Origin: Marinifilum sp.
GTDB taxonomy: Bacteria > UBA9089 > CG2-30-40-21
Length of the DNA stretch: 50,908 nucleotides
NCBI GenBank assembly: GCA_020717845.1
Contig: DYDG01000003.1
Location: 1-50,908, forward strand
Reading direction: 5' to 3'
Below the pieces are notes generated by a model. The model searched no databases, was not told where the DNA came from, and was given only the letters and a program-made list of their open reading frames with translations. The position numbers and the translations under genes are program-made. Of the stretch, positions 1-50,908 are shown in pieces (within the stretch, counting starts at the first letter, position 1; each line of letters opens with the position of its first letter).

Positions 1-1
1 A

Positions 2-202
2 TGGATTGTCTCTATTGATGAAGAGCTTGAGAAGACCAACAAACCCATTCCCCACAGCCGTTATGCTCAACTAATTGAAACACTCTTCGACAGGCTGTTA
101 CGGAATGCAAAATCAGCGACAACGGCATACCATATATGGTGGACAACAGTAAGCTTGACCCAACATATTGCGTACCTCTCGTGCCAAATTCTTATTCCGT
201 AA
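2..202 (+). pseudogene. 5' fragment of CHASE2 sensor gene, cut by an inserted element
   Basis: This reading frame enters from outside the window and begins WIVSIDEELEKTN, then RYAQLIETLF, which matches the start of a CHASE2 extracellular sensor domain. The frame runs into a 119-bp inverted-repeat element at position 91 and ends at a TAA (200-202) supplied by the right terminal repeat of that element. Element plus 4-bp duplication is 123 bp, so the frame is kept and only the stop codon breaks the gene. Removing them joins ETLF to ERYNSLQIGFDVFFGEDYK, a normal CHASE2 sequence that continues into the open frame at 311. The true gene start lies upstream of the window. The identification as the first part of the gene at 311-2467 is strong; whether any full-length product is made is unknown. 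Confidence 0.8.
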
Positions 203-209
203 CAGCCTG
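91..209. mobile_element. MITE-like 119-bp element, copy 1, with 4-bp target duplication
   Basis: The element has perfect 16-bp terminal inverted repeats, CAGGCTGTTACGGAAT at 91-106 and its reverse complement at 194-209. It is flanked by TCGA at 87-90 and 210-213, so the visible inverted repeat is 21 bp. It has no coding capacity. Deleting the element and one TCGA restores the CHASE2 reading frame. A second, diverged copy of the same length lies at 40364-40482 in the opposite orientation, sharing both ends and an internal TTGGGTCAAGCT block. This is the signature of a non-autonomous element moved by a DDE transposase encoded elsewhere; the transposase family cannot be told from the window. Confidence 0.85.
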
Positions 210-310
210 TCGAACGATATAATTCATTACAGATAGGCTTTGATGTATTTTTTGGGGAAGACTATAAGAATGATGACATCCTCAGTAAAGCTGTAACAAA
301 GGCAGGATGT

Positions 311-2467
311 GTGTATTTTGGAATACCCTTTGTTGATGGCAAGGGAGAAGAATATCCGGTAACAGGTTTCTCCTATCCATGTAACCCCAAGGGGACAACA
401 GACAAAATTATAGAGTTATCAGGCATGAAGAGTGCCCTTTCGGATTCAGTGCTTCAGAATGCCGCAGGTATTGGACATATCGCAAATGTTGAAACCAGAG
501 TTATCAATCGGATTCCTCTAATAGTCAGATATCAGGGCAAGCTCTACCCTTCATTAGTGCTTCAGATAGCTGGTGATTATTTTTGCAAGTCGCTGCATAT
601 TCCTAAGGAACAGTTAGAAATAGTAATAACCAAAGACTACATCAGCCTGAGAAAAAAGCGTACCAAAGATCTGCTCTGCCAGATCCCGGTTGATGAAAAA
701 TGCCAGATGCTGATAAATTTTGCCGAAACCACTAAGGATTCGTTTGCATTCAGAGTGAGGTCAATCAGGGATGTCCTGAACTTGCCTGCATCTAAAGAGC
801 TTAAAGGAAAGATTGTTCTGGCAGGAGGGGTTACAAATACAACTGGAGATATGTACACAGCACCCTTTGCCATTTATCCAGGGGTAGGCATACTGTCTAA
901 TGCCCTTGAGAATATCATTGATAATAGGTTTCTGCACCAGCCATTGAAGGGTGTCGGGTTCTTTTTGTTCCCCATCTTAACAGTTTTGATTGGCTGGGGA
1001 ATGTCAGGCAAGAGGTTGAAATGGCAAATTTGGGTGGCTATAGCAGGAGTTGTTGTATATTTGATCGGTGTCTGGTGCTGCTTTGAATATGGTGTCTGGC
1101 TTGAGTTGTTACGGCCGATAGTGGTATGGAGCGGGGTGATGGGGTGGATGATGATTGAAGGAAAAAGAGAACTGGAGAAAGAGGTGCAAAAGAAGGAAGA
1201 GGAGAAAAGATTGCTTGAGATAAAGATTAGAGAGAATGAGGAGGAAATTTCAAAACTCCATAGTGAAATTAACATATCGCAGAAGAATGGGGCGGCAGAA
1301 ACTCAACAATTGAACGCAAGAATTCAGGAGCTTGAGGATGAGGATAAAAGGTTGCGGAATAAGCCATTAAATGGACTCAGGATATCACTTAATGGAAACA
1401 AGGCTACAATATCCTTCAGGGAGGAGACAGTTTATATCTCAAAAGGCCAGGCACTGTTACTCAGACATGTTATACAGGAACAGAATAGAAAAAATACTGG
1501 GGTGCATTGGGTATGGGGCTGCTTTATCTTTACTGGTTGGGTAAATCATCTGCCTAAGGATCCAAAGAATACTTTTTCTCAGCAGATTGATGAGTTGAAT
1601 AAAACCTTTGGAAAGATGCTGAAAAAACTGGAAAAGGAAGGGAATATTAAGGAAAAAATCAAGATTATTGGTAGTTGCAAAGGTGATACCCATCCATTCC
1701 TGTTAGCACAAAGTAACTCTGAATATGAGTGTAATATCTCAAAAGCCTTTCAGTATGTAAGAGAAGCATCAGAGCTATTAGACAAGAATGATCTAAAGGG
1801 TGCGTTAGACACTGTCTATAATGCAATAAGTGAGGATACGGAGAATGTTGAGGCATATATGAAACTGCTGGATATCTATATGGAGTCAAAAAAGGCTGTA
1901 AAGGAGGAATCCATGCGGGATGCTGGGGAGAAATTGAACTCTGTTGTTAAAAAATACGATAAGTGTATAAAGACAATTATATTGTCTGAATATGGGAAAA
2001 TTGACTCTGTTAAGGACGAGCTAAAGACGATGAAAAATAGAAGAGGTGTTATAGCTGCTTATCTTTCAAGAATTGACTGGGGCAAAAAGGAAAAGTCGCA
2101 GGAACAAGACCCAGTATTTGTGGAAATACTTGGCTTAATGGAAAAAGTAAGAAATGAAGATCATAATGCCTTTGATCAGCTAAGGGAATATGAGTACATA
2201 AAAGAGATTCTAAAGACGGTAGAAAATATAATATCGAGGGAAAATCCAGAGATAGATAGGAATGAACCGAATGAACGGAATGAACTGAAGAATACTGTGT
2301 TAAGTCTGTTTTGGACTGTTCTTACGGGAACATGGGATAAAGATAGATGCACAGATATCAAATTACTCAAGTCCTATTTTATTGAGAGTGTGAAACGCCA
2401 AGTTTGTGAGATGTTGATAAATAGAGAGTATCAGCTGATTACGCAAGAGGAGATGGAGAGGTTATGA
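311..2467 (+). CDS. CHASE2 sensor protein with C-terminal winged-helix/TPR-like region (3' part of split gene)
   Basis: The frame is open from the element's stop at 202; the first usable start is GTG at 311, preceded by only a weak purine stretch. Residues about 1-205 are the rest of a CHASE2 domain (ligand-sensing, outside the cytoplasmic membrane), with KGKIVLAGGVTNTTGD and GVGILSNALENIID typical of its end. Three membrane segments follow at about 217-232, 238-258 and 266-282, then a charged coiled coil at about 284-352. Residues about 357-443 resemble an OmpR-like winged-helix domain, followed by helical TPR/BTAD-like sequence. There is no histidine kinase, cyclase or GGDEF output domain. 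The product from GTG would lack the N-terminal membrane helix and half of CHASE2, so it may be non-functional. Its stop overlaps the convergent HEPN gene by 6 bp. Confidence 0.7.
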   Translation: MYFGIPFVDGKGEEYPVTGFSYPCNPKGTTDKIIELSGMKSALSDSVLQNAAGIGHIANVETRVINRIPLIVRYQGKLYPSLVLQIAGDYFCKSLHIPKEQLEIVITKDYISLRKKRTKDLLCQIPVDEKCQMLINFAETTKDSFAFRVRSIRDVLNLPASKELKGKIVLAGGVTNTTGDMYTAPFAIYPGVGILSNALENIIDNRFLHQPLKGVGFFLFPILTVLIGWGMSGKRLKWQIWVAIAGVVVYLIGVWCCFEYGVWLELLRPIVVWSGVMGWMMIEGKRELEKEVQKKEEEKRLLEIKIRENEEEISKLHSEINISQKNGAAETQQLNARIQELEDEDKRLRNKPLNGLRISLNGNKATISFREETVYISKGQALLLRHVIQEQNRKNTGVHWVWGCFIFTGWVNHLPKDPKNTFSQQIDELNKTFGKMLKKLEKEGNIKEKIKIIGSCKGDTHPFLLAQSNSEYECNISKAFQYVREASELLDKNDLKGALDTVYNAISEDTENVEAYMKLLDIYMESKKAVKEESMRDAGEKLNSVVKKYDKCIKTIILSEYGKIDSVKDELKTMKNRRGVIAAYLSRIDWGKKEKSQEQDPVFVEILGLMEKVRNEDHNAFDQLREYEYIKEILKTVENIISRENPEIDRNEPNERNELKNTVLSLFWTVLTGTWDKDRCTDIKLLKSYFIESVKRQVCEMLINREYQLITQEEMERL

Positions 2468-2929
2468 TAAAAGCTGTGTATCAGAACATTTCTCGCATGA
2501 GATTTCTGGTAATTCTATATCCGAAGCAACTATTTTTGCTATTGTCGACTCTATCATGCTAACGAACCTTTTAGCCTGCTTAAGTTGATTTTCAGCATCT
2601 TCTTTCTCAAATTCAACATAGTCATCATAGTCAGAAGCTTCTCGTCCACTTTTAGCATCCTTTAATATTACGCTGCAATTCTTAGGAAGAATACCTGTCT
2701 TTACCCAATACTGATTAAAAAAAGAAATGACTCCACTATGTTTTTTGCTATCTAATTTTAGTAATGCCAGCAAGGCTCTTGCTGATGAAAAGATAGCATA
2801 ATATGACCGACCAATAACCTCACCATAAAGGCATATTGACATCATTCCTTCAGCAGCTTTTATCTTCTCTCTGGCCTTCTCCAATCGGTATTGAGCCAAT
2901 TCAATTTGAGCCGCTTCTATCTTATTCAT
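2462..2929 (-). CDS. HEPN-domain protein, putative toxin of a MNT/HEPN pair
   Basis: The 155-residue all-helical protein has the layout of the HEPN family (PF05168-like): an N-terminal helix with QYRLEKAREKIKAAE, then GRSYYAIFSSARALL, KKHSGVISFFNQYWVKTG and a DYDDYVEFEKEDAENQL helix. HEPN proteins paired with MNT nucleotidyltransferases are usually RNA-cleaving toxins or regulators. The common family motif YYA(I/M)FHAARALL has a His after Phe; here it is Ser, so the usual R-x6-H pair is incomplete and RNase activity is doubtful. Its ATG overlaps the TGA of the upstream nucleotidyltransferase (ATGA), showing translational coupling. The family call is firm; activity is inference. Confidence 0.85.
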   Translation of the reverse strand: MNKIEAAQIELAQYRLEKAREKIKAAEGMMSICLYGEVIGRSYYAIFSSARALLALLKLDSKKHSGVISFFNQYWVKTGILPKNCSVILKDAKSGREASDYDDYVEFEKEDAENQLKQAKRFVSMIESTIAKIVASDIELPEISCEKCSDTQLLS

Positions 2930-3270
2930 AGAGGGATTCCCTCCTTTTGTAAAGTTTGGCTAAAAAGTGTTTGCATCTGTTGATTTTTTCTTCTTTCAAA
3001 AGAGGAATAAATTGCAGGAGAAATTTCGCAATTGAATCTTAAATCAATCTCTGTAGCCAGTTTCGCAATTTTGTGGGATAATTCCCAATTTTTCTTTTGG
3101 AGTACCAAAAGGATATCAATATCCGAGTCTTGTCTGTAATCTCCACGAACCTTAGACCCAAATATTTTTATCTCCTCAAGGTTGTCTCCTAACAAAGCCT
3201 TAATTTTTCGAGTGAATATATCTACTGCCTTCTGTTCATTTCCTGAAAGGTAACTGGTATATCCTTTCAT
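2926..3270 (-). CDS. MNT-type nucleotidyltransferase, partner of HEPN protein
   Basis: This is a 114-residue minimal nucleotidyltransferase. The motif GSKVRGDYRQDSDIDILLVL is the GSxxRG...SDxD active-site signature that binds Mg-NTP. I start it at ATG 3270 (MKGYTSYLSGNEQ) because AGGAG lies seven bases upstream; an in-frame extension to 3372 has no ribosome site and reads through a dispersed repeat. In known MntA/HepT systems the nucleotidyltransferase is the antitoxin and AMPylates the HEPN toxin. Gene order (antitoxin first, 4-bp overlap) fits that arrangement. Confidence in the family is high; the partnership is inferred from overlap. Confidence 0.88.
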   Translation of the reverse strand: MKGYTSYLSGNEQKAVDIFTRKIKALLGDNLEEIKIFGSKVRGDYRQDSDIDILLVLQKKNWELSHKIAKLATEIDLRFNCEISPAIYSSFERRKNQQMQTLFSQTLQKEGIPL

Positions 3271-3648
3271 TGCTAACTCCTGTTTGTGTACTTCATCTTC
3301 TTGCCTCACACCTTTTATAGTAACACGAAGTATTACCAAAGTCAAGAAAAATCTTGCTAAGAAATAGAACACGGATTGGACGGATGCAACGGATTTCCAC
3401 AGATCAGAGTTATAAAAGATCCGTGAAAATCCGTCAAATCCGTGTCATCCGTGTTCTATAACTCCTTGTAACATCAAAACAAAGCTAAGTTTTGACACAT
3501 TTCTGAAATCTTTCAAGTATTACTATACAGAAGAATAATTTGCTCGGATCTATCATCCTGTTCGGGCAAAAAAAGGAGGTGAAAGAGGTAAATAATGGGT
3601 GTTAATATAGATATTCAGTGAATGATTATATTAAGGAGGTATGGAAAA
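3271..3648. other. Intergenic region between MNT gene and giant secreted protein gene
   Basis: Besides the palindrome at 3365-3462, this stretch has a TTGACA box at 3492-3497 but no convincing -10 hexamer at normal spacing. At 3575-3621 a strong ribosome-binding stretch (AAAAGGAGGTGA) precedes a tiny frame ATG GGT GTT AAT ATA GAT ATT CAG TGA; this could be a leader peptide but is too short to support. No other gene was found. Confidence 0.4.
3365..3462. repeat. Long imperfect palindrome of the ATCCGTG repeat family, copy 1
   Basis: The left arm reads ATAGAACACGGATTGGACGG and the right arm ends CCGTGTCATCCGTGTTCTAT, so the two ends can pair over much of their length. The right half recurs at 32711-32750 with two mismatches in about 42 bases, and the core recurs as a perfect hairpin at 11284-11323. 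It lies between the MNT gene and the giant secreted-protein gene. Repeats built from ATCCGTGAAAATCCGT occur in many environmental genomes. Confidence 0.8.
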
Positions 3649-6600
3649 ATGAAAAAAATCTGGATAACTTTTTTCGCAGTGGCATTGATGTTAGGAATTT
3701 TTTTGATGCCGCAAATCGCCAATGCTGATATCATTGTTGATGATAAAAGTAGTGGTTTTGAAAAGCATGGAACATATTTTCAAGAGAAAAATGTTGGTTA
3801 TGCGAATCATATGTACTACACTTACAGCAATGGTAATACACTGGATTGTTGGGGCAGGTGGAACTTCACAGTACTCGATGCTGGTGCTTATGAGGTTTAT
3901 GTCCATATTCCTAAGGAGGGAGCTACTTCCAAACAGGCAAAGTATCAGATTTGTCATAATGGACAGACAAACTCTATGATTATAGACCAGTCTCCACGTA
4001 ATAATGAGTGGATAAGTCTTGGGATTTACTGCTTTAGCAAAGGGGGCAATCAGTATGTGCAACTAAATGATAACACTGGGGAGCCAAAATATCCTGCTGC
4101 AGGGTATAAGATGATAGGGTATGATGCAGTGAAGCTTACACTTAAAAACAATATTTTAGTGCAGTTTTCAGATAAGGTTTACTGGTTGCAGAATGGACGG
4201 ACTTACCCTTTAAGCGGTCAGAGTATAGTAGATGACAAAATGTCTTCTCTGTCAGGATCAGGATGGAGCTGGGCTAATAATCATAAAGTTCCTGCTCTTT
4301 TCTGTCCACAGGGGCCGGTGTTTGCAGGAATAGCTTCAAATGGGCTGCTAATCAAAGATATGGATAATAAGGGTAAAACATATTATATTGAGAACCAAAA
4401 GAAGCGATACATCACCGGTCCGAGTGCTTTTGCTGCTCAAGGCTTCAAGTGGGCAGATGTGATAGATGTAACCGCAGCAATAATCAGCATATGGCCTGAT
4501 GGACCAAGCATTCCTCCTGCTGAAGAAGAACCCAAATGCAGCGTGCAAATTACTGCTGGACCATCTGTTGATCCAAATCAGGTGGAGTCTGGTGGTTCAT
4601 GCAATTGCTCTGTAGCTGTCAGCAGCTCAAAAGGCCATAGCTTATCATACCAGTGGACTGCAACGGATGGAACTTTCGACAACCCTAACTCGCAAAATCC
4701 AGTATGGAGAGCTCCGCAGAATACAGGTAGTTCAATAGCCTCCTACAATCTTACCGTGACTGTGCAGTGCAGTAAATGTGGTAAGTCAGATAAGGGGAAT
4801 TGCGAGGTGGGGGTAAAGCCTGAGCCGTCTCGATCTGTTACACTCAGTATATCTTCAGACTATGGCGACCCATCCCCTTCTCGTGGTGCTCACAAGTACC
4901 CAGAAGGCAGCGATATCACAGCTTCTGTCAGTTCTCCTGTAAGTGGAGGAATCGGGATACAATACATCTGCACTGGTTTCACAGGTGGAGGGTCTGTGCC
5001 TGCAAAGGGTAATGGTTCTTCCATACATTTTACTGCTACTCAAGATAGTACCCTGCAATGGAGTTGGAAAACACAATACTATTTAACTGCCTCAGCATCA
5101 ACAGGTGGCAAGGTTACACCAGTTTCCGGCTGGTATGACAAGGGTACGAGTGTATCATTAACCGCTATTGAGGATAGCGGGTATGCGTTTAGTGGTTGGA
5201 ACGGAGTCGATAAAACGAATTCTGCTACTCCTGCTACAATAAAGATGGATGGGGCTAAAGAGGTTGTGGCGAATTTCAAACTATCTGAACAGTCTGAACA
5301 GCCTCAATTTAAGGTGCCATGGAGCGGTGAAGGCAAAATAACTCAGGGGAATAACTACGCATCATCAACTCATTGTGCCCATGATACATGGGATAACACT
5401 TACGCAATAGATGTGGCGTTGAGTGTTGGTACTGATGTTCTTGCTCCTGCAAACGGAGTTATAAGTTGGTGTGGCACTCGTAACGCTGGAGGAATGGAGT
5501 TAGCAATTGATTGTCCTGGACCAACTGGCAAAACATTTACAATGGTTTTTTGTCATCTGAGTAAAATTATCAAAAAAAGAGGAAAAGTTAAGCAGGGAGA
5601 AATAATTGCAAAAAGTGGGAATACGGGCAATAATACTACAGGTCCTCATTTGCATTTTCATCTATGGAATGGCACAGGAGGTCGAGATTCCCATACAATG
5701 CCAATTGAACGATTGGTTATGAAACAGATTGGGAATGATGCTGATTTCAGAGAATATAATGCCAGACAAGGTGAATTAGATCACGACAAAATTGCACATA
5801 AGAAATTTGAGTCGAATAATTCTCCTTCTTTTGGTGGAACTGGAGGAAATGAGCCCGCTATCTCTACTGTAACCCCCGATTCAGGCAAAAATAGCGAAAG
5901 TATTCAGGTTACTATTTGTGGTGATAATTTCCAGGAAGGAGCAGAAGTCGAACTGTTCAACGATAGTGTTTCAATTTTTGGCACAGCTACTATTATAGCC
6001 GCCTCTACAACCCTTACCACTATCTTTGATTTGAAAAACAGTAGTCCGGGTTCATGGAGTATAATGGTGACCAATCCTGATGATCAGTCAACAACCTTGA
6101 TCGATAGCTTTGTCCTCGTTGAAAAGCCGGCAGGTGCAGGTACAGTAGTTAAAGGCATCATTGCTGAGGATGCTACATGGACAGTTGAAAATAGCCCATA
6201 CATAGTGGTTGACAATATCCTGGTTGAATCCGGAAATACTCTCAGGATTGAGCCTGGGGTAAAGGTAAGGTTTGATGGACCATATTGTTTGCAGGTGGAA
6301 GGAACACTGAAAGCAATAGGAACTTCCAAAGATATGATTGCGTTTACTACAAACAAACCATCTGCTGCAACATGGTGCGGGATAAAGTTCAATGAAAAAT
6401 GTAAGAATAATGTGCAGCAAATTAAATATTGTCTGATAGAATATGCCGGATGTGGAATATCCTACACTACAGGTTTGCATGATAAAGGAACAATAACCAT
6501 GGCCGTGTTCTCTCACAACAAGATTGAACATTGTGGTACTGGAATTTCTTTAAGTTTCACAGGAGATTATCCGGAAGTAGTTAAGATTGACCACAACACC

Positions 6601-9600
6601 ATTCAATATAATACCACAGGGCTTCAGTGTGATGTTTATGCTGGAGCAACAATAGCTTTTAACACCATATCCTCCAATAAAGCATATGGTGTTTATGTGA
6701 CTTGGCCATACTCCAGGGTTAATATTGGATACAACACGATTACTGAAAATGGGACAAGCAGTATGAACGATGGCAGTGGTGTCAAAAGTGCGAGCTTCTA
6801 TGGCGTGGCAAACTACAACAACATATACAACAATGCCCCCTATGATTTCTACAATGCGTACATCAATCATGAACGTCCAATGGATGCTAAAAATAACTGG
6901 TGGGGCACAACCAACATCAGCGATATTGGAAAACATATCCATGGTGAGTATGACTCTTTTGGGCGAGATACAGTGAAATTCAAGCCAATTTTAACTGCAC
7001 CAGTTCAGTCCCCTGTCACTCATCAGGTTTGCGTAACACCCGGGGCAGTTTCAGCAGGCACTCACTCGATTGTACTGAGAGCTTCCATCTCAGGTATAGG
7101 TGTCCTCAGCCCTGCTATAACAGAGGCAGAATACTTTATGGAGATTAATGGCAGCGGGATAAAGATGTCTGCTGCTGATGGTGCATTTGATTCATCAGAA
7201 GAGGAGGCTGTTGCCTGGATTTCTACCGCTGGTTGGACTATTGGGACAAGAACAATCTATGTCCGTGCAAAGGATGCTGAGGATAGATGGGGGATGGTTG
7301 GATCAGCCATTGTAACTGTAGGCACACCTACTCTACCCGCAGCCACTCTTTCTATCACGCCGGCTATTAAAAAGGTAGACATTGGGGCTACATTTACTCT
7401 GGTGGTCAAGGCAGAAAATGCAGAAGGGCTTACCGGTGCAGACTGCTTTCTCTCATTTAACCCACAGGTGTTGGAAGCAAAAACGATTACATCTATGCTT
7501 TTGCCGATAATCAGTTCGCAATTCAATAATTCGGCAGGACACATAGATTTTGGAGCAGGGTTGTTTTCAGGAAGCGGCAGCAGTTCTGGAACATTGGCGG
7601 TGATTGAATTCATGGCTAAGAACACAGGCAACAGTTCCATAGTGTTTAACTCTGATACGGCTAATAACCGCGAGACTGTTCTCCTCAGAGGTTCGGAAAG
7701 GATTCCCTTTGAGGCAGAAACAGCAAAGGTTGAGGTTACACACTCCGGCGGTATTAAAGGTTGTGTTGTTCTGGTGCCTGGACATGGAACAGAAACCGTA
7801 AACCATGCAGGGATCAGGATAGATGTGGCAGGCACAAGTCTGGGTACTTACACAGACAGTGCTGGTTTCTTTACAATTTGCAGCGTTCCTGCTGGCAGCT
7901 ATAGGATTACAGCTAATATTGCCGGTGCATCTATAGGAACATGGACAGTGGTTGTCCATCCAGGGACAGATACTGTGCTGCAAAACATGGCTCTACTCAA
8001 TGGAGATGCTACTGGTGATGGCAAAGTGAATACATTTGACTTTGCAAGACTCAGAGCTGCATATTTTGAAAAAGCGGGGCGTGAAAGCTGGAACGATACA
8101 GGGGACTTCACCCGTGATGGCTTTGTGAATGCTGATTTTAGCGGGGATGCTGTGGTAAATATCCAGGATTTTGGTATATTGCGGACAAATTACTTCAAAC
8201 AGATGCCAGTGTCAGTCAGCGATACCAGAAGCATACATGCCCCTATGTTAAAAGCTGCAAGCATGGCAGCTATGCCATGCCTGTTTATAGCTCCTGCTGT
8301 AACAACTATTAATGCTGTAGGTGAAGAGTTTCCATTGGCTGTAAAGATTGAAGATGGGAAAGACCTTGCCGGTATTGATTTCTACCTTTGCTTCAACCCT
8401 GAGCTGCTTGAGGTAACCAGGATTGAAGAAGGTACTCTCATTCCGCAGATTACTTCGCAGGTTGATAATGCCACTGGCATTATAGCCTATGGTGCTGGAA
8501 AGATTTCAGGGAATGTTGAAGGAAGTGGTACAGTAGCCACTATCTTCTTCAAGGTAAAGAGCATGGGAACCTCTGCAATAAGGTTTGATACCGATAGCCA
8601 GAGGAATACCACGCTTCTTGATAGTAGTGGTAAGACTATTAGCTTTACCACCACAGGTTCAATTGTTATGGTAGAGATGCCGAAAGATGATCCTATCGAA
8701 CCAGATTCTCCGGCAACATCAACAATTACGCTGTCTCTCCACACCCAATCACCCTGTTTTGCCGGCTCAGAGTTTATGGTGGACATTTGTGCAGGGAATG
8801 ATATTAGCCAGGTTACTGACCTGTTTTCCCTACACCTCAACCTCTCTTGCTCTAAGCCGGAAGTAGTTAAGATTATCGAAGCTGTATCCGGGGAGATTAT
8901 GGGAACAGATTCGGTGTTTATAACCAGAATGATGGATGATGGGGTAGAATTCACGGTTAGCAGAAGGGCTGCACAGGAAGGAATAAACAGTAGCGGGGTT
9001 GTGTCCAGGGCAAAATGCAGGGTTTCTGGTGAGGCTATGTCAGGAACAGTTTCCTTTAATCTGAATGCAGTTAAGGCATTTGATTCAAAGGGTAATCCCA
9101 TTAACTATCGAGTTGTTCAGGAACAGATAAAAATTAATCGGGTAATCATCAAACCGGTGATGAGTTCCGGTCAATCAACTCCAGCAGGCTCGATAACTGT
9201 TTTGGAAATACAGGTAGGTGATGAGAATAATCCGGTGGCTAACTTGCAGGGTGTCTCCTTCAGATTAAAATGGACAGGAGCAAATCTGTTGTCAGTCCAT
9301 AAAGTAGAGATAGGGAGTCTGTTTGATGCACAGTCACTGCTTTATTCAACTTCAGACAGGCCAGATGAGATAAGCGTATGTGTTGCACAGAAGAGTAACC
9401 ATACCGGTGCAAGTGGATACGGTAGTATAGCTAGAATTTATCTGAAGGCAGGAGAAAATGTCTCTGCTGAGACAGAAATCACCCTAAATATTGATCAGGT
9501 AACTCCATATGGTGCTGTAAGTTTAATTCCTTGCCCAGGGAATCTGACTATCATACCGCAAGAATGGTCTTGCATCTGGCCTGGGGACACCAATAACGAC

Positions 9601-10257
9601 GGAGTTGTGAACATTTGGGATATAACCTCTGTTGCTGTATTTTGGGAACAAACTGGTCCAGCCAGAAGCGAAGCTTCGCTGAAATGGAAAGCAGAATGTG
9701 CCCCAAAATGGGGGATAAAGGTGCCTCCATATCCGGGTGGTGAATTTGCAGATACAAATGGGAATGGTAGGATAGCCATAGATGATATCATGGCTATTGG
9801 CATAAACTGGGGGCAAACCCATTCAGACGGACACTCAATGGCTCCAGCCAGAGGACAAGCTTACTTCAGCATAGATCATGCGTTGTATGCTGAACGATAC
9901 AGAGCCATGCTATCTCAGGCAAGGACACTTTTGGCTGACACTTTAAATGGTCAAGTGGTAGTAGCTGCATTGGAAGAGCTTCTCAAAATAAGCGAAAGTG
10001 CATCACCTTACGCTTATCCAAACCCATATAAGCCAACTACTACCCATCAAGGGAAACATCTCGGATTTGCTGGACTTAGCGGTAACTGGATAATTAAGCT
10101 CTACAATGTGGCTGGTGAATTGGTAGAATCGCTATCCGGAAATAGTACGGCAACTGTATGGGATGGTGCGGATACGGTGGCCAGTGGGGTGTATATCTAC
10201 GTTGTTACTGATGGCAAAAACAACAAGAAGATTGGCAAGGTAGCTATAATCAGGTAG
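3649..10257 (+). CDS. Giant secreted multidomain protein: M23 peptidase, beta-helix, cohesins, dockerins, C-terminal sorting domain
   Basis: The protein has 2202 residues from ATG 3649, which has AAGGAGG nine bases upstream; the in-frame extension to 3622 lacks this. Order: signal peptide (1-24, ending IANA); golvesin/Xly-type binding domain (about 25-160); PKD/Ig-like region (about 300-395); bacterial repeat with GGKVTPVSGWYDKG (about 480-545); M23 peptidase (about 550-700; NTYAIDVA, GPHLHFHLW zinc ligands); TIG/IPT (about 735-825); right-handed beta-helix (about 835-1115); cohesin 1 (about 1230-1360); carboxypeptidase-regulatory-like fold (about 1366-1447); dockerin 1 (about 1450-1518, GDATGDGKVNTFDFA); cohesin 2 (about 1543-1677); two cohesin-like domains (about 1685-1965); dockerin 2 (about 1975-2060, GDTNNDGVVN, DTNGNGRIAIDD). 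The end has YPNPYKP and SGVYIYVVTDG, as in FlgD-Ig/type IX sorting domains. It is probably a surface peptidoglycan hydrolase or adhesin. The PorV-like gene follows. Confidence 0.9.
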   Translation: MKKIWITFFAVALMLGIFLMPQIANADIIVDDKSSGFEKHGTYFQEKNVGYANHMYYTYSNGNTLDCWGRWNFTVLDAGAYEVYVHIPKEGATSKQAKYQICHNGQTNSMIIDQSPRNNEWISLGIYCFSKGGNQYVQLNDNTGEPKYPAAGYKMIGYDAVKLTLKNNILVQFSDKVYWLQNGRTYPLSGQSIVDDKMSSLSGSGWSWANNHKVPALFCPQGPVFAGIASNGLLIKDMDNKGKTYYIENQKKRYITGPSAFAAQGFKWADVIDVTAAIISIWPDGPSIPPAEEEPKCSVQITAGPSVDPNQVESGGSCNCSVAVSSSKGHSLSYQWTATDGTFDNPNSQNPVWRAPQNTGSSIASYNLTVTVQCSKCGKSDKGNCEVGVKPEPSRSVTLSISSDYGDPSPSRGAHKYPEGSDITASVSSPVSGGIGIQYICTGFTGGGSVPAKGNGSSIHFTATQDSTLQWSWKTQYYLTASASTGGKVTPVSGWYDKGTSVSLTAIEDSGYAFSGWNGVDKTNSATPATIKMDGAKEVVANFKLSEQSEQPQFKVPWSGEGKITQGNNYASSTHCAHDTWDNTYAIDVALSVGTDVLAPANGVISWCGTRNAGGMELAIDCPGPTGKTFTMVFCHLSKIIKKRGKVKQGEIIAKSGNTGNNTTGPHLHFHLWNGTGGRDSHTMPIERLVMKQIGNDADFREYNARQGELDHDKIAHKKFESNNSPSFGGTGGNEPAISTVTPDSGKNSESIQVTICGDNFQEGAEVELFNDSVSIFGTATIIAASTTLTTIFDLKNSSPGSWSIMVTNPDDQSTTLIDSFVLVEKPAGAGTVVKGIIAEDATWTVENSPYIVVDNILVESGNTLRIEPGVKVRFDGPYCLQVEGTLKAIGTSKDMIAFTTNKPSAATWCGIKFNEKCKNNVQQIKYCLIEYAGCGISYTTGLHDKGTITMAVFSHNKIEHCGTGISLSFTGDYPEVVKIDHNTIQYNTTGLQCDVYAGATIAFNTISSNKAYGVYVTWPYSRVNIGYNTITENGTSSMNDGSGVKSASFYGVANYNNIYNNAPYDFYNAYINHERPMDAKNNWWGTTNISDIGKHIHGEYDSFGRDTVKFKPILTAPVQSPVTHQVCVTPGAVSAGTHSIVLRASISGIGVLSPAITEAEYFMEINGSGIKMSAADGAFDSSEEEAVAWISTAGWTIGTRTIYVRAKDAEDRWGMVGSAIVTVGTPTLPAATLSITPAIKKVDIGATFTLVVKAENAEGLTGADCFLSFNPQVLEAKTITSMLLPIISSQFNNSAGHIDFGAGLFSGSGSSSGTLAVIEFMAKNTGNSSIVFNSDTANNRETVLLRGSERIPFEAETAKVEVTHSGGIKGCVVLVPGHGTETVNHAGIRIDVAGTSLGTYTDSAGFFTICSVPAGSYRITANIAGASIGTWTVVVHPGTDTVLQNMALLNGDATGDGKVNTFDFARLRAAYFEKAGRESWNDTGDFTRDGFVNADFSGDAVVNIQDFGILRTNYFKQMPVSVSDTRSIHAPMLKAASMAAMPCLFIAPAVTTINAVGEEFPLAVKIEDGKDLAGIDFYLCFNPELLEVTRIEEGTLIPQITSQVDNATGIIAYGAGKISGNVEGSGTVATIFFKVKSMGTSAIRFDTDSQRNTTLLDSSGKTISFTTTGSIVMVEMPKDDPIEPDSPATSTITLSLHTQSPCFAGSEFMVDICAGNDISQVTDLFSLHLNLSCSKPEVVKIIEAVSGEIMGTDSVFITRMMDDGVEFTVSRRAAQEGINSSGVVSRAKCRVSGEAMSGTVSFNLNAVKAFDSKGNPINYRVVQEQIKINRVIIKPVMSSGQSTPAGSITVLEIQVGDENNPVANLQGVSFRLKWTGANLLSVHKVEIGSLFDAQSLLYSTSDRPDEISVCVAQKSNHTGASGYGSIARIYLKAGENVSAETEITLNIDQVTPYGAVSLIPCPGNLTIIPQEWSCIWPGDTNNDGVVNIWDITSVAVFWEQTGPARSEASLKWKAECAPKWGIKVPPYPGGEFADTNGNGRIAIDDIMAIGINWGQTHSDGHSMAPARGQAYFSIDHALYAERYRAMLSQARTLLADTLNGQVVVAALEELLKISESASPYAYPNPYKPTTTHQGKHLGFAGLSGNWIIKLYNVAGELVESLSGNSTATVWDGADTVASGVYIYVVTDGKNNKKIGKVAIIR

Positions 10258-10271
10258 GTTCATAAGCCTAT

Positions 10272-10304
10272 GGCGTGCAGCAGTATAAGATATTGCTGCA
10301 CGCC
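10272..10304. repeat. Hairpin between giant protein gene and porV-like gene
   Basis: Perfect 11-bp arms GGCGTGCAGCA (10272-10282) and TGCTGCACGCC (10294-10304) with an 11-base loop, starting 15 bases after the stop codon. There is no T-tract, so it is more likely an mRNA-stabilising or dispersed palindrome than a terminator. Confidence 0.7.
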
Positions 10305-10310
10305 AACGAG

Positions 10311-10331
10311 GTAGGGTGGGCATTGCCCACC
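10311..10331. repeat. GTAGGGTGGGCATTGCCCACC palindromic repeat, copy 1
   Basis: Arms GGTGGGCA (10315-10322) and TGCCCACC (10324-10331) around a single base. The sequence type is widely scattered between bacterial genes; a related but diverged copy is at 38302-38326. Together with the hairpin just upstream it fills the short gap before the porV-like gene. Confidence 0.7.
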
Positions 10332-10375
10332 GATAAAATCAAATGTCATGAAGTACTACAAGGAGGTCGATTAAA

Positions 10376-11254
10376 ATGAACAAGATGTTGATTGGATTGG
10401 TAGGTATTGGGTTGTTATGGGGTACTGTAGTCGAAGCCGCAGAAAAGGGAAGTGCAGGAGGACAAATGATTAAGATTGGTGTTGGAGCAAGACCAGCAGC
10501 TATGGGTGAGGCATTTTGTGCTGTGGGTAATGGTGTGAATAGTATCAATCCGGCAGGGCTGGCTCAAGTCCAAAATGTGCAGTTCAGCATTACACATCAA
10601 GAGTGGATAGATGATCTTCAGCACGAGTCGATTAGCTATGCCCGGCCAGGGATGGACGGGGTAATAAGGGCAGATTTGGCTTGTCTGGCCATGGGAAAGC
10701 TAAATGGCAGAGATGCTGTCGGGAATGAAACAGGCAGCTTTGCTGCCGGTGATATGGTTGCTGGAGTTACCTATGCAAAAACTATGAAAAAACCCTTAGC
10801 CGTAGGCATGGGATTGAAGGTGCTTCAGCAGAAGATAGCCTCAGAAAAAGCCACAACCATAATGGCTGATATCGGAGCGATTCTAAAGCTGAACAAATCT
10901 TTGTCTATTGGCACAGCCATCCAGAATATAGGTGGGAAGATAAAATTTACAGATGAAGGTGACCGGCTGCCACTAAATTTCAAGGTGGGTGGTGCTTATA
11001 AAACACCAGGCAGGCTGCTTATGGCTATAGATGTTAACAAGCCGGTGGACGACAATAATTGTAAGCTGAATATCGGGGCAGAGTATTGGATTGCCAATAT
11101 GTTTGCTATTCGAGGTGGTTACAATTCTGGTATGGAGCAGAGCAATGATTTTACTGTTGGAGCAGGCTTTTGCATTAGAAATTGCCAGTTAGACTATGCC
11201 TTTGTCCCTTGCGATCTGGGCAAAACCCATCGCATATCATTCTCACTCAGGTGA
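10376..11254 (+). CDS. PorV/PorQ-like outer-membrane beta-barrel protein
   Basis: The 292-residue protein has a signal peptide (MNKMLIGLVGIGLLWGTVVEA) and the PorV/PorQ (UPF0164) signature KIGVGARPAAMGEAFCAVG followed by SINPAGLAQ. The rest is alternating beta strands ending RISFSLR, as expected of an outer-membrane barrel. In type IX secretion PorV is a shuttle that carries substrates bearing a C-terminal sorting domain to the cell surface. The gene lies 118 bp behind such a candidate substrate on the same strand, with its own AGGAGG site, so a working pair is a reasonable inference. No other type IX component is in the window. Confidence 0.82.
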   Translation: MNKMLIGLVGIGLLWGTVVEAAEKGSAGGQMIKIGVGARPAAMGEAFCAVGNGVNSINPAGLAQVQNVQFSITHQEWIDDLQHESISYARPGMDGVIRADLACLAMGKLNGRDAVGNETGSFAAGDMVAGVTYAKTMKKPLAVGMGLKVLQQKIASEKATTIMADIGAILKLNKSLSIGTAIQNIGGKIKFTDEGDRLPLNFKVGGAYKTPGRLLMAIDVNKPVDDNNCKLNIGAEYWIANMFAIRGGYNSGMEQSNDFTVGAGFCIRNCQLDYAFVPCDLGKTHRISFSLR

Positions 11255-11283
11255 TTTGACTATACACAAAAGACATGCGATCT

Positions 11284-11323
11284 GACGGATTTTCACGGAT
11301 ATTTTTATCCGTGAAAATCCGTC
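11284..11323. repeat. Perfect 18-bp hairpin of the ATCCGTG repeat family, copy 2
   Basis: GACGGATTTTCACGGATA (11284-11301) and its exact reverse complement (11306-11323) surround a TTTT loop. It lies between the convergent porV-like and rpoN genes and could stop transcription from either side, though no long T-tract follows. It shares its core with repeats at 3365-3462 and 32711-32761. Confidence 0.85.
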
Positions 11324-11402
11324 TCATCCGTTCAATCCCAGAACTCCTGACATCACCCTGCTAACCTCCCGAGAAATAAGAGATTGTTGTAATCATAGAG
11401 AC

Positions 11403-11429
11403 AAGTCAAATTCAACTTAAATTTGACTT
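11403..11429. terminator. Possible bidirectional terminator between porV-like gene and rpoN
   Basis: Perfect 10-bp arms AAGTCAAATT (11403-11412) and AATTTGACTT (11420-11429) with a 7-base loop, between convergent genes. The stem is AT-rich and lacks a strong U-tract, so termination is only a possibility. Confidence 0.4.
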
Positions 11430-11460
11430 ACCCACACGATTCGTTAAAAAATCTATCCAC

Positions 11461-12846
11461 CTATATTTTTTTGCGTTTGCTTGCAGACGGAATACCGAGT
11501 TCTTCCCGATACTTAGCTACTGTTCTTCGGGCTACAGTGATGCCGTCTTTCATCAACAAATCCTCAATTTCTCCATCATTTAACGGCTTGCTCCCTTCTT
11601 CTTTTATCAAGTCATGAATCTTAGTCTTTATATTCAGAGGAGATACCCTTGTCCCCTCATTATCCTTTACCCCGCTAACAAAAAAATACTTGAGGGGAAA
11701 TGTTCCCAGCGGTGTTTTTACATATTTATTGGAAACACTTCTACTTATAGTTGATTCGTGAAGTTGAACCTCTTTCGAAATATCTGAAAGGGTTAAGGGA
11801 TCAAGCCCTTTTTCTCCATGATTCAAGAAATTATGCTGATGCTCAAATATTGTTTTACATATAACCTGCAAAGTAGACCCTCTGTTTTCAAGGGCTTTCA
11901 TAAATTCCACAGCTTTATTTAATTTTTCCTTGATATATCCTTTTTCTTCTTTAGATAGGTTGTTATTTTTTAATAATAGTTGACAATAAGAGCTAATCTT
12001 CAAGCTGGGAATGAATGAATTATTAACAGTAATGTCTCCCTCTCTACTCATAATGATATCTGGGATAACATACCTTGGTCTTGAGCATGAGTAAATCCTT
12101 GCTGGTTTTGGCTCTAACTTCTTCAGAAATTCGATCATCTTCATGACATGCTCTTTAGAAGCATTAAGCCTTTCAGCAATGAGATCAAAGTTGTTCTCTC
12201 TGACCTCTTCAAAATACTTATTTACTATCTCAGAAAGGCATGAGTCATTAACCCCAAGCTCTTGAATCTGGATATTCAGGCATTCGATTATATCCCTGGC
12301 TCCCACACCAGTTGGTTCAAAGGTTTGTATCACAGAAAGGACACGTTCTACCTCTCCGGTGGTAGCATGACTAATTGCAGCTATCTCGTCTATACTCCCC
12401 TTGAAATAACCATCATCCTCATCAACATAACTGATGATCATTTCACCTATAGAAATTTCTTTACAGGATAGCTTTTCTAATTGAATCTGGTTTAACAAAA
12501 ACTGAGGCAAAGAAGGGGTTTCGGTTGCGATTAAAGGCTCATATTCTATATCTTCCCCTGAAGAAAATCTTTCGGCAGAATAGTCTTTCCCATGCTCAAA
12601 AAATTTTCCCCAATCCATTTCGTCTTCTGTATAAGTAGAAGAATCTTTTCCACCTTCTCCACCTGTCGAGGTAAAGGATTCTAATCTGGAGCCTTCTTCT
12701 TCTAATGCTGGATTTTCCATCAATTCAATATCTATTCGATCAAGGAGATTGAGGTTTGGAAGTTGAAGAATCTTTAACTCTTCACGCAAAAAAGGAGACA
12801 AGAACATTTGTTGGGCAATTTTTGCTTCTATTTGTTGTTTTAGCAT
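11461..12846 (-). CDS. rpoN: RNA polymerase sigma-54 factor
   Basis: The 461-residue protein has the sigma-54 layout: an N-terminal activator-interacting region (MLKQQIEAKIAQQMFLSPFL, a diverged form of the usual Gln-rich start), an acidic linker at about 50-90, the core-binding region, the helix-turn-helix around SISRSVSNKYVKTPLG-like sequence and KYFF, and the RpoN box ARRTVAKYREEL near the C-terminus, which recognises the -24 element. It directs transcription that depends on AAA+ activators; none is encoded here. The ATG overlaps the rpiB stop by 7 bp and has no clear ribosome site of its own, which suggests translational coupling. The operon order is ywlE-rpiB-rpoN. Confidence 0.96.
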   Translation of the reverse strand: MLKQQIEAKIAQQMFLSPFLREELKILQLPNLNLLDRIDIELMENPALEEEGSRLESFTSTGGEGGKDSSTYTEDEMDWGKFFEHGKDYSAERFSSGEDIEYEPLIATETPSLPQFLLNQIQLEKLSCKEISIGEMIISYVDEDDGYFKGSIDEIAAISHATTGEVERVLSVIQTFEPTGVGARDIIECLNIQIQELGVNDSCLSEIVNKYFEEVRENNFDLIAERLNASKEHVMKMIEFLKKLEPKPARIYSCSRPRYVIPDIIMSREGDITVNNSFIPSLKISSYCQLLLKNNNLSKEEKGYIKEKLNKAVEFMKALENRGSTLQVICKTIFEHQHNFLNHGEKGLDPLTLSDISKEVQLHESTISRSVSNKYVKTPLGTFPLKYFFVSGVKDNEGTRVSPLNIKTKIHDLIKEEGSKPLNDGEIEDLLMKDGITVARRTVAKYREELGIPSASKRKKI

Positions 12847-13355
12847 ATATTTAACACCGTTACCATTGCAGAAGCTTTTTCCTTGTGGATGTCCGATTCC
12901 CTGTTGACCTTATCCTCTAATTCCGCAATCTTTCTAATTCTTTTTTCATGTCTGCCATCAGCAAATTCTGTAGTTAAAAAGATATCCACCATCTCTATGG
13001 CTGTCTCAGGTTTTATTACCCGAGCACCCAGGACAAGGATATTAGCATCATTATGTTCCCGACAAAGTCGAGCCATATCAGGGGTAAAGCATAAAGCTGC
13101 CCTGATTCCATGTATCTTGTTAGCAGTAATGCTCATCCCAATACCTGTGCCGCAGATTAATACTCCATATCTGCAATCTCCATTCTGGACAGCCTGTGCC
13201 ACTTTTATTCCAATATCAGGGTAATCAACAGAATCCTCACTATTGGTACCAAAATCCATAACATATTCTAATAGCATCACATGTTGTTTAAGGTGTTCGG
13301 CAATCTTTTCCTTTAATTCATATCCAGCATGATCAGCTCCTATTGCAATCTTCAT
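12840..13355 (-). CDS. rpiB: RpiB/LacA-type sugar-phosphate isomerase (ribose-5-phosphate isomerase B)
   Basis: The 171-residue protein starts MKIAIGADHAGYELK and has the active-site loop CGTGIGMSITANK, with its catalytic Cys, and REHNDANILVLGAR. RpiB interconverts ribose 5-phosphate and ribulose 5-phosphate in the pentose phosphate pathway; allose-6-phosphate or galactose-6-phosphate isomerase activity cannot be excluded. It is about 20 residues longer than usual: the C-terminal tail after AELEDK is unlike the family. The start overlaps the end of the upstream phosphatase gene by 4 bp, with AAGGA eight bases before the ATG. A ywlE-rpiB arrangement is also known in Bacillus. Confidence 0.93.
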   Translation of the reverse strand: MKIAIGADHAGYELKEKIAEHLKQHVMLLEYVMDFGTNSEDSVDYPDIGIKVAQAVQNGDCRYGVLICGTGIGMSITANKIHGIRAALCFTPDMARLCREHNDANILVLGARVIKPETAIEMVDIFLTTEFADGRHEKRIRKIAELEDKVNRESDIHKEKASAMVTVLNIC

Positions 13356-13876
13356 CTCTTCTCATCCTTTAACACCATCACCAATCGACCAAGACACTCT
13401 TTGATCTGAGCAAGACAGGTTTCATATGCCTCTCTGGATCCCCCAAATGGATCTGGCAGACCACGTTCATTCCCAAAAGCAGCAAATCTGCCAGTATTTA
13501 CAGTAACCTTGTGCCTTTGTGTCTCTGCATTTCCATCAATTGCATATTCTGTCAACAAGAAAACCTTTCCCTTTGCCTCTGGAGCAATGCCAATCACCCT
13601 ATTTAGATGAGGGGTTTCCATGGTTAATATCAAATCAGCCCATTCAACCAGGGTAGTAGTCAGAGGGGTAACAACATGATCATCAGGGGAAATCCCTTCT
13701 TTCCCCAAAACCATTAAGGTTAATGCAGGGATCTGACTATTCATGCCTGCTGACACCCCTGCTGATCTGACCTCTATCTCAATCCCATCCTCTTTTGCCA
13801 TCTTTTTCAATAAATATTCAGCCATCAAACTTCGGCAAGTATTGCCTGTGCAAATAAACAGTATTTTTCGTATCAT
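13352..13876 (-). CDS. ywlE: Low-molecular-weight protein phosphatase, YwlE-like (probable protein-arginine phosphatase)
   Basis: The P-loop CTGNTCRS (residues 9-16) is the CX5R phosphatase signature, and DPFGGSREAY supplies the general-acid Asp. Thr in the third loop position (CTGNT) is the feature linked to phosphoarginine specificity in YwlE, while tyrosine phosphatases carry Ile or Leu there. At 174 residues it is about 20 longer than YwlE. The excess lies just before DPFGG and contains GNAETQRHK, encoded by an AGAGACACAAAGGCACA dispersed repeat (see findings). First gene of ywlE-rpiB-rpoN, with a strong promoter upstream. The arginine-phosphatase call is inference from one residue and synteny. 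Confidence 0.85.
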   Translation of the reverse strand: MIRKILFICTGNTCRSLMAEYLLKKMAKEDGIEIEVRSAGVSAGMNSQIPALTLMVLGKEGISPDDHVVTPLTTTLVEWADLILTMETPHLNRVIGIAPEAKGKVFLLTEYAIDGNAETQRHKVTVNTGRFAAFGNERGLPDPFGGSREAYETCLAQIKECLGRLVMVLKDEKR

Positions 13877-13905
13877 AGTATAGTACCCTCTGGTAGGATA
13901 GGAAT

Positions 13906-13934
13906 AGTATAACCTTTTTTTTGAATGCTGTCAA
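13906..13934 (-). promoter_or_regulatory. Sigma-70 promoter of ywlE-rpiB-rpoN
   Basis: On the minus strand TTGACA (13929-13934), a 17-bp spacer and TATACT (13906-13911) lie upstream of ywlE, giving a leader of roughly 20 bases before the ATG at 13876 with AGAGGG as ribosome site. Confidence 0.8.
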
Positions 13935-14038
13935 TTACTTTTTTACACACCTTCACTCCCCTCTTTTTTTGAATTCTGGCTTTTATTCAAATATATTCAA
14001 ATATATACTGAATATAAAGAAAAACAAGAAAAAAATAC

Positions 14039-14068
14039 TTGACATTATTTGCATAGATGTGATATTAT
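14039..14068 (+). promoter_or_regulatory. Sigma-70 promoter of gpsA, placed for a leaderless mRNA
   Basis: TTGACA (14039-14044), 18-bp spacer and TATTAT (14063-14068) end only 9 bases before the gpsA ATG at 14078. Transcription would start at or a few bases before the ATG, leaving no room for a Shine-Dalgarno sequence, and none is visible. Confidence 0.75.
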
Positions 14069-14077
14069 ATCTAAACA

Positions 14078-15067
14078 ATGAAAATATCGGTATTAGGTGC
14101 TGGCTCATGGGGAACAACGATAGCTATCTTGTTAGCAAGCAAGGGGTATCAGATCTCTCTATGGGAGCATTATGTAGAACATGTAGATATGCTAAATAAA
14201 CATCGGGAAAATATCAAATTTTTGCCGGGTGTTTCTATTCCAGAAGAGATAGTTATTACAAACAACATTGAAGAATGCTTACAAAACACAGAGTGTCTAA
14301 TTGTTGTTGTCCCGTCTCATGCAGTAAGGGCTGTTTTGAGAAGGTGCTCATCTTTGATAGGAAATGATGTGGTTATTGTTTCAGCTGCCAAGGGGCTGGA
14401 ACAAGATACCTTGAATACTGTTTCAGAGGTAATTGAATCAGAGACAAAACATGAGTTTATTGGGGTATTATCAGGTCCTTCTCATGCTGAAGAGGTAAGC
14501 CGATGTGTTCCAACAACCGTGGTATCTGCTGCCAGGCAAGAAAAAACAGCAAGGTTTATTCAGGAATTATTTAGCACACCCTATTTTAGGGTTTATACAA
14601 ATCTTGATATCAAAGGAGTAGAATTAGGTGGATCTCTTAAAAACATTATCGCTCTTGCATCTGGTATTTTGTGCGGTCTTGGCTTTGGAGATAATACTAA
14701 TGCCGCACTTATTACCCGTGGTCTTGCGGAAATCTCCAGACTTGGGGTAGCAATGGGAGCTCAACGAGAAACCTTCTTTGGGCTTTCAGGTATCGGAGAT
14801 CTGGTGGTAACATGCACCAGTAAACATAGCCGTAACCGATGTTTAGGAGAATCAATAGGCAAGGGCATGTCTCTTAATGAGGCATTGTCAAGTATGACCA
14901 TGGTTGCTGAAGGGGTAAATACAACAAAAGCAGCCTTTATCCTATCTAAAAAATTGGGCATTGAACTTCCAATTACTACGGCTATCCATGATGTGCTTTT
15001 TGAAGGGAAAAACCCTCAAAAAGCAGTAGAAGGGTTGATGAGCCGTGAGTTGAAGTCTGAATGGTAA
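14078..15067 (+). CDS. gpsA: Glycerol-3-phosphate dehydrogenase [NAD(P)+]
   Basis: The 329-residue protein has the N-terminal Rossmann motif GAGSWGTTIAILLA, the loops LSGPSHAEEV and ELGGSLKNIIALASGI (catalytic Lys), and the GFGDNTNAALITRGLAE substrate-binding segment. It reduces dihydroxyacetone phosphate to sn-glycerol 3-phosphate, the first step to phospholipids. Length is normal. There is no ribosome-binding site before the ATG, and a promoter ends 9 bases upstream, so translation is probably from a leaderless or nearly leaderless transcript. It stands alone, divergent from ywlE. Confidence 0.96.
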   Translation: MKISVLGAGSWGTTIAILLASKGYQISLWEHYVEHVDMLNKHRENIKFLPGVSIPEEIVITNNIEECLQNTECLIVVVPSHAVRAVLRRCSSLIGNDVVIVSAAKGLEQDTLNTVSEVIESETKHEFIGVLSGPSHAEEVSRCVPTTVVSAARQEKTARFIQELFSTPYFRVYTNLDIKGVELGGSLKNIIALASGILCGLGFGDNTNAALITRGLAEISRLGVAMGAQRETFFGLSGIGDLVVTCTSKHSRNRCLGESIGKGMSLNEALSSMTMVAEGVNTTKAAFILSKKLGIELPITTAIHDVLFEGKNPQKAVEGLMSRELKSEW

Positions 15068-15181
15068 AAAATTGTAAAAAATGTGCAGGTGTCAGCTGTT
15101 AGGAAGAACATCTTTTCCCATTGGTTCTATTTAATAGCTGATAGCTGAAAGATTATTAAATAAAAGGAGGTGACGGTTGAA

Positions 15182-15451
15182 ATGACAAAGGCTGATTTGG
15201 TGAATGCGGTTGCTGAAACAGGATTGACAAAGAAGCAAGCAGGTGAGGTAGTGAATGCTGTTTTTGATGGGATTACTGAAGCACTACAACAGGATGATAA
15301 GGTTCAGCTTATTGGATTTGGCAGTTTTTCTGTCAAAACAAGAGAGGCGAGAAGCGGAAGAAATCCAAAAACAGGCGAGACATTAGATATTGCTGCCAGA
15401 AATATTCCAGTTTTCAAACCAGGAGAGGCATTAAAGGCTGCGGTTAATTAG
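15182..15451 (+). CDS. HU-family DNA-binding protein
   Basis: This 89-residue histone-like protein has the HU/IHF signature GFGSFSVKTREARSGRNP and the start MTKADLVNAVAETGLTKKQA. It bends and compacts DNA as a dimer. I start at ATG 15182, eight bases after an extended ribosome site (AAAAGGAGGTGA); a GTG at 15170 lies inside that site. It is followed by an intrinsic terminator at 15501-15545 and then a MerR-type regulator. Confidence 0.96.
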   Translation: MTKADLVNAVAETGLTKKQAGEVVNAVFDGITEALQQDDKVQLIGFGSFSVKTREARSGRNPKTGETLDIAARNIPVFKPGEALKAAVN

Positions 15452-15500
15452 GATTTCCTGTCACTTATGAATTTAAAAGTGATTCACATAACATTTTAAG

Positions 15501-15545
15501 ATAAGGGTTAAGGGATGGAAAGGATTCTTTAACCCTTATTGTTTT
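15501..15545 (+). terminator. Intrinsic terminator after the HU gene
   Basis: Stem ATAAGGGTTAA (15501-15511) pairs exactly with TTAACCCTTAT (15529-15539) and is followed by TGTTTT. It lies 50 bases after the HU stop codon. Confidence 0.75.
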
Positions 15546-15564
15546 GTAGTCAAGGTAGATACTA

Positions 15565-15604
15565 AAGACTGAAGGTTTTTAGAGATTATCTTCAGCCTTT
15601 AGCC
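15565..15604. repeat. CTGAAGGTTTTTAG-type repeat, copy upstream of merR-like gene
   Basis: AGACTGAAGGTTTTTAG followed by CTTCAGCCTTTAGCC forms an imperfect hairpin. The 14-mer CTGAAGGTTTTTAG recurs at the pilP/pilO junction (about 33375-33388), marking one repeat family. Confidence 0.6.
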
Positions 15605-15640
15605 TCTATCCTATCCACCTACAACGAAGGAGTAATAGCT

Positions 15641-15982
15641 ATGACTCAAGTAGTTATTCCTGACAAACTATTCTTTACTATTAGCGAAACGAGTAAATTA
15701 ACAGGCATAATGCCTTATGTCCTGAGATACTGGGAATCAGAGTTTAATGTCTTGAAGCCGGATAAAACAACCGGCGGACAGAGAAGATACCGTAAGAAGG
15801 ATATAGAATTGCTTTTGAAGATAAAGGAATTACTGTATGTTCAGGGGTATACTATTGCCGGAGCAAAAAGACACTTGAAAAAAGAGAAAAAAGTGGTGGA
15901 AGAGGTGGCTGTAGCCAATGTTATTGGGCTAAAAAATGAATTGCGGGAGATGTTAAAGATAATCGAACATAAGGAGAAGTAA
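15641..15982 (+). CDS. MerR-family transcriptional regulator
   Basis: The 113-residue protein has a MerR winged helix-turn-helix at about 10-80: FFTISETSKLTGIMPYVLRY, then WESEFNVLKP, GGQRRYRKKDIELLLKIKEL and GYTIAGAKRHL. A short coiled-coil tail follows; there is no ligand-binding domain or metal-binding Cys. Such short MerR proteins downstream of HU/IHF genes are common in diderm bacteria; their targets are unknown. AGGAG precedes the ATG. The stop codon overlaps the ATG of the DUF4139 gene by one base. Confidence 0.88.
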   Translation: MTQVVIPDKLFFTISETSKLTGIMPYVLRYWESEFNVLKPDKTTGGQRRYRKKDIELLLKIKELLYVQGYTIAGAKRHLKKEKKVVEEVAVANVIGLKNELREMLKIIEHKEK

Positions 15983-17343
15983 TGATGCACAAATTATTAT
16001 TAAGCATTCTGCTATTTTCAACATCTACTGCTTATGCTCAGTCAGACAGAAGCATTGACGTTACGATTTATGCACAAGATCTGACTATGGTTAAAGAGGT
16101 CCGGCAGCTTAAGGCAAAACAGTCGGCTGCTGTTTCATTGATAACATTTTCTGACCTTCCATCACAGCTTGACCCAAGCAGTATCTCTATATCTCCAATC
16201 TCTTGCCTGCAGCAAAGCTATGAATATGACCTTTCAGACTTCAATAAGTTGTTGCAAGGCTATGTCAATGGAACAATATCTGTAAGCCTTCAAAGTGGAA
16301 AGGTATTTGATGGCTGTCTCTTAGGGTTTGATCCGCAGTGGATATTTTTAAGAGATAAAGACAGGGTAAAGTTATTAGCAATCAGTGAGATTTGCGATAT
16401 TAACTGTCAGGAACAAAGGGATAGTCTGCTCACCACGCCCAGCCTTGTGTGTACACTTGCAGGGGATAAACCATTACCTCAACAAATAACACTTCGTTAT
16501 CTTACATCTGGCATAAGCTGGAAATGTGATTACACGGCTGTCCTTAGTGATACTGATCTGTCTATGGAGCTTTCCGCTAAGGCAACCATAAATAACCAGA
16601 GTGGTGGAAAATTTCCGCAGGCAAGGATAAAATTAGTGGCTGGAAATCCCTATAGGATACAGGATATGCCTTCCCAAAGATATGAAATGCGGAAGATGGT
16701 TGCTATGGCTACAGCCCCTCTTGCTGAGGCAGAGGGAGAGCAGTATGATAGTCGGGAAGAGATAGGGGAGTATTATCTGTATACCATAAAAAATCCTGCT
16801 ACACTTAATAATAATCAAACAACTCAAGTAGATTTTTTGTCACAGATGCATGTGCCTGTTAAGAAAAAGTTTAGCTATGATTATACCAAATCAGCAAAAA
16901 ATGCCAGACTCATCCTGTCCTTTAAGAATGAAAAGCATGGTGGACTGGGCATCCCCTTGCCAAAGGGTAAGATACGCTGCTATAAACAGGATGAAGAGGA
17001 TTTTTTGCAGTTTATCGGAGAGAATATCATTGAACATACACCGGTTAATGACGAAATAACCCTTTGTCTTGGCGATGTTTTTGATATTACAGCCGGGAGA
17101 GAAACAAAAGACAGAAGGGTATTGTCTAAGGAAAAGGTTGAAGAGGATTATGAGGTCAAGATAAAGAATCGTAAAAAGGAAAAGGTATTAGTAGAGGTTA
17201 CAGAACATGCCTGGGGCAGTTGGGAGGTAATTAAAAGTACCCATAAGTATGTTAAAAAAACCGCAGATACACTGGTATTTGAAATGGAAATAGCACCTGA
17301 TACAGAAGCGTCTCTTCTGTATACTGTAACTTATAGGCGATGA
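15982..17343 (+). CDS. DUF4139 domain-containing exported protein
   Basis: The 453-residue protein has a signal peptide (MMHKLLLSILLFSTSTAYAQ). Its N-terminal half starts like mucoidy-inhibitor A/DUF4139 proteins (VTIYAQDLTMVKEVRQL), and its middle has the family hallmark LRYLTSGISWKCDYTAVLS and ARIKLVAGNPYRI. Function is unknown; the beta-rich protein is probably periplasmic or outer-membrane-associated. Around residue 245, ATAPLAEAEGEQ comes from DNA (16710-16736) resembling half of the repeat found in pabB and the secretin. It is translationally coupled to the upstream MerR gene. Confidence 0.82.
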   Translation: MMHKLLLSILLFSTSTAYAQSDRSIDVTIYAQDLTMVKEVRQLKAKQSAAVSLITFSDLPSQLDPSSISISPISCLQQSYEYDLSDFNKLLQGYVNGTISVSLQSGKVFDGCLLGFDPQWIFLRDKDRVKLLAISEICDINCQEQRDSLLTTPSLVCTLAGDKPLPQQITLRYLTSGISWKCDYTAVLSDTDLSMELSAKATINNQSGGKFPQARIKLVAGNPYRIQDMPSQRYEMRKMVAMATAPLAEAEGEQYDSREEIGEYYLYTIKNPATLNNNQTTQVDFLSQMHVPVKKKFSYDYTKSAKNARLILSFKNEKHGGLGIPLPKGKIRCYKQDEEDFLQFIGENIIEHTPVNDEITLCLGDVFDITAGRETKDRRVLSKEKVEEDYEVKIKNRKKEKVLVEVTEHAWGSWEVIKSTHKYVKKTADTLVFEMEIAPDTEASLLYTVTYRR

Positions 17344-17360
17344 ATTTTGTAAAATTCACT

Positions 17361-17481
17361 ACAGAGACACGAAGGCACAGAGAAAAGTAGAGACGCAAAA
17401 TTTTGCGTCTCTACAAAGCCATAACGTCTGGAATATAAGCGTTTTGTCTTTAATCTGTGAAATCTGCGTAATCTGCGGATA
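17361..17481. repeat. Cluster of three dispersed repeats before mtnP
   Basis: ACAGAGACACGAAGGCACAG (17361-17380) matches DNA inside ywlE. GTAGAGACGCAAAATTTTGC onwards is a perfect 28-bp palindrome without loop (17387-17414). ATCTGTGAAATCTGCGTAAT onwards (17453-17481) is a diverged ATCCGTG-type unit. Together they fill most of the gap before mtnP. Confidence 0.75.
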
Positions 17482-17503
17482 TTTCGGATAAGGAGGAAAG
17501 AGG

Positions 17504-18400
17504 ATGCAAGAAAAGGTACGGATTGGGTTTATCGGCGGCAGTGGGCTTTATCAAATGGATGGCATAGAAGATGTGACAACAATGGCTATTGATACCCCTT
17601 TTGGTAAGCCATCTGATGAATTAATCATTGGCAAGATTAATGGTGAAAAAGGCGAAAAAGTAGCCTTTCTGGCAAGGCATAAAAGAGGGCATTCTATCAT
17701 GCCCACAGAGATAAACTTCAGGGCAAATATCTATGCCTTAAAATCAATTGGGGTAGAATGGATTATCAGTATTAGTGCTGTTGGAAGCTTGAGGGAGGAG
17801 TTGCAGCCATTGAATATGGTTGTCCCTGACCAGGTGTTTGATTATACCAAGCAGCGAACCTCTACCTTTTTTGGGAATGGAATGGTAGCTCATATTGGCA
17901 TGGCTGATCCATTTTGCCCTATTTTAAGCCAGATATTGTTTGATACAGCCAGTGATGCAGGGTGTTGTGTGCATAAGGGCGGAACCTATGTTTGCATTGA
18001 GGGACCACAGTTTTCTACTCGAGCTGAATCAAATGTATATCGTCAGCTTGGGTTTGATATCATTGGTATGACTGCTATGCCAGAGGCAAAACTTGCCAGA
18101 GAGGCACAGATTTGCTATGCCACACTCGCTATGGTTACAGATTACGATGTTTGGCATGAATCAGCTCATGATGTTACGGTAGAGATGGTGATAGAGAATC
18201 TGAATAAAAATGTTGCCAATGCTAAAAGGATAATCCAGGATATAGTCAATAAAATTCCACAAGAAAGAGGAGGGAGCCCCTCTGGCGGAGGGTGCCCCTC
18301 TGGCATATGTGGTTGTGCCTCTGCTCTAAAGGATGCCATCATTACTAATCCTGAGATAATTCCAGATGAAACAAGGAAAAAACTGTCGTTGCTGTTATAA
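17504..18400 (+). CDS. mtnP: S-methyl-5'-thioadenosine phosphorylase
   Basis: The 298-residue purine nucleoside phosphorylase family member has GGSGLY, the phosphate/base-site loop RHKRGHSIMPTEINFRAN, EGPQFSTRAESNVYRQLG and GMTAMPEAKLAREA, then VTDYDVW, where Asp is typical of methylthioadenosine (6-aminopurine) specificity. It splits 5'-methylthioadenosine to adenine and 5-methylthioribose 1-phosphate in methionine salvage. Near the C-terminus GGSPSGGGCPSG is encoded by a dispersed palindromic repeat (18271-18304) that is read in another frame in the secretin. AGGAGG precedes the ATG. Confidence 0.93.
   Translation: MQEKVRIGFIGGSGLYQMDGIEDVTTMAIDTPFGKPSDELIIGKINGEKGEKVAFLARHKRGHSIMPTEINFRANIYALKSIGVEWIISISAVGSLREELQPLNMVVPDQVFDYTKQRTSTFFGNGMVAHIGMADPFCPILSQILFDTASDAGCCVHKGGTYVCIEGPQFSTRAESNVYRQLGFDIIGMTAMPEAKLAREAQICYATLAMVTDYDVWHESAHDVTVEMVIENLNKNVANAKRIIQDIVNKIPQERGGSPSGGGCPSGICGCASALKDAIITNPEIIPDETRKKLSLLL
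18271..18304. repeat. In-frame palindromic repeat inside mtnP
   Basis: The string starting GGGAGCCCCTCTGGCGGAGG shares 26 identical bases (with the preceding GA) with 31508-31533 in the secretin gene and is related to 20776-20808 in pabB. Here it is read as GSPSGGGCPSG. Confidence 0.85.
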
Positions 18401-18402
18401 AC

Positions 18403-18440
18403 ATTATAAGGCTTATAAGACCTATAAGACATATAAGACT
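18403..18440. repeat. Tandem TATAAG repeat between mtnP and rfaE1
   Basis: TATAAG occurs five times at roughly 9-10-base spacing (TTATAAGGCTTATAAGACC, then TATAAGACATATAAGACT). It fills the entire gap and replaces the usual ribosome-site position for an ATG at 18442. Confidence 0.8.
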
Positions 18441-18453
18441 CATGGAGGACATT

Positions 18454-19440
18454 GTGGATAAAAAAAGAATAAATGGCATTATTACAAAATTTAATGAGGC
18501 AAGTGTGCTTGTAATCGGTGACTTAATGCTGGATGAGTTTGTCTGGGGCAAGGTAACCAGAATATCACCAGAGGCACCTGTGCCAGTGGTAGATGTTACC
18601 TCCATTACCTTTTCGCCTGGCGGGGCAGGGAATGTGGTAAACAATATTCGTGTTCTTGGCGGGAAGGTCTATCCGGTTGGTGTAATTGGTGAGGATGGGA
18701 CTGCTCAAAAGTTGATTGCAGAATTAAAGAAAAAAGGTATTGATGTAGATGGCATTGTAGTTGACAGTGAACGGCCAACAACATTAAAATCAAGGGTTAT
18801 TGCTCATTCACAACAAATACTCAGGATTGATCGGGAACAAAGGGGAGAAATCCATGAATGGACAGTAAAACAAATGTTGAGCTACATCAAGATGCTTTTG
18901 CCAGAGATAAAGGCAGTGGTTATTTCTGATTATGGTAAAGGGGTTATCTCTCCCAGATTATTAGAGGAGTTAATCCCATTGTGCCGAAAAAATTCCTTGC
19001 CAATAATTGTTGACCCAAAGGTAAACCATTCCTTGCATTACAAGGGCATATCTGTGATTACCCCCAATCACCATGAGGCAGGAGAGCTGATCCATCAAAA
19101 GATTACAGATGAAGAAACACTCCTGCTGGCTGGACAAAAAATACTCTCAGAGCTTGAAAGCGAGGCAGTATTGATTACCCGGGGAGAGGATGGCATGTCG
19201 CTCTTTGAAAAGGATGGAAGCATTACCCATATCCCTACGGTTGCCAAAGAGGTCTATGATGTAACCGGTGCAGGTGATACAGTGGTAAGTGTGCTGTCTC
19301 TAAGCCTTGCCTGTGGGGCAAAGATGAAGGATGCCTCTATTCTGGCTAATTTTGCAGCAGGGATAGTGGTAGAAAAGGTAGGCACCGCTGTGGTTACTGC
19401 CTCAGAACTGAAGGAAAGGGTCAGTGGTGCTTATGAGTGA
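18454..19440 (+). CDS. rfaE1: D-glycero-beta-D-manno-heptose-7-phosphate kinase
   Basis: This PfkB-family sugar kinase has VIGDLMLDEFVWGKVTRISP, GGAGNVVNN and the catalytic VTGAGDTVVSVLSLSLA near the C-terminus. It phosphorylates heptose 7-phosphate at O-1 for ADP-heptose and LPS core synthesis; in E. coli this is the N-terminal half of HldE. I prefer GTG 18454, with GGAGG five bases upstream, over ATG 18442, which has only repeat sequence in front; this choice is not certain. The next gene, rfaE2, overlaps it by 8 bp, so the two HldE activities are here split and coupled. Confidence 0.92.
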   Translation: MDKKRINGIITKFNEASVLVIGDLMLDEFVWGKVTRISPEAPVPVVDVTSITFSPGGAGNVVNNIRVLGGKVYPVGVIGEDGTAQKLIAELKKKGIDVDGIVVDSERPTTLKSRVIAHSQQILRIDREQRGEIHEWTVKQMLSYIKMLLPEIKAVVISDYGKGVISPRLLEELIPLCRKNSLPIIVDPKVNHSLHYKGISVITPNHHEAGELIHQKITDEETLLLAGQKILSELESEAVLITRGEDGMSLFEKDGSITHIPTVAKEVYDVTGAGDTVVSVLSLSLACGAKMKDASILANFAAGIVVEKVGTAVVTASELKERVSGAYE

Positions 19441-19915
19441 AAAGATTAAAACTTTAAGTGAAATCAAGCAAATAGTTGGTCTGCTCAAAAGCCAGAATAA
19501 AAAGATTGTTTTTACTAATGGATGCTTTGATATTCTGCACGCAGGTCATGTCAAATACCTTCAAGAAGCAAAAAGCCTTGGCAATGTCTTGATTCTCGGA
19601 CTGAATACAGACTGGTCAGTATGTGCTAATAAGGGACCCTTGCGTCCATTGGTTGGCGAAGATGACCGGGCAGAGGTTCTGGCAGCACTCTCCTGCGTTG
19701 ATTATATCATTATGTTTGATGAATTTACTCCAGAAAATCTGATTGAGGCGATAATTCCAAACATCTTAGTTAAGGGTGGGGATTACCAGATAGATGATAT
19801 CAAGGGCAGGGAATGCGTCGAGGCAAATAATGGAAGGGTTGTTTCCATACCATTTATCCCGGATAAGTCGACAACGAATCTTATCAAGTTGATTATCGAA
19901 AGGTATGGACGTTAA
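19433..19915 (+). CDS. rfaE2: D-glycero-beta-D-manno-heptose 1-phosphate adenylyltransferase
   Basis: This 160-residue nucleotidyltransferase has FTNGCFDILHAGHVKYLQEA, with the HxGH motif, then LGLNTDWSV, and near the end VKGGDYQIDDIKGRE and IPFIPDKSTTNLI. It transfers AMP to heptose 1-phosphate, completing ADP-heptose. The ATG at 19433 lies within the end of rfaE1; a GTG nine bases earlier is possible. The 3' end overlaps the convergent pabB gene by 23 bp. Confidence 0.93.
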   Translation: MSEKIKTLSEIKQIVGLLKSQNKKIVFTNGCFDILHAGHVKYLQEAKSLGNVLILGLNTDWSVCANKGPLRPLVGEDDRAEVLAALSCVDYIIMFDEFTPENLIEAIIPNILVKGGDYQIDDIKGRECVEANNGRVVSIPFIPDKSTTNLIKLIIERYGR

Positions 19916-21542
19916 AGGCTGGAATTGTGGGATTTAGATGCGTTTGCTCTGACCTCACTCTTGTCAACGCCTCAATCAATGCCTTACCCTTATGAAGAGT
20001 TTCCATATATTCATCCTCTGGTGAGGAATCTGCGACAATGCCGCCGCCAACGTGGAAATAAACCTGATTGTTTTTTATCAAGAAGGTGCGAATGGCAATG
20101 TTTAGGTCCATACTGCCGGTAAAGCTCAGGTAACCAATGGAGCCTGTATAGATATGCCTTTTATTTGGTTCTAACTCATCGATTATCTCCATTGCCCTTA
20201 TCTTTGGTGCACCAGTTATTGAGCCGCCAGGGAAACATGCCTCAAGCAGGTCAAATCGGTCATTCTCGGCTGAAAGCCTGCCACAGATAGTAGCCACAGT
20301 ATGGAATACGGTTGGATATGTTTCTATCCTTCGCATATCCTTGACCACAACCGAACCATGCTGGCATACACGGCCAAGGTCATTTCTCAGAAGGTCAACA
20401 ATCATTATCAATTCAGCTTTATCCTTTTCGCTTAAAAGAAGCTCTTCCTTGAATTTTTTATCCTCAGCCCTATTTTTACCTCGTGGTCGTGTGCCCTTGA
20501 TTGGTCTTGTTTCCACATAGCTACCTTCAACCATAACAAACCGTTCTGGTGATGAACCTGCTATTACCACCTCATTAAAGTCCAGATAGCTGCCAAAGGG
20601 AGCCGGGTTTATTTCCCTTAGCCGCTGATACAGCTCAAACGGCGGGACAGAGATGCTTGTCATTATTCGTTGAGCCAGATTCACCTGATAGATGTCTCCA
20701 GAAGCAATATATTCCTTTGCTCTTGTTACTGCCTGGATATACTCTTCTCTGGTAAAGTTTGAGGTAATAGCTGTTGCCAGGGGGGCTGCCTCTGCCAGAG
20801 GGGCTGCCTTATTTGGAAGTAGCACTTCTGGCAATTGCAGGAGTGAATGTGCAGAGACAGGTTTGCCAGAGATGCCGTTTCGACTCCGCTCGTTTCGACT
20901 CCGCTCAACGACCGGGTTGTTTGCAATGCTACCTTTACCAGAAAGCACCTCTGCCAGTTGTAATCGATCTTTCATCCATTTTATCCGACAAAGGGCTCGT
21001 TTGTGACGCAAACTGCCCTGTTCTGGAAAGCCGCTTGAGGAGATATAAGCCTGCCTCTGTTTATGGTCAAAGATGAGAATAACGTCATACAGACAGACCA
21101 TACAGTCAGGGATATTGAGGTCATCCACAGCCTTTGCAGGTAATTCCTCAATAAGATTACGCATTTCATAGCTAAAATACCCAACCCCGCCGCCAAGGAA
21201 TGAGGGTAATTGAGACAGCATGTCTGGCATAGATAATTTGTATTGGTCAATAATCTGGCGAAGGATGGTAAAAGGGTTGCCATGAAGCTGTATAGATGAA
21301 GAGCCATTCATTCCTACGGTCAATACCTCTATATTTTCTCCCTTGCTCTTGAATATTAGAAACGGGTCAAAGCCAATAAATGAATATCGACCAGTCATAT
21401 ACCTATTCATGCCACTGTCAAGGAAGAAAGGGTATTTCTGTCCACTCTGATCATTAAGGGCAGAGAACACATGGTGTGGGTCAATAAAGGGAATTCGTTC
21501 GATTACAGGAGATACTGCCTCCATGAAGAAAGAATTTAGCAA
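19893..21542 (-). CDS. pabB: Aminodeoxychorismate synthase component I (PabB-type chorismate-binding enzyme)
   Basis: The 549-residue chorismate-utilising enzyme has the N-terminal Anth_synt_I fold (RYSFIGFDPFLIF, GGGVGYFSYE) and a catalytic domain from about residue 270 with EEYIQAVTRAKEYIASGDIY, LIMIVDLLRNDLGR and GSITGAPKIRAMEIIDELE. PIKGTRPRG has the Lys typical of PabB; anthranilate synthases have PIAGT. It converts chorismate to aminodeoxychorismate for folate, needing an amidotransferase subunit not present here. The linker (about 200-265) is inflated by two repeat families giving VERSRNERSRN and KAAPLAEAAPLA. The start is TTG 21542, with AAGGTG seven bases upstream. Confidence 0.9.
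   Translation of the reverse strand: MLNSFFMEAVSPVIERIPFIDPHHVFSALNDQSGQKYPFFLDSGMNRYMTGRYSFIGFDPFLIFKSKGENIEVLTVGMNGSSSIQLHGNPFTILRQIIDQYKLSMPDMLSQLPSFLGGGVGYFSYEMRNLIEELPAKAVDDLNIPDCMVCLYDVILIFDHKQRQAYISSSGFPEQGSLRHKRALCRIKWMKDRLQLAEVLSGKGSIANNPVVERSRNERSRNGISGKPVSAHSLLQLPEVLLPNKAAPLAEAAPLATAITSNFTREEYIQAVTRAKEYIASGDIYQVNLAQRIMTSISVPPFELYQRLREINPAPFGSYLDFNEVVIAGSSPERFVMVEGSYVETRPIKGTRPRGKNRAEDKKFKEELLLSEKDKAELIMIVDLLRNDLGRVCQHGSVVVKDMRRIETYPTVFHTVATICGRLSAENDRFDLLEACFPGGSITGAPKIRAMEIIDELEPNKRHIYTGSIGYLSFTGSMDLNIAIRTFLIKNNQVYFHVGGGIVADSSPEDEYMETLHKGKALIEALTRVRSEQTHLNPTIPAFNVHTFR
20776..20808. repeat. In-frame palindromic repeat inside pabB linker
   Basis: On the coding strand it begins GGCAGCCCCTCTGGCAGAGG and is read as AAPLAEAAPLA. 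It is the pabB relative of the repeats in mtnP (18271-18304) and the secretin (31508-31543). Confidence 0.8.
20877..20915. repeat. GTTTCGACTCCGCTC tandem repeat inside pabB linker
   Basis: Two exact 15-bp units GTTTCGACTCCGCTC (20877-20891, 20892-20906) are followed by AACGACCGG. Read on the minus strand in frame they give VVERSRNERSRNG. The same DNA motif is a common dispersed repeat in other bacteria. Confidence 0.85.
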
Positions 21543-21569
21543 TGCTGTTCACCTTTTGATGAAATAAAT

Positions 21570-21597
21570 GTAGAGAGGTGATATATCGCCTCTCTAC
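21570..21597. repeat. 28-bp palindrome with GTAGAGA/TCTCTAC ends
   Basis: GTAGAGAGGTGATATATCGC onwards is self-complementary apart from one mismatched pair. Length and outer 7 bp match the palindrome at 17387-17414, while the centre differs. It lies between the coiled-coil protein gene and pabB. Confidence 0.75.
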
Positions 21598-21619
21598 AAC
21601 CTACAATACCTTACGCAAT

Positions 21620-22177
21620 CTAAAATAGTTGCAGCATCTTGCCCATTAGTCCCATCATTGAAATAGCAGCAAATGTCATGGCAAATGTAAATAGTTTAAC
21701 TGTTAATCCCCTATTTTCTCTTAACCCTGCATCTATTTTTACATCTATTCGCTCTATTATCTTATCTAACTTAACCTCAATCTGTTCAAATCGGTTGTCA
21801 ATCTGCTCAAATCGGTTGTCAATCTGTTCAAATCGCCTATCTACCTGTTCAAACCGCTTATCTACTTGTTCAAACTGCCTATCTACCTGTTCAAACCGTT
21901 TATTCATCCTATCTTCAAGTGATATCAGCCCTGACTTCACATCGACTACTTGCTGTTGTACCTGATTAAATTGTTGTTGTACCTGGTTAAATTGTTGCTG
22001 CACCTGGTCAAATTTTAGATCCATTTGTTGTTGCAGATAACCAAATTTTAGATCTATTTGTTGCTGCAAATTATCAAAACGAATCTCAAAATATTTTGAT
22101 GTGGGGATAATACTTGCTACTAATATATCCGTTATTTTTTTATCAAGTATCAACCCTTCTTCTTTTTCCTCAGTCAT
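21620..22177 (-). CDS. Coiled-coil protein with heptad repeats and C-terminal membrane anchor
   Basis: The 185-residue protein is dominated by exact 7-residue repeats: QQQFNQV twice near 60-75, then RFEQVDR/RFEQIDN-type units about six times at 90-130 (21-bp tandem repeats in the DNA). One membrane helix follows near the C-terminus (VKLFTFAMTFAAISMMGLMG). It resembles DUF1640-like coiled-coil membrane proteins, but the resemblance may reflect composition only. Function unknown. AGGAGAG precedes the ATG. Tandem repeats make copy-number change likely. Confidence 0.75.
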   Translation of the reverse strand: MTEEKEEGLILDKKITDILVASIIPTSKYFEIRFDNLQQQIDLKFGYLQQQMDLKFDQVQQQFNQVQQQFNQVQQQVVDVKSGLISLEDRMNKRFEQVDRQFEQVDKRFEQVDRRFEQIDNRFEQIDNRFEQIEVKLDKIIERIDVKIDAGLRENRGLTVKLFTFAMTFAAISMMGLMGKMLQLF

Positions 22178-22239
22178 GTTAATCTCTCCTTACTTAAGGA
22201 AATGCGGAATTAAAAACTTCGTTTTGCCTACACACTCTG

Positions 22240-22274
22240 TTACTTCCGCATTCCGCATTCCTATTTCCGCATTT
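22240..22274. repeat. ATTCCGCATTCCGC-type repeat after the FadL-like gene
   Basis: CTTCCGCATTCCGCATTCCT followed by ATTTCCGCATTTT; a second copy (AATTCCGCATTCCGCATTTT) is at 23630-23649, at the other end of the FadL-like gene, so the gene is bracketed by the repeat in the same orientation. Confidence 0.65.
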
Positions 22275-22279
22275 TACTC

Positions 22280-23569
22280 TTAAAACCGATACTGTCCAGC
22301 CAACCGATATTCATTGGTTGTTTTGGTATACCTGACATTCTCAGCAACCCGTTCTCCGTCACCATGAAGATACACAAGATCACAGGTCAGGTTATTCCTT
22401 ACAAAGCTGATACCAAGTGTATAGAATATCCGTTCCACATCTATAACATTGGTCAGGCTTATAGCCTTGTCTGGGACAGGTGATGGATCTGTAAGCAGAC
22501 CAGCCCGAATTGCTAAAGTTGAATTTGGTCTGTATTCCATGCCTGTCCGAAATCGGGTTACATCTGTCCAGTCAAGGGTTGTGTTTGCATCCTTTAATAT
22601 ACTGCCAGATACTGCGTAGTCCACATCCTTTTTCATGCTGCTCCACATGGTTTTGGTAATATCAGAGGTGATGGTCAGGTTTGGAGCGGCATAAAAGGCA
22701 ATACCAAACCCACATGTAGCTGGATGGTTGTATTTGCGGGTAAAATCAGATTTTTCCTGTTTCACAGTCAGTGGTGGGGTTGTGGTTCCTGATGGTGTAG
22801 GATATTGCACCCTTGCCTCACCCTTCAATGCCACCTCTGAACCACTGCGATAGACTATGCCAAGCTGCAGAACATTTGATGGCTTAAAGAGCATACCCGC
22901 CTGCCATTCAATATCATTCCCATCGCAAGTGCCATCTGATTCATAGGTATAAACACCGGGCACATCCTTGCGAGCATGTTTCTCCATATCACCACCGATG
23001 ACATTCAGCCCAATCCCAGCTGAAACCCGAGGATTAAGATTTTTGGCAACAGAGATATTATACACCTTTGTTGCCATCTCAATATTATAGCTTGCTGCTA
23101 TTCCCCCTACGGTATCTTTCCAATCAGTTTTATACCCTGACGGGGCATAGGCTCCGTAACCGAGGTGATAATTCCCTTTTTTGACATATCCGCCGATAGC
23201 AGGTAGCCAGACCTTCGATCTGACACTTACCCCTGAGGATGAAAATGCCGCAGGTTCTTGTGGCAGCACCTTAAAAAACACATCCTCCTGATCCTTGTTT
23301 ATCGCATTAGGGGTTGGATTAGCCACCCCATTCCCATCGCTACCATCAATACAAAGTCGTGACACATCCACGCCCACACCCTTACCCTGCAGCTGAGCAA
23401 GCCCGGCAGGGTTCCAGTATATAGCAGTCCATTCATCAGCCAGTCCAATGGATGCACCGCCCATCCCAATCCCTTTTGCCCCGAGCCCGGGCCCCTCATA
23501 GCCGCCAGCCATAGCAGAGCCTGCAGCCAGACACAAAAATACTGTTGCGACAAGACACTTCTTTCTCAT
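22280..23569 (-). CDS. FadL/OmpP1/TodX-family outer-membrane transport protein
   Basis: The 429-residue protein has a signal peptide (MRKKCLVATVFLCLAAGSAMA), the N-terminal hatch-like segment GAKGIGMGGASIGLADEWTA and YWNPAGLAQLQGKGVG typical of the FadL family, then a 14-strand-type barrel region, with RSGSEVALKGEA and EYRPNSTLAIRAGLL as family landmarks. It ends RLAGQYRF with the terminal Phe required for BAM insertion. FadL proteins take up long-chain fatty acids or hydrophobic compounds; the substrate here is unknown. AAGGAGG lies eight bases before the ATG. It appears to be a single-gene unit bracketed by ATTCCGCATT repeats. Confidence 0.9.
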   Translation of the reverse strand: MRKKCLVATVFLCLAAGSAMAGGYEGPGLGAKGIGMGGASIGLADEWTAIYWNPAGLAQLQGKGVGVDVSRLCIDGSDGNGVANPTPNAINKDQEDVFFKVLPQEPAAFSSSGVSVRSKVWLPAIGGYVKKGNYHLGYGAYAPSGYKTDWKDTVGGIAASYNIEMATKVYNISVAKNLNPRVSAGIGLNVIGGDMEKHARKDVPGVYTYESDGTCDGNDIEWQAGMLFKPSNVLQLGIVYRSGSEVALKGEARVQYPTPSGTTTPPLTVKQEKSDFTRKYNHPATCGFGIAFYAAPNLTITSDITKTMWSSMKKDVDYAVSGSILKDANTTLDWTDVTRFRTGMEYRPNSTLAIRAGLLTDPSPVPDKAISLTNVIDVERIFYTLGISFVRNNLTCDLVYLHGDGERVAENVRYTKTTNEYRLAGQYRF

Positions 23570-23651
23570 AACAACGACCTCCTTATTCTAATGTAGTGAG
23601 CACCTCTATGTGCGTCTCCCCGCATTCTCAATTCCGCATTCCGCATTTTCC

Positions 23652-23918
23652 TTAGAACAACTCTTCTTCATTCAAGAAATTCTCTTGAGGCAATAGATGG
23701 CTGATATGATTCTTATTCAAAGCCATAAAATCCGACTTATACAACATATTATCACTTTCAGCCGGATATATCTTGACATTTGTAAGGGCAATAAAATCCT
23801 TTGCCCCTGCATTTAATTCATCAAGAATTCTTGCATCCTTATAAGTATACATTGTCCCTTCAACACGATGAATAGTGGTAAAAACTATTACCGGCACCTG
23901 CGATTTTTCTACCCACAT
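23652..23918 (-). CDS. Small conserved-looking protein of unknown function
   Basis: This 88-residue soluble protein begins MWVEKSQVPVIVFTTIHRVEG and contains LNAGAKDFIALTNVKIYP. It resembles short uncharacterised proteins in which a beta-rich start is followed by a KDFIAVTN-like segment; I cannot name a function. GAGGAGGAG precedes the ATG, and it begins only three bases after the aspS stop codon, so it is almost certainly co-transcribed with aspS. Confidence 0.65.
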   Translation of the reverse strand: MWVEKSQVPVIVFTTIHRVEGTMYTYKDARILDELNAGAKDFIALTNVKIYPAESDNMLYKSDFMALNKNHISHLLPQENFLNEEELF

Positions 23919-23921
23919 GAT

Positions 23922-25673
23922 TTACTCCTCCTCAACCAAACGTATCTTTAATTCTTTCAACTGTTTGTTATCTACCCTGTATGGGGCGCCAGTCATCTGG
24001 CATATCCCGGACTGTGTCTTGGGAAAGGCAATGACATCACGGATGGATTCTGCTCCAACCATGAACCTCAACAAGCGGTCAAGCCCAAGGGCAACCCCGC
24101 CATGAGGTGGAGCACCATATTCCAATGCCTCCAGCAGAAATCCAAACTTTTCCCTTGCCTCTTCCTTTGACAGGCTTAAAAGATTGAAAACCCTTTCTTG
24201 AATATCTCTGGAATGGATTCTGATTGAGCCGCCGCCAATCTCAACACCATTAAGCACCACATCATAAGCATTTGCCTTAACCTTGAGCGGATCAGTATCC
24301 AGCAATGGATAATCTGTTTCACGCGGAGAGGTAAAGGGGTGATGCATGGCTGTAAACCTTTTCTCCTCATCATCATACTCAAGTAAGGGAGCATTCATCA
24401 CCCAGAGAAGGTTAAAGGTATTCTCTGGAATCATGTTTAATTTTCTGGCTAAGTGCAGCCTTAGCTGGCAGAGGCTCATAGCCACTACCTTTGGAATATC
24501 GGCTACAAACAGACACAAGGAATTCTCATCAGCACCCATCCTACTTAAGATTTCATCCCTTGCCTTTTCAGACAAAAATTTGGCAATGGGTGATTCCTTA
24601 CCCTTAAAATAAGCCAGCCCTTTTGCCCCATAGGTGTTGACAAAGGCGGTTAATTCATCAATATCCTTTCGACTCATAGAGGCCATATTCGGCACACAGA
24701 TGCCTTTTACCTGACCTGCCTGAGCAATCACCCGATTAAACACCTGGCATTCCTCATCCTTAACCAGATCCGTAATCTCTATTAGTTCCATACCAAATCG
24801 TGTATCTGGTGCATCAGAGCCATACCTGGCCATAGCCTCATCAAAATCCATCCTCGGGAATGGCGTTTTAATCTCTATACCTAATCCTTCCTTAAAGATA
24901 GAAGACAGCAGCCCCTCAATCAATCCGCAAATATCATCTATGCAGACAAAGGATGCCTCAATATCAACCTGGGTAAATTCCGGCTGTCTATCTGCCCGCA
25001 GGTCTTCATCCCTGAAACACTTAACAATCTGAAAATACTTTTCAAATCCAGCCACCATCAATATCTGTTTGAAGAGCTGCGGGGATTGAGGCAGTGCATA
25101 AAACTCTCTCGGACTAAGCCTGCTTGGCACAAGAAAATCCCTTGCCCCTTCTGGTGTGCTCTTGATGAGCATGGGTGTTTCTACCTCTATGTAGCCATTT
25201 CCATCAAGAAATCGTCGGACAGTTTGATACACCTTGTGCCTTAAGAATAGATTCTTCTGCATCTGCGGTCTTCTCAGGTCAAGGTAGCGATAGCGAAGCC
25301 TGGCATCCTCTGAGACATTCAGATCATCACTAATAGAAAATGGCGGTGTCTTTGACGGATTAATGATGGTTAATTCATGCACCAATATCTCTATCTCTCC
25401 GGTATGAATATCCGGATTGATGGTCCCATGAGGCCTATTGCAAACCTGACCCTTTATCTCAATAACATACTCACTCCTGATCTCATGAGCCTTTGCATGA
25501 GAGATATCATCTGCCTCTGGTGAGAATACTACCTGAGTAATACCCTCCCTATCCCTTAGATCAATAAAGATTAACTTCCCATGATCCCTGCGACGATTGA
25601 CCCAGCCAGCCAAAACAATCTCTCCTCCTACATCCTTCAGTCCTAATTCTCCACAATTATGGGTTCTTTTCAT
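23922..25673 (-). CDS. aspS: Aspartyl-tRNA synthetase
   Basis: This 583-residue class II synthetase has an N-terminal OB-fold (GWVNRRRDHGKLIFIDLRDR), motif 2 with FRDEDLRADRQPEFTQVDIE, the bacterial GAD insertion, and motif 3 GLALGLDRLLRF (written here as GVALGLDRLLRF). It charges tRNA-Asp. His in RRRDHG, where E. coli has Leu, is associated with non-discriminating enzymes that also charge tRNA-Asn and need GatCAB; this is inference. I start at ATG 25673 (MKRTHNCGELG) with AAGGA upstream; the in-frame extension to 25850 passes through the promoter. Confidence 0.96.
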   Translation of the reverse strand: MKRTHNCGELGLKDVGGEIVLAGWVNRRRDHGKLIFIDLRDREGITQVVFSPEADDISHAKAHEIRSEYVIEIKGQVCNRPHGTINPDIHTGEIEILVHELTIINPSKTPPFSISDDLNVSEDARLRYRYLDLRRPQMQKNLFLRHKVYQTVRRFLDGNGYIEVETPMLIKSTPEGARDFLVPSRLSPREFYALPQSPQLFKQILMVAGFEKYFQIVKCFRDEDLRADRQPEFTQVDIEASFVCIDDICGLIEGLLSSIFKEGLGIEIKTPFPRMDFDEAMARYGSDAPDTRFGMELIEITDLVKDEECQVFNRVIAQAGQVKGICVPNMASMSRKDIDELTAFVNTYGAKGLAYFKGKESPIAKFLSEKARDEILSRMGADENSLCLFVADIPKVVAMSLCQLRLHLARKLNMIPENTFNLLWVMNAPLLEYDDEEKRFTAMHHPFTSPRETDYPLLDTDPLKVKANAYDVVLNGVEIGGGSIRIHSRDIQERVFNLLSLSKEEAREKFGFLLEALEYGAPPHGGVALGLDRLLRFMVGAESIRDVIAFPKTQSGICQMTGAPYRVDNKQLKELKIRLVEEE

Positions 25674-26045
25674 AATATCATCCTTTTTTATAAATGTTAT
25701 ATTTGCCATCTGGCAGTGAGCATAGAAGACCATGCCAGATTTTATAACATTATAATACATTGAATTGCACGGTTTGTCAAGAAAAATCTTAACTTTCAGG
25801 TAATGCGTCAGTGAATTGGGGGGAAAAGGTAATACTGTTCGGAATGCCAAATTATGTCGACAGGTTTAATAGACTATCTTGCTCTACTCCAAATATCTTG
25901 ACAATTTCATCTAATGCCTTTTTTACTATCTCATTATCACCTACCATCCTTAGCAGCAAAGATCATTCCTCTATCAACACCCCGAGACATAAATTGAGTC
26001 ATGTCAAAGTTCCTTATTTTTTATTCTTTTTAAGCTTAGGTTTCG
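25674..26045. other. Region between motB-like gene 1 and aspS
   Basis: This holds the aspS promoter and leader. A short minus-strand frame (25852-25959, TTG start with GAGG upstream) would encode 35 residues including NEIVKKALDEIVKIFGVE; it might be a small gene or a remnant, but I cannot support it. Nothing else was seen. Confidence 0.3.
25752..25780 (-). promoter_or_regulatory. Sigma-70 promoter of aspS
   Basis: Minus-strand TTGACA (25775-25780), 17-bp spacer, TATTAT (25752-25757). Transcription would start near 25745, about 70 bases before the aspS ATG. Confidence 0.8.
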
Positions 26046-26837
26046 CTATTCCAGCAGCAGATCCTTACCTTTCACCTTCTGGTGAAGGATAATTATCTCT
26101 ACCCTTCGATTTACTGGGGATGCAGCATCTGGATTAAGGGGATGAAACTCTCCATAACCTGTAGCAGACAACCTTTCCTGCAGGCTTTTCATGGCTTGTT
26201 CTGAGAACCCTTTTTCTCGGGAATGGTCACACAGATAATGAAGAACAGCCGTAGCCCTTCTTGCAGATAACTCCCAGCTTGATCTAAATATCCCCTTTTC
26301 TGAGGCAGAAGAGGTATGCCCTTCGATAGAAACATAATTAGGTTTATTTCCAATAAGAACAGCAATCTTATTTAAGGCATAATAGGCTTCAGGCTTAATT
26401 ACTGCATCCTCTGGATCAAACAAGAATGTATCCCGGAAACGAACCACCAACCCCTTTTTTGTTTCCTCAATAGCTACCTTTTTGTTTTTAATATCAGCAT
26501 GGAATGCCTGAATAAGGGGCATTTTAATATCTGAAGCCGTAGTTGGCTCATGACTTCGACCATGTGGGACAGTTCTTTTTTCAAGCATCCCCTGTCCACC
26601 CTTTTCAGTAAGGATCTTTTGTCCGCCAGGCCCCTCTAAGACATTAAAATACTTTGCCAGACTTTCCCCTAACTTGGTCAACTGTTCTTTACTTTGTGTA
26701 GGAATGGTTGCTAAGATAATAAACACACCCAACAGCAGGGTAATCATATCTGCATATGTAAGCAGCCACCTGAGACCACCAGCAGTATCATGTCCGCCAC
26801 CGCCACCGCCACCACCTTTCTTCTTCTTTTTTGCCAT
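26046..26837 (-). CDS. MotB-like OmpA-family protein 1 (tandem paralogue)
   Basis: The 263-residue protein has a basic, glycine-rich start (MAKKKKKGG then eight Gly), a single membrane helix LRWLLTYADMITLLLGVFII in which Asp corresponds to the proton-binding Asp of MotB, and a C-terminal OmpA-type peptidoglycan-binding domain (VSIEGHTSSASEKG, SWELSARRATAVLHYL, NRRVEIIIL). MotB anchors the stator of ion-driven motors. No motA/exbB-like partner gene is nearby, and no flagellar genes are in the window, so the machine it serves is unknown. GGAGG precedes the ATG. It is second to a paralogue at 26979-27842. Confidence 0.88.
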   Translation of the reverse strand: MAKKKKKGGGGGGGGHDTAGGLRWLLTYADMITLLLGVFIILATIPTQSKEQLTKLGESLAKYFNVLEGPGGQKILTEKGGQGMLEKRTVPHGRSHEPTTASDIKMPLIQAFHADIKNKKVAIEETKKGLVVRFRDTFLFDPEDAVIKPEAYYALNKIAVLIGNKPNYVSIEGHTSSASEKGIFRSSWELSARRATAVLHYLCDHSREKGFSEQAMKSLQERLSATGYGEFHPLNPDAASPVNRRVEIIILHQKVKGKDLLLE

Positions 26838-26978
26838 TTATTATTCCTCCGTTAACAGGTATCAGGCATCACTTGAACATCGAGTAAAAGGTAGTAAATC
26901 AACAGAGTCATGAATATTGTTGCACAAAACATGATATTATTATCCAGCCAATTGTTCACCGAGAATTGTTGCTGACAC

Positions 26979-27842
26979 CTATTTCGTTACTATCCCAAAT
27001 TTCTCTTCTATCTCCTCTGATATAGTTGGTTCAGGTTTTTCCACAAGATTCTCATCTTCAATCTTTGGCTGGAGAATAACAATATCAATCCTTCTATTAA
27101 TCTCAGCCTTAGGATTTGTCTTATCTATTGGCTGAAACTCTCCATATCCGCTTGCTGCCAGCCTGCGTTCCAATCGTTTCACCTTATGTTCAGGCAAATG
27201 TGCCTTGTTTTTGGCATGATAGATAATATAATGGACTACTGAAACCGCTCTGGAGACAGAAAGCTCCCAATTAGAAGAGAACTGGGCTGTAGAGATAGGC
27301 ATTCGATCTGTATGCCCCTCAATCTTTATCTCATTTGGTATCTCCTCAACAAGAGAGGCTAATTGATTAAGTAATGGATATGAGCCAGGGTTAATATTTG
27401 CCTGGTTAGGCTCAAAAAACAACATATCATTGAATCTAACAGTTAGTCCCTGTTTTGTTTCAATAACAGTCATGCGTTTTGTCCCAGCTTGTGATGGAAA
27501 GCTCTGGATAAACTTCTTTTTCACAACAGATATAGGTGTAGGCGGGTTTGCCTCAGCTACTACACCGCTTCTTCTTGGCAGGATGTTTTCTCCACCCTTT
27601 CCAGAAACAACAGGATTACCTACCCTGCCACCTTTCAAGAAAGTGAAGAAGTGTTCAAAGCTTTCTCCTATTTCTTCAACTGCTTCTTCACTCTTGGTAG
27701 GAATATTAGCCAGAATAATAAACACCCCAAGCAGCAGGGTAATCATATCTGCATATGTAAGCAGCCACCTAAGACCACCAGCAGTATCATGTCCGCCACC
27801 GCCGCCGCCAGCACCGCCTTTTTTCTTCCTTCTTTTTGCCAC
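26979..27842 (-). CDS. MotB-like OmpA-family protein 2 (tandem paralogue)
   Basis: The 287-residue protein has the same plan as its downstream neighbour: MAKRRKKKGGAGGGGGG, membrane helix WLLTYADMITLLLGVFII with the key Asp, linker, and OmpA-like domain (IKIEGHTDRMPIST, NWELSVSRAVSVVHYI, INRRIDIVIL). The N-terminal 100 bp are nearly identical in DNA to the other copy, while the rest is strongly diverged. The start codon is GTG with AAGGTG five bases upstream. It probably belongs to one operon with ppiD, the metallo-hydrolase and MotB-like protein 1. Confidence 0.88.
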   Translation of the reverse strand: MAKRRKKKGGAGGGGGGHDTAGGLRWLLTYADMITLLLGVFIILANIPTKSEEAVEEIGESFEHFFTFLKGGRVGNPVVSGKGGENILPRRSGVVAEANPPTPISVVKKKFIQSFPSQAGTKRMTVIETKQGLTVRFNDMLFFEPNQANINPGSYPLLNQLASLVEEIPNEIKIEGHTDRMPISTAQFSSNWELSVSRAVSVVHYIIYHAKNKAHLPEHKVKRLERRLAASGYGEFQPIDKTNPKAEINRRIDIVILQPKIEDENLVEKPEPTISEEIEEKFGIVTK

Positions 27843-27858
27843 CTTATCACCTTTATTA

Positions 27859-27890
27859 AGCAGTTAGCTAACTGCTAATGGCTAACTGCT
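27859..27890. repeat. GCAGTTAGC hairpin overlapping the end of the metallo-hydrolase gene
   Basis: AGCAGTTAGC (27859-27868) pairs exactly with GCTAACTGCT (27881-27890). The last residues (QLAISS) and the stop codon of the metallo-hydrolase gene are read from this repeat. Confidence 0.8.
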
Positions 27891-28680
27891 TTCCTATCTT
27901 TATTGTCATCCCATCCACACTGGCAACCGTATTTATCCCTGTAACCTGTGTTATTTCCCCAGCCATAATCTCTGGCTGAGCATTAATCATACTCATCCCA
28001 AAATGGGTAAGGACAGCCATTTTGGGCGATACACCCTTGATTAACCTGATAGCATCTTCCACGCACAGATGGTCAACACCAGGCATTTGATTCTCTATCA
28101 CCGCATTTACAACAAGTAGTTCTACCCCCTGATAGGCATTGATCAAACCTTCAAAAAATCCGGTATCTCCGATATAACCTATTGTGCCTTCTGAAGCAAA
28201 GAATCTCATGCCATAGGCTTGAACATTTCCATGGATATTTCTTACTGGAACATCAAACTCCAACAGCAGGTGCTCTGCCTCGCCAATCCTGTACCTTCCC
28301 CCTTCCCGCAATATTTCTATTGTTCCCACATAATCCTGAATATACTCAAAGATAACCGGGTCATTATCCAGGGCATCCTGTGGACAAAATAACGTTCCTT
28401 TACGGTTTGTGCCGCCATTGGTCATGGCTTCAATCATAATATTGACATCGTTTGAGTGGTCAAGGTGTCGATGGGAAAGAATAATGGCAGAAAGATCCTG
28501 CGGATTTAGATGAGATTGGATGGATTTCACTAAAGCACCGGGTCCAGGATCAAGATGCACATGAATACCATTAAGAAAAAGCCATATCCCCCCAGAGGCA
28601 CGAATCTGTTTTGAAACAACAAACCTTGTTCCAGCTGTCCCCAGAAATTTGATGAACGATGATGGACAATTACAACACAT
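27868..28680 (-). CDS. Metallo-beta-lactamase-fold hydrolase
   Basis: The 270-residue protein has IKFLGTAGTRFVVSKQIRAS, HLDPGPGALVKS and the metal-binding motif SHRHLDHSND (HxHxDH), then GYIGDTGFF (Asp ligand) and VLTHFGMSM (His ligand). This places it in the beta-lactamase/RNase Z superfamily; the substrate is unknown. It overlaps the end of the ppiD-like gene by 11 bp and has no clear ribosome site, implying coupled translation. Its 3' end lies inside a dispersed hairpin repeat, so the C-terminus may be a late acquisition. Confidence 0.85.
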   Translation of the reverse strand: MCCNCPSSFIKFLGTAGTRFVVSKQIRASGGIWLFLNGIHVHLDPGPGALVKSIQSHLNPQDLSAIILSHRHLDHSNDVNIMIEAMTNGGTNRKGTLFCPQDALDNDPVIFEYIQDYVGTIEILREGGRYRIGEAEHLLLEFDVPVRNIHGNVQAYGMRFFASEGTIGYIGDTGFFEGLINAYQGVELLVVNAVIENQMPGVDHLCVEDAIRLIKGVSPKMAVLTHFGMSMINAQPEIMAGEITQVTGINTVASVDGMTIKIGKQLAISS

Positions 28681-30148
28681 TTTCAGTGATAACAGCCTTA
28701 GCCTTTTTCTTTAATCCATCATACCAATCCTGATATGTCTTGCTTTTTTTCTCTACAAGTGATTTAGCAATAACATCTTTCTTTATTGCCTCAAACTTAG
28801 CTGTATCTGCTGGAATTTTTTCAACCATCTTTATAATATGGTATCCAAGATGATTTTCAATAACACTTGCTATCTCACCTGGTTTCAAGGCAAAGGCAGC
28901 ACTATTGATCTGACCGTCCATCTCATTGTTATACACCCCCAGCTCTTCCTTCCATACGGCTACGGTAGATGTAGCAATATCCTTAGAAATGAATCGCTTA
29001 GGAATAATACCTATATCGCCTGCTGTCCTGCTGCTGATTGTCCCATGCGAATACATATTTGCAGCCTCTTCAAAGGAAATCTGCCCCTTTTTCAACATTT
29101 TCTGAATTCTTTTAGCCTCTTTAGATGCCTTTTTGGTTATTTCATTAGTCAGAACAATCCCTCGTATCTCTTCCTCAACCTCTTCCAATAGCTTTGGGGT
29201 ATCAGGCAGTTTATCCTCTAATTTAATGATATGGTAGCCGAATTTACTCCGAACAGGCGAACTCAACTCTCCAACCTTTAGATTATACGCTGCCTTTTCA
29301 AACTCTGGATCCATGACCCCTTCTCCAAAATAATCAAGCAGCCCGCCATTCTGAGCTGAGGGGCAATTAGAATTCTTTTTAGCTGTTTCAGCAAAGTCTG
29401 CCCCACCCTTTACCTGATTGTAAAGGTCTGAAATCTTTGCCTTTGCCGCCCCATCCTGCTGTTGATCAGCATTTTCTTGAACCGCAATAAGGATATGTCT
29501 GGCTTTCAGCTGACCCTTTTTCATAAAATCTTCCTTATTTTTTTCATGATAATCGACTATCTCTGCATAAGGAACGAGTTTTTTGGGAGAAATAAGGATA
29601 TGCTGCAAATGTGCCTGTGCATACTCCCTTTTATAGTAGGAATCTATTTCCCCATCCGTAAGCGTGACATGATCCACCATAGCTCCAATCAGCTTTGCCA
29701 TAATAATCTCTTTGCTCACAGCCTCTTCTTTTGTCTTCCACCAGAGCGGTGGGGCATACTTGATATATTGATTATAGGTATTAATATCCTGGAATGAAGA
29801 CCTGACCCCATTCACTATCTCGTCCTCAGAAACAGTAATGCCATATTGTTCTGCCTCTGCTAAAAGAACCTTTTCCCTGATAAGCGAATCAAGCACCTGT
29901 TTCCTCAAGCCAGAAATGCTTTCAGGATCAAAGTCTTTGCCATAGGTATCCTTAAGGTTATTATACTTTGTCTGATAGGCCTGCTGAAAATCATCTGTAG
30001 TAATCTTTTTCCCATTGACCATAGCCATATGAGCCATCATAGTTTTTCCAGAAAAATTCATTCCCCATGAAATAAATATGGTAATGATAAAGGTAATAGC
30101 AATTGTCCAGATAATAACAGCATTATTTTTACGAATAGCGTTAAGCAT
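28670..30148 (-). CDS. PpiD/SurA-like periplasmic peptidyl-prolyl isomerase
   Basis: The 492-residue membrane-anchored foldase has an N-terminal helix (VIIWTIAITFIITIFISWGM), a SurA_N/PpiD chaperone region (MVNGKKITTDDFQQAYQTKY, LDSLIREKVLLAEAEQYGI), a parvulin domain LKARHILIAVQE ... NGGLLDYFGEGVMDPEFEKA ... SKFGYHIIKLEDK, and a second, partial parvulin unit ending NHLGYHIIKMVEK. It helps outer-membrane and secreted proteins fold. I start at ATG 30148 (MLNAIRKN) with GGAGG eight bases upstream. First gene of a run with the metallo-hydrolase and both MotB-like genes. Confidence 0.9.
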   Translation of the reverse strand: MLNAIRKNNAVIIWTIAITFIITIFISWGMNFSGKTMMAHMAMVNGKKITTDDFQQAYQTKYNNLKDTYGKDFDPESISGLRKQVLDSLIREKVLLAEAEQYGITVSEDEIVNGVRSSFQDINTYNQYIKYAPPLWWKTKEEAVSKEIIMAKLIGAMVDHVTLTDGEIDSYYKREYAQAHLQHILISPKKLVPYAEIVDYHEKNKEDFMKKGQLKARHILIAVQENADQQQDGAAKAKISDLYNQVKGGADFAETAKKNSNCPSAQNGGLLDYFGEGVMDPEFEKAAYNLKVGELSSPVRSKFGYHIIKLEDKLPDTPKLLEEVEEEIRGIVLTNEITKKASKEAKRIQKMLKKGQISFEEAANMYSHGTISSRTAGDIGIIPKRFISKDIATSTVAVWKEELGVYNNEMDGQINSAAFALKPGEIASVIENHLGYHIIKMVEKIPADTAKFEAIKKDVIAKSLVEKKSKTYQDWYDGLKKKAKAVITENVL

Positions 30149-30223
30149 GAAATAAACCTCCAATTTGGTATGTTAAGCAATTGTTTAGACAAAGCTCTTT
30201 ACGCTCTTGGCTAACTTTCTGTA

Positions 30224-30252
30224 ATTATACACTATGACTGGAATTTTTGCAA
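30224..30252 (-). promoter_or_regulatory. Sigma-70 promoter of the ppiD operon
   Basis: Minus-strand TTGCAA (30247-30252), 17-bp spacer, TATAAT (30224-30229), about 75 bases before the ppiD ATG. Confidence 0.8.
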
Positions 30253-30346
30253 CTATTTTTTTGTGCATTGTGTTTAAAGGGGGAAAAAAGGGAGATAGGG
30301 TTAGATAGATAGGTTGCAGGCAACTTCAACACAGTAACTGCGAGGC

Positions 30347-30419
30347 TTGTGGTCGCTATCTTTAACCACGACTAAGAGCGAGAGGCGACCATAAGAAGGT
30401 AGCACCCCCTTGTGGTCGC
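30347..30419. repeat. GCGACC/GGTCGC hairpin repeat, copy A (minus orientation)
   Basis: Three GGTCGC/GCGACC blocks enclose GGTAGCACC. The reverse complement aligns over about 70 bases with 50835-50904, sharing GGTGCTACCT, TGGTCGC and CGTGGTT(A/G)AAGATAGCG. Confidence 0.75.
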
Positions 30420-30595
30420 TTTTATTAACACAAGCATATCGTATCTATATTGAAAGGCAAGGACAAGCCGCAGAACAACATGTTGCGTCTCTACTACATT
30501 TCATTCGTTCACATTTCTTCACAATGGATTTCCCCTCTCGCAGTTGTTTGTTTCCCCACCAATGACTAATTGATTGCAGATTTTGAAAATCATGA

Positions 30596-30624
30596 TTGCA
30601 ATTCAGGTTAAATTATGATATAAT
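30596..30624 (+). promoter_or_regulatory. Sigma-70 promoter of the secretin gene
   Basis: TTGCAA (30596-30601), 17-bp spacer, TATAAT (30619-30624), about 48 bases before the GTG start codon. Confidence 0.82.
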
Positions 30625-30672
30625 TGCTTGATTGCTTGATTACTGAAAAATGAGGACAAAGAGGTCAAACAA

Positions 30673-32688
30673 GTGTTTTGGAAACAATTTATTTTGATAG
30701 CATTAATCTTGACAGGAATACTGTCTCAGGCAGTATTTGCAGAACATCTTGTCAATATAGATTTTAAGGGCACAGATATTAAGGATGTCTTAAGGGCACT
30801 TGGTGCTCAGCAGGGTGTAAATATTGTTACTGATGAGTCTGTTAAGGGGCAGGTAACCATTCACCTTACTAATGTTCCGTTTGAGGCAGGACTAAATGCT
30901 ATCCTGGGTGCTCATCACCTTACCTATGAAAAAGAGGGGAATATTTATCGGATTATACCCATGAAGATTGAAAAGTCATATCTTCTGAATGTAGAAGATG
31001 GACTCCTTACTATGGACGCCAAGCAGGTTGATATAAATGAGATAGTAAGGGATATCTCTCTGCAAAGCAAAATAAATGTTGTTACTGATAAATCTGTTCA
31101 TGGAAATGTTTCTCTTTATCTGAACAAAATCCCAGCAGAAGAGGGTTTGCAAACGATTTTAACTACAGGTGGATTTAAGTATAAAAAAGAGAACAACATC
31201 TATATTGTTGGCGAAACAGGACAGGAAAGGATAAAAAATGTTGAGATTAGAGGCGGGCTTCTCTCCCTTGATATTGATGGAGCTGATATTCTGAAGGTGT
31301 TACGGGAAATATCCCTTCAAGGAGGGATAAATATTGTAGCTGATAAGTCTGTCTCTGGACTGGTCTCTTCTCATCTGGCTAATACAGCAGTAGAACTTGG
31401 CTTAAGAGCATTGCTTGAGGCAAATGGGTTTACCTGCGAAAAGATAAGCGGGATATTTTATGTGGGTGTGTCCAGGGGCAAGAAAACCTTTTCTATCATG
31501 GTTGATGAGGGAGCCCCTCTGGCGGAGGGTGCTCCTTTGCCAGATAAGCTCTTTACGGTTGATGTTGCCGATGCTGAACTGGGTGAGGTTATCCGAGCAC
31601 TTGCCCTTCAAGGCGGGGTGGATGTTGTTACCTGTGATTATGTTCGGGGACAGATAAATGCTCATATCTCTAAGACACCATTTGAAAAAGTGTTAGCCCT
31701 TATTCTGGAGGGAACAAATTATACCTTTTGCAAGATAAATAATATCTATATCATTGGCGAAGGTGTCTCTCTGCGTCCAGGTGCATTAACCTTTGTTACC
31801 ACAGAGGTGATAAAGATTAATTGGGTTGAGGCAAATGAGGTGCTGACCATTTTGCCGTCTGTTTTCCCAAGGGATAATATTCGGCTGCTGAAAGACCAGA
31901 ATGCTATTGTGGTTATTGGGACCAGACAACTTATTGATAAGGTTTCAGAGTTTGTCAAGCAAATAGATAAACCTTCTCCGCAGATTATGATTGAGGTATT
32001 GGTGGTAGAATTCAAGAAAAATATCGGCAATTCCCTTGGGATTAAAGAGATAGGCATTAAAGAGAATGAGCATATGGATGTAAGCCTGTTCCCCGGTGCA
32101 GTAGAGCCTTTAGTGCTGACCTATGATGTTGCCAATGTAATAAAAGACAGGTTTCTTACCAGATTAGAGGCATTAATCATGGAAAAAAAAGCAACTGTCC
32201 GGGCAAACCCAAGGATTGCAACCTTGAATGGACATGAGGCAAGTATTAGCGTGCTTACCAAGGATAGGTATCGTGAGTTTGCTAAGAGCATTGAGGCAGA
32301 TAAGATGCTGCCTGTAAGCGGACAGCAGACCGTTGAATCAGGGATACGCTTAAAGATAAAGCCATGGGTTAGTGCCTCTAATGAGATAAATGTGGATATT
32401 GCACCAGAGATAAGCAATACCACCGGTATGCTAAGTGCAGATAGCCTGCCTCAAACCTCTGAACGCAAGGTGCAAACTACCATTCGGGTTAAGGATGGAG
32501 AAACAATTATTATTGGCGGCTTAATCCAGACTCAAAACTCTTTTATGGAAAAACGAATTCCTTTTGTCAGCCGTATTCCCTTAATCGGTAAAATATTTAA
32601 GCTGAAAAGCGATGAACAGCAGCAATCAGAGCTTGTTGTCTATATTACCCCGCATCTTTTACCACTTGAGGCAGCACCTCTAAAGTAA
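30673..32688 (+). CDS. pilQ: Type IV pilus/type II secretion secretin with four STN repeats
   Basis: This 671-residue secretin has a signal peptide (to about residue 23). Four tandem STN/N0-like domains follow (about 25-100, 105-175, 190-260, 290-365), each with a DI..VLRALGAQQGVNIVTD-type core; most secretins have one. After an N1-like domain (VIKINWVEANEVLTILPSVF) comes the outer-membrane gate with ATVRANPRIATLNGHEA, VKDGETIIIGGLI and FVSRIPLIGKIFK. It forms the outer-membrane pore for pili or a type II system. GAPLAEGAPLP between STN 3 and 4 is encoded by a dispersed repeat. GTG start with GAGG eight bases upstream. It is convergent with pilMNOP-like genes rather than following pilP. PilQ versus GspD is not settled. 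Confidence 0.88.
   Translation: MFWKQFILIALILTGILSQAVFAEHLVNIDFKGTDIKDVLRALGAQQGVNIVTDESVKGQVTIHLTNVPFEAGLNAILGAHHLTYEKEGNIYRIIPMKIEKSYLLNVEDGLLTMDAKQVDINEIVRDISLQSKINVVTDKSVHGNVSLYLNKIPAEEGLQTILTTGGFKYKKENNIYIVGETGQERIKNVEIRGGLLSLDIDGADILKVLREISLQGGINIVADKSVSGLVSSHLANTAVELGLRALLEANGFTCEKISGIFYVGVSRGKKTFSIMVDEGAPLAEGAPLPDKLFTVDVADAELGEVIRALALQGGVDVVTCDYVRGQINAHISKTPFEKVLALILEGTNYTFCKINNIYIIGEGVSLRPGALTFVTTEVIKINWVEANEVLTILPSVFPRDNIRLLKDQNAIVVIGTRQLIDKVSEFVKQIDKPSPQIMIEVLVVEFKKNIGNSLGIKEIGIKENEHMDVSLFPGAVEPLVLTYDVANVIKDRFLTRLEALIMEKKATVRANPRIATLNGHEASISVLTKDRYREFAKSIEADKMLPVSGQQTVESGIRLKIKPWVSASNEINVDIAPEISNTTGMLSADSLPQTSERKVQTTIRVKDGETIIIGGLIQTQNSFMEKRIPFVSRIPLIGKIFKLKSDEQQQSELVVYITPHLLPLEAAPLK
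31508..31543. repeat. In-frame palindromic repeat inside the secretin gene
   Basis: Begins GAGGGAGCCCCTCTGGCGGA; 26 bases are identical to mtnP 18270-18295. Here it is read as EGAPLAEGAPLP, a different frame from mtnP. Confidence 0.85.
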
Positions 32689-32710
32689 AAACAACAATGT
32701 GCTCAGATTA

Positions 32711-32761
32711 TAGAACACGGATGACACAGATTTGACAGATTTTCACGGATTTTTATCGGTG
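32711..32761. repeat. ATCCGTG-family repeat, copy 3
   Basis: TAGAACACGGATGACACAGA followed by TTTGACAGATTTTCACGGAT matches the reverse complement of 3420-3461 with two differences. It lies between the convergent secretin and pilP-like genes. Confidence 0.8.
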
Positions 32762-32839
32762 TTTATTCGTTGGTCGTTCAAGCCTTCAACCGGAAAGGAA
32801 TCATAGGAAATTGCTCGAACATGAACCAACCTCAAAACC

Positions 32840-33349
32840 CTAATGCGGATATTCAAGATAAACCATTCTTTCCTGCCCATCCTTTTTCAATATCAATGAA
32901 TCCTTTGTAATCCTTGCAGCTTGATAAGAGTCGATGGTGTCTCCACGCTTAATAAACACATTCTGTGCCTGATTTGATGCCCTTATTACGGCTATTGCCC
33001 CTTGTGAGCCATGGATTATCCCCTGGAGCAAGTATGTTACCTCTGGTGGAGAGTATGGCTTTTTTTCTTCTATAATCGAAGGGCTTTTTATCTCCGTTGA
33101 GTTGGTAATTGGTGTTGGTATTTGTTCCATTAACCCAAACAACCTGCCTTGAGCCAATATACTATATTCTTCTTGCTTTTTGGTTGGAACTGTCAAAGTA
33201 TTAGGTAGTTTTATCCCTACAGCCTTCATCTCCTGTCCTTTGCTCATGGATATTTGAACAGGGACAATGGACAGGATTATAGAGCACAATAGCAACAGTC
33301 CAATAATAACAGCCAGTATCTTGTTCATTAATTTGATATTGTTTAACAT
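32840..33349 (-). CDS. PilP/GspC-like pilus assembly protein
   Basis: The 169-residue protein has one N-terminal membrane helix (ILAVIIGLLLLCSIILSIV), a Pro-rich linker, and a C-terminal beta domain (YLLQGIIHGSQGAIAVIRAS, VFIKRGDTIDSYQAARITKD) like the homology region of GspC and PilP, which contacts the secretin N0 domain. GGAG lies before the ATG. Last gene of the pilMN-pilO-pilP series. PilP is usually a lipoprotein; this one is membrane-anchored, which is more GspC-like. Confidence 0.78.
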   Translation of the reverse strand: MLNNIKLMNKILAVIIGLLLLCSIILSIVPVQISMSKGQEMKAVGIKLPNTLTVPTKKQEEYSILAQGRLFGLMEQIPTPITNSTEIKSPSIIEEKKPYSPPEVTYLLQGIIHGSQGAIAVIRASNQAQNVFIKRGDTIDSYQAARITKDSLILKKDGQERMVYLEYPH

Positions 33350-33364
33350 GTTGGTTGCTCCAGG

Positions 33365-33431
33365 AGGCTGAAGGCTGAAGGTTTTTAGGAAGATGACCAG
33401 TCTTCCGTCTTCAGTCTTCAGCCTTCAGCCT
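33365..33431. repeat. GGCTGAAGGCTGAAG hairpin at the pilO/pilP junction
   Basis: A perfect 16-bp inverted repeat: AGGCTGAAGGCTGAAG at 33365-33380 and its complement at 33416-33431. The last codons and TGA of the pilO-like gene (from 33411) lie inside the right arm. The segment CTGAAGGTTTTTAG recurs at 15565-15604. Confidence 0.85.
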
Positions 33432-33983
33432 TCCTTCTCCATCGCTCATATGAATAGCAGCCACCCTTATCTCAACCTCAAGCCAGCTATCAGACGATAC
33501 ATGCACAGACAGCCCGTTTACCTGATAGAGCTTACCGCTATTTTTCAATCTATACAAAATATCTGTTAAGCCTTGTGAGGAGGTCTTTAGCTTGAGATTA
33601 ACCCCTATTTGAGTATATTCTGAATCTATCTTTTTTTCAGGCAGCACCTCTATCCTGATAATTGAATTTCCACCATTAGCAATGATTTTCTGAACATCTT
33701 CAAGCAGACAAGTTGTGGATAACATAGCTGTTTTATTCCGATAGCATCTTTGCTCAAATTGAGATTGTTTCTTCTGAATTTGTTGCCATTGCTGGGTATA
33801 AAGTTTTGCATTTTGCAGACAATCCCTGTAGTTTTCCAGCTTGGTACTTGCCAGTTTAATTTCACGGCCTATCCTGACATATTGATCCATCTCATGCTTC
33901 CATAACACAAGCATAAGAAGGATTATCAGGATAAATATCCCGCATATTTTAAGCATTGCTTTGTCTTGAATGATTTTGTTCAT
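33411..33983 (-). CDS. PilO/GspM-like pilus assembly protein
   Basis: The 190-residue bitopic protein has a short cytoplasmic start, a membrane helix (ICGIFILIILLMLVLW), a coiled coil (about 40-85) and a ferredoxin-like C-terminal domain (GVNLKLKTSSQGLTDILYRL, VNGLSVHVSSDSWLEVEIRV). This is the PilO/GspM plan; it pairs with PilN/GspL in the inner-membrane platform. It begins five bases after the pilMN stop, with AAGGA close to the ATG. The final residues GRLKAED and the stop are encoded by a dispersed repeat. Confidence 0.78.
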   Translation of the reverse strand: MNKIIQDKAMLKICGIFILIILLMLVLWKHEMDQYVRIGREIKLASTKLENYRDCLQNAKLYTQQWQQIQKKQSQFEQRCYRNKTAMLSTTCLLEDVQKIIANGGNSIIRIEVLPEKKIDSEYTQIGVNLKLKTSSQGLTDILYRLKNSGKLYQVNGLSVHVSSDSWLEVEIRVAAIHMSDGEGRLKAED

Positions 33984-33988
33984 CTTCC

Positions 33989-35314
33989 TTACCCTTTCAC
34001 CAGCATCTGTATCTCAAATCGTTCCATGCCCATTTCTCTGGTAATACCACCCACAAGCTCTACCTGTTCAAAGGCAGATGATTTTTCAATAGCCGTAAGA
34101 AAGGTAGTAACAGATGATGTGTCTCCTGTAAGCCGGCATTTTCTTCCCTGAATATTTACACCCTCCAGCCGTGTTTGTGTGGAAACAATTACAGCTAATT
34201 CGTTGAGTGCATCTAAATAACATGGGGTATCAAGGATGACAGCTTTAAGTTTCTCCATGTTTTTTGTAAGCTGTTCGATAGATGCCTTGTTATCTACGAG
34301 GTTTACAACCTTTGGTTGAATCCTGTTAATCTCAAGCATCATAAGCTGCAATCTACTCTCCATCCTTTTTATACACAGCAGGAACAGCAGATTCATGCAG
34401 CATACCAGCAAAAGCAGGAGAATGCCAGTAGTTTTGAGCTGCTTATTCAATGCTCTTTTTGCCTGTATCTCCCTTTCAGGATTCAAGTTTATCCTTAATG
34501 GTGCTCTGCATAGCCTGTTTAGAGCAAGGGCAATTGGGACAGGGGATGTATCGCTAATATGTGCTGCTATCTTTATGGAATCAGGTTTTCCTATAACGAA
34601 TTTTTCTGCCTGGACGCTTAGCTGCTTGGAAACATTACCAGCAAGGATTATCTTTTTTACCGGATGATTCTCAATAATCCTGGCTATTTCCCTTTCTACC
34701 TCCTGCCCATGGACGGTCTGGATAAGGCTTAAGAAACCGTCCCTGACAACAAATATCTCCTGACATTCTTTTCCCCTTCCTCCCCTTTCTTCCCCGTAGC
34801 ACAACATCCAGTCCTTTTCTTCCTCTTGTGAAAGACAGAGGCTGAGTAAGGCAAGGGATGAGACAGATACAGAGATATCGTGTCTATCAACCCCCTTTAT
34901 CATCTCAATATAGGATTTAACAACAGCTTTTTGAGCTGAAACCAATAACACCCTTGTCTTTTTCGCCTTTTCTTCCTTTTCTTCCTGTTTTATGACACAA
35001 AAATCATAAACCACATCATGGATAGGGTAAGGGATATGCTCTTCAGCCTCATACTCTAATGCCTTTTTCAGGTCAACATCCTTTAGACAAGGCATCTCAA
35101 TTAGCTTCATAAACACACATTGCCTTGGGATGGAAATAATCACGTCTTTGGATAGAGGAAACTGAGAGCTCAGTGTCCAAATAGTTTGTTGGAAAGTCTC
35201 ACCAGCAGGAACAACCTCTGAAACACATGTTTCTACCACTGACGCAGACCATGTCTGTTGCAATACAGCCATCCTTATTGCTTTTTCACCTATCTCTATG
35301 CCTGTAATCTTCAT
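33989..35314 (-). CDS. PilM-PilN fusion (GspL-like) pilus assembly protein
   Basis: In this 441-residue protein residues 1 to about 285 form a PilM-type actin-like domain (GIEIGEKAIRMAVLQ, KKALEYEAEEHIPYPIHDVV, VLLVSAQKAVV, KKIILAGNVSKQL). Residues about 290-441 form a PilN module: LRINLNPEREIQAKRAL, one membrane helix (TGILLLLLVCCMNLLFLLCI), coiled coil and ferredoxin-like domain (LDALNELAVIVSTQTRLEGV). Separate pilM and pilN are usual in type IV pili; the single-chain form equals GspL. It recruits the assembly ATPase to the membrane. AGAGGA precedes the ATG. Confidence 0.85.
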   Translation of the reverse strand: MKITGIEIGEKAIRMAVLQQTWSASVVETCVSEVVPAGETFQQTIWTLSSQFPLSKDVIISIPRQCVFMKLIEMPCLKDVDLKKALEYEAEEHIPYPIHDVVYDFCVIKQEEKEEKAKKTRVLLVSAQKAVVKSYIEMIKGVDRHDISVSVSSLALLSLCLSQEEEKDWMLCYGEERGGRGKECQEIFVVRDGFLSLIQTVHGQEVEREIARIIENHPVKKIILAGNVSKQLSVQAEKFVIGKPDSIKIAAHISDTSPVPIALALNRLCRAPLRINLNPEREIQAKRALNKQLKTTGILLLLLVCCMNLLFLLCIKRMESRLQLMMLEINRIQPKVVNLVDNKASIEQLTKNMEKLKAVILDTPCYLDALNELAVIVSTQTRLEGVNIQGRKCRLTGDTSSVTTFLTAIEKSSAFEQVELVGGITREMGMERFEIQMLVKG

Positions 35315-35363
35315 GGTATCCTCTGTTGGCTAAATTATACCACAGCTACGGATGGCTGTGATC

Positions 35364-37718
35364 CTATTGCATCTGTTGCAACGCAACACGAGCAGGCAGA
35401 TAATTGGGATTAAGGCTTAATGCCTTCTGATAAGAATCAATGGCATTATTCTTATCCCCCATGTGGCTGTAGGCTATGCCCAGGTTATAATAGACATCCG
35501 GACTGCCCGGGCTTAATTCCACAGTCTTTTGGAATGCCTCAACAGCCTCTTGTGGCTCTTTAGCCTCAAGGCAGGCACTTCCGAGTGCAGCATAGAGAAA
35601 ATCCCTGCCTGGATCCAGATTGATGGCTTTTTTATAGCCTTCAATTGCCTGCTTAAGATTGCCCTGTTTGTGAAAAACCATAGCCAGTCCATAGTCTGCC
35701 CTTGCATCATCAGAGGCAATGGTTTTTATCCTTTCAAATTGTTCTATTGCCTCCCGATATTTGTCTGTATCCTTGTAGAGCAGCCCTAACTGATAATAGG
35801 CAGTAATATATTCAGGTGAGGCATCAATAGCCTTCTTAAACTCAACGATTGCTTCTTGATACCGTTGATTGTCCTGAAAAAACTTGCCTCGATTGTTATA
35901 AGAGATGCCATAGTTGGATACATTGGAGGCAATCCTTTCTGGCTTATAGATGCTCCTGTCAAGGATATAACGGTAAGCAAACCTCAAGTTTGGATCAATT
36001 GCCTTAATCTGTTCATTGATAGGTGTCTCCTTGGGAAGTATTCGATGGCAGATATTAACAGGCACCAGGGCATATCGTTCCTCTGCCTTTGGGTCAAATG
36101 GCAGATAGCTTGCAAGGTTAAGGTTATTATCCACAATATTATTCAGCCTTTCATAGATATACATTTCAGCCTCTGGGGAAAGGCGGGTTGCCTTGTTTTG
36201 TGATGTAAAGGTAAAATTAAGATCCGGGTATCTCTCCTTTAGCTGGGAGGCATACCAATCAAGGTATAGGGAATGGTGATCAACCATATAAATATCGTCC
36301 CGCATCCCTTCTACATTATACAAATACCAGAGCGGAAAGGAAAAGGTATCACCCTTGACAAACAGGACAGCTTTATCTTGAAGCGGCATCAGAATGTTGC
36401 GGGCATAGTCATAGCTGTAAAAGCTCTTGTGGTTATTGGCATAATAAAGATTATGGGAAAAGGCAATCATTGGCAGGAGCAAAAAGGCTAAAGGAATCAT
36501 GTTTGCCTTTGGAAATCGCTTTATGATTAGTTGACTGATAGGGACAATGCTTAACCCGATCCAGACAGAAAAGATTATGTATGCCGGGATATAATAATCC
36601 TCAATATTGTGTATCCCATACCTGACAGAATGAGCAAAGTCTATGGCTGCAATCAAGCAGGTCAGCAATAGAAATCTCCAGCACTTGCGAAACAGCCATA
36701 TTGCCCCAATGAATCCAAAGCCTACCAGATATGGAGTAAACTGCATCACAAAAAAGGAAGGGTGCTTGACAAATAATCGATTAAGGAGTTCTTGCGTTGA
36801 GGAAGAAAAATAATAGCCATATTCCTTAACCGTGATATGATTGATGAACCGTTCCCATGTATCTGGGGCACCCCAGTTAATCGCTGGATGGGCTGATGCC
36901 CGAACAGGGAGATAGAGATACAAAAGGAGCGGCAGTCCCAAACATATTCCTGCCCTTAAAAGTACTTGAGAGTTAAGAAATGTTTGCCTCCTGTGCCAGC
37001 CGATTATGAGGATAAAAAGCACGCCAGATGCTGCCAGAAAGATAGTCTGGAGATGGTGTGTAAAGGCAAGTCCCAACAAACCGAAAAATAGGTAGAGATG
37101 TGATTGATGTGGGAGATTTTGAGCTATTTTCTCCCACCATTTGATTAAAATAAATATAAGCAAGCTGGCAAACAGGGCATTGAGCGTATATTTTTCAGCA
37201 ATAACCGCCTGCTGCCAGAAGGTAGTGGCAAAGGCAAGCATACCAGCGGCTACTATCCCTGGGATGATAGCAGAGGCATAATGGCATAAAGGGAGAAAAA
37301 ATAGTGGATGTAAATTGCCTGCATCCTTTTTTATGTTTTTTATGGGAATAAAGGCAAGAGAGATTTTCAAGGTTATAAAATAAACCATCATCACTGCCAC
37401 AGAAGCAGAAATGGCGGAGAAAATATTCATCCTGAAAGCGATATTGGACAGGGGAAGAATAAGCGTAAGAAGCTTACCTGCCAGGCAATAAAGGGGATAA
37501 CCCGGCGGATGACATATCCCTAAGACATGAGCTGCCGAAACCAGCTCACCACTGTCATGAAGCTCAATGCTTGGGGTAAGTGTTCTTAAATAGACAAGGA
37601 ATGCAGATAAAAATACCAGTATGCCTACTACTCCCATCCATGGGCTGATTGGTGAAGGCACAAATTCAGGTGTTTTCTTGAGGGGTTTATTAACAGGTGT
37701 TATTTTCTTTTTTGCCAT
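35364..37718 (-). CDS. DUF2723 membrane glycosyltransferase-like protein with C-terminal TPR repeats
   Basis: The 784-residue protein has a short basic start followed by about ten membrane segments. Just after the first is TLTPSIELHDSGELVSAAHV and HPPGYPLY, the DUF2723 hallmark, with acidic residues in the loop where GT-C glycosyltransferases have their catalytic Asp. Residues about 600-780 carry five TPR units (such as NRGKFFQDNQRYQEAIVEFK and YYNLGIAYSHMGDKNNAIDS). It probably transfers a lipid-linked sugar to proteins or surface glycans; the acceptor is unknown. The ribosome site is weak. It sits directly before the pilMN gene, which may link it to pilin or surface-protein glycosylation; that link is inference. 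Confidence 0.85.
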   Translation of the reverse strand: MAKKKITPVNKPLKKTPEFVPSPISPWMGVVGILVFLSAFLVYLRTLTPSIELHDSGELVSAAHVLGICHPPGYPLYCLAGKLLTLILPLSNIAFRMNIFSAISASVAVMMVYFITLKISLAFIPIKNIKKDAGNLHPLFFLPLCHYASAIIPGIVAAGMLAFATTFWQQAVIAEKYTLNALFASLLIFILIKWWEKIAQNLPHQSHLYLFFGLLGLAFTHHLQTIFLAASGVLFILIIGWHRRQTFLNSQVLLRAGICLGLPLLLYLYLPVRASAHPAINWGAPDTWERFINHITVKEYGYYFSSSTQELLNRLFVKHPSFFVMQFTPYLVGFGFIGAIWLFRKCWRFLLLTCLIAAIDFAHSVRYGIHNIEDYYIPAYIIFSVWIGLSIVPISQLIIKRFPKANMIPLAFLLLPMIAFSHNLYYANNHKSFYSYDYARNILMPLQDKAVLFVKGDTFSFPLWYLYNVEGMRDDIYMVDHHSLYLDWYASQLKERYPDLNFTFTSQNKATRLSPEAEMYIYERLNNIVDNNLNLASYLPFDPKAEERYALVPVNICHRILPKETPINEQIKAIDPNLRFAYRYILDRSIYKPERIASNVSNYGISYNNRGKFFQDNQRYQEAIVEFKKAIDASPEYITAYYQLGLLYKDTDKYREAIEQFERIKTIASDDARADYGLAMVFHKQGNLKQAIEGYKKAINLDPGRDFLYAALGSACLEAKEPQEAVEAFQKTVELSPGSPDVYYNLGIAYSHMGDKNNAIDSYQKALSLNPNYLPARVALQQMQ

Positions 37719-37744
37719 TATTGGTTATCCTAAAATTACCTAAC

Positions 37745-37984
37745 TTACAATGAGTATACAGGCACAAGCACTTCTCGCTCTGTTTTTCTACGTCCTCGGA
37801 TACTCTCTTCGATTGTCTTAAGCACATTTGCCGCATAATAGCGTGTACCGCACTGATTACATACTCCTGCAGGCACACTTTCAATCAATACATAATTCCC
37901 TTTGACTTTTCGGTGCAGGGTAACACGCTTCTCAACAATCAGCCCGCTACAATATTCACAAGTTTCGTCTTTCCAAAAACCCAT
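37745..37984 (-). CDS. YgiT-type zinc-finger protein, putative antitoxin
   Basis: The 79-residue protein has two CxxC pairs (CEYC near the start, CNQC about 28 residues later) in the YgiT/MqsA zinc-finger layout, with ESVPAGVCNQCGTRYYA and a C-terminal helix. I start at ATG 37984 (MGFWKDETCEYC) with GGAG five bases upstream, 16 bp after the DUF4258 stop; a longer frame to 38023 overlaps that gene. It lacks the helix-turn-helix half of full MqsA, so DNA binding is uncertain. It forms a pair with the DUF4258 gene. Confidence 0.85.
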   Translation of the reverse strand: MGFWKDETCEYCSGLIVEKRVTLHRKVKGNYVLIESVPAGVCNQCGTRYYAANVLKTIEESIRGRRKTEREVLVPVYSL

Positions 37985-38000
37985 ATTTTCTCCTTGTTCT

Positions 38001-38276
38001 TTATCCCTTTGGTTTGTCTTCATAAACTGTTATTACACGAATCTTACCTGTATTGGTTATGCGGCATACAATACCAATAGGTCGTCCATCCAGTGCTACT
38101 CCAATTACTTCATACTTGCCTTCTTTGGGCCAAGTTCTCCTGATCTTACCTGCAAGAACACCTTGTTCCACATCGTAGATGTCAAAACCATCATCATCAG
38201 CTTCATCGCCCGCATGTTCAGTCAAGTAATAAAGACCACTACGAACCAATGATTGAATTTCCCTGATATTGCTCAA
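38001..38276 (-). CDS. DUF4258 protein, putative toxin
   Basis: A 91-residue protein of the DUF4258 family: IQSLVRSGLYYLTEHAGDEA, GFDIYDVEQGVLAGKIRR, GKYEVIGVALDGRPIGIVCR and VITVYED. The fold is related to RelE/BrnT-like toxins, and such genes commonly precede a YgiT-type zinc-finger gene. I start at TTG 38276 because GGAGG lies seven bases upstream; the ATG at 38294 has none and overlaps that site. Cleavage activity is inferred only. Confidence 0.82.
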   Translation of the reverse strand: MSNIREIQSLVRSGLYYLTEHAGDEADDDGFDIYDVEQGVLAGKIRRTWPKEGKYEVIGVALDGRPIGIVCRITNTGKIRVITVYEDKPKG

Positions 38277-38301
38277 AAGATATCCTCCATGCATTTAGTA
38301 A

Positions 38302-38326
38302 GTAGGACAGGCAATGCCTACACTAC
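38302..38326. repeat. GTAG...CTAC palindromic repeat, copy 2
   Basis: GTAGGACAGGCAATGCCTAC and following ACTAC; core AGGCA/TGCCT with GTAG/CTAC ends. Its complement matches the pattern at 10311-10331 (GTAGGGTGGGCATTGCCC). Confidence 0.6.
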
Positions 38327-38506
38327 CCCTATCCAAGCATTATGCCATTACCAGTTCTAATTTTTCTTCAGTAACATGTTTCCCTTTTTTCTTGGTTACA
38401 CTTTATTCTTAGTTATTTGTCAGGTCATTGTTTTTATGGTCCGCGACATGGTAAAAGAAAGCCCTCCTACCACGCATAGATTAGGGGACATTGGTGATAA
38501 ACGAGA

Positions 38507-39007
38507 TTATTCCTCATGTCCATAATTGGAATAATAAACAGCATCTATCTTATGCAAACTGGCTGAATCCTTGCAAGTGCAATTAATCCTAATATCCCCG
38601 GAGACAGAAGAATATATCCATCCTCCTATATCCGTAACCTCAACTGTTATCTCTGTATCGACATTTACTGTATCAATTACAGTAACATTATTAGAACGAT
38701 TATGAGGAATTTTTCTTCTCAGGCTTGCCATGGGTATTTTTTGTATATAGCGGGGAATAAATTCTGGCAATGTTTCATCACCCCTTACCCGGCGAACATT
38801 GTCCAATGATACAGGGAATAGCCCCTTTGTATCACCATAATAGATGGCAATTGCAGCACGCAAAGAACATAGATTTGCCTTAGCTACCATCTCCCTTGCT
38901 TTATCGATTAAGTCAACAAATCTAACGATGCAAATAGCAGATAGCAAACCAATAATTGCACAGACAATAATTAATTCAATGAGTGTAAAACCATTTTGTT
39001 TTTTCAT
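38507..39007 (-). CDS. Type IV prepilin-like protein (pseudopilin)
   Basis: The 166-residue protein has a class III signal MKKQNG then FTLIELIIVCAIIGLLSAI: cleavage after Gly, N-methylated Phe, and Glu at position 5 of the mature chain. The body has DKAREMVAKANLCSLRAAIA and GLFPVSL, as in PulG/PilA-type pilins, with two Cys near the end (INCTCKD). It is last in the order pilB-pilT-pilC-pilin. There is no visible ribosome site: the ATG follows a T/A-rich stretch, with a 12-bp hairpin just upstream. Major pilin or minor pseudopilin cannot be decided. Confidence 0.88.
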   Translation of the reverse strand: MKKQNGFTLIELIIVCAIIGLLSAICIVRFVDLIDKAREMVAKANLCSLRAAIAIYYGDTKGLFPVSLDNVRRVRGDETLPEFIPRYIQKIPMASLRRKIPHNRSNNVTVIDTVNVDTEITVEVTDIGGWIYSSVSGDIRINCTCKDSASLHKIDAVYYSNYGHEE

Positions 39008-39027
39008 AATTTAAATAAAAAAGGGGT

Positions 39028-39072
39028 AAGGGGTCAAGGAATAGAGCAGTTAACCCCTTTCCTTGACCCCTT
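39028..39072. terminator. Hairpin between pilC and the prepilin gene
   Basis: AAGGGGTCAAGG (39028-39039) pairs exactly with CCTTGACCCCTT (39061-39072). On the coding (minus) strand, the hairpin is followed by a C/T-rich run (TTACCCCTTTTTT) before the pilin ATG, so it could be an attenuator or terminator uncoupling pilin from pilC. Confidence 0.5.
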
Positions 39073-39088
39073 GAACCCTTTGTTTATA

Positions 39089-40315
39089 TCATTGCCCAGA
39101 GACAAGGGTTGCAATCATAAAGATTGGCAAATACATACAAATCACGATTCCTCCGACAACAATACCAAGGACAACCATCAAAAGAGGTTCTATTAAGGAT
39201 GCCAGAGCTGAAACAGCAGAATCAACCTCTCTGTCATAGTAATCAGCTATCTTCATCAACATAGTATCAAGGGCACCGGTTTCCTCCCCTACTGAGACCA
39301 TCTGGATGACCATAGGCGGGAATACGCCGCATTCTCTTAATGGGTCAGTGATCCTTTCTCCCTCTCGAATAGAGGTACGAGCACCCATAACTGCCATTTC
39401 AACAACCTTATTCCCTGATGTTTTTGCTACAATCTCTAATGCCTCTAAGATAGACACACCACTTCTTACGAGTGTTCCAAGTGTTCGGGCAAATCTGGTG
39501 ACAGCTATCTTTCGAAACAATGTACCAAAAACAGGTATTTTTAATATAAAAGCATCAAATGTCAGCCTTCCTTTTTCTGTTTTGGTAATAAGAAGCCTTA
39601 ATAGAACAAAAACACCCGCGAGACAAAGAAGAAACCAAATAATATAAGACTTGATAAAGTCAGACAGCATAATCAATAGCATGGTAGGAAGCGGCAGTTT
39701 TGCTCCAAAACTTTCAAATACATCCTTAAAGGCAGGGATAACAAAGATTAATAAGAACATGACAATCCCTACAGCAATACAACTAACTACTCCAGGATAG
39801 GCCATGGCTGTCTGAACCTTTCTTCTGAGTGATTGAACAGACTCCAGATAGGATGCAATTCTTTCCAGGACTTCATCAAGCACACCGCCTGATTCCCCTG
39901 ATTTTATCATACTGGTATAGAGCTGATTAAATACACCTGGGTGTTTACCCATAGCCATAGTAATAGAGGCACCCTTTTCTATATCCTCACGAACAGTCAT
40001 GATTATCTTCTTAAAGTTTTTATTATCTACCTGATCAATCAATACATTCAAACATTGAACAATAGGGATACCTGCATTGATCAAGGTTGCCAGCTGACGG
40101 CTAAATAGCACCAGATCCTTGAGTCCAACATGATCCTTAAATTTCAAGATATCCAGAGCCCTGCCAAAGATATTCGCCCTTTCTTCCTCAGCTGAAATCA
40201 CCATCAGATGTTGCTGCTTTAATTTCATGATTACCGAGCGTTGGGTCTCAGCCTCTATCTTCCCGGCAACTACAGTTCCATCCATATTTCGTGCTTTATA
40301 AATATAAATTGGCAT
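39089..40315 (-). CDS. pilC: Type IV pilus inner-membrane platform protein PilC (GspF family)
   Basis: This 408-residue type II secretion F-family protein begins MPIYIYKARNMDGTVVAGKI. It has two repeated cytoplasmic helical domains (VLFSRQLATLINAGIPIVQC, VTRFARTLGTLVRSGVSILE), each followed by GESGGVLDEVLERIASYLES or GEETGALDTMLMKIADYYDR, and three membrane segments. It couples the ATPases to pilus assembly. The longer frame to 40405 runs through the 119-bp element, so I start at 40315, with GGAGAG upstream. Confidence 0.95.
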   Translation of the reverse strand: MPIYIYKARNMDGTVVAGKIEAETQRSVIMKLKQQHLMVISAEEERANIFGRALDILKFKDHVGLKDLVLFSRQLATLINAGIPIVQCLNVLIDQVDNKNFKKIIMTVREDIEKGASITMAMGKHPGVFNQLYTSMIKSGESGGVLDEVLERIASYLESVQSLRRKVQTAMAYPGVVSCIAVGIVMFLLIFVIPAFKDVFESFGAKLPLPTMLLIMLSDFIKSYIIWFLLCLAGVFVLLRLLITKTEKGRLTFDAFILKIPVFGTLFRKIAVTRFARTLGTLVRSGVSILEALEIVAKTSGNKVVEMAVMGARTSIREGERITDPLRECGVFPPMVIQMVSVGEETGALDTMLMKIADYYDREVDSAVSALASLIEPLLMVVLGIVVGGIVICMYLPIFMIATLVSGQ

Positions 40316-40363
40316 AATTCTTAACTCTCCGTTAAATTGGTAAAGCGACAAGTTATTATTAGA

Positions 40364-40482
40364 CAGGCTGGAACAGCCTAAGAATCTGATATAAGAGACA
40401 CACAATGTATTGGGTCAAGCTCATTGCCATTTGCCATAATAGTATATCATTACTATTGATTTTTACATTCTGTAACAGCCTG
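40364..40482. mobile_element. MITE-like 119-bp element, copy 2 (diverged)
   Basis: Exactly the same length as copy 1 (91-209) and, in opposite orientation, alignable end to end at roughly two-thirds identity by eye. Ends are CAGGCTG and CAGCCTG, the right end has ATTCTGTAACAGCCTG, and the centre shares TTGGGTCAAGCT. The left terminal repeat is damaged and no target duplication is clear, so this is an older insertion. It lies between pilT and pilC and creates a false upstream extension of pilC. Confidence 0.8.
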
Positions 40483-40512
40483 TTGTGTTCGTTTAACGTA
40501 TTTATTATGAAA

Positions 40513-41598
40513 CTACATACCACCCATTCTGCCTCTGCTTCCACCAAGCAATTGTTTCAAGCTTTCTGCATCTGGGGAATAGTTCAAGCAATCTTCATAA
40601 GTTACCTGTCCTGTATTATAGAGGTCAACTAAAGCCATATTCATACTTTGCATACCATGTTGTCTGCCAGATTGCATAACCGTATATGCTTGATGGATTT
40701 TACCATCTCTGATGAGGTTTCGTATAGCAGCTGTAGCAATTAAGATCTCAGAGGCAAGCACCCTTCCTTTGCCCATAGCATGGGGCAGAAGTACCTGCGA
40801 GAATATAGCCTGCAAAACAAAGGAAAGCTGTCCTCTTATCTGCGGCTGCTGATGACCTGGAAAAACATCGATAATACGGTTAACCGACTGAATAGCATCG
40901 GCTGTATGCAGGGTAGCAAACACTAAATGTCCTGTTTCAGCAATAGTTAGGGCCGCACCAATAGTTTCCAGATCACGCATTTCTCCTATGAGTATCACAT
41001 CTGGATCCTGTCGCAAGACATACTTTAGTGCCAGTGCAAAGCTCTTGGTATCACTCCCTACCTCTCTCTGACAGACAATAGCGTTTTTATGGCGATGTAA
41101 AAATTCGATAGGGTCTTCAATAGTAATGATATGCTCCCGTCGATTGGTATTAATATAATCGATCATAGCTGCCAGGGTTGTTGATTTCCCTGACCCTGTA
41201 GGACCTGTAATCAGCACCAGACCAGATGGCATCTCAGCAATATCTCGCACAATAGGCGGCAGATTTAACTTTTCAAGGGTTGGTATTTCATTGGGGATAC
41301 TCCTTAAGGCAGCACCCACTGTCCCCCTTTGACGAAAAACATTCATTCTGATTCTGCCCACATCCTTTACCCCAAAAGAAAGGTCTAATTCGTTCTCTTC
41401 CTCAAACCTTCTCTTGTGATCATCAGTCAGAATACTGTAGACCAATTGCTGACAGGATTCAGGGGTCAGCCTTTCACAGTCTTCTATCGGAGAAATAGAG
41501 CCGTCAATGCGAAGCTGTGGCGGAGCACCAATCAATAAATGAATATCCGATGCTTCCCTTTCTACCATTAGATGTACCAGAGATTCCATGCTATACAT
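40513..41598 (-). CDS. pilT: Type IV pilus retraction ATPase PilT
   Basis: This 361-residue secretion ATPase has Walker A GPTGSGKSTT, Asp box TIEDPIEFLH, Walker B RQDPDVILIGEMRD, His box TGHLVFATLHT, and the PilT-type AIRNLIRDGKIHQAYTVMQS near the C-terminus, which separates it from PilB. It drives pilus disassembly and twitching. I start at ATG 41598 (MYSMESLVHLM) with GGGAG upstream; an ATG at 41628 is possible. The C-terminus GGSRGRMGGM is unusually Gly-rich. Confidence 0.95.
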   Translation of the reverse strand: MYSMESLVHLMVEREASDIHLLIGAPPQLRIDGSISPIEDCERLTPESCQQLVYSILTDDHKRRFEEENELDLSFGVKDVGRIRMNVFRQRGTVGAALRSIPNEIPTLEKLNLPPIVRDIAEMPSGLVLITGPTGSGKSTTLAAMIDYINTNRREHIITIEDPIEFLHRHKNAIVCQREVGSDTKSFALALKYVLRQDPDVILIGEMRDLETIGAALTIAETGHLVFATLHTADAIQSVNRIIDVFPGHQQPQIRGQLSFVLQAIFSQVLLPHAMGKGRVLASEILIATAAIRNLIRDGKIHQAYTVMQSGRQHGMQSMNMALVDLYNTGQVTYEDCLNYSPDAESLKQLLGGSRGRMGGM

Positions 41599-41874
41599 AG
41601 TCTTTTGCACTCCCTTGTTGATGAGCATTCAACCATTAGCTTATAGCAATCAATAAAAACCACAAAAACAAATCATTCCATGTATGAAATATTCCTACCT
41701 GCGATTCAATGGGTAGGAGATGGTGCTGAACGCTTATCCTTATTAAATTTGAACCCATATCTTGTTATCGTCAAAATATAGGAAAATATTAAGCACAAAT
41801 ATAAAAAAATGTAACGTTTTTTTTGCTATTTTTTTGCTATAGCACAAACATTCTTGCTTGTGAGTTACATTTCC

Positions 41875-43656
41875 CTAATACTCCATCTTTTCTTCAAAGG
41901 TCAGTCGCAATACCTCTTCAACGGTTGTTAATCCTGCGACAACCTTTCTCAAGGCAGCCTCACGCAGGCTAATCATACCATTCTTCATGGCAGATTGTTT
42001 AATTATCTGGGATGGTTCACGGCTTAAGATAAGCTGTCGGACATCCTCTGTCAAAACCATTGCTTCAAAAACAGCCAATCTTCCCCTGTATCCAATACCA
42101 TTACACCGATCACATCCATTCCCTCGATAAAGGGTTACCTCTCGTTTTGAATCTATTTTCACCCCAATAGCTTGCAAATTCTTTGCTGATTCTTGATATG
42201 CCTCTTTGCACTCAGGGCATATCTTCCTGACCAACCTCTGGGCAATAGACATGATAACAGTTGATGAGATTAAAAACGGCTCTATGCCCATATTAATCAA
42301 TCGGGTAATAGCACCAGCCGAGTCATTGGTATGCAGGGTAGTAAAGACCAGATGCCCGGTTAAGGCTGCATTAATAGAAACCTCTGCTGTTTCTTTATCT
42401 CGTATCTCACCGACCATAATAATATCTGGATCCTGCCTTAAAAATGCCCTTAATCCATCTGTAAAATCAAATCCTATCTCTGGTTTTATTTGAACCTGAT
42501 TCACCCCTGGCAAAATATACTCTATTGGGTCCTCAATAGTAATAATATTTTTTGCTACAGCGTCTATAGACCTTAGTGTAGAATAAAGCGTCGTTGATTT
42601 CCCTGAACCTGTTGGTCCGGTCACAAGAATTATCCCATACGGGGCATGAACACATTTTCTAAATACATCTAATGCCTTTGCTTCAAACCCAAGATCATGA
42701 AGATCCAGGCATAGGGCTGAGGAATCAAGGATACGCATAACCACCTTTTCCCCAAATGCTGTAGGAATCATGGAAACACGAAAGTCAATATCCCTGCTCT
42801 CATACCTTACCTTAAACCTTCCATCCTGAGGCAGCCTCTTTTCTGCAATATCAAGACCAGACATGATTTTTATACGAGAAACAATAGCATTTTGATACTT
42901 TTTTGGTGGAGATGGCGCCTCGTATAATATTCCATCAATCCTTGTTCGAATCCTTACCTGATTCTCAAAGGGCTCTATATGAATATCAGAAGCCCTGTTG
43001 CGAATCGCATCCATCAGCATATAATTAACTAAGCTAACTACTGAGGCATCCTTACTCTCCTTGACCAATAAGGTAATGTCTTCTTTTTCAATATTTTGTT
43101 GAACAACCTCAACCCCGCCCTGTCCTTCTAACTTCTTTATAATATTTTCAACAGAGATTACCTTGCCGCAAACCTTTTCAATTGCCTTTTTCATCTCTGT
43201 TTCTGTAGCAATTACTGGTTGAATAATGCACTTGGTTCTGGCAGACAGGCTGTCTATAAGAAAGATATTTAATGGATCTGTAATAGCAACCGTTAATGTC
43301 TTATCCTTCTTACTTAATGGTAAAACCAGCTCCTTCTGGATAATGCTTTCAGGAATAATGCCTTTTATTGAGGAGTCTATATCATTTAGCTGTTCTTTTG
43401 TTGCCCTTGGTGTCTTTGTTTCTGAGGCTAAAAAATCAGCAATTTCTGTATCACCAATGATGCCTAATTCAACCAGCACACAGGCTAATCTTTCTCCCCC
43501 CCTTTTTTGGATATCTACTGCTTGTTTTAATTGGGTATAGTTTATGATACCCTTTTCTACCAGCATCTCTCCCAGGCGGCGTCTACCCTTAGGAGCAGGA
43601 CTGCTCTCTTCCTCATCTCCACTTCTTTCTACAGGTATCGTAGATGTTGCAGCCAC
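41875..43656 (-). CDS. pilB: Type IV pilus assembly ATPase PilB / GspE family
   Basis: The 593-residue protein has an N-terminal MshEN domain (RRLGEMLVEKGIINYTQLKQ), an N2-like region with ASDIHIEPFENQVRIRTRID, Walker A GPTGSGKSTT, Walker B RQDPDIIMVGEIRD, His box TGHLVFTTLHTNDS, and a C-terminal zinc site (CPEC then CDRC). It powers pilus extension or type II secretion. It is the first gene of pilB-pilT-pilC-pilin, with a consensus promoter 50-80 bases upstream. The 276-bp gap to pilT shows T-runs and a possible long-loop stem but no gene. Confidence 0.94.
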   Translation of the reverse strand: MAATSTIPVERSGDEEESSPAPKGRRRLGEMLVEKGIINYTQLKQAVDIQKRGGERLACVLVELGIIGDTEIADFLASETKTPRATKEQLNDIDSSIKGIIPESIIQKELVLPLSKKDKTLTVAITDPLNIFLIDSLSARTKCIIQPVIATETEMKKAIEKVCGKVISVENIIKKLEGQGGVEVVQQNIEKEDITLLVKESKDASVVSLVNYMLMDAIRNRASDIHIEPFENQVRIRTRIDGILYEAPSPPKKYQNAIVSRIKIMSGLDIAEKRLPQDGRFKVRYESRDIDFRVSMIPTAFGEKVVMRILDSSALCLDLHDLGFEAKALDVFRKCVHAPYGIILVTGPTGSGKSTTLYSTLRSIDAVAKNIITIEDPIEYILPGVNQVQIKPEIGFDFTDGLRAFLRQDPDIIMVGEIRDKETAEVSINAALTGHLVFTTLHTNDSAGAITRLINMGIEPFLISSTVIMSIAQRLVRKICPECKEAYQESAKNLQAIGVKIDSKREVTLYRGNGCDRCNGIGYRGRLAVFEAMVLTEDVRQLILSREPSQIIKQSAMKNGMISLREAALRKVVAGLTTVEEVLRLTFEEKMEY

Positions 43657-43708
43657 AGATTAACCTCATTTTTTTTATAAAAGATAAATTGACTATTTTA
43701 CATTATAG

Positions 43709-43737
43709 ATTATATACTATATTTATTAGATTGTCAA
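43709..43737 (-). promoter_or_regulatory. Consensus sigma-70 promoter of the pilB cluster
   Basis: Minus-strand TTGACA (43732-43737), 17-bp spacer, TATAAT (43709-43714): a perfect match to consensus, about 50 bases before the pilB ATG. Confidence 0.88.
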
Positions 43738-43780
43738 TAAAAAAATCATGTCCAGCAGCAATTCTCCAGCAAGATTAATG

Positions 43781-43809
43781 TTGACACAAATATAGATAGA
43801 TGGTATAAT
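43781..43809 (+). promoter_or_regulatory. Consensus sigma-70 promoter of the pepP-tyrS-aroF run
   Basis: TTGACA (43781-43786), 17-bp spacer, TATAAT (43804-43809), about 60 bases before the peptidase ATG. It is back to back with the pilB promoter, so both sides have consensus elements. Confidence 0.88.
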
Positions 43810-43870
43810 ATCTGGCATACTACCAGAGACTATTTGCCAAAGACAGAAACCAGGATGCAAGGACAACCAT

Positions 43871-44935
43871 ATGAAGTTACGACTAAAAAACTTACAGGAT
43901 ATTCTTCTGCAAAAGGGTATGGATGCCATCCTGATAACAAATATAGTTAATGTTCGATACCTGAGTGGTTTTACTGGTTCAAGCGGCGAGATTATTCTGA
44001 CACCAGCAAGTGCATATCTTGTTGTTGATGGAAGGTATTTTCAGCAGGCTGGTGATGAAACCAATGGCTTTGAATTGATAAAACGCACCGAATTATTGCC
44101 AAAGACATTGAAGGATTTCTTCTCACCGCAAGATAATATCCGTAGGCTTGGAATAGAGGCTGATCATCTGTCTTATCATCAGCATGAGGTATTTGCCAAA
44201 CACCTTGAGTTTTTGCAATTAATCCCAACAACAGGGATGGTTGTTGAGCAACGATGCATAAAATCACCAGAAGAGGTGCAAAAGATAAAGACAGCCTGTA
44301 AGATTGCTTTTGAGGTGTATAATAAAATTTTACCAATGGTAAAGCCTGGGATTTCAGAGATTGACCTGTTGTGTGAGATTGAATATCAAACAAAAAAAAG
44401 TAATGGGCAGGTAGCATTTGAGCCAATTATTGCCTCAGGTATTCGTTCCAGTCTGCCACATGCCAGGGCTTCAAGCAGGGTAATTCAGGATAGAGAGCCC
44501 ATTCTTATTGATTGGGGTGTTGGTTATGAAGGGTATCATTGCGATATTACCCGGGTTATTGTTCCAGATGGTGTCTTGCCCAAATTCCAGGATATGTATC
44601 GAGCAGTAAAAGAGACGCATTCTCAAGTCATTAGAATGCTTAAACCAGGGATAAGGTTTGAGGAGATAAATGAGGCAGGCAAAAATATCCTGACTCAATT
44701 TGGATATGGTGATTTTTGGCTGCACAAGATTGGACATGGCATAGGGTTAGAGGTTCACGAAAAGCTGAGCAATGAGGATGATGCAATACTAATGCCTAAC
44801 ATGGTCATAACCATAGAGCCTGGTGCATATATCCCACAGATTGGCGGCGTTAGGGTTGAGGATACGGTGCTGATTACAGATGATGGCTGCGAGGTGTTGA
44901 GCAAGGAAATAGTATCCCATGATATTTTGAATTAA
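43871..44935 (+). CDS. pepP: Xaa-Pro aminopeptidase (M24B family)
   Basis: The 354-residue protein has an N-terminal creatinase-like domain (NVRYLSGFTGSSGEIILT) and a C-terminal pita-bread domain with the five metal ligands visible: Asp in LIDWGVGYEGYH, Asp in CDITRV, His in IGHGIGLEVHE, Glu in TIEPGAY and Glu in VRVEDTVL. It removes N-terminal residues preceding proline. Length is typical of the short PepQ/PepP-type enzymes; aminopeptidase versus prolidase cannot be told apart here. tyrS follows 13 bp downstream. Confidence 0.92.
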   Translation: MKLRLKNLQDILLQKGMDAILITNIVNVRYLSGFTGSSGEIILTPASAYLVVDGRYFQQAGDETNGFELIKRTELLPKTLKDFFSPQDNIRRLGIEADHLSYHQHEVFAKHLEFLQLIPTTGMVVEQRCIKSPEEVQKIKTACKIAFEVYNKILPMVKPGISEIDLLCEIEYQTKKSNGQVAFEPIIASGIRSSLPHARASSRVIQDREPILIDWGVGYEGYHCDITRVIVPDGVLPKFQDMYRAVKETHSQVIRMLKPGIRFEEINEAGKNILTQFGYGDFWLHKIGHGIGLEVHEKLSNEDDAILMPNMVITIEPGAYIPQIGGVRVEDTVLITDDGCEVLSKEIVSHDILN

Positions 44936-44948
44936 AGGAGATAACTCT

Positions 44949-46265
44949 ATGTATAGGAAAGTGATCAATACATTAGCTATATTAAAAGAAAGAGGATTTA
45001 TTAAGCAATGTACAGGTGGAGAAGGAGAAGATTTAGAAAAATTAATGTCTCATTCAAAGATAACATATTATATTGGCTTCGATCCAACGGCTGATAGTCT
45101 GCATGTTGGGAGCCTTGTCCCGATTATGGCTATAGCTCACTTACAGCAGGATGGGCATATCCCTATTGTAATTATCGGTGGTGGCACTACAATGATCGGA
45201 GATCCAAGCGGGAAAACGGAGATGAGACGCATAATGACACAAGATGAAATAGAGACAAATGGAGGAAAAATACTTGAACAATTAAAACGATATATTGAAT
45301 TTGGAAATTCGGAAAATTCGGAAAATGCTGGAATATTTCTTAATAATGCGGAATGGCTTTTAGACCTGAATTACATTGAATTTATGAGAGATATTGGTCG
45401 ATATTTTAAGGTAAATGAAATGATTAAGAATGAAACTTATCGCCAGCGGCTTGAGCGAGAAGAAGGTCTTTCTTTTATTGAATTTAATTACCAATTACTT
45501 CAAGCATATGATTTCTTAATCTTATTCGATAAGTATAATTGTGTGCTGCAAATGGGCGGAGATGACCAATGGGGAAATATCCTTGCTGGTATTGATCTTG
45601 TCAGACGAACAAGATTTCAAAATGTTTGCGGTTTAACGTTTCCTCTTCTGACAACAGCTCGCGGACAAAAAATGGGCAAGACAGAATCTGGAACTATATG
45701 GCTTGATAGCAATAAAACATCTCCATACGAATTTTATCAATATTGGATAAATACTGATGATAGAGACGTTATCAAATTTTTAGCACTATTCACCTTTTTG
45801 CCAATGGATGAAATTGATGAACTTAAGAAATTGACAGGAGAAGATATCCGAAAAGCAAAAGAGATCCTCGCATATGAAGTTACAAAATTGGCTCATAGTG
45901 AAATGGAAGCAAAAAAAGCCCAAGAATCTTCCAAAGTTTTGTTTGCGAAAAATTCTGGAGGAGATCTATCAGCCGTTCCAACAACCGTAATGAATCGAGA
46001 AAGATTTGTGAATGGAATTTCAGTAATTGATTTGTTTTTTGAAACCAGTCTTATTACTACCAAAACAGCGGCAAGACGATTAATTGAGCAAGGAGGTGCA
46101 TATGTTAATGGAAAAAAAATCACGATTAATATGATTGTAACTGAAGATTATTTAGAAAATAATATTTTATTATTACGTTCCGGCAAAAAAAACTATCATC
46201 AAATTATTGTAACAGAAGATACTATGAAGCCTTGTGGTGAAATAAAACATCATGCTGTTGATTAG
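44949..46265 (+). CDS. tyrS: Tyrosyl-tRNA synthetase
   Basis: This 438-residue class I synthetase has YIGFDPTADSLHVGSLVP (HIGH-like LHVG), QMGGDDQWGNILAGIDLVRR, KMGKTESGTIWLD (KMSKS-like) and a C-terminal S4 RNA-binding domain (LITTKTAARRLIEQGGAYVN). It charges tRNA-Tyr. The insertion FGNSENSENAG near residue 118 comes from a small ATTCGGAAA tandem repeat. The gene looks more AT-rich than its neighbours, but I have not measured this. AAAGGAGA precedes the ATG. Confidence 0.96.
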   Translation: MYRKVINTLAILKERGFIKQCTGGEGEDLEKLMSHSKITYYIGFDPTADSLHVGSLVPIMAIAHLQQDGHIPIVIIGGGTTMIGDPSGKTEMRRIMTQDEIETNGGKILEQLKRYIEFGNSENSENAGIFLNNAEWLLDLNYIEFMRDIGRYFKVNEMIKNETYRQRLEREEGLSFIEFNYQLLQAYDFLILFDKYNCVLQMGGDDQWGNILAGIDLVRRTRFQNVCGLTFPLLTTARGQKMGKTESGTIWLDSNKTSPYEFYQYWINTDDRDVIKFLALFTFLPMDEIDELKKLTGEDIRKAKEILAYEVTKLAHSEMEAKKAQESSKVLFAKNSGGDLSAVPTTVMNRERFVNGISVIDLFFETSLITTKTAARRLIEQGGAYVNGKKITINMIVTEDYLENNILLLRSGKKNYHQIIVTEDTMKPCGEIKHHAVD

Positions 46266-46319
46266 CAGGTATTTTATCGTTTTGCGTAAGTTTTGAATAT
46301 AGGATTAGGAGGATAAAGG

Positions 46320-47333
46320 ATGATTATCGTGTTAAAACCAGATGTGACGAACGAACAGATTGAACATGTTGTCAGCAAACTTAGGGGCTGGGAGATGGAT
46401 CCCCATGTCTCAAGCGGGACAGAGCGGACAATTATTGGGGTAATTGGAGATGACAGGAAACTGTCCATGTGTCCTATTGAAGCTATTCCTGGTGTAGAGA
46501 GGATTATGCCGATATTAAAACCCTATAAGATGGCTTCTCGTGATTTTCGGGCACAAAGAACTACGATTAAGGTAAGGGATGTTGTTGTTGGAGATAAGCA
46601 GGTTGTGCTAATAGCCGGTCCCTGCTCTGTTGAGTCAAGGGAGCAGATAATAGAGACGGCTAAGGCTGTAAAGGCAGCCGGGGCACATATGCTGCGGGGC
46701 GGGGCATATAAACCGCGAACATCACCCTATGCCTTTCAAGGGTTAGGCGAGGAAGGTCTTAAGTATCTTGCTGAGGCAAGAGATGTTACAGGATTACCAG
46801 TTGTTACAGAGCTTATGGATACTAAGGATACTGAGCTTGTAGCAGAGTATGCCGATATTATTCAGATAGGTGCCAGAAACATGCAAAACTTTAGCCTGTT
46901 GAAGGCAGTTGGCTGTGTTTCAAACCCTATTCTTTTGAAACGTGGTCACGCAGCGACGATAAGTGAATGGCTGATGTCTGCTGAATATATTATGCATGCC
47001 GGCAACCAGCAGGTTATCCTGTGTGAACGAGGGATAAGGACATTTGAAACTGCTACAAGAAATACCCTTGACCTGTCTGCGGTACCAGTGGTTAAAGAAT
47101 TAAGCCATTTGCCAGTTATCGTTGACCCAAGCCATGGCGGCGGCAAGAGGTCATTGGTTGCCCCGCTTTCTAAGGCAGCCATTGCCTGCGGAACAGATGG
47201 TCTGGCTATTGAGGTTCACTTAAACCCTGAAGAGGCACTCTCTGATGGGGAGCAATCCTTGCTGCCGCAGGACTTTGAGGTGCTGGTTCGTGAACTAAGG
47301 ATAGTGGCTGAGGCAGTTGGAAGAAGCTGTTGA
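46320..47333 (+). CDS. aroF: 3-deoxy-7-phosphoheptulonate synthase (type I-beta DAHP synthase)
   Basis: The 337-residue protein has an N-terminal ferredoxin-like regulatory domain ([20 protein letters not shown], about 1-70), which binds aromatic feedback inhibitors in Thermotoga-type enzymes, then the TIM-barrel core with [35 protein letters not shown] and [11 protein letters not shown]. It condenses PEP with erythrose 4-phosphate, the first step to chorismate. AGGAGGA precedes the ATG. trpB lies two genes downstream, so the run is partly an aromatic amino acid cluster. Confidence 0.96.
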
Positions 47334-47340
47334 GGGAAAT

Positions 47341-48525
47341 ATGGATTGGAATGAATTAAACAAATTGAGAAAAAATCTTGAGTCTGATCGAACGGAACGT
47401 AAACGGAATATGTCTGATAAAGACAAGATTTGTCAGGCTATTTGTGCCTTTGCTAATGACCTCCCAAATCATCAAAAGCCAGGATATATATTTATTGGGA
47501 TAAATGATGATGGGACACTTAGTAATCTCAAGATCACTGATGAGATATTAAAAGAATTGGCAAGCATTAGATCTGATGGTAATATCCTTCCACAACCAAT
47601 AATGAATGTTCAAAAACATTCATTTGAAGAAAAGGATGTGGCTGTAGTAGAGGTGTTTCCCAGTGAAATGCCACCAGTACGATATAATGGTGTTACCTGG
47701 ATTCGAGTAGGTCCTCGTCGAGCTATGGCAACCCGTGAAGAGGAAAGACGCTTGACAGAAAAGAGAAGGGTTGCTAATCTTTCATTTGATTTGCAACCTG
47801 TCCGTGGTGCAACAATAAAAGATATCTCTGTAAAATTATTTCAAAATGAATACCTTCCGTATGCTGTAGCTCCAGAGGTTCTTGAAGAAAACAATAGAAC
47901 CCCTGAAGAGCAGATGGCTTCGAGTAGATTTTTATCAGGATCTGATGGGTGTCCTACTATGCTGGGGATACTTATGCTGGGAAATAATCCTCAAGATTGG
48001 CTTCCCGGAGCATATGTTCAATTTCTGCGAATCGAAGGGTCTGAGTTGACAGATTTTATTAAGAACGAAAAGAAGATTACCAGTGTTTTATCACAGCAGT
48101 TGCGAGAATTAGATGAATTGATTGCTCTAAATATCTCTACCTCTGTTGAGATTCCTTCTTATGGATCAGAGATTCGCATTCCAGACTACCCGGTGAAAGC
48201 TATTCAGCAGATTATCCGTAATGCGATTATGCATCGAAATTATGAAGGAACCAATGCCCCGGTGAGATTTTATTGGTATTCAGATAGGATAGAGATTCAG
48301 AGCCCTGGTGGATTATATGGACAGGTAACACCTGAGAACTTTCGGTCAACTACAGATTACAGAAATCCAGCAATTGCAGAGGCAATGAAGGTTATGGGAT
48401 TTGTTCAACGCTTTGGGGTTGGGATTCAGATGGCAGATAAAGAGATGGCAAAAAATGGCAATCCACCCATGGAGTTTCAGTTTGAGCCAACATGCATCAA
48501 TATAACCTTGAGGAAACGAGCATGA
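47341..48525 (+). CDS. AlbA_2 (Schlafen-like) DNA/RNA-binding protein with C-terminal ATPase-like domain
   Basis: In this 394-residue protein residues about 5-130 match the AlbA_2/Schlafen fold (KICQAICAFANDLPNHQKPG, YIFIGINDDGTLSNL, NGVTWIRVGPRRAMATREEE). Residues about 270-390 match the HATPase_c_4 type region of this family (AIQQIIRNAIMHRNYEGTNA, RIEIQSPGGLYGQVT). Proteins of this plan are predicted nucleic-acid-binding ATPases; some belong to phage-defence or stress loci, but most are uncharacterised. GAGG precedes ATG 47341, seven bases after the aroF stop. Its stop overlaps the ParA-like ATG (ATGA), so the two products probably act together. Confidence 0.85.
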   Translation: MDWNELNKLRKNLESDRTERKRNMSDKDKICQAICAFANDLPNHQKPGYIFIGINDDGTLSNLKITDEILKELASIRSDGNILPQPIMNVQKHSFEEKDVAVVEVFPSEMPPVRYNGVTWIRVGPRRAMATREEERRLTEKRRVANLSFDLQPVRGATIKDISVKLFQNEYLPYAVAPEVLEENNRTPEEQMASSRFLSGSDGCPTMLGILMLGNNPQDWLPGAYVQFLRIEGSELTDFIKNEKKITSVLSQQLRELDELIALNISTSVEIPSYGSEIRIPDYPVKAIQQIIRNAIMHRNYEGTNAPVRFYWYSDRIEIQSPGGLYGQVTPENFRSTTDYRNPAIAEAMKVMGFVQRFGVGIQMADKEMAKNGNPPMEFQFEPTCINITLRKRA

Positions 48526-49535
48526 TTCCCAAAATTATCGGTTTATTTAATAGCAAGAGTGGTGTGGGGACAACTACTGTGGTCTATCATCTTGCCCATA
48601 TCTTTTCCAAAATGGGTCATTCAGTATTAGCCATTGACCTTGACCCACAGGCAGACCTGACCTTAGCCTTCTTCGATGAAATAGAAATGACACAACATCA
48701 GGTGGATAGTAAAACTATTTTTGCCTGTCTTGAACCAATGATAGATGGGGTGGGTGATATTCAAGAACCTCAACCAATAAAAATCAGGGATGGGCTGTTT
48801 GTAATTGATGGAGACTTGAATCTAAATCTTTTTGAGGATAACCTCATCGATGCCTGGCAAAAAAATTATGAGGGTAAAGAGGATGCTTTGCGAATAACCA
48901 CTGCCTTTTATCGCATCATGCTTAGTGGGGCAGAAAAATGTGGAGCAGAGATTATTCTGGTAGATGTTGGTCCTAATCTGGGGGCTATTAATCGAGCCGC
49001 TGTATTATCCATGGATTACCTTGTATTACCGATAATGTTTGATCCCTTCTCCATGCAAAGGATGCAATACATAGGGAGATATGTATGTAACTGGCAACAA
49101 AACTGGAAAACTATTATCCAGAAATATGGCAAAGGCTGGAACATCCCTATCCCCAAAGGAGAGGTAATACCAATTGGCTATGTAGTTTTATATCATGCAA
49201 GGCGACAGAGTATTCCATTGAGCCTTTGTATGCAGTATGCAGAAGGTAGCACCAGTGCAGATGCTTTCATTTCACAACTATATCGGCAATCTTTCACTAA
49301 CGTTTTTTCTGACAGTGGGATAGAATTCCCAGATTCAAATTGTCTTGGCAGCCTGCAATCTTATCGCAATCTGATGCCTATGGCTCAGGAAGCAATTAAA
49401 CCGGTTTTTGACCTGTTACCAGCTGATGGAGCCATTGGTGGGCATACAAATCTGGTAGGAATAGCCTACCATGAATTCAAGGCTCTGGCAGAAAACATCA
49501 TAGCTCGAACGAGCCAAAACGTCCAGCCAGAATAA
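48522..49535 (+). CDS. ParA-family ATPase-like protein
   Basis: The 337-residue protein has a deviant Walker A IGLFNSKSGVGTTT, Walker A'-type VLAIDLDPQADLTLAFF and EIILVDVGPNLGAINRAAVL, all typical of ParA/Soj/AAA_31 proteins. The signature Lys (SKSG) is kept but the P-loop Lys of GKT is replaced by Thr, as in CpaE-like relatives, so ATP hydrolysis may be weak. The C-terminal third (about 190-337) has no recognisable domain. No parB-like gene or parS cluster is visible. ATG 48522 overlaps the upstream stop, with GAGG before it. A partner role with the AlbA_2 ATPase is inferred. Confidence 0.86.
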   Translation: MIPKIIGLFNSKSGVGTTTVVYHLAHIFSKMGHSVLAIDLDPQADLTLAFFDEIEMTQHQVDSKTIFACLEPMIDGVGDIQEPQPIKIRDGLFVIDGDLNLNLFEDNLIDAWQKNYEGKEDALRITTAFYRIMLSGAEKCGAEIILVDVGPNLGAINRAAVLSMDYLVLPIMFDPFSMQRMQYIGRYVCNWQQNWKTIIQKYGKGWNIPIPKGEVIPIGYVVLYHARRQSIPLSLCMQYAEGSTSADAFISQLYRQSFTNVFSDSGIEFPDSNCLGSLQSYRNLMPMAQEAIKPVFDLLPADGAIGGHTNLVGIAYHEFKALAENIIARTSQNVQPE

Positions 49536-49547
49536 AGGAGATAAGTC

Positions 49548-50744
49548 ATGTTACCCGATACACTTGGTCACTTTGTCATATCAAACGATTTATTTTTTGG
49601 AGGCAAGTTTGTCCCAGAAACGCTGATGGCAGCTTTGTCGGAATTGGAGAATGTTTATGCAAAGGCAAAAGAGGACAAGAAATTTCAGGATGAACTGAGA
49701 TATTATCTTAGGGCATATGCTGGACGGCCAACCTCGTTGTATTTTGCTGAAAGGCTTACAAAAAAACTTGGCGGGGCAAGGATATACCTCAAACGCGAAG
49801 ACCTTCTGCATACCGGTGCACATAAGATCAATAACACACTGGGACAGGTGCTGCTGACAAAGCAGATGGGCAAGCCGCGGGTGATAGCTGAAACAGGGGC
49901 AGGACAGCATGGGGTAGCAACAGCCACAGCTGCGGCTATGTTTGGTCTGGAGTGTGAGGTTTATATGGGGTGTGAGGATATTGAACGGCAAGCGTTAAAT
50001 GTCTTCCGAATGAAGCTGCTTGGGGCAAAGGTCAATCCAGTTGATTCAGGCAGTAAAACCCTGAAGGATGCCATCAATGAGGCACTCCGCGACTGGGTCA
50101 CAAATGTTCAGACAACCCATTATATCATCGGCTCTGTGGTTGGACCACACCCGTATCCTATGATAGTGCGTGATTTTCAATCAGTAATCGGTCAGGAAGC
50201 AAAGAACCAGATACTGGAGCTTGAGGGCAGGCTTCCTGATTGCCTTGTTGCCTGTGTTGGCGGCGGGAGCAATTCCATGGGGCTTTTTTACCCATTTTAC
50301 GAGGAGAAGAACGTAAAATTTATAGGAGTAGAGGCCGGCGGCGAAGGAATTGAGACTGGCAGACATTCTGCTTCACTTGGCTCAGGAAACGTAGGTGCTC
50401 TGCATGGCAGTCTCTCTTATATACTTCAAGATGCAAACGGTCAGATAATACCTACCCATTCTGTTTCAGCCGGTCTTGATTATCCGGGTGTTGGTCCTGA
50501 ACACAGCTACTATAAGGATACAGGTCGGGCAGAGTATGTCTCTATAACAGATACAGAGGCATTAAACAGCTTTCAACTTTTAGCCAGACTTGAGGGCATA
50601 ATCCCTGCCCTTGAATCTGCTCATGCCATTGCCTATGCGGCTAAGCTTGCTCCAACCATGGATAAGGATAAGATTATCGTTGTCTGTCTTTCAGGCAGAG
50701 GGGATAAGGATGTCCAAACTGTGTCAAAGATACTGGAGAGCTAA
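49548..50744 (+). CDS. trpB: Tryptophan synthase beta subunit
   Basis: The 398-residue PLP enzyme has [19 protein letters not shown], with the PLP-binding Lys, then [20 protein letters not shown], the phosphate-binding [10 protein letters not shown], and [15 protein letters not shown]. It makes tryptophan from indole and serine. Length and motifs fit the TrpB1 type that pairs with TrpA; trpA is not in the window. AAAGGAGA precedes the ATG, 12 bp after the ParA-like gene, so the cassette is embedded in the same transcription run. Confidence 0.97.
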
Positions 50745-50834
50745 AAGTGTATAAAACTCAATGTTCAAGTTTTTTCTGGCTCATAGTAATCACCAGAATA
50801 AAGCGGTAAAATGCCCGCTGATATTCTTGTAGCT

Positions 50835-50904
50835 GCGACCTGCCAGAGGTGCTACCTCCTTGTGGTCGCTTCTTATTTCCCATGCGTGGTTGAAAGATAG
50901 CGGG
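50835..50904. repeat. GCGACC/GGTCGC hairpin repeat, copy B
   Basis: GCGACC (50835-50840) pairs with GGTCGC (50863-50868) around CTGCCAGAGGTGCTACCTCC. The copy aligns with the complement of 30347-30419. The inner CCAGAGGTGCTACC also resembles the coding repeats of pabB and mtnP. It runs close to the window end and may continue. Confidence 0.7.
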
Positions 50905-50908
50905 GACA

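Follow-up and report, generated by a model that had tools for sequence, protein, structure and literature searches.

A very probable MITE related to IS1182-family insertion sequences interrupts a CHASE2 gene at a TCGA site

Introduction

MITEs of the IS1182 family with 4-bp repeats have already been published from Methanosarcina (PMC3852290), and the family described here adds a member to them. In Methanosarcina acetivorans, the MITEs of ISMac2, an IS1182-family element, are listed in Table 4 of that source with 14 and 7 copies, lengths of 160 and 169 bp and ends of 26 and 25 bp, and the 160-bp form is given there with 4-bp direct repeats. The element studied here is likewise short and multi-copy, with inverted ends attributed to an IS1182 element. 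It differs from the ISMac2 MITEs, whose host is archaeal, in length (119 versus 160/169 bp) and in its ends (16 versus 26/25 bp), and the two are likened by their description as tabulated (PMC3852290).

Two further members of the IS1182 family are close to the present case. ISPse1 of Paracoccus seriniphilus is described as 1653 bp long with 16/16-bp inverted repeats and 4-bp direct repeats (PMC3281130); by that description it resembles our IS1182 candidate partner in its transposase and our element in its 16-bp ends and 4-bp repeats. Unlike the MITE, ISPse1 is autonomous, is 1653 bp long and has another end sequence. IS1272 of Staphylococcus, also of the IS1182 family and like the element in its 16-bp ends, is reported to take the place of stem-loop targets and to make no target duplication (PMC5678879), whereas TCGA is duplicated in the present case.

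Here we describe a 119-bp element in a membrane-sensor gene of the CHASE2 type, its copies and relatives, and a candidate for the insertion sequence that would move it.

Results

The analysed stretch of DNA, hereafter the window, is 50,908 nucleotides long and makes up contig C158 of the draft genome G000, which totals 2.5 Mb. Direct reading shows a 119-bp element at 91-209 (given as the plus strand, the orientation being arbitrary) with 16-bp perfect inverted ends, CAGGCTGTTACGGAAT at 91-106 on the plus strand and its partner at 194-209 on the minus strand, and with an unstranded copy of TCGA on each side, at 87-90 and 210-213. This is the structure that an earlier sequence-only reading had claimed. 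The element is short and lacks a transposase gene. A second copy in the window, at 40362-40483 on the minus strand, is a strongly diverged relict, 71% identical and with decayed ends. We regard it as very probable that the 119 bp are a MITE, that is, a non-autonomous relative of an IS1182-family insertion sequence (IS), inserted at TCGA in a CHASE2 gene.

The 5' part of the interrupted gene (2-90, plus strand) is cut by the contig end, and its first 28 residues weakly resemble positions 36-64 of PF05226 (E 0.055), while the 3' part (214-2467, plus strand) matches positions 71-247 of the same profile with an E value of 3.2e-23. The frame from base 2 passes through SRYAQLIETLF and 37 insert codons to a TAA at 200-202 on the plus strand, which lies within the right end and is the sole stop of the insert in the CHASE2 frame. 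The element plus one TCGA amounts to 123 bp, or 41 codons; the insertion preserves the frame, brings in the TAA and truncates the CHASE2 protein, so that the gene has presumably lost its function. When the element and one TCGA were deleted on paper, a single open frame of 780 residues resulted (...ETLFERYNSLQIGFDVFF...), and the joined protein aligned through the junction with CHASE2 homologues, such as that of locus L171, without an insertion of such size. The homologues used in this alignment are only 25-32% identical, and the contig starts at base 1, leaving just 90 bp of the 5' part of the gene for comparison. The proposals that the element splits a CHASE2 gene, that the split can be reversed on paper and that the TAA alone breaks the frame of a 123-bp insertion are all confirmed by these results. 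A close CHASE2 orthologue was not seen in the 19 genomes of the phylum that were searched, the best local identity being 35-36%; the empty site of the CHASE2 locus itself is therefore shown solely by the continuity of the protein.

When G000 was searched with the element plus flanks, 58 matches came up, among them pieces and reverse self-matches of copies. From 30 loci we read 27 distinct copies at full length, 26 with 119 bp and a single one with 117 bp, leaving aside copies cut by contig ends and a 106-bp form, as expected from the prediction that the element is multi-copy in its genome. Divergence among the 27 copies is about 1% in the end columns and 8% in the interior. The flanks of the copies are unrelated, which is not what a 119-bp conserved part of a normal gene would give. 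The copy in the window has 4 differences from the majority sequence of the 27 (range 1-24), and the downstream part of the broken CHASE2 gene is still stop-free over about 750 codons. Together with the perfect ends and duplication, these observations lend moderate support to the suggestion that the insertion is recent.

Some copies share a target. At loci L008, L009, L086 and L087 of G000 several copies sit at one TCGA or TCGT within a common flank, AAAACCTTGAACATCGA, a pattern in which one target within a gene family has been hit repeatedly; we take the L009 flank to resemble the beginning of a Y1 transposase gene of the IS200 type. At positions 322-462 of locus L055, two head-to-tail copies have one TCGA in common, as if one MITE had targeted the duplication of the other.

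The TCGA on both sides can be read in two ways, because the motif is palindromic and could equally belong to an inverted repeat. If so, the element would be a self-contained palindromic repeat, REP-like or an RNA hairpin, with TCGA as the tip of a 20-bp inverted repeat. Indeed, the arms extend to 21 nt each (86-106 and 194-214) with 100% complementarity, each consisting of 16 nt of the element, the TCGA and one chance base, and the element strand folds much more strongly than 200 shuffled sequences (z -7.2 and -8.0), none of which equalled it. However, 15 of the 23 pairs in the predicted fold are the ends themselves, and covariation analysis did not support an internal RNA fold beyond them (covariation term 0.02). 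An Rfam search returned a single match, sub-threshold and outside the element. What settles the matter is the copies with variant flanks. Among 80 distinct copies, 62 have identical 4-mers on both sides, against 42.2 expected as the mean after shuffling the right-hand 4-mers, a count reached by 0 of 20,000 shuffles. Identical direct pairs other than TCGA occur in 11 of the 80 (CCGA/CCGA 4, ACGA/ACGA 3, TCGG/TCGG 3 and TCGT/TCGT 1), against 0.86 expected, again with 0 of 20,000 shuffles as high, whereas only 1 non-TCGA pair is inverted-complementary. The 18 copies with unequal flanks are as decay or recombination would give, and no clear pairing of the flanks past the 4 bp, as in a wider palindromic target, was seen. 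Empty sites point the same way, the 4-mer being present once. For a copy in genome G002 (L063), the sequence made by joining its two flanks agrees at 159 of 160 bases with another stretch of that genome, which has a single TCGA; for a G000 copy (L019) it agrees with L023 of G000 at 73 of 76 bases, and for L118 with L051 at 87 of 99. Empty sites were found for other copies, and among the 19 genomes of the phylum none for the CHASE2 locus. TCGA is a true 4-bp target duplication, constant in length as the claimed insertion signature implies, and an origin as a palindromic repeat is scarcely credible.

The 119-bp MITE could also be thought of as an in-frame mobile peptide cassette, whose open frame RQAVTE...SVTACR would let insertions be tolerated. 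Rickettsia palindromic elements are in-frame mobile peptide cassettes of this kind. This frame is open in 75 of the 79 119-bp copies, at least one frame is open in 76 of 80 copies against a mean of 33 after interior shuffling (a shuffle that ignores common descent), and both 119+4 and 131+4 are divisible by 3. Against a coding role, the three codon positions vary alike (0.194/0.216/0.206, permutation p 0.90), synonymous changes are not in excess (0.257 versus 0.15-0.36 in the other five frames), stops caused by private mutations occur at the chance rate (2 seen versus 1.86 expected), and the window insertion is read in another frame and breaks the gene. We attribute the open frame to inheritance, few of its codons being a single change away from a stop, and consider a peptide cassette very unlikely. 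An assembly chimera, in which a collapsed repeat was fused to unrelated flanks near the contig start, might be suspected of a repeated element that lies only 90 bp from that start; since both flanks form one continuous CHASE2 frame aligned to homologues, with an identical TCGA on each side, we give this hardly any weight.

Relatives of the MITE were found in 5 of 19 genomes of the phylum, namely G000-G003 and G010, the last from another family; G002 and G003 (Modern_marine.mb.176 and Candidatus Desantisbacteria CG2_30_40_21) are genus mates of G000. In a wider set, 6 of 41 genomes gave matches, of which one, 39 bp long, is of doubtful significance. An exact scan of a species-genome collection for two exact 15-base ends, 105-135 bp end to end, yielded 38 stretches, located in two Desantisbacteria bins, one Omnitrophota bin and Desulfobacteria, the last including Desulfocicer vacuolatum, Desulfamplus magnetovallimortis, a Desulfobacter postgatei bin and others. 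Interiors differ between hosts, with an identity of about 50% between the Desulfocicer copy and those of Desantisbacteria. In genome G002, a family of 131 bp with 12 distinct copies (L046, L047, L065, L068, L070, L075 and others) has the same ends and TCGA duplications and an interior, GTCATTTCGAGG...GAATGACA, unrelated to that of the 119-bp form. Neither the element nor a contig-end stub of G000 matched plasmid records; in viral contigs, the exact 18-mer of the end and a relative of the transposase fragment were both absent; and the 15-base end sequence did not occur in the papers searched.

Several observations on these relatives stand by themselves. The Omnitrophota copy (L062) is 88% identical to the best G003 copy and the G010 copy (L035) 88% identical to the best G002 copy, which may reflect transfer between phyla or families, or else misbinned contigs. 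The 131-bp family gives the impression that the ends took over a different palindromic repeat. In Desulfamplus magnetovallimortis (L093-L099), a repeat of about 88 bp, with CAGGCTGTTACGGAG between GATGAAAGTC and GACTTTCAT arms, occurs in many places and is preceded by AAAA, not TCGA.

The likely partner of the MITE is an IS1182-family IS that measures about 1.85 kb, has the same ends and is likewise flanked by duplicated TCGA. Ends of this type (CAGGCTGTTACGAAA) are followed in G003 by the start or pieces of an IS1182-type transposase, interrupted where the contigs stop (L127, L189), and one such piece of 109 residues, P0001, is matched by the IS1182 profile at 1.2e-25. Transposase relatives at E 1e-8 were found in 9 of 389 genomes of the class of Desulfamplus. 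Three of the nine loci, from three Desulfobacteria-class genomes, hold complete elements with the same ends and TCGA on both sides: L212 (916-2768, 1853 bp), L213 (915-2767, 1853 bp) and L214 (491-2362, 1872 bp). The 511-residue L212 protein scores 401.9 bits to the IS1182 profile NF033551 (cut-off 270) and contains PF05598 (DUF772) and PF13751 (DDE_Tnp_1_6), a pair of domains typical of the IS1182 family; L213 scores 302 bits against the same cut-off, its frame being broken before the profile end. The other loci comprise L211, which is cut by the contig, shows TCGG at its visible end and scores 261.2 bits to NF033551, a fragment (L215, in genome G044), and four more distant loci without the shared ends (L216-L219).

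The genome that carries L214 (G387) also holds two identical 99-bp MITEs with TCGA duplications, whose ends are common to the L214 IS, with 20 of 21 bases identical for one end of that IS and 15 of 16 for the other. The IS ends read GGAAC on one side and GGAAT on the other; several MITEs differ likewise, and in the G000 MITE both read GGAAT. Past about 20 bp, the MITE interior could not be traced to the IS found. A search between paired ends for long intact elements, covering Desulfamplus, the Desulfobacter bin and the G002 and G003 loci, returned only MITEs, nested copies, fragments and host genes between two elements. The IS1182 profile had no match in G000 and none over the cut-off among 11 MITE-bearing genomes. 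Six further end sequences of G000 hit contig ends, with an interior unlike the MITE (C10, C106, C111, C119, C115, C17); such stubs fit, but do not prove, a longer repeat lost or collapsed in assembly. A transposase gene flanked by CAGGCTGTTAC ends, which the sequence-only reading had suggested looking for, thus exists with TCGA on both sides, but in other genomes and not complete in G000.

IS1380 elements have TCGA as their target. Tried as a partner, IS1380 gave six places over the cut-off in Desulfobacteria (five in G041 and one in G042), none of which is bounded by a pair of these ends, and it was rejected.

Discussion

We propose that an IS1182 transposase of the DDE type would bind in trans to the CAGGCTGTTACGGAA ends, excise or copy the element, and attach it to TCGA, or to a site close to TCGA in sequence, across a stagger of 4 bp. 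Gap filling after the stagger would then leave the direct TCGA repeats, the target in this case being a TCGA within the CHASE2 gene. Both the movement of the window copy by such a transposase and the chemistry of the 4-bp stagger are inferred from the ends, the duplication and the related elements.

A broader scheme is that one IS1182 clan drives MITEs across phyla, the first 15 bases staying constant across Desantisbacteria, Omnitrophota and Desulfobacteria and the interiors being exchanged (forms of 99, 109, 119 and 131 bp), and that in Desantisbacteria the stop-free 41-codon frame allows translation to continue through some insertions, each adding a peptide segment. We hold this combined proposal to be improbable.

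The very probable MITE insertion explains the broken CHASE2 gene and names a likely mechanism, an IS1182 transposase acting at TCGA. It is of use for annotation, as regards spurious short ORFs and split genes, more than it is surprising. MITEs of at least three phyla use one and the same end sequence, and through this common end sequence tiny repeats of uncultured bacteria are tied to their likely mobiliser.

Follow-up and report, generated by a model that had tools for sequence, protein, structure and literature searches.

Selfish palindromes that lie in frame within genes have passed for a curiosity, with descriptions coming chiefly from Rickettsia, Wolbachia and a small number of REP-rich bacteria.

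The Rickettsia palindromic elements (RPEs) are 105-146 bp long (PMC2229807), and both they and the protein-coding palindromes of Wolbachia occur between genes as well as in frame within unrelated, often conserved genes, where they are usually tolerated in unstructured parts of the protein (PMC2229807, PMC2996958). RPE-4 and RPE-6 belong to the CGTC REPs; REPs of the GTAG and CGTC classes are 20-40 bp long and some are intragenic, their hosts including DNA polymerase I, UvrD, excinucleases and tRNA synthetases, often genes related to DNA repair or tRNA (PMC3733652). PARCEL, from Mycoplasma and others, is a 25-residue (75-nt) amphipathic domain associated with membrane proteins and with genes whose function is unknown (PMC2996958). 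The hairpin elements of sponge and fungal mitochondria are very short and scattered; their stems are better conserved than their loops, and now and then one is inserted in a coding sequence (PMC2800124).

The repeat described here came to light in a 50,908-nt stretch of DNA (the window) from a draft genome of 2.55 Mb in 181 contigs (G000, the source genome), which we compared with three congeners (G001, G002, G003), order relatives (among them G004-G006) and more distant genomes. We are confident, close to certain, that it is mobile or copied DNA that is translated and tolerated within proteins. It is also likely, in our view, that it is a mobile palindromic repeat, non-autonomous and built on an 18-nt quantum, which would move as a single-stranded DNA hairpin and probably be mobilised in trans by an HUH/Y1 enzyme.

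The 18-nt unit and its copies

The original prediction was that one 26-bp string is shared by mtnP and a secretin gene (a name we retain from that prediction) in different reading frames. The string, GAGGGAGCCCCTCTGGCGGA, does occur exactly on the forward strand at 18270 and 31507, where no copy is expected by chance, and the two loci are 88% identical over 42 nt, including the 26 identical bases. The related copy claimed for pabB is likewise real (minus strand, 20791-20810, three mismatches, none expected by chance), and all three readings were given correctly: GGSPSGGGCPSG in mtnP, EGAPLAEGAPLP in the secretin and AAPLAEAAPLA in pabB. The underlying unit is 18 nt long; in one phase it is GAG-n-n-AGC-n'-n'-CTC-TGGCA, and its tandem form is S-AGC-S'-GGC, where S = AGAGnn. 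Its copies in the window are collected in Table 1.

Table 1. Repeat units, their host genes and a REP-type element within the window
Feature	Position	Strand	Reading or remark
Host gene mtnP (5'-methylthioadenosine phosphorylase)	17504..18400	+	PDB match 4glf, E=1.6e-91
Two tandem units in mtnP	18270..18305	+	GSPSGG-GCPSGI; frame xGA GGG AGC CCC TCT GGC
Host gene pabB (aminodeoxychorismate synthase component I)	19893..21542	-	
Two units in the pabB inter-domain linker	20775..20810	-	AAPLAE-AAPLAT
Further pabB-linker unit, GAAGT-AGC-ACTTC-TGGCA	20816..20833	+	Opposite orientation; compensatory change at stem position 3
Possible decayed unit, pabB linker	20864..20881	-	Score 12.3, not above control
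Possible decayed unit, pabB linker	20939..20956	+	Score 12.0, not above control
Host gene, secretin-type protein	30673..32688	+	Units between two repeated domains; repeat structure from sequence
Two units in the secretin gene	31507..31542	+	EGAPLA-EGAPLP; second unit decayed
REP-type element AGCGACCACAAG[unit]GGTCGCAGCTACAAG with nested unit	50826..50870	-	GTAG tetranucleotide on reverse complement
Perfect unit GAGGTAGCACCTCTGGCA in ACAAG loop of GTAG-type REP hairpin	50841..50858	-	

The original prediction had overlooked two of these units, at 20816-20833 in pabB and at 50841-50858. The oppositely oriented unit in pabB scores 26.3, against 15.6 for the best of 10 simulated windows, and the pabB units fall within residues about 168-252, an inter-domain stretch left unaligned by PDB relatives. 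Beside them in the linker lies a second repeat, TTTCGACTCCGCTC (20885-20920), read ERSRNERSRN. In mtnP, a sequence resembling the unit at 17657 (score 14.2) was discarded; its residues are common to orthologues and it scores below the best control.

Variation among copies is structured. The variable stem positions are fully complementary in 103 of 121 distinct units, compared with a mean of 38.9 and a maximum of 52 when partners were shuffled (2000 trials). Perfect pairing takes six forms (GT..AC, GG..CC, GA..TC, AG..CT, AT..AT and TG..CA), and stem position 3 also varies with compensation (GGG..CCC, GAA..TTC), showing that the stem covaries among copies. The units form arrays of one to five, the number differing between sister species, and are present in both orientations, in genes and in non-coding DNA. 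The target-site consensus is weak, with a purine preceding the unit and no strong motif.

The original prediction had staked itself on enrichment of the repeat across the genome, and this is borne out: pattern searches, on which all our copy counts are based, returned 361 matches to GAGGNAGCNCCTCTGGC with up to three mismatches in the source genome against 6 for a reversed control, and 749, 293 and 125 matches in the three congeners against 11, 8 and 10. Exact copies of GAGGNAGCNCCTCTGGC number 0-7 in order relatives and 3 in one phylum relative (G010), and there is no such copy in 53 of the 61 genomes. Matches to the tandem pattern in public records come chiefly from the genus and its order relatives, and the distribution of the unit is thus restricted by lineage. 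Stray matches beyond the phylum (Lachnospiraceae, Bacteroidales, Nitrospirae) resemble chance or native peptides and were left uncounted.

Insertion sites, reading frames and host proteins

As read from the genome sequences, comparison of orthologues shows that the insertions are clean and lineage-specific, each exactly 18, 36 or 54 nt long. The mtnP gene has matches in 14 of 19 genomes searched. Its site holds no unit in G003 or in the order and phylum relatives that have a close MtnP, 18 nt in G001 and in G002, where the single units carry other stems, and 36 nt in the source genome. An insert of 36 nt in mnmE is confined to the source genome, the site being empty in all three congeners. The secretin gene has two units in G000-G002 and none in G004-G006. 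Some older sites, namely the hypF-like gene L193, L196 and the secretin gene when set against the order relatives, are too diverged for a clean length and were not counted. In polA the source genome reads TACATCCCC|TGCCAGAGGGGCTCCCTC|TTTTC against the empty TACATCCCCTTTTC of G001, and in pabB there is a separate 36-nt block in G002 and, in G001, three units in place of two (+18 nt). Other inserts measure 18 nt (mfd; L197; L187, common to the source genome and G001), 36 nt (purC) and 54 nt (an ABC ATPase gene, L172). The 18-nt step is intrinsic to the element, because coding inserts need only be multiples of 3, not of 18; since 18 is itself a multiple of 3, the insert keeps the frame. No target-site duplication was found at the junctions compared (polA, mnmE, L197 and REP loops). 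One claim did not survive: where a half copy was suspected in the DUF4139 gene (16710-16736), all four congeners have the segment too, with hardly any difference in length, and they include G003, several of whose other sites are empty. An insertion of the unit is therefore ruled out there.

These sites bear on several other accounts of the repeat. Tandem hexapeptides such as EGAPLAEGAPLA resemble protein repeats, as in-place expansion of native codons or common ancestry of a repeat peptide would produce. Unrelated proteins, however, carry the same DNA in five different frames, copies are also found within non-coding REP loops, and the empty sites in congeners are precise; shared protein ancestry, which the original prediction had also rejected, and codon slippage are ruled out on these grounds, and we assign this account a negligible probability. 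Equally negligible is an assembly artefact or contamination: the data are metagenome-assembled genomes (MAGs) whose contigs often end near REP-embedded copies, but orthologous inserts recur in independent MAGs with divergent flanks (the secretin gene in G000-G002; L187 and trpG in G000 and G001). A selected functional DNA motif, serving uptake, segregation, recombination or regulation and tolerated in reading frames in the manner of the Neisseria DNA uptake sequences, would suit a high copy number, dispersed genus-wide in both orientations through coding and intergenic DNA. Yet the copies did not come about through point mutations in native codons but were added as clean 18n blocks, the sites are mostly species-specific, and stems that vary between copies keep no fixed binding sequence; we consider such a motif very improbable. 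The original view, that copied or mobile DNA is tolerated inside proteins, draws support from both the enrichment and the empty orthologous sites.

Host genes in the source genome are mtnP, pabB, the secretin gene, mnmE, polA, mfd, purC, purL and rsmE, to which the relatives add mutS, gltX and mnmG; Pfam matches identify as hosts, among others, DNA polymerase I, MutS, a UvrD-type helicase, MnmE, MnmG, GltX, PurL, PurC, RsmE and RACo. Within open reading frames (called by open length) that span 200 codons or more, the readings of the unit are ExAxLA (37 copies), ARGAxS (31), GSxSG (20), PExLPL (16) and CQRxxL (5). The sixth frame, RxxLWQ, is stop-prone, with TAG in its T variants, and accounts for 0 of 109 copies. 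Thirty-seven same-strand copies are variants without a stop in that frame and none of them uses it; its absence even among stop-free variants therefore points to selection on the peptide. Rarity of the Cys-containing frame (CQRxxL) is as expected if the peptide were made and judged. Together, frame use and the missing stop-prone frame indicate that the inserts would be translated. Their presence in essential enzymes, including polA, mnmE and mutS, might instead favour removal or bypass of the inserts, like the byp elements of yeast mitochondria, but the empty stop-prone frame, with 0 against 37 stop-free same-strand copies, and the scarcity of the Cys frame both speak against it, and we think bypass highly improbable. 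Read-through of the stop-prone frame was also rejected, no long interrupted open reading frame having been found.

The inserts are shown to persist at loops and linkers, as tolerated extra loops of 6, 12 or 18 amino acids. In two predicted models, both of low confidence (mean pLDDT 58 and 51), the insert forms coil between regular elements (mtnP 256-268, mnmE 337-346). A predicted example of a peptide spanning an insert is ...QERGGSPSGGGCPSG.... Unrelated short repeats of sister species occupy the same host positions in purL, polA, rsmE, lptE and L195, as expected if these positions are tolerant places and not specific targets.

Several neighbouring observations concern the same hosts or similar genes. 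Repeats of the AATGCGG/ATTCCGC type, which stand in tandem between genes in the window (22246-22278, 23620-23652), are in frame in rsmE (L012) and in purL of G001 (L213), where sister species have the hairpin unit or nothing. Tandem TTCAGCC repeats, read FSLQPSAFSL, lie in the coding sequence of a unit-bearing purL and a RACo-type gene (L015, L020), and REP-like hairpins are in frame in polA of G002 and G003. A TrpG-like glutamine amidotransferase (L067 in G000, L222 in G001) has near its N-terminus an insert of about 30 residues made of several units, some decayed, common to the two species. One G003 contig (C78) carries mnmE or its GTPase part three times (L133/L139/L144), as an assembly duplication or a real one.

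Strand asymmetry and a proposed route of movement

Outside genes, the hairpin AGCGACCACAAGGGTCGCAGCTACAA occurs in an empty form and in forms whose ACAAG loop has gained exactly 18 or 36 nt, a related hairpin, GCGGGGACAAGCCCCGCAGCTACAA, carries the unit in the other orientation, and one unit is interrupted in its turn by a further 18-mer (GAGGTAGCAC[TGGCAGCAGACCTTCTGC]CTCTGGCA). Imperfect stems add a further clue. Single broken pairs are A-C in 40 copies, G-T in 5 and others in 14 (18, 3 and 13 distinct types); the excess of A-C over G-T has p=8e-8 for copies, which are not phylogenetically independent, and p=0.0015 for distinct types (18 against 3). An A-C pair here is G-T on the complement, and it is therefore the complement strand that keeps a pairable hairpin. 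The ratio is 16:2 outside long open reading frames, 12:3 in copies read on the same strand and 12:0 in those read on the opposite strand; because the bias is independent of host gene orientation, it would have its origin not in host mRNA but in a stage at which the element is single-stranded. The asymmetry thus suggests that the element passes through a mobile intermediate that is single-stranded and has one polarity.

The sites compared show that one to several tandem 18-nt units have entered unrelated genes and REP-hairpin loops as DNA in either orientation. We envisage the element moving as a single-stranded hairpin of one strand, 5'-TGCCAGAGnnGCTn'n'CTC-3', and probably being mobilised in trans by an HUH/Y1 enzyme (TnpA_REP- or IS200-like). 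Arrays would grow through repeated insertion or slippage, and selection would purge copies except in tolerant places. A Y1-type route in particular can be put forward only tentatively, at somewhat below even chances. We infer it from the lack of target duplication, the one-strand structural bias, and the co-occurrence in the genus of RAYT-like Y1 genes and GTAG-REPs. Against it, none of the 12 Y1_Tnp loci in the four genus genomes, all incomplete MAGs in which an unassembled locus is possible, is flanked by the unit. Unit matches near these loci are limited to a single copy that brackets nothing (L130) and an array embedded in a REP (L126). Where Y1 loci are bracketed at all, as several are, it is by other REP families of the GTAG type, and a RAYT as the unit's own transposase was rejected.

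The main rival dispenses with an enzyme. Template switching or slippage of the polymerase, provoked by the hairpin, would duplicate units in place, restore stem symmetry by quasi-palindrome correction and occasionally drop a copy elsewhere. Such copying would accommodate the arrays and their differing unit numbers, the perfect stems and the failure to find a mobilising gene among the Y1 loci of the genus. Local template switching, however, does not predict that new sites in unrelated genes share a sharp-ended 18-nt quantum, old copies decay without becoming symmetrical again (as in the second secretin unit), and correction alone would not give the one-strand wobble bias. We judge enzyme-free copying unlikely, and favour a mobilised single-stranded hairpin.

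Other dispersed repeats share these genomes. The Y1 (RAYT-like) genes L123, L121, L127, L129 and L130 (G000-G002) have GTAG-type REP hairpins nearby, each with its own family, such as GTAGGGGCAGACCTATGTGTCTGCCC (L129), GTAGGGGCGGGTTCTAAACCCGCCC (L127) and GTAGCTGC... (L123). In the window, a palindromic family of about 40 bp (ATCCGTGAAAATCCGT...) occupies at least three intergenic places (3364-3461, 11279-11338, 32708-32754), and inverted repeats around TTCGACAGGCTGTTACGGAAT at 86-219 and 40354-40483 form another.

Implications and relation to described elements

A single lineage with hundreds of 18-nt copies, occupied and empty sites in close genomes, and five reading frames makes it testable how such an element moves, how proteins tolerate or use the loops, and what share of short protein insertions comes from mobile DNA. 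Unexplained hexapeptide repeats in metagenomic proteins can, moreover, be DNA parasites rather than protein features. One attractive but speculative possibility, to which we give roughly one chance in three, is that this is the smallest known frame-keeping mobile element: a bare 18-nt single-stranded DNA hairpin, recognised by its shape and not by its sequence, as the variable covarying stem would allow, and mobilised in trans, that would add six-residue modules to essential enzymes genus-wide and so drive insertion-based protein evolution.

Neither the unit nor its peptides was found in the open-access literature. PARCEL is likewise tandem coding DNA with dyad symmetry, but the unit differs in its 18-nt period, its six residues, its five frames and its core-enzyme hosts. 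The mitochondrial elements are also very short, scattered hairpins with occasional coding insertions, but they are organellar, mainly intergenic and lack an 18-nt frame-keeping unit. A MITE of a DDE transposon, which would have terminal inverted repeats and a duplicated target site, is at odds with the clean junctions. HUH/Y1 elements of the IS200/IS605 kind would leave no duplication and have a hairpin recognised on one strand; the unit has clean junctions and a one-strand wobble bias but a weak target consensus, and a kinship with them may be suggested only tentatively.

The closest relatives are RPEs and REPs. The original prediction likened the repeat to RPEs, and in behaviour the likeness holds, as both are palindromic repeats that occur in frame in unrelated genes and also between genes. 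Membership does not: an RPE is about 105-146 bp with one long stem-loop, whereas the unit is an 18-nt quantum that stands in tandem, has stems which vary and covary, and comes from uncultured environmental bacteria of an unrelated lineage, so that size, sequence and architecture all differ. With the REP/RAYT (TnpA_REP) system the unit shares short dispersed hairpins, some of them in genes, and it even nests in a GTAG-type REP. It is nevertheless 18 nt against 20-40 bp and has no fixed terminal tetranucleotide, nnAG being GT, GG, GA, AT, AG or TG followed by AG and lying inside the stem-loop; the strict 18-nt quantum and the coding tandem arrays are its own. We do not file it as an RPE or a REP because it departs from the RPE size, the REP tetranucleotide and the RAYT association. 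RPEs and intragenic REPs are the same kind of phenomenon and the unit is a member of neither; what is new is an unusually short protein-coding palindromic repeat.
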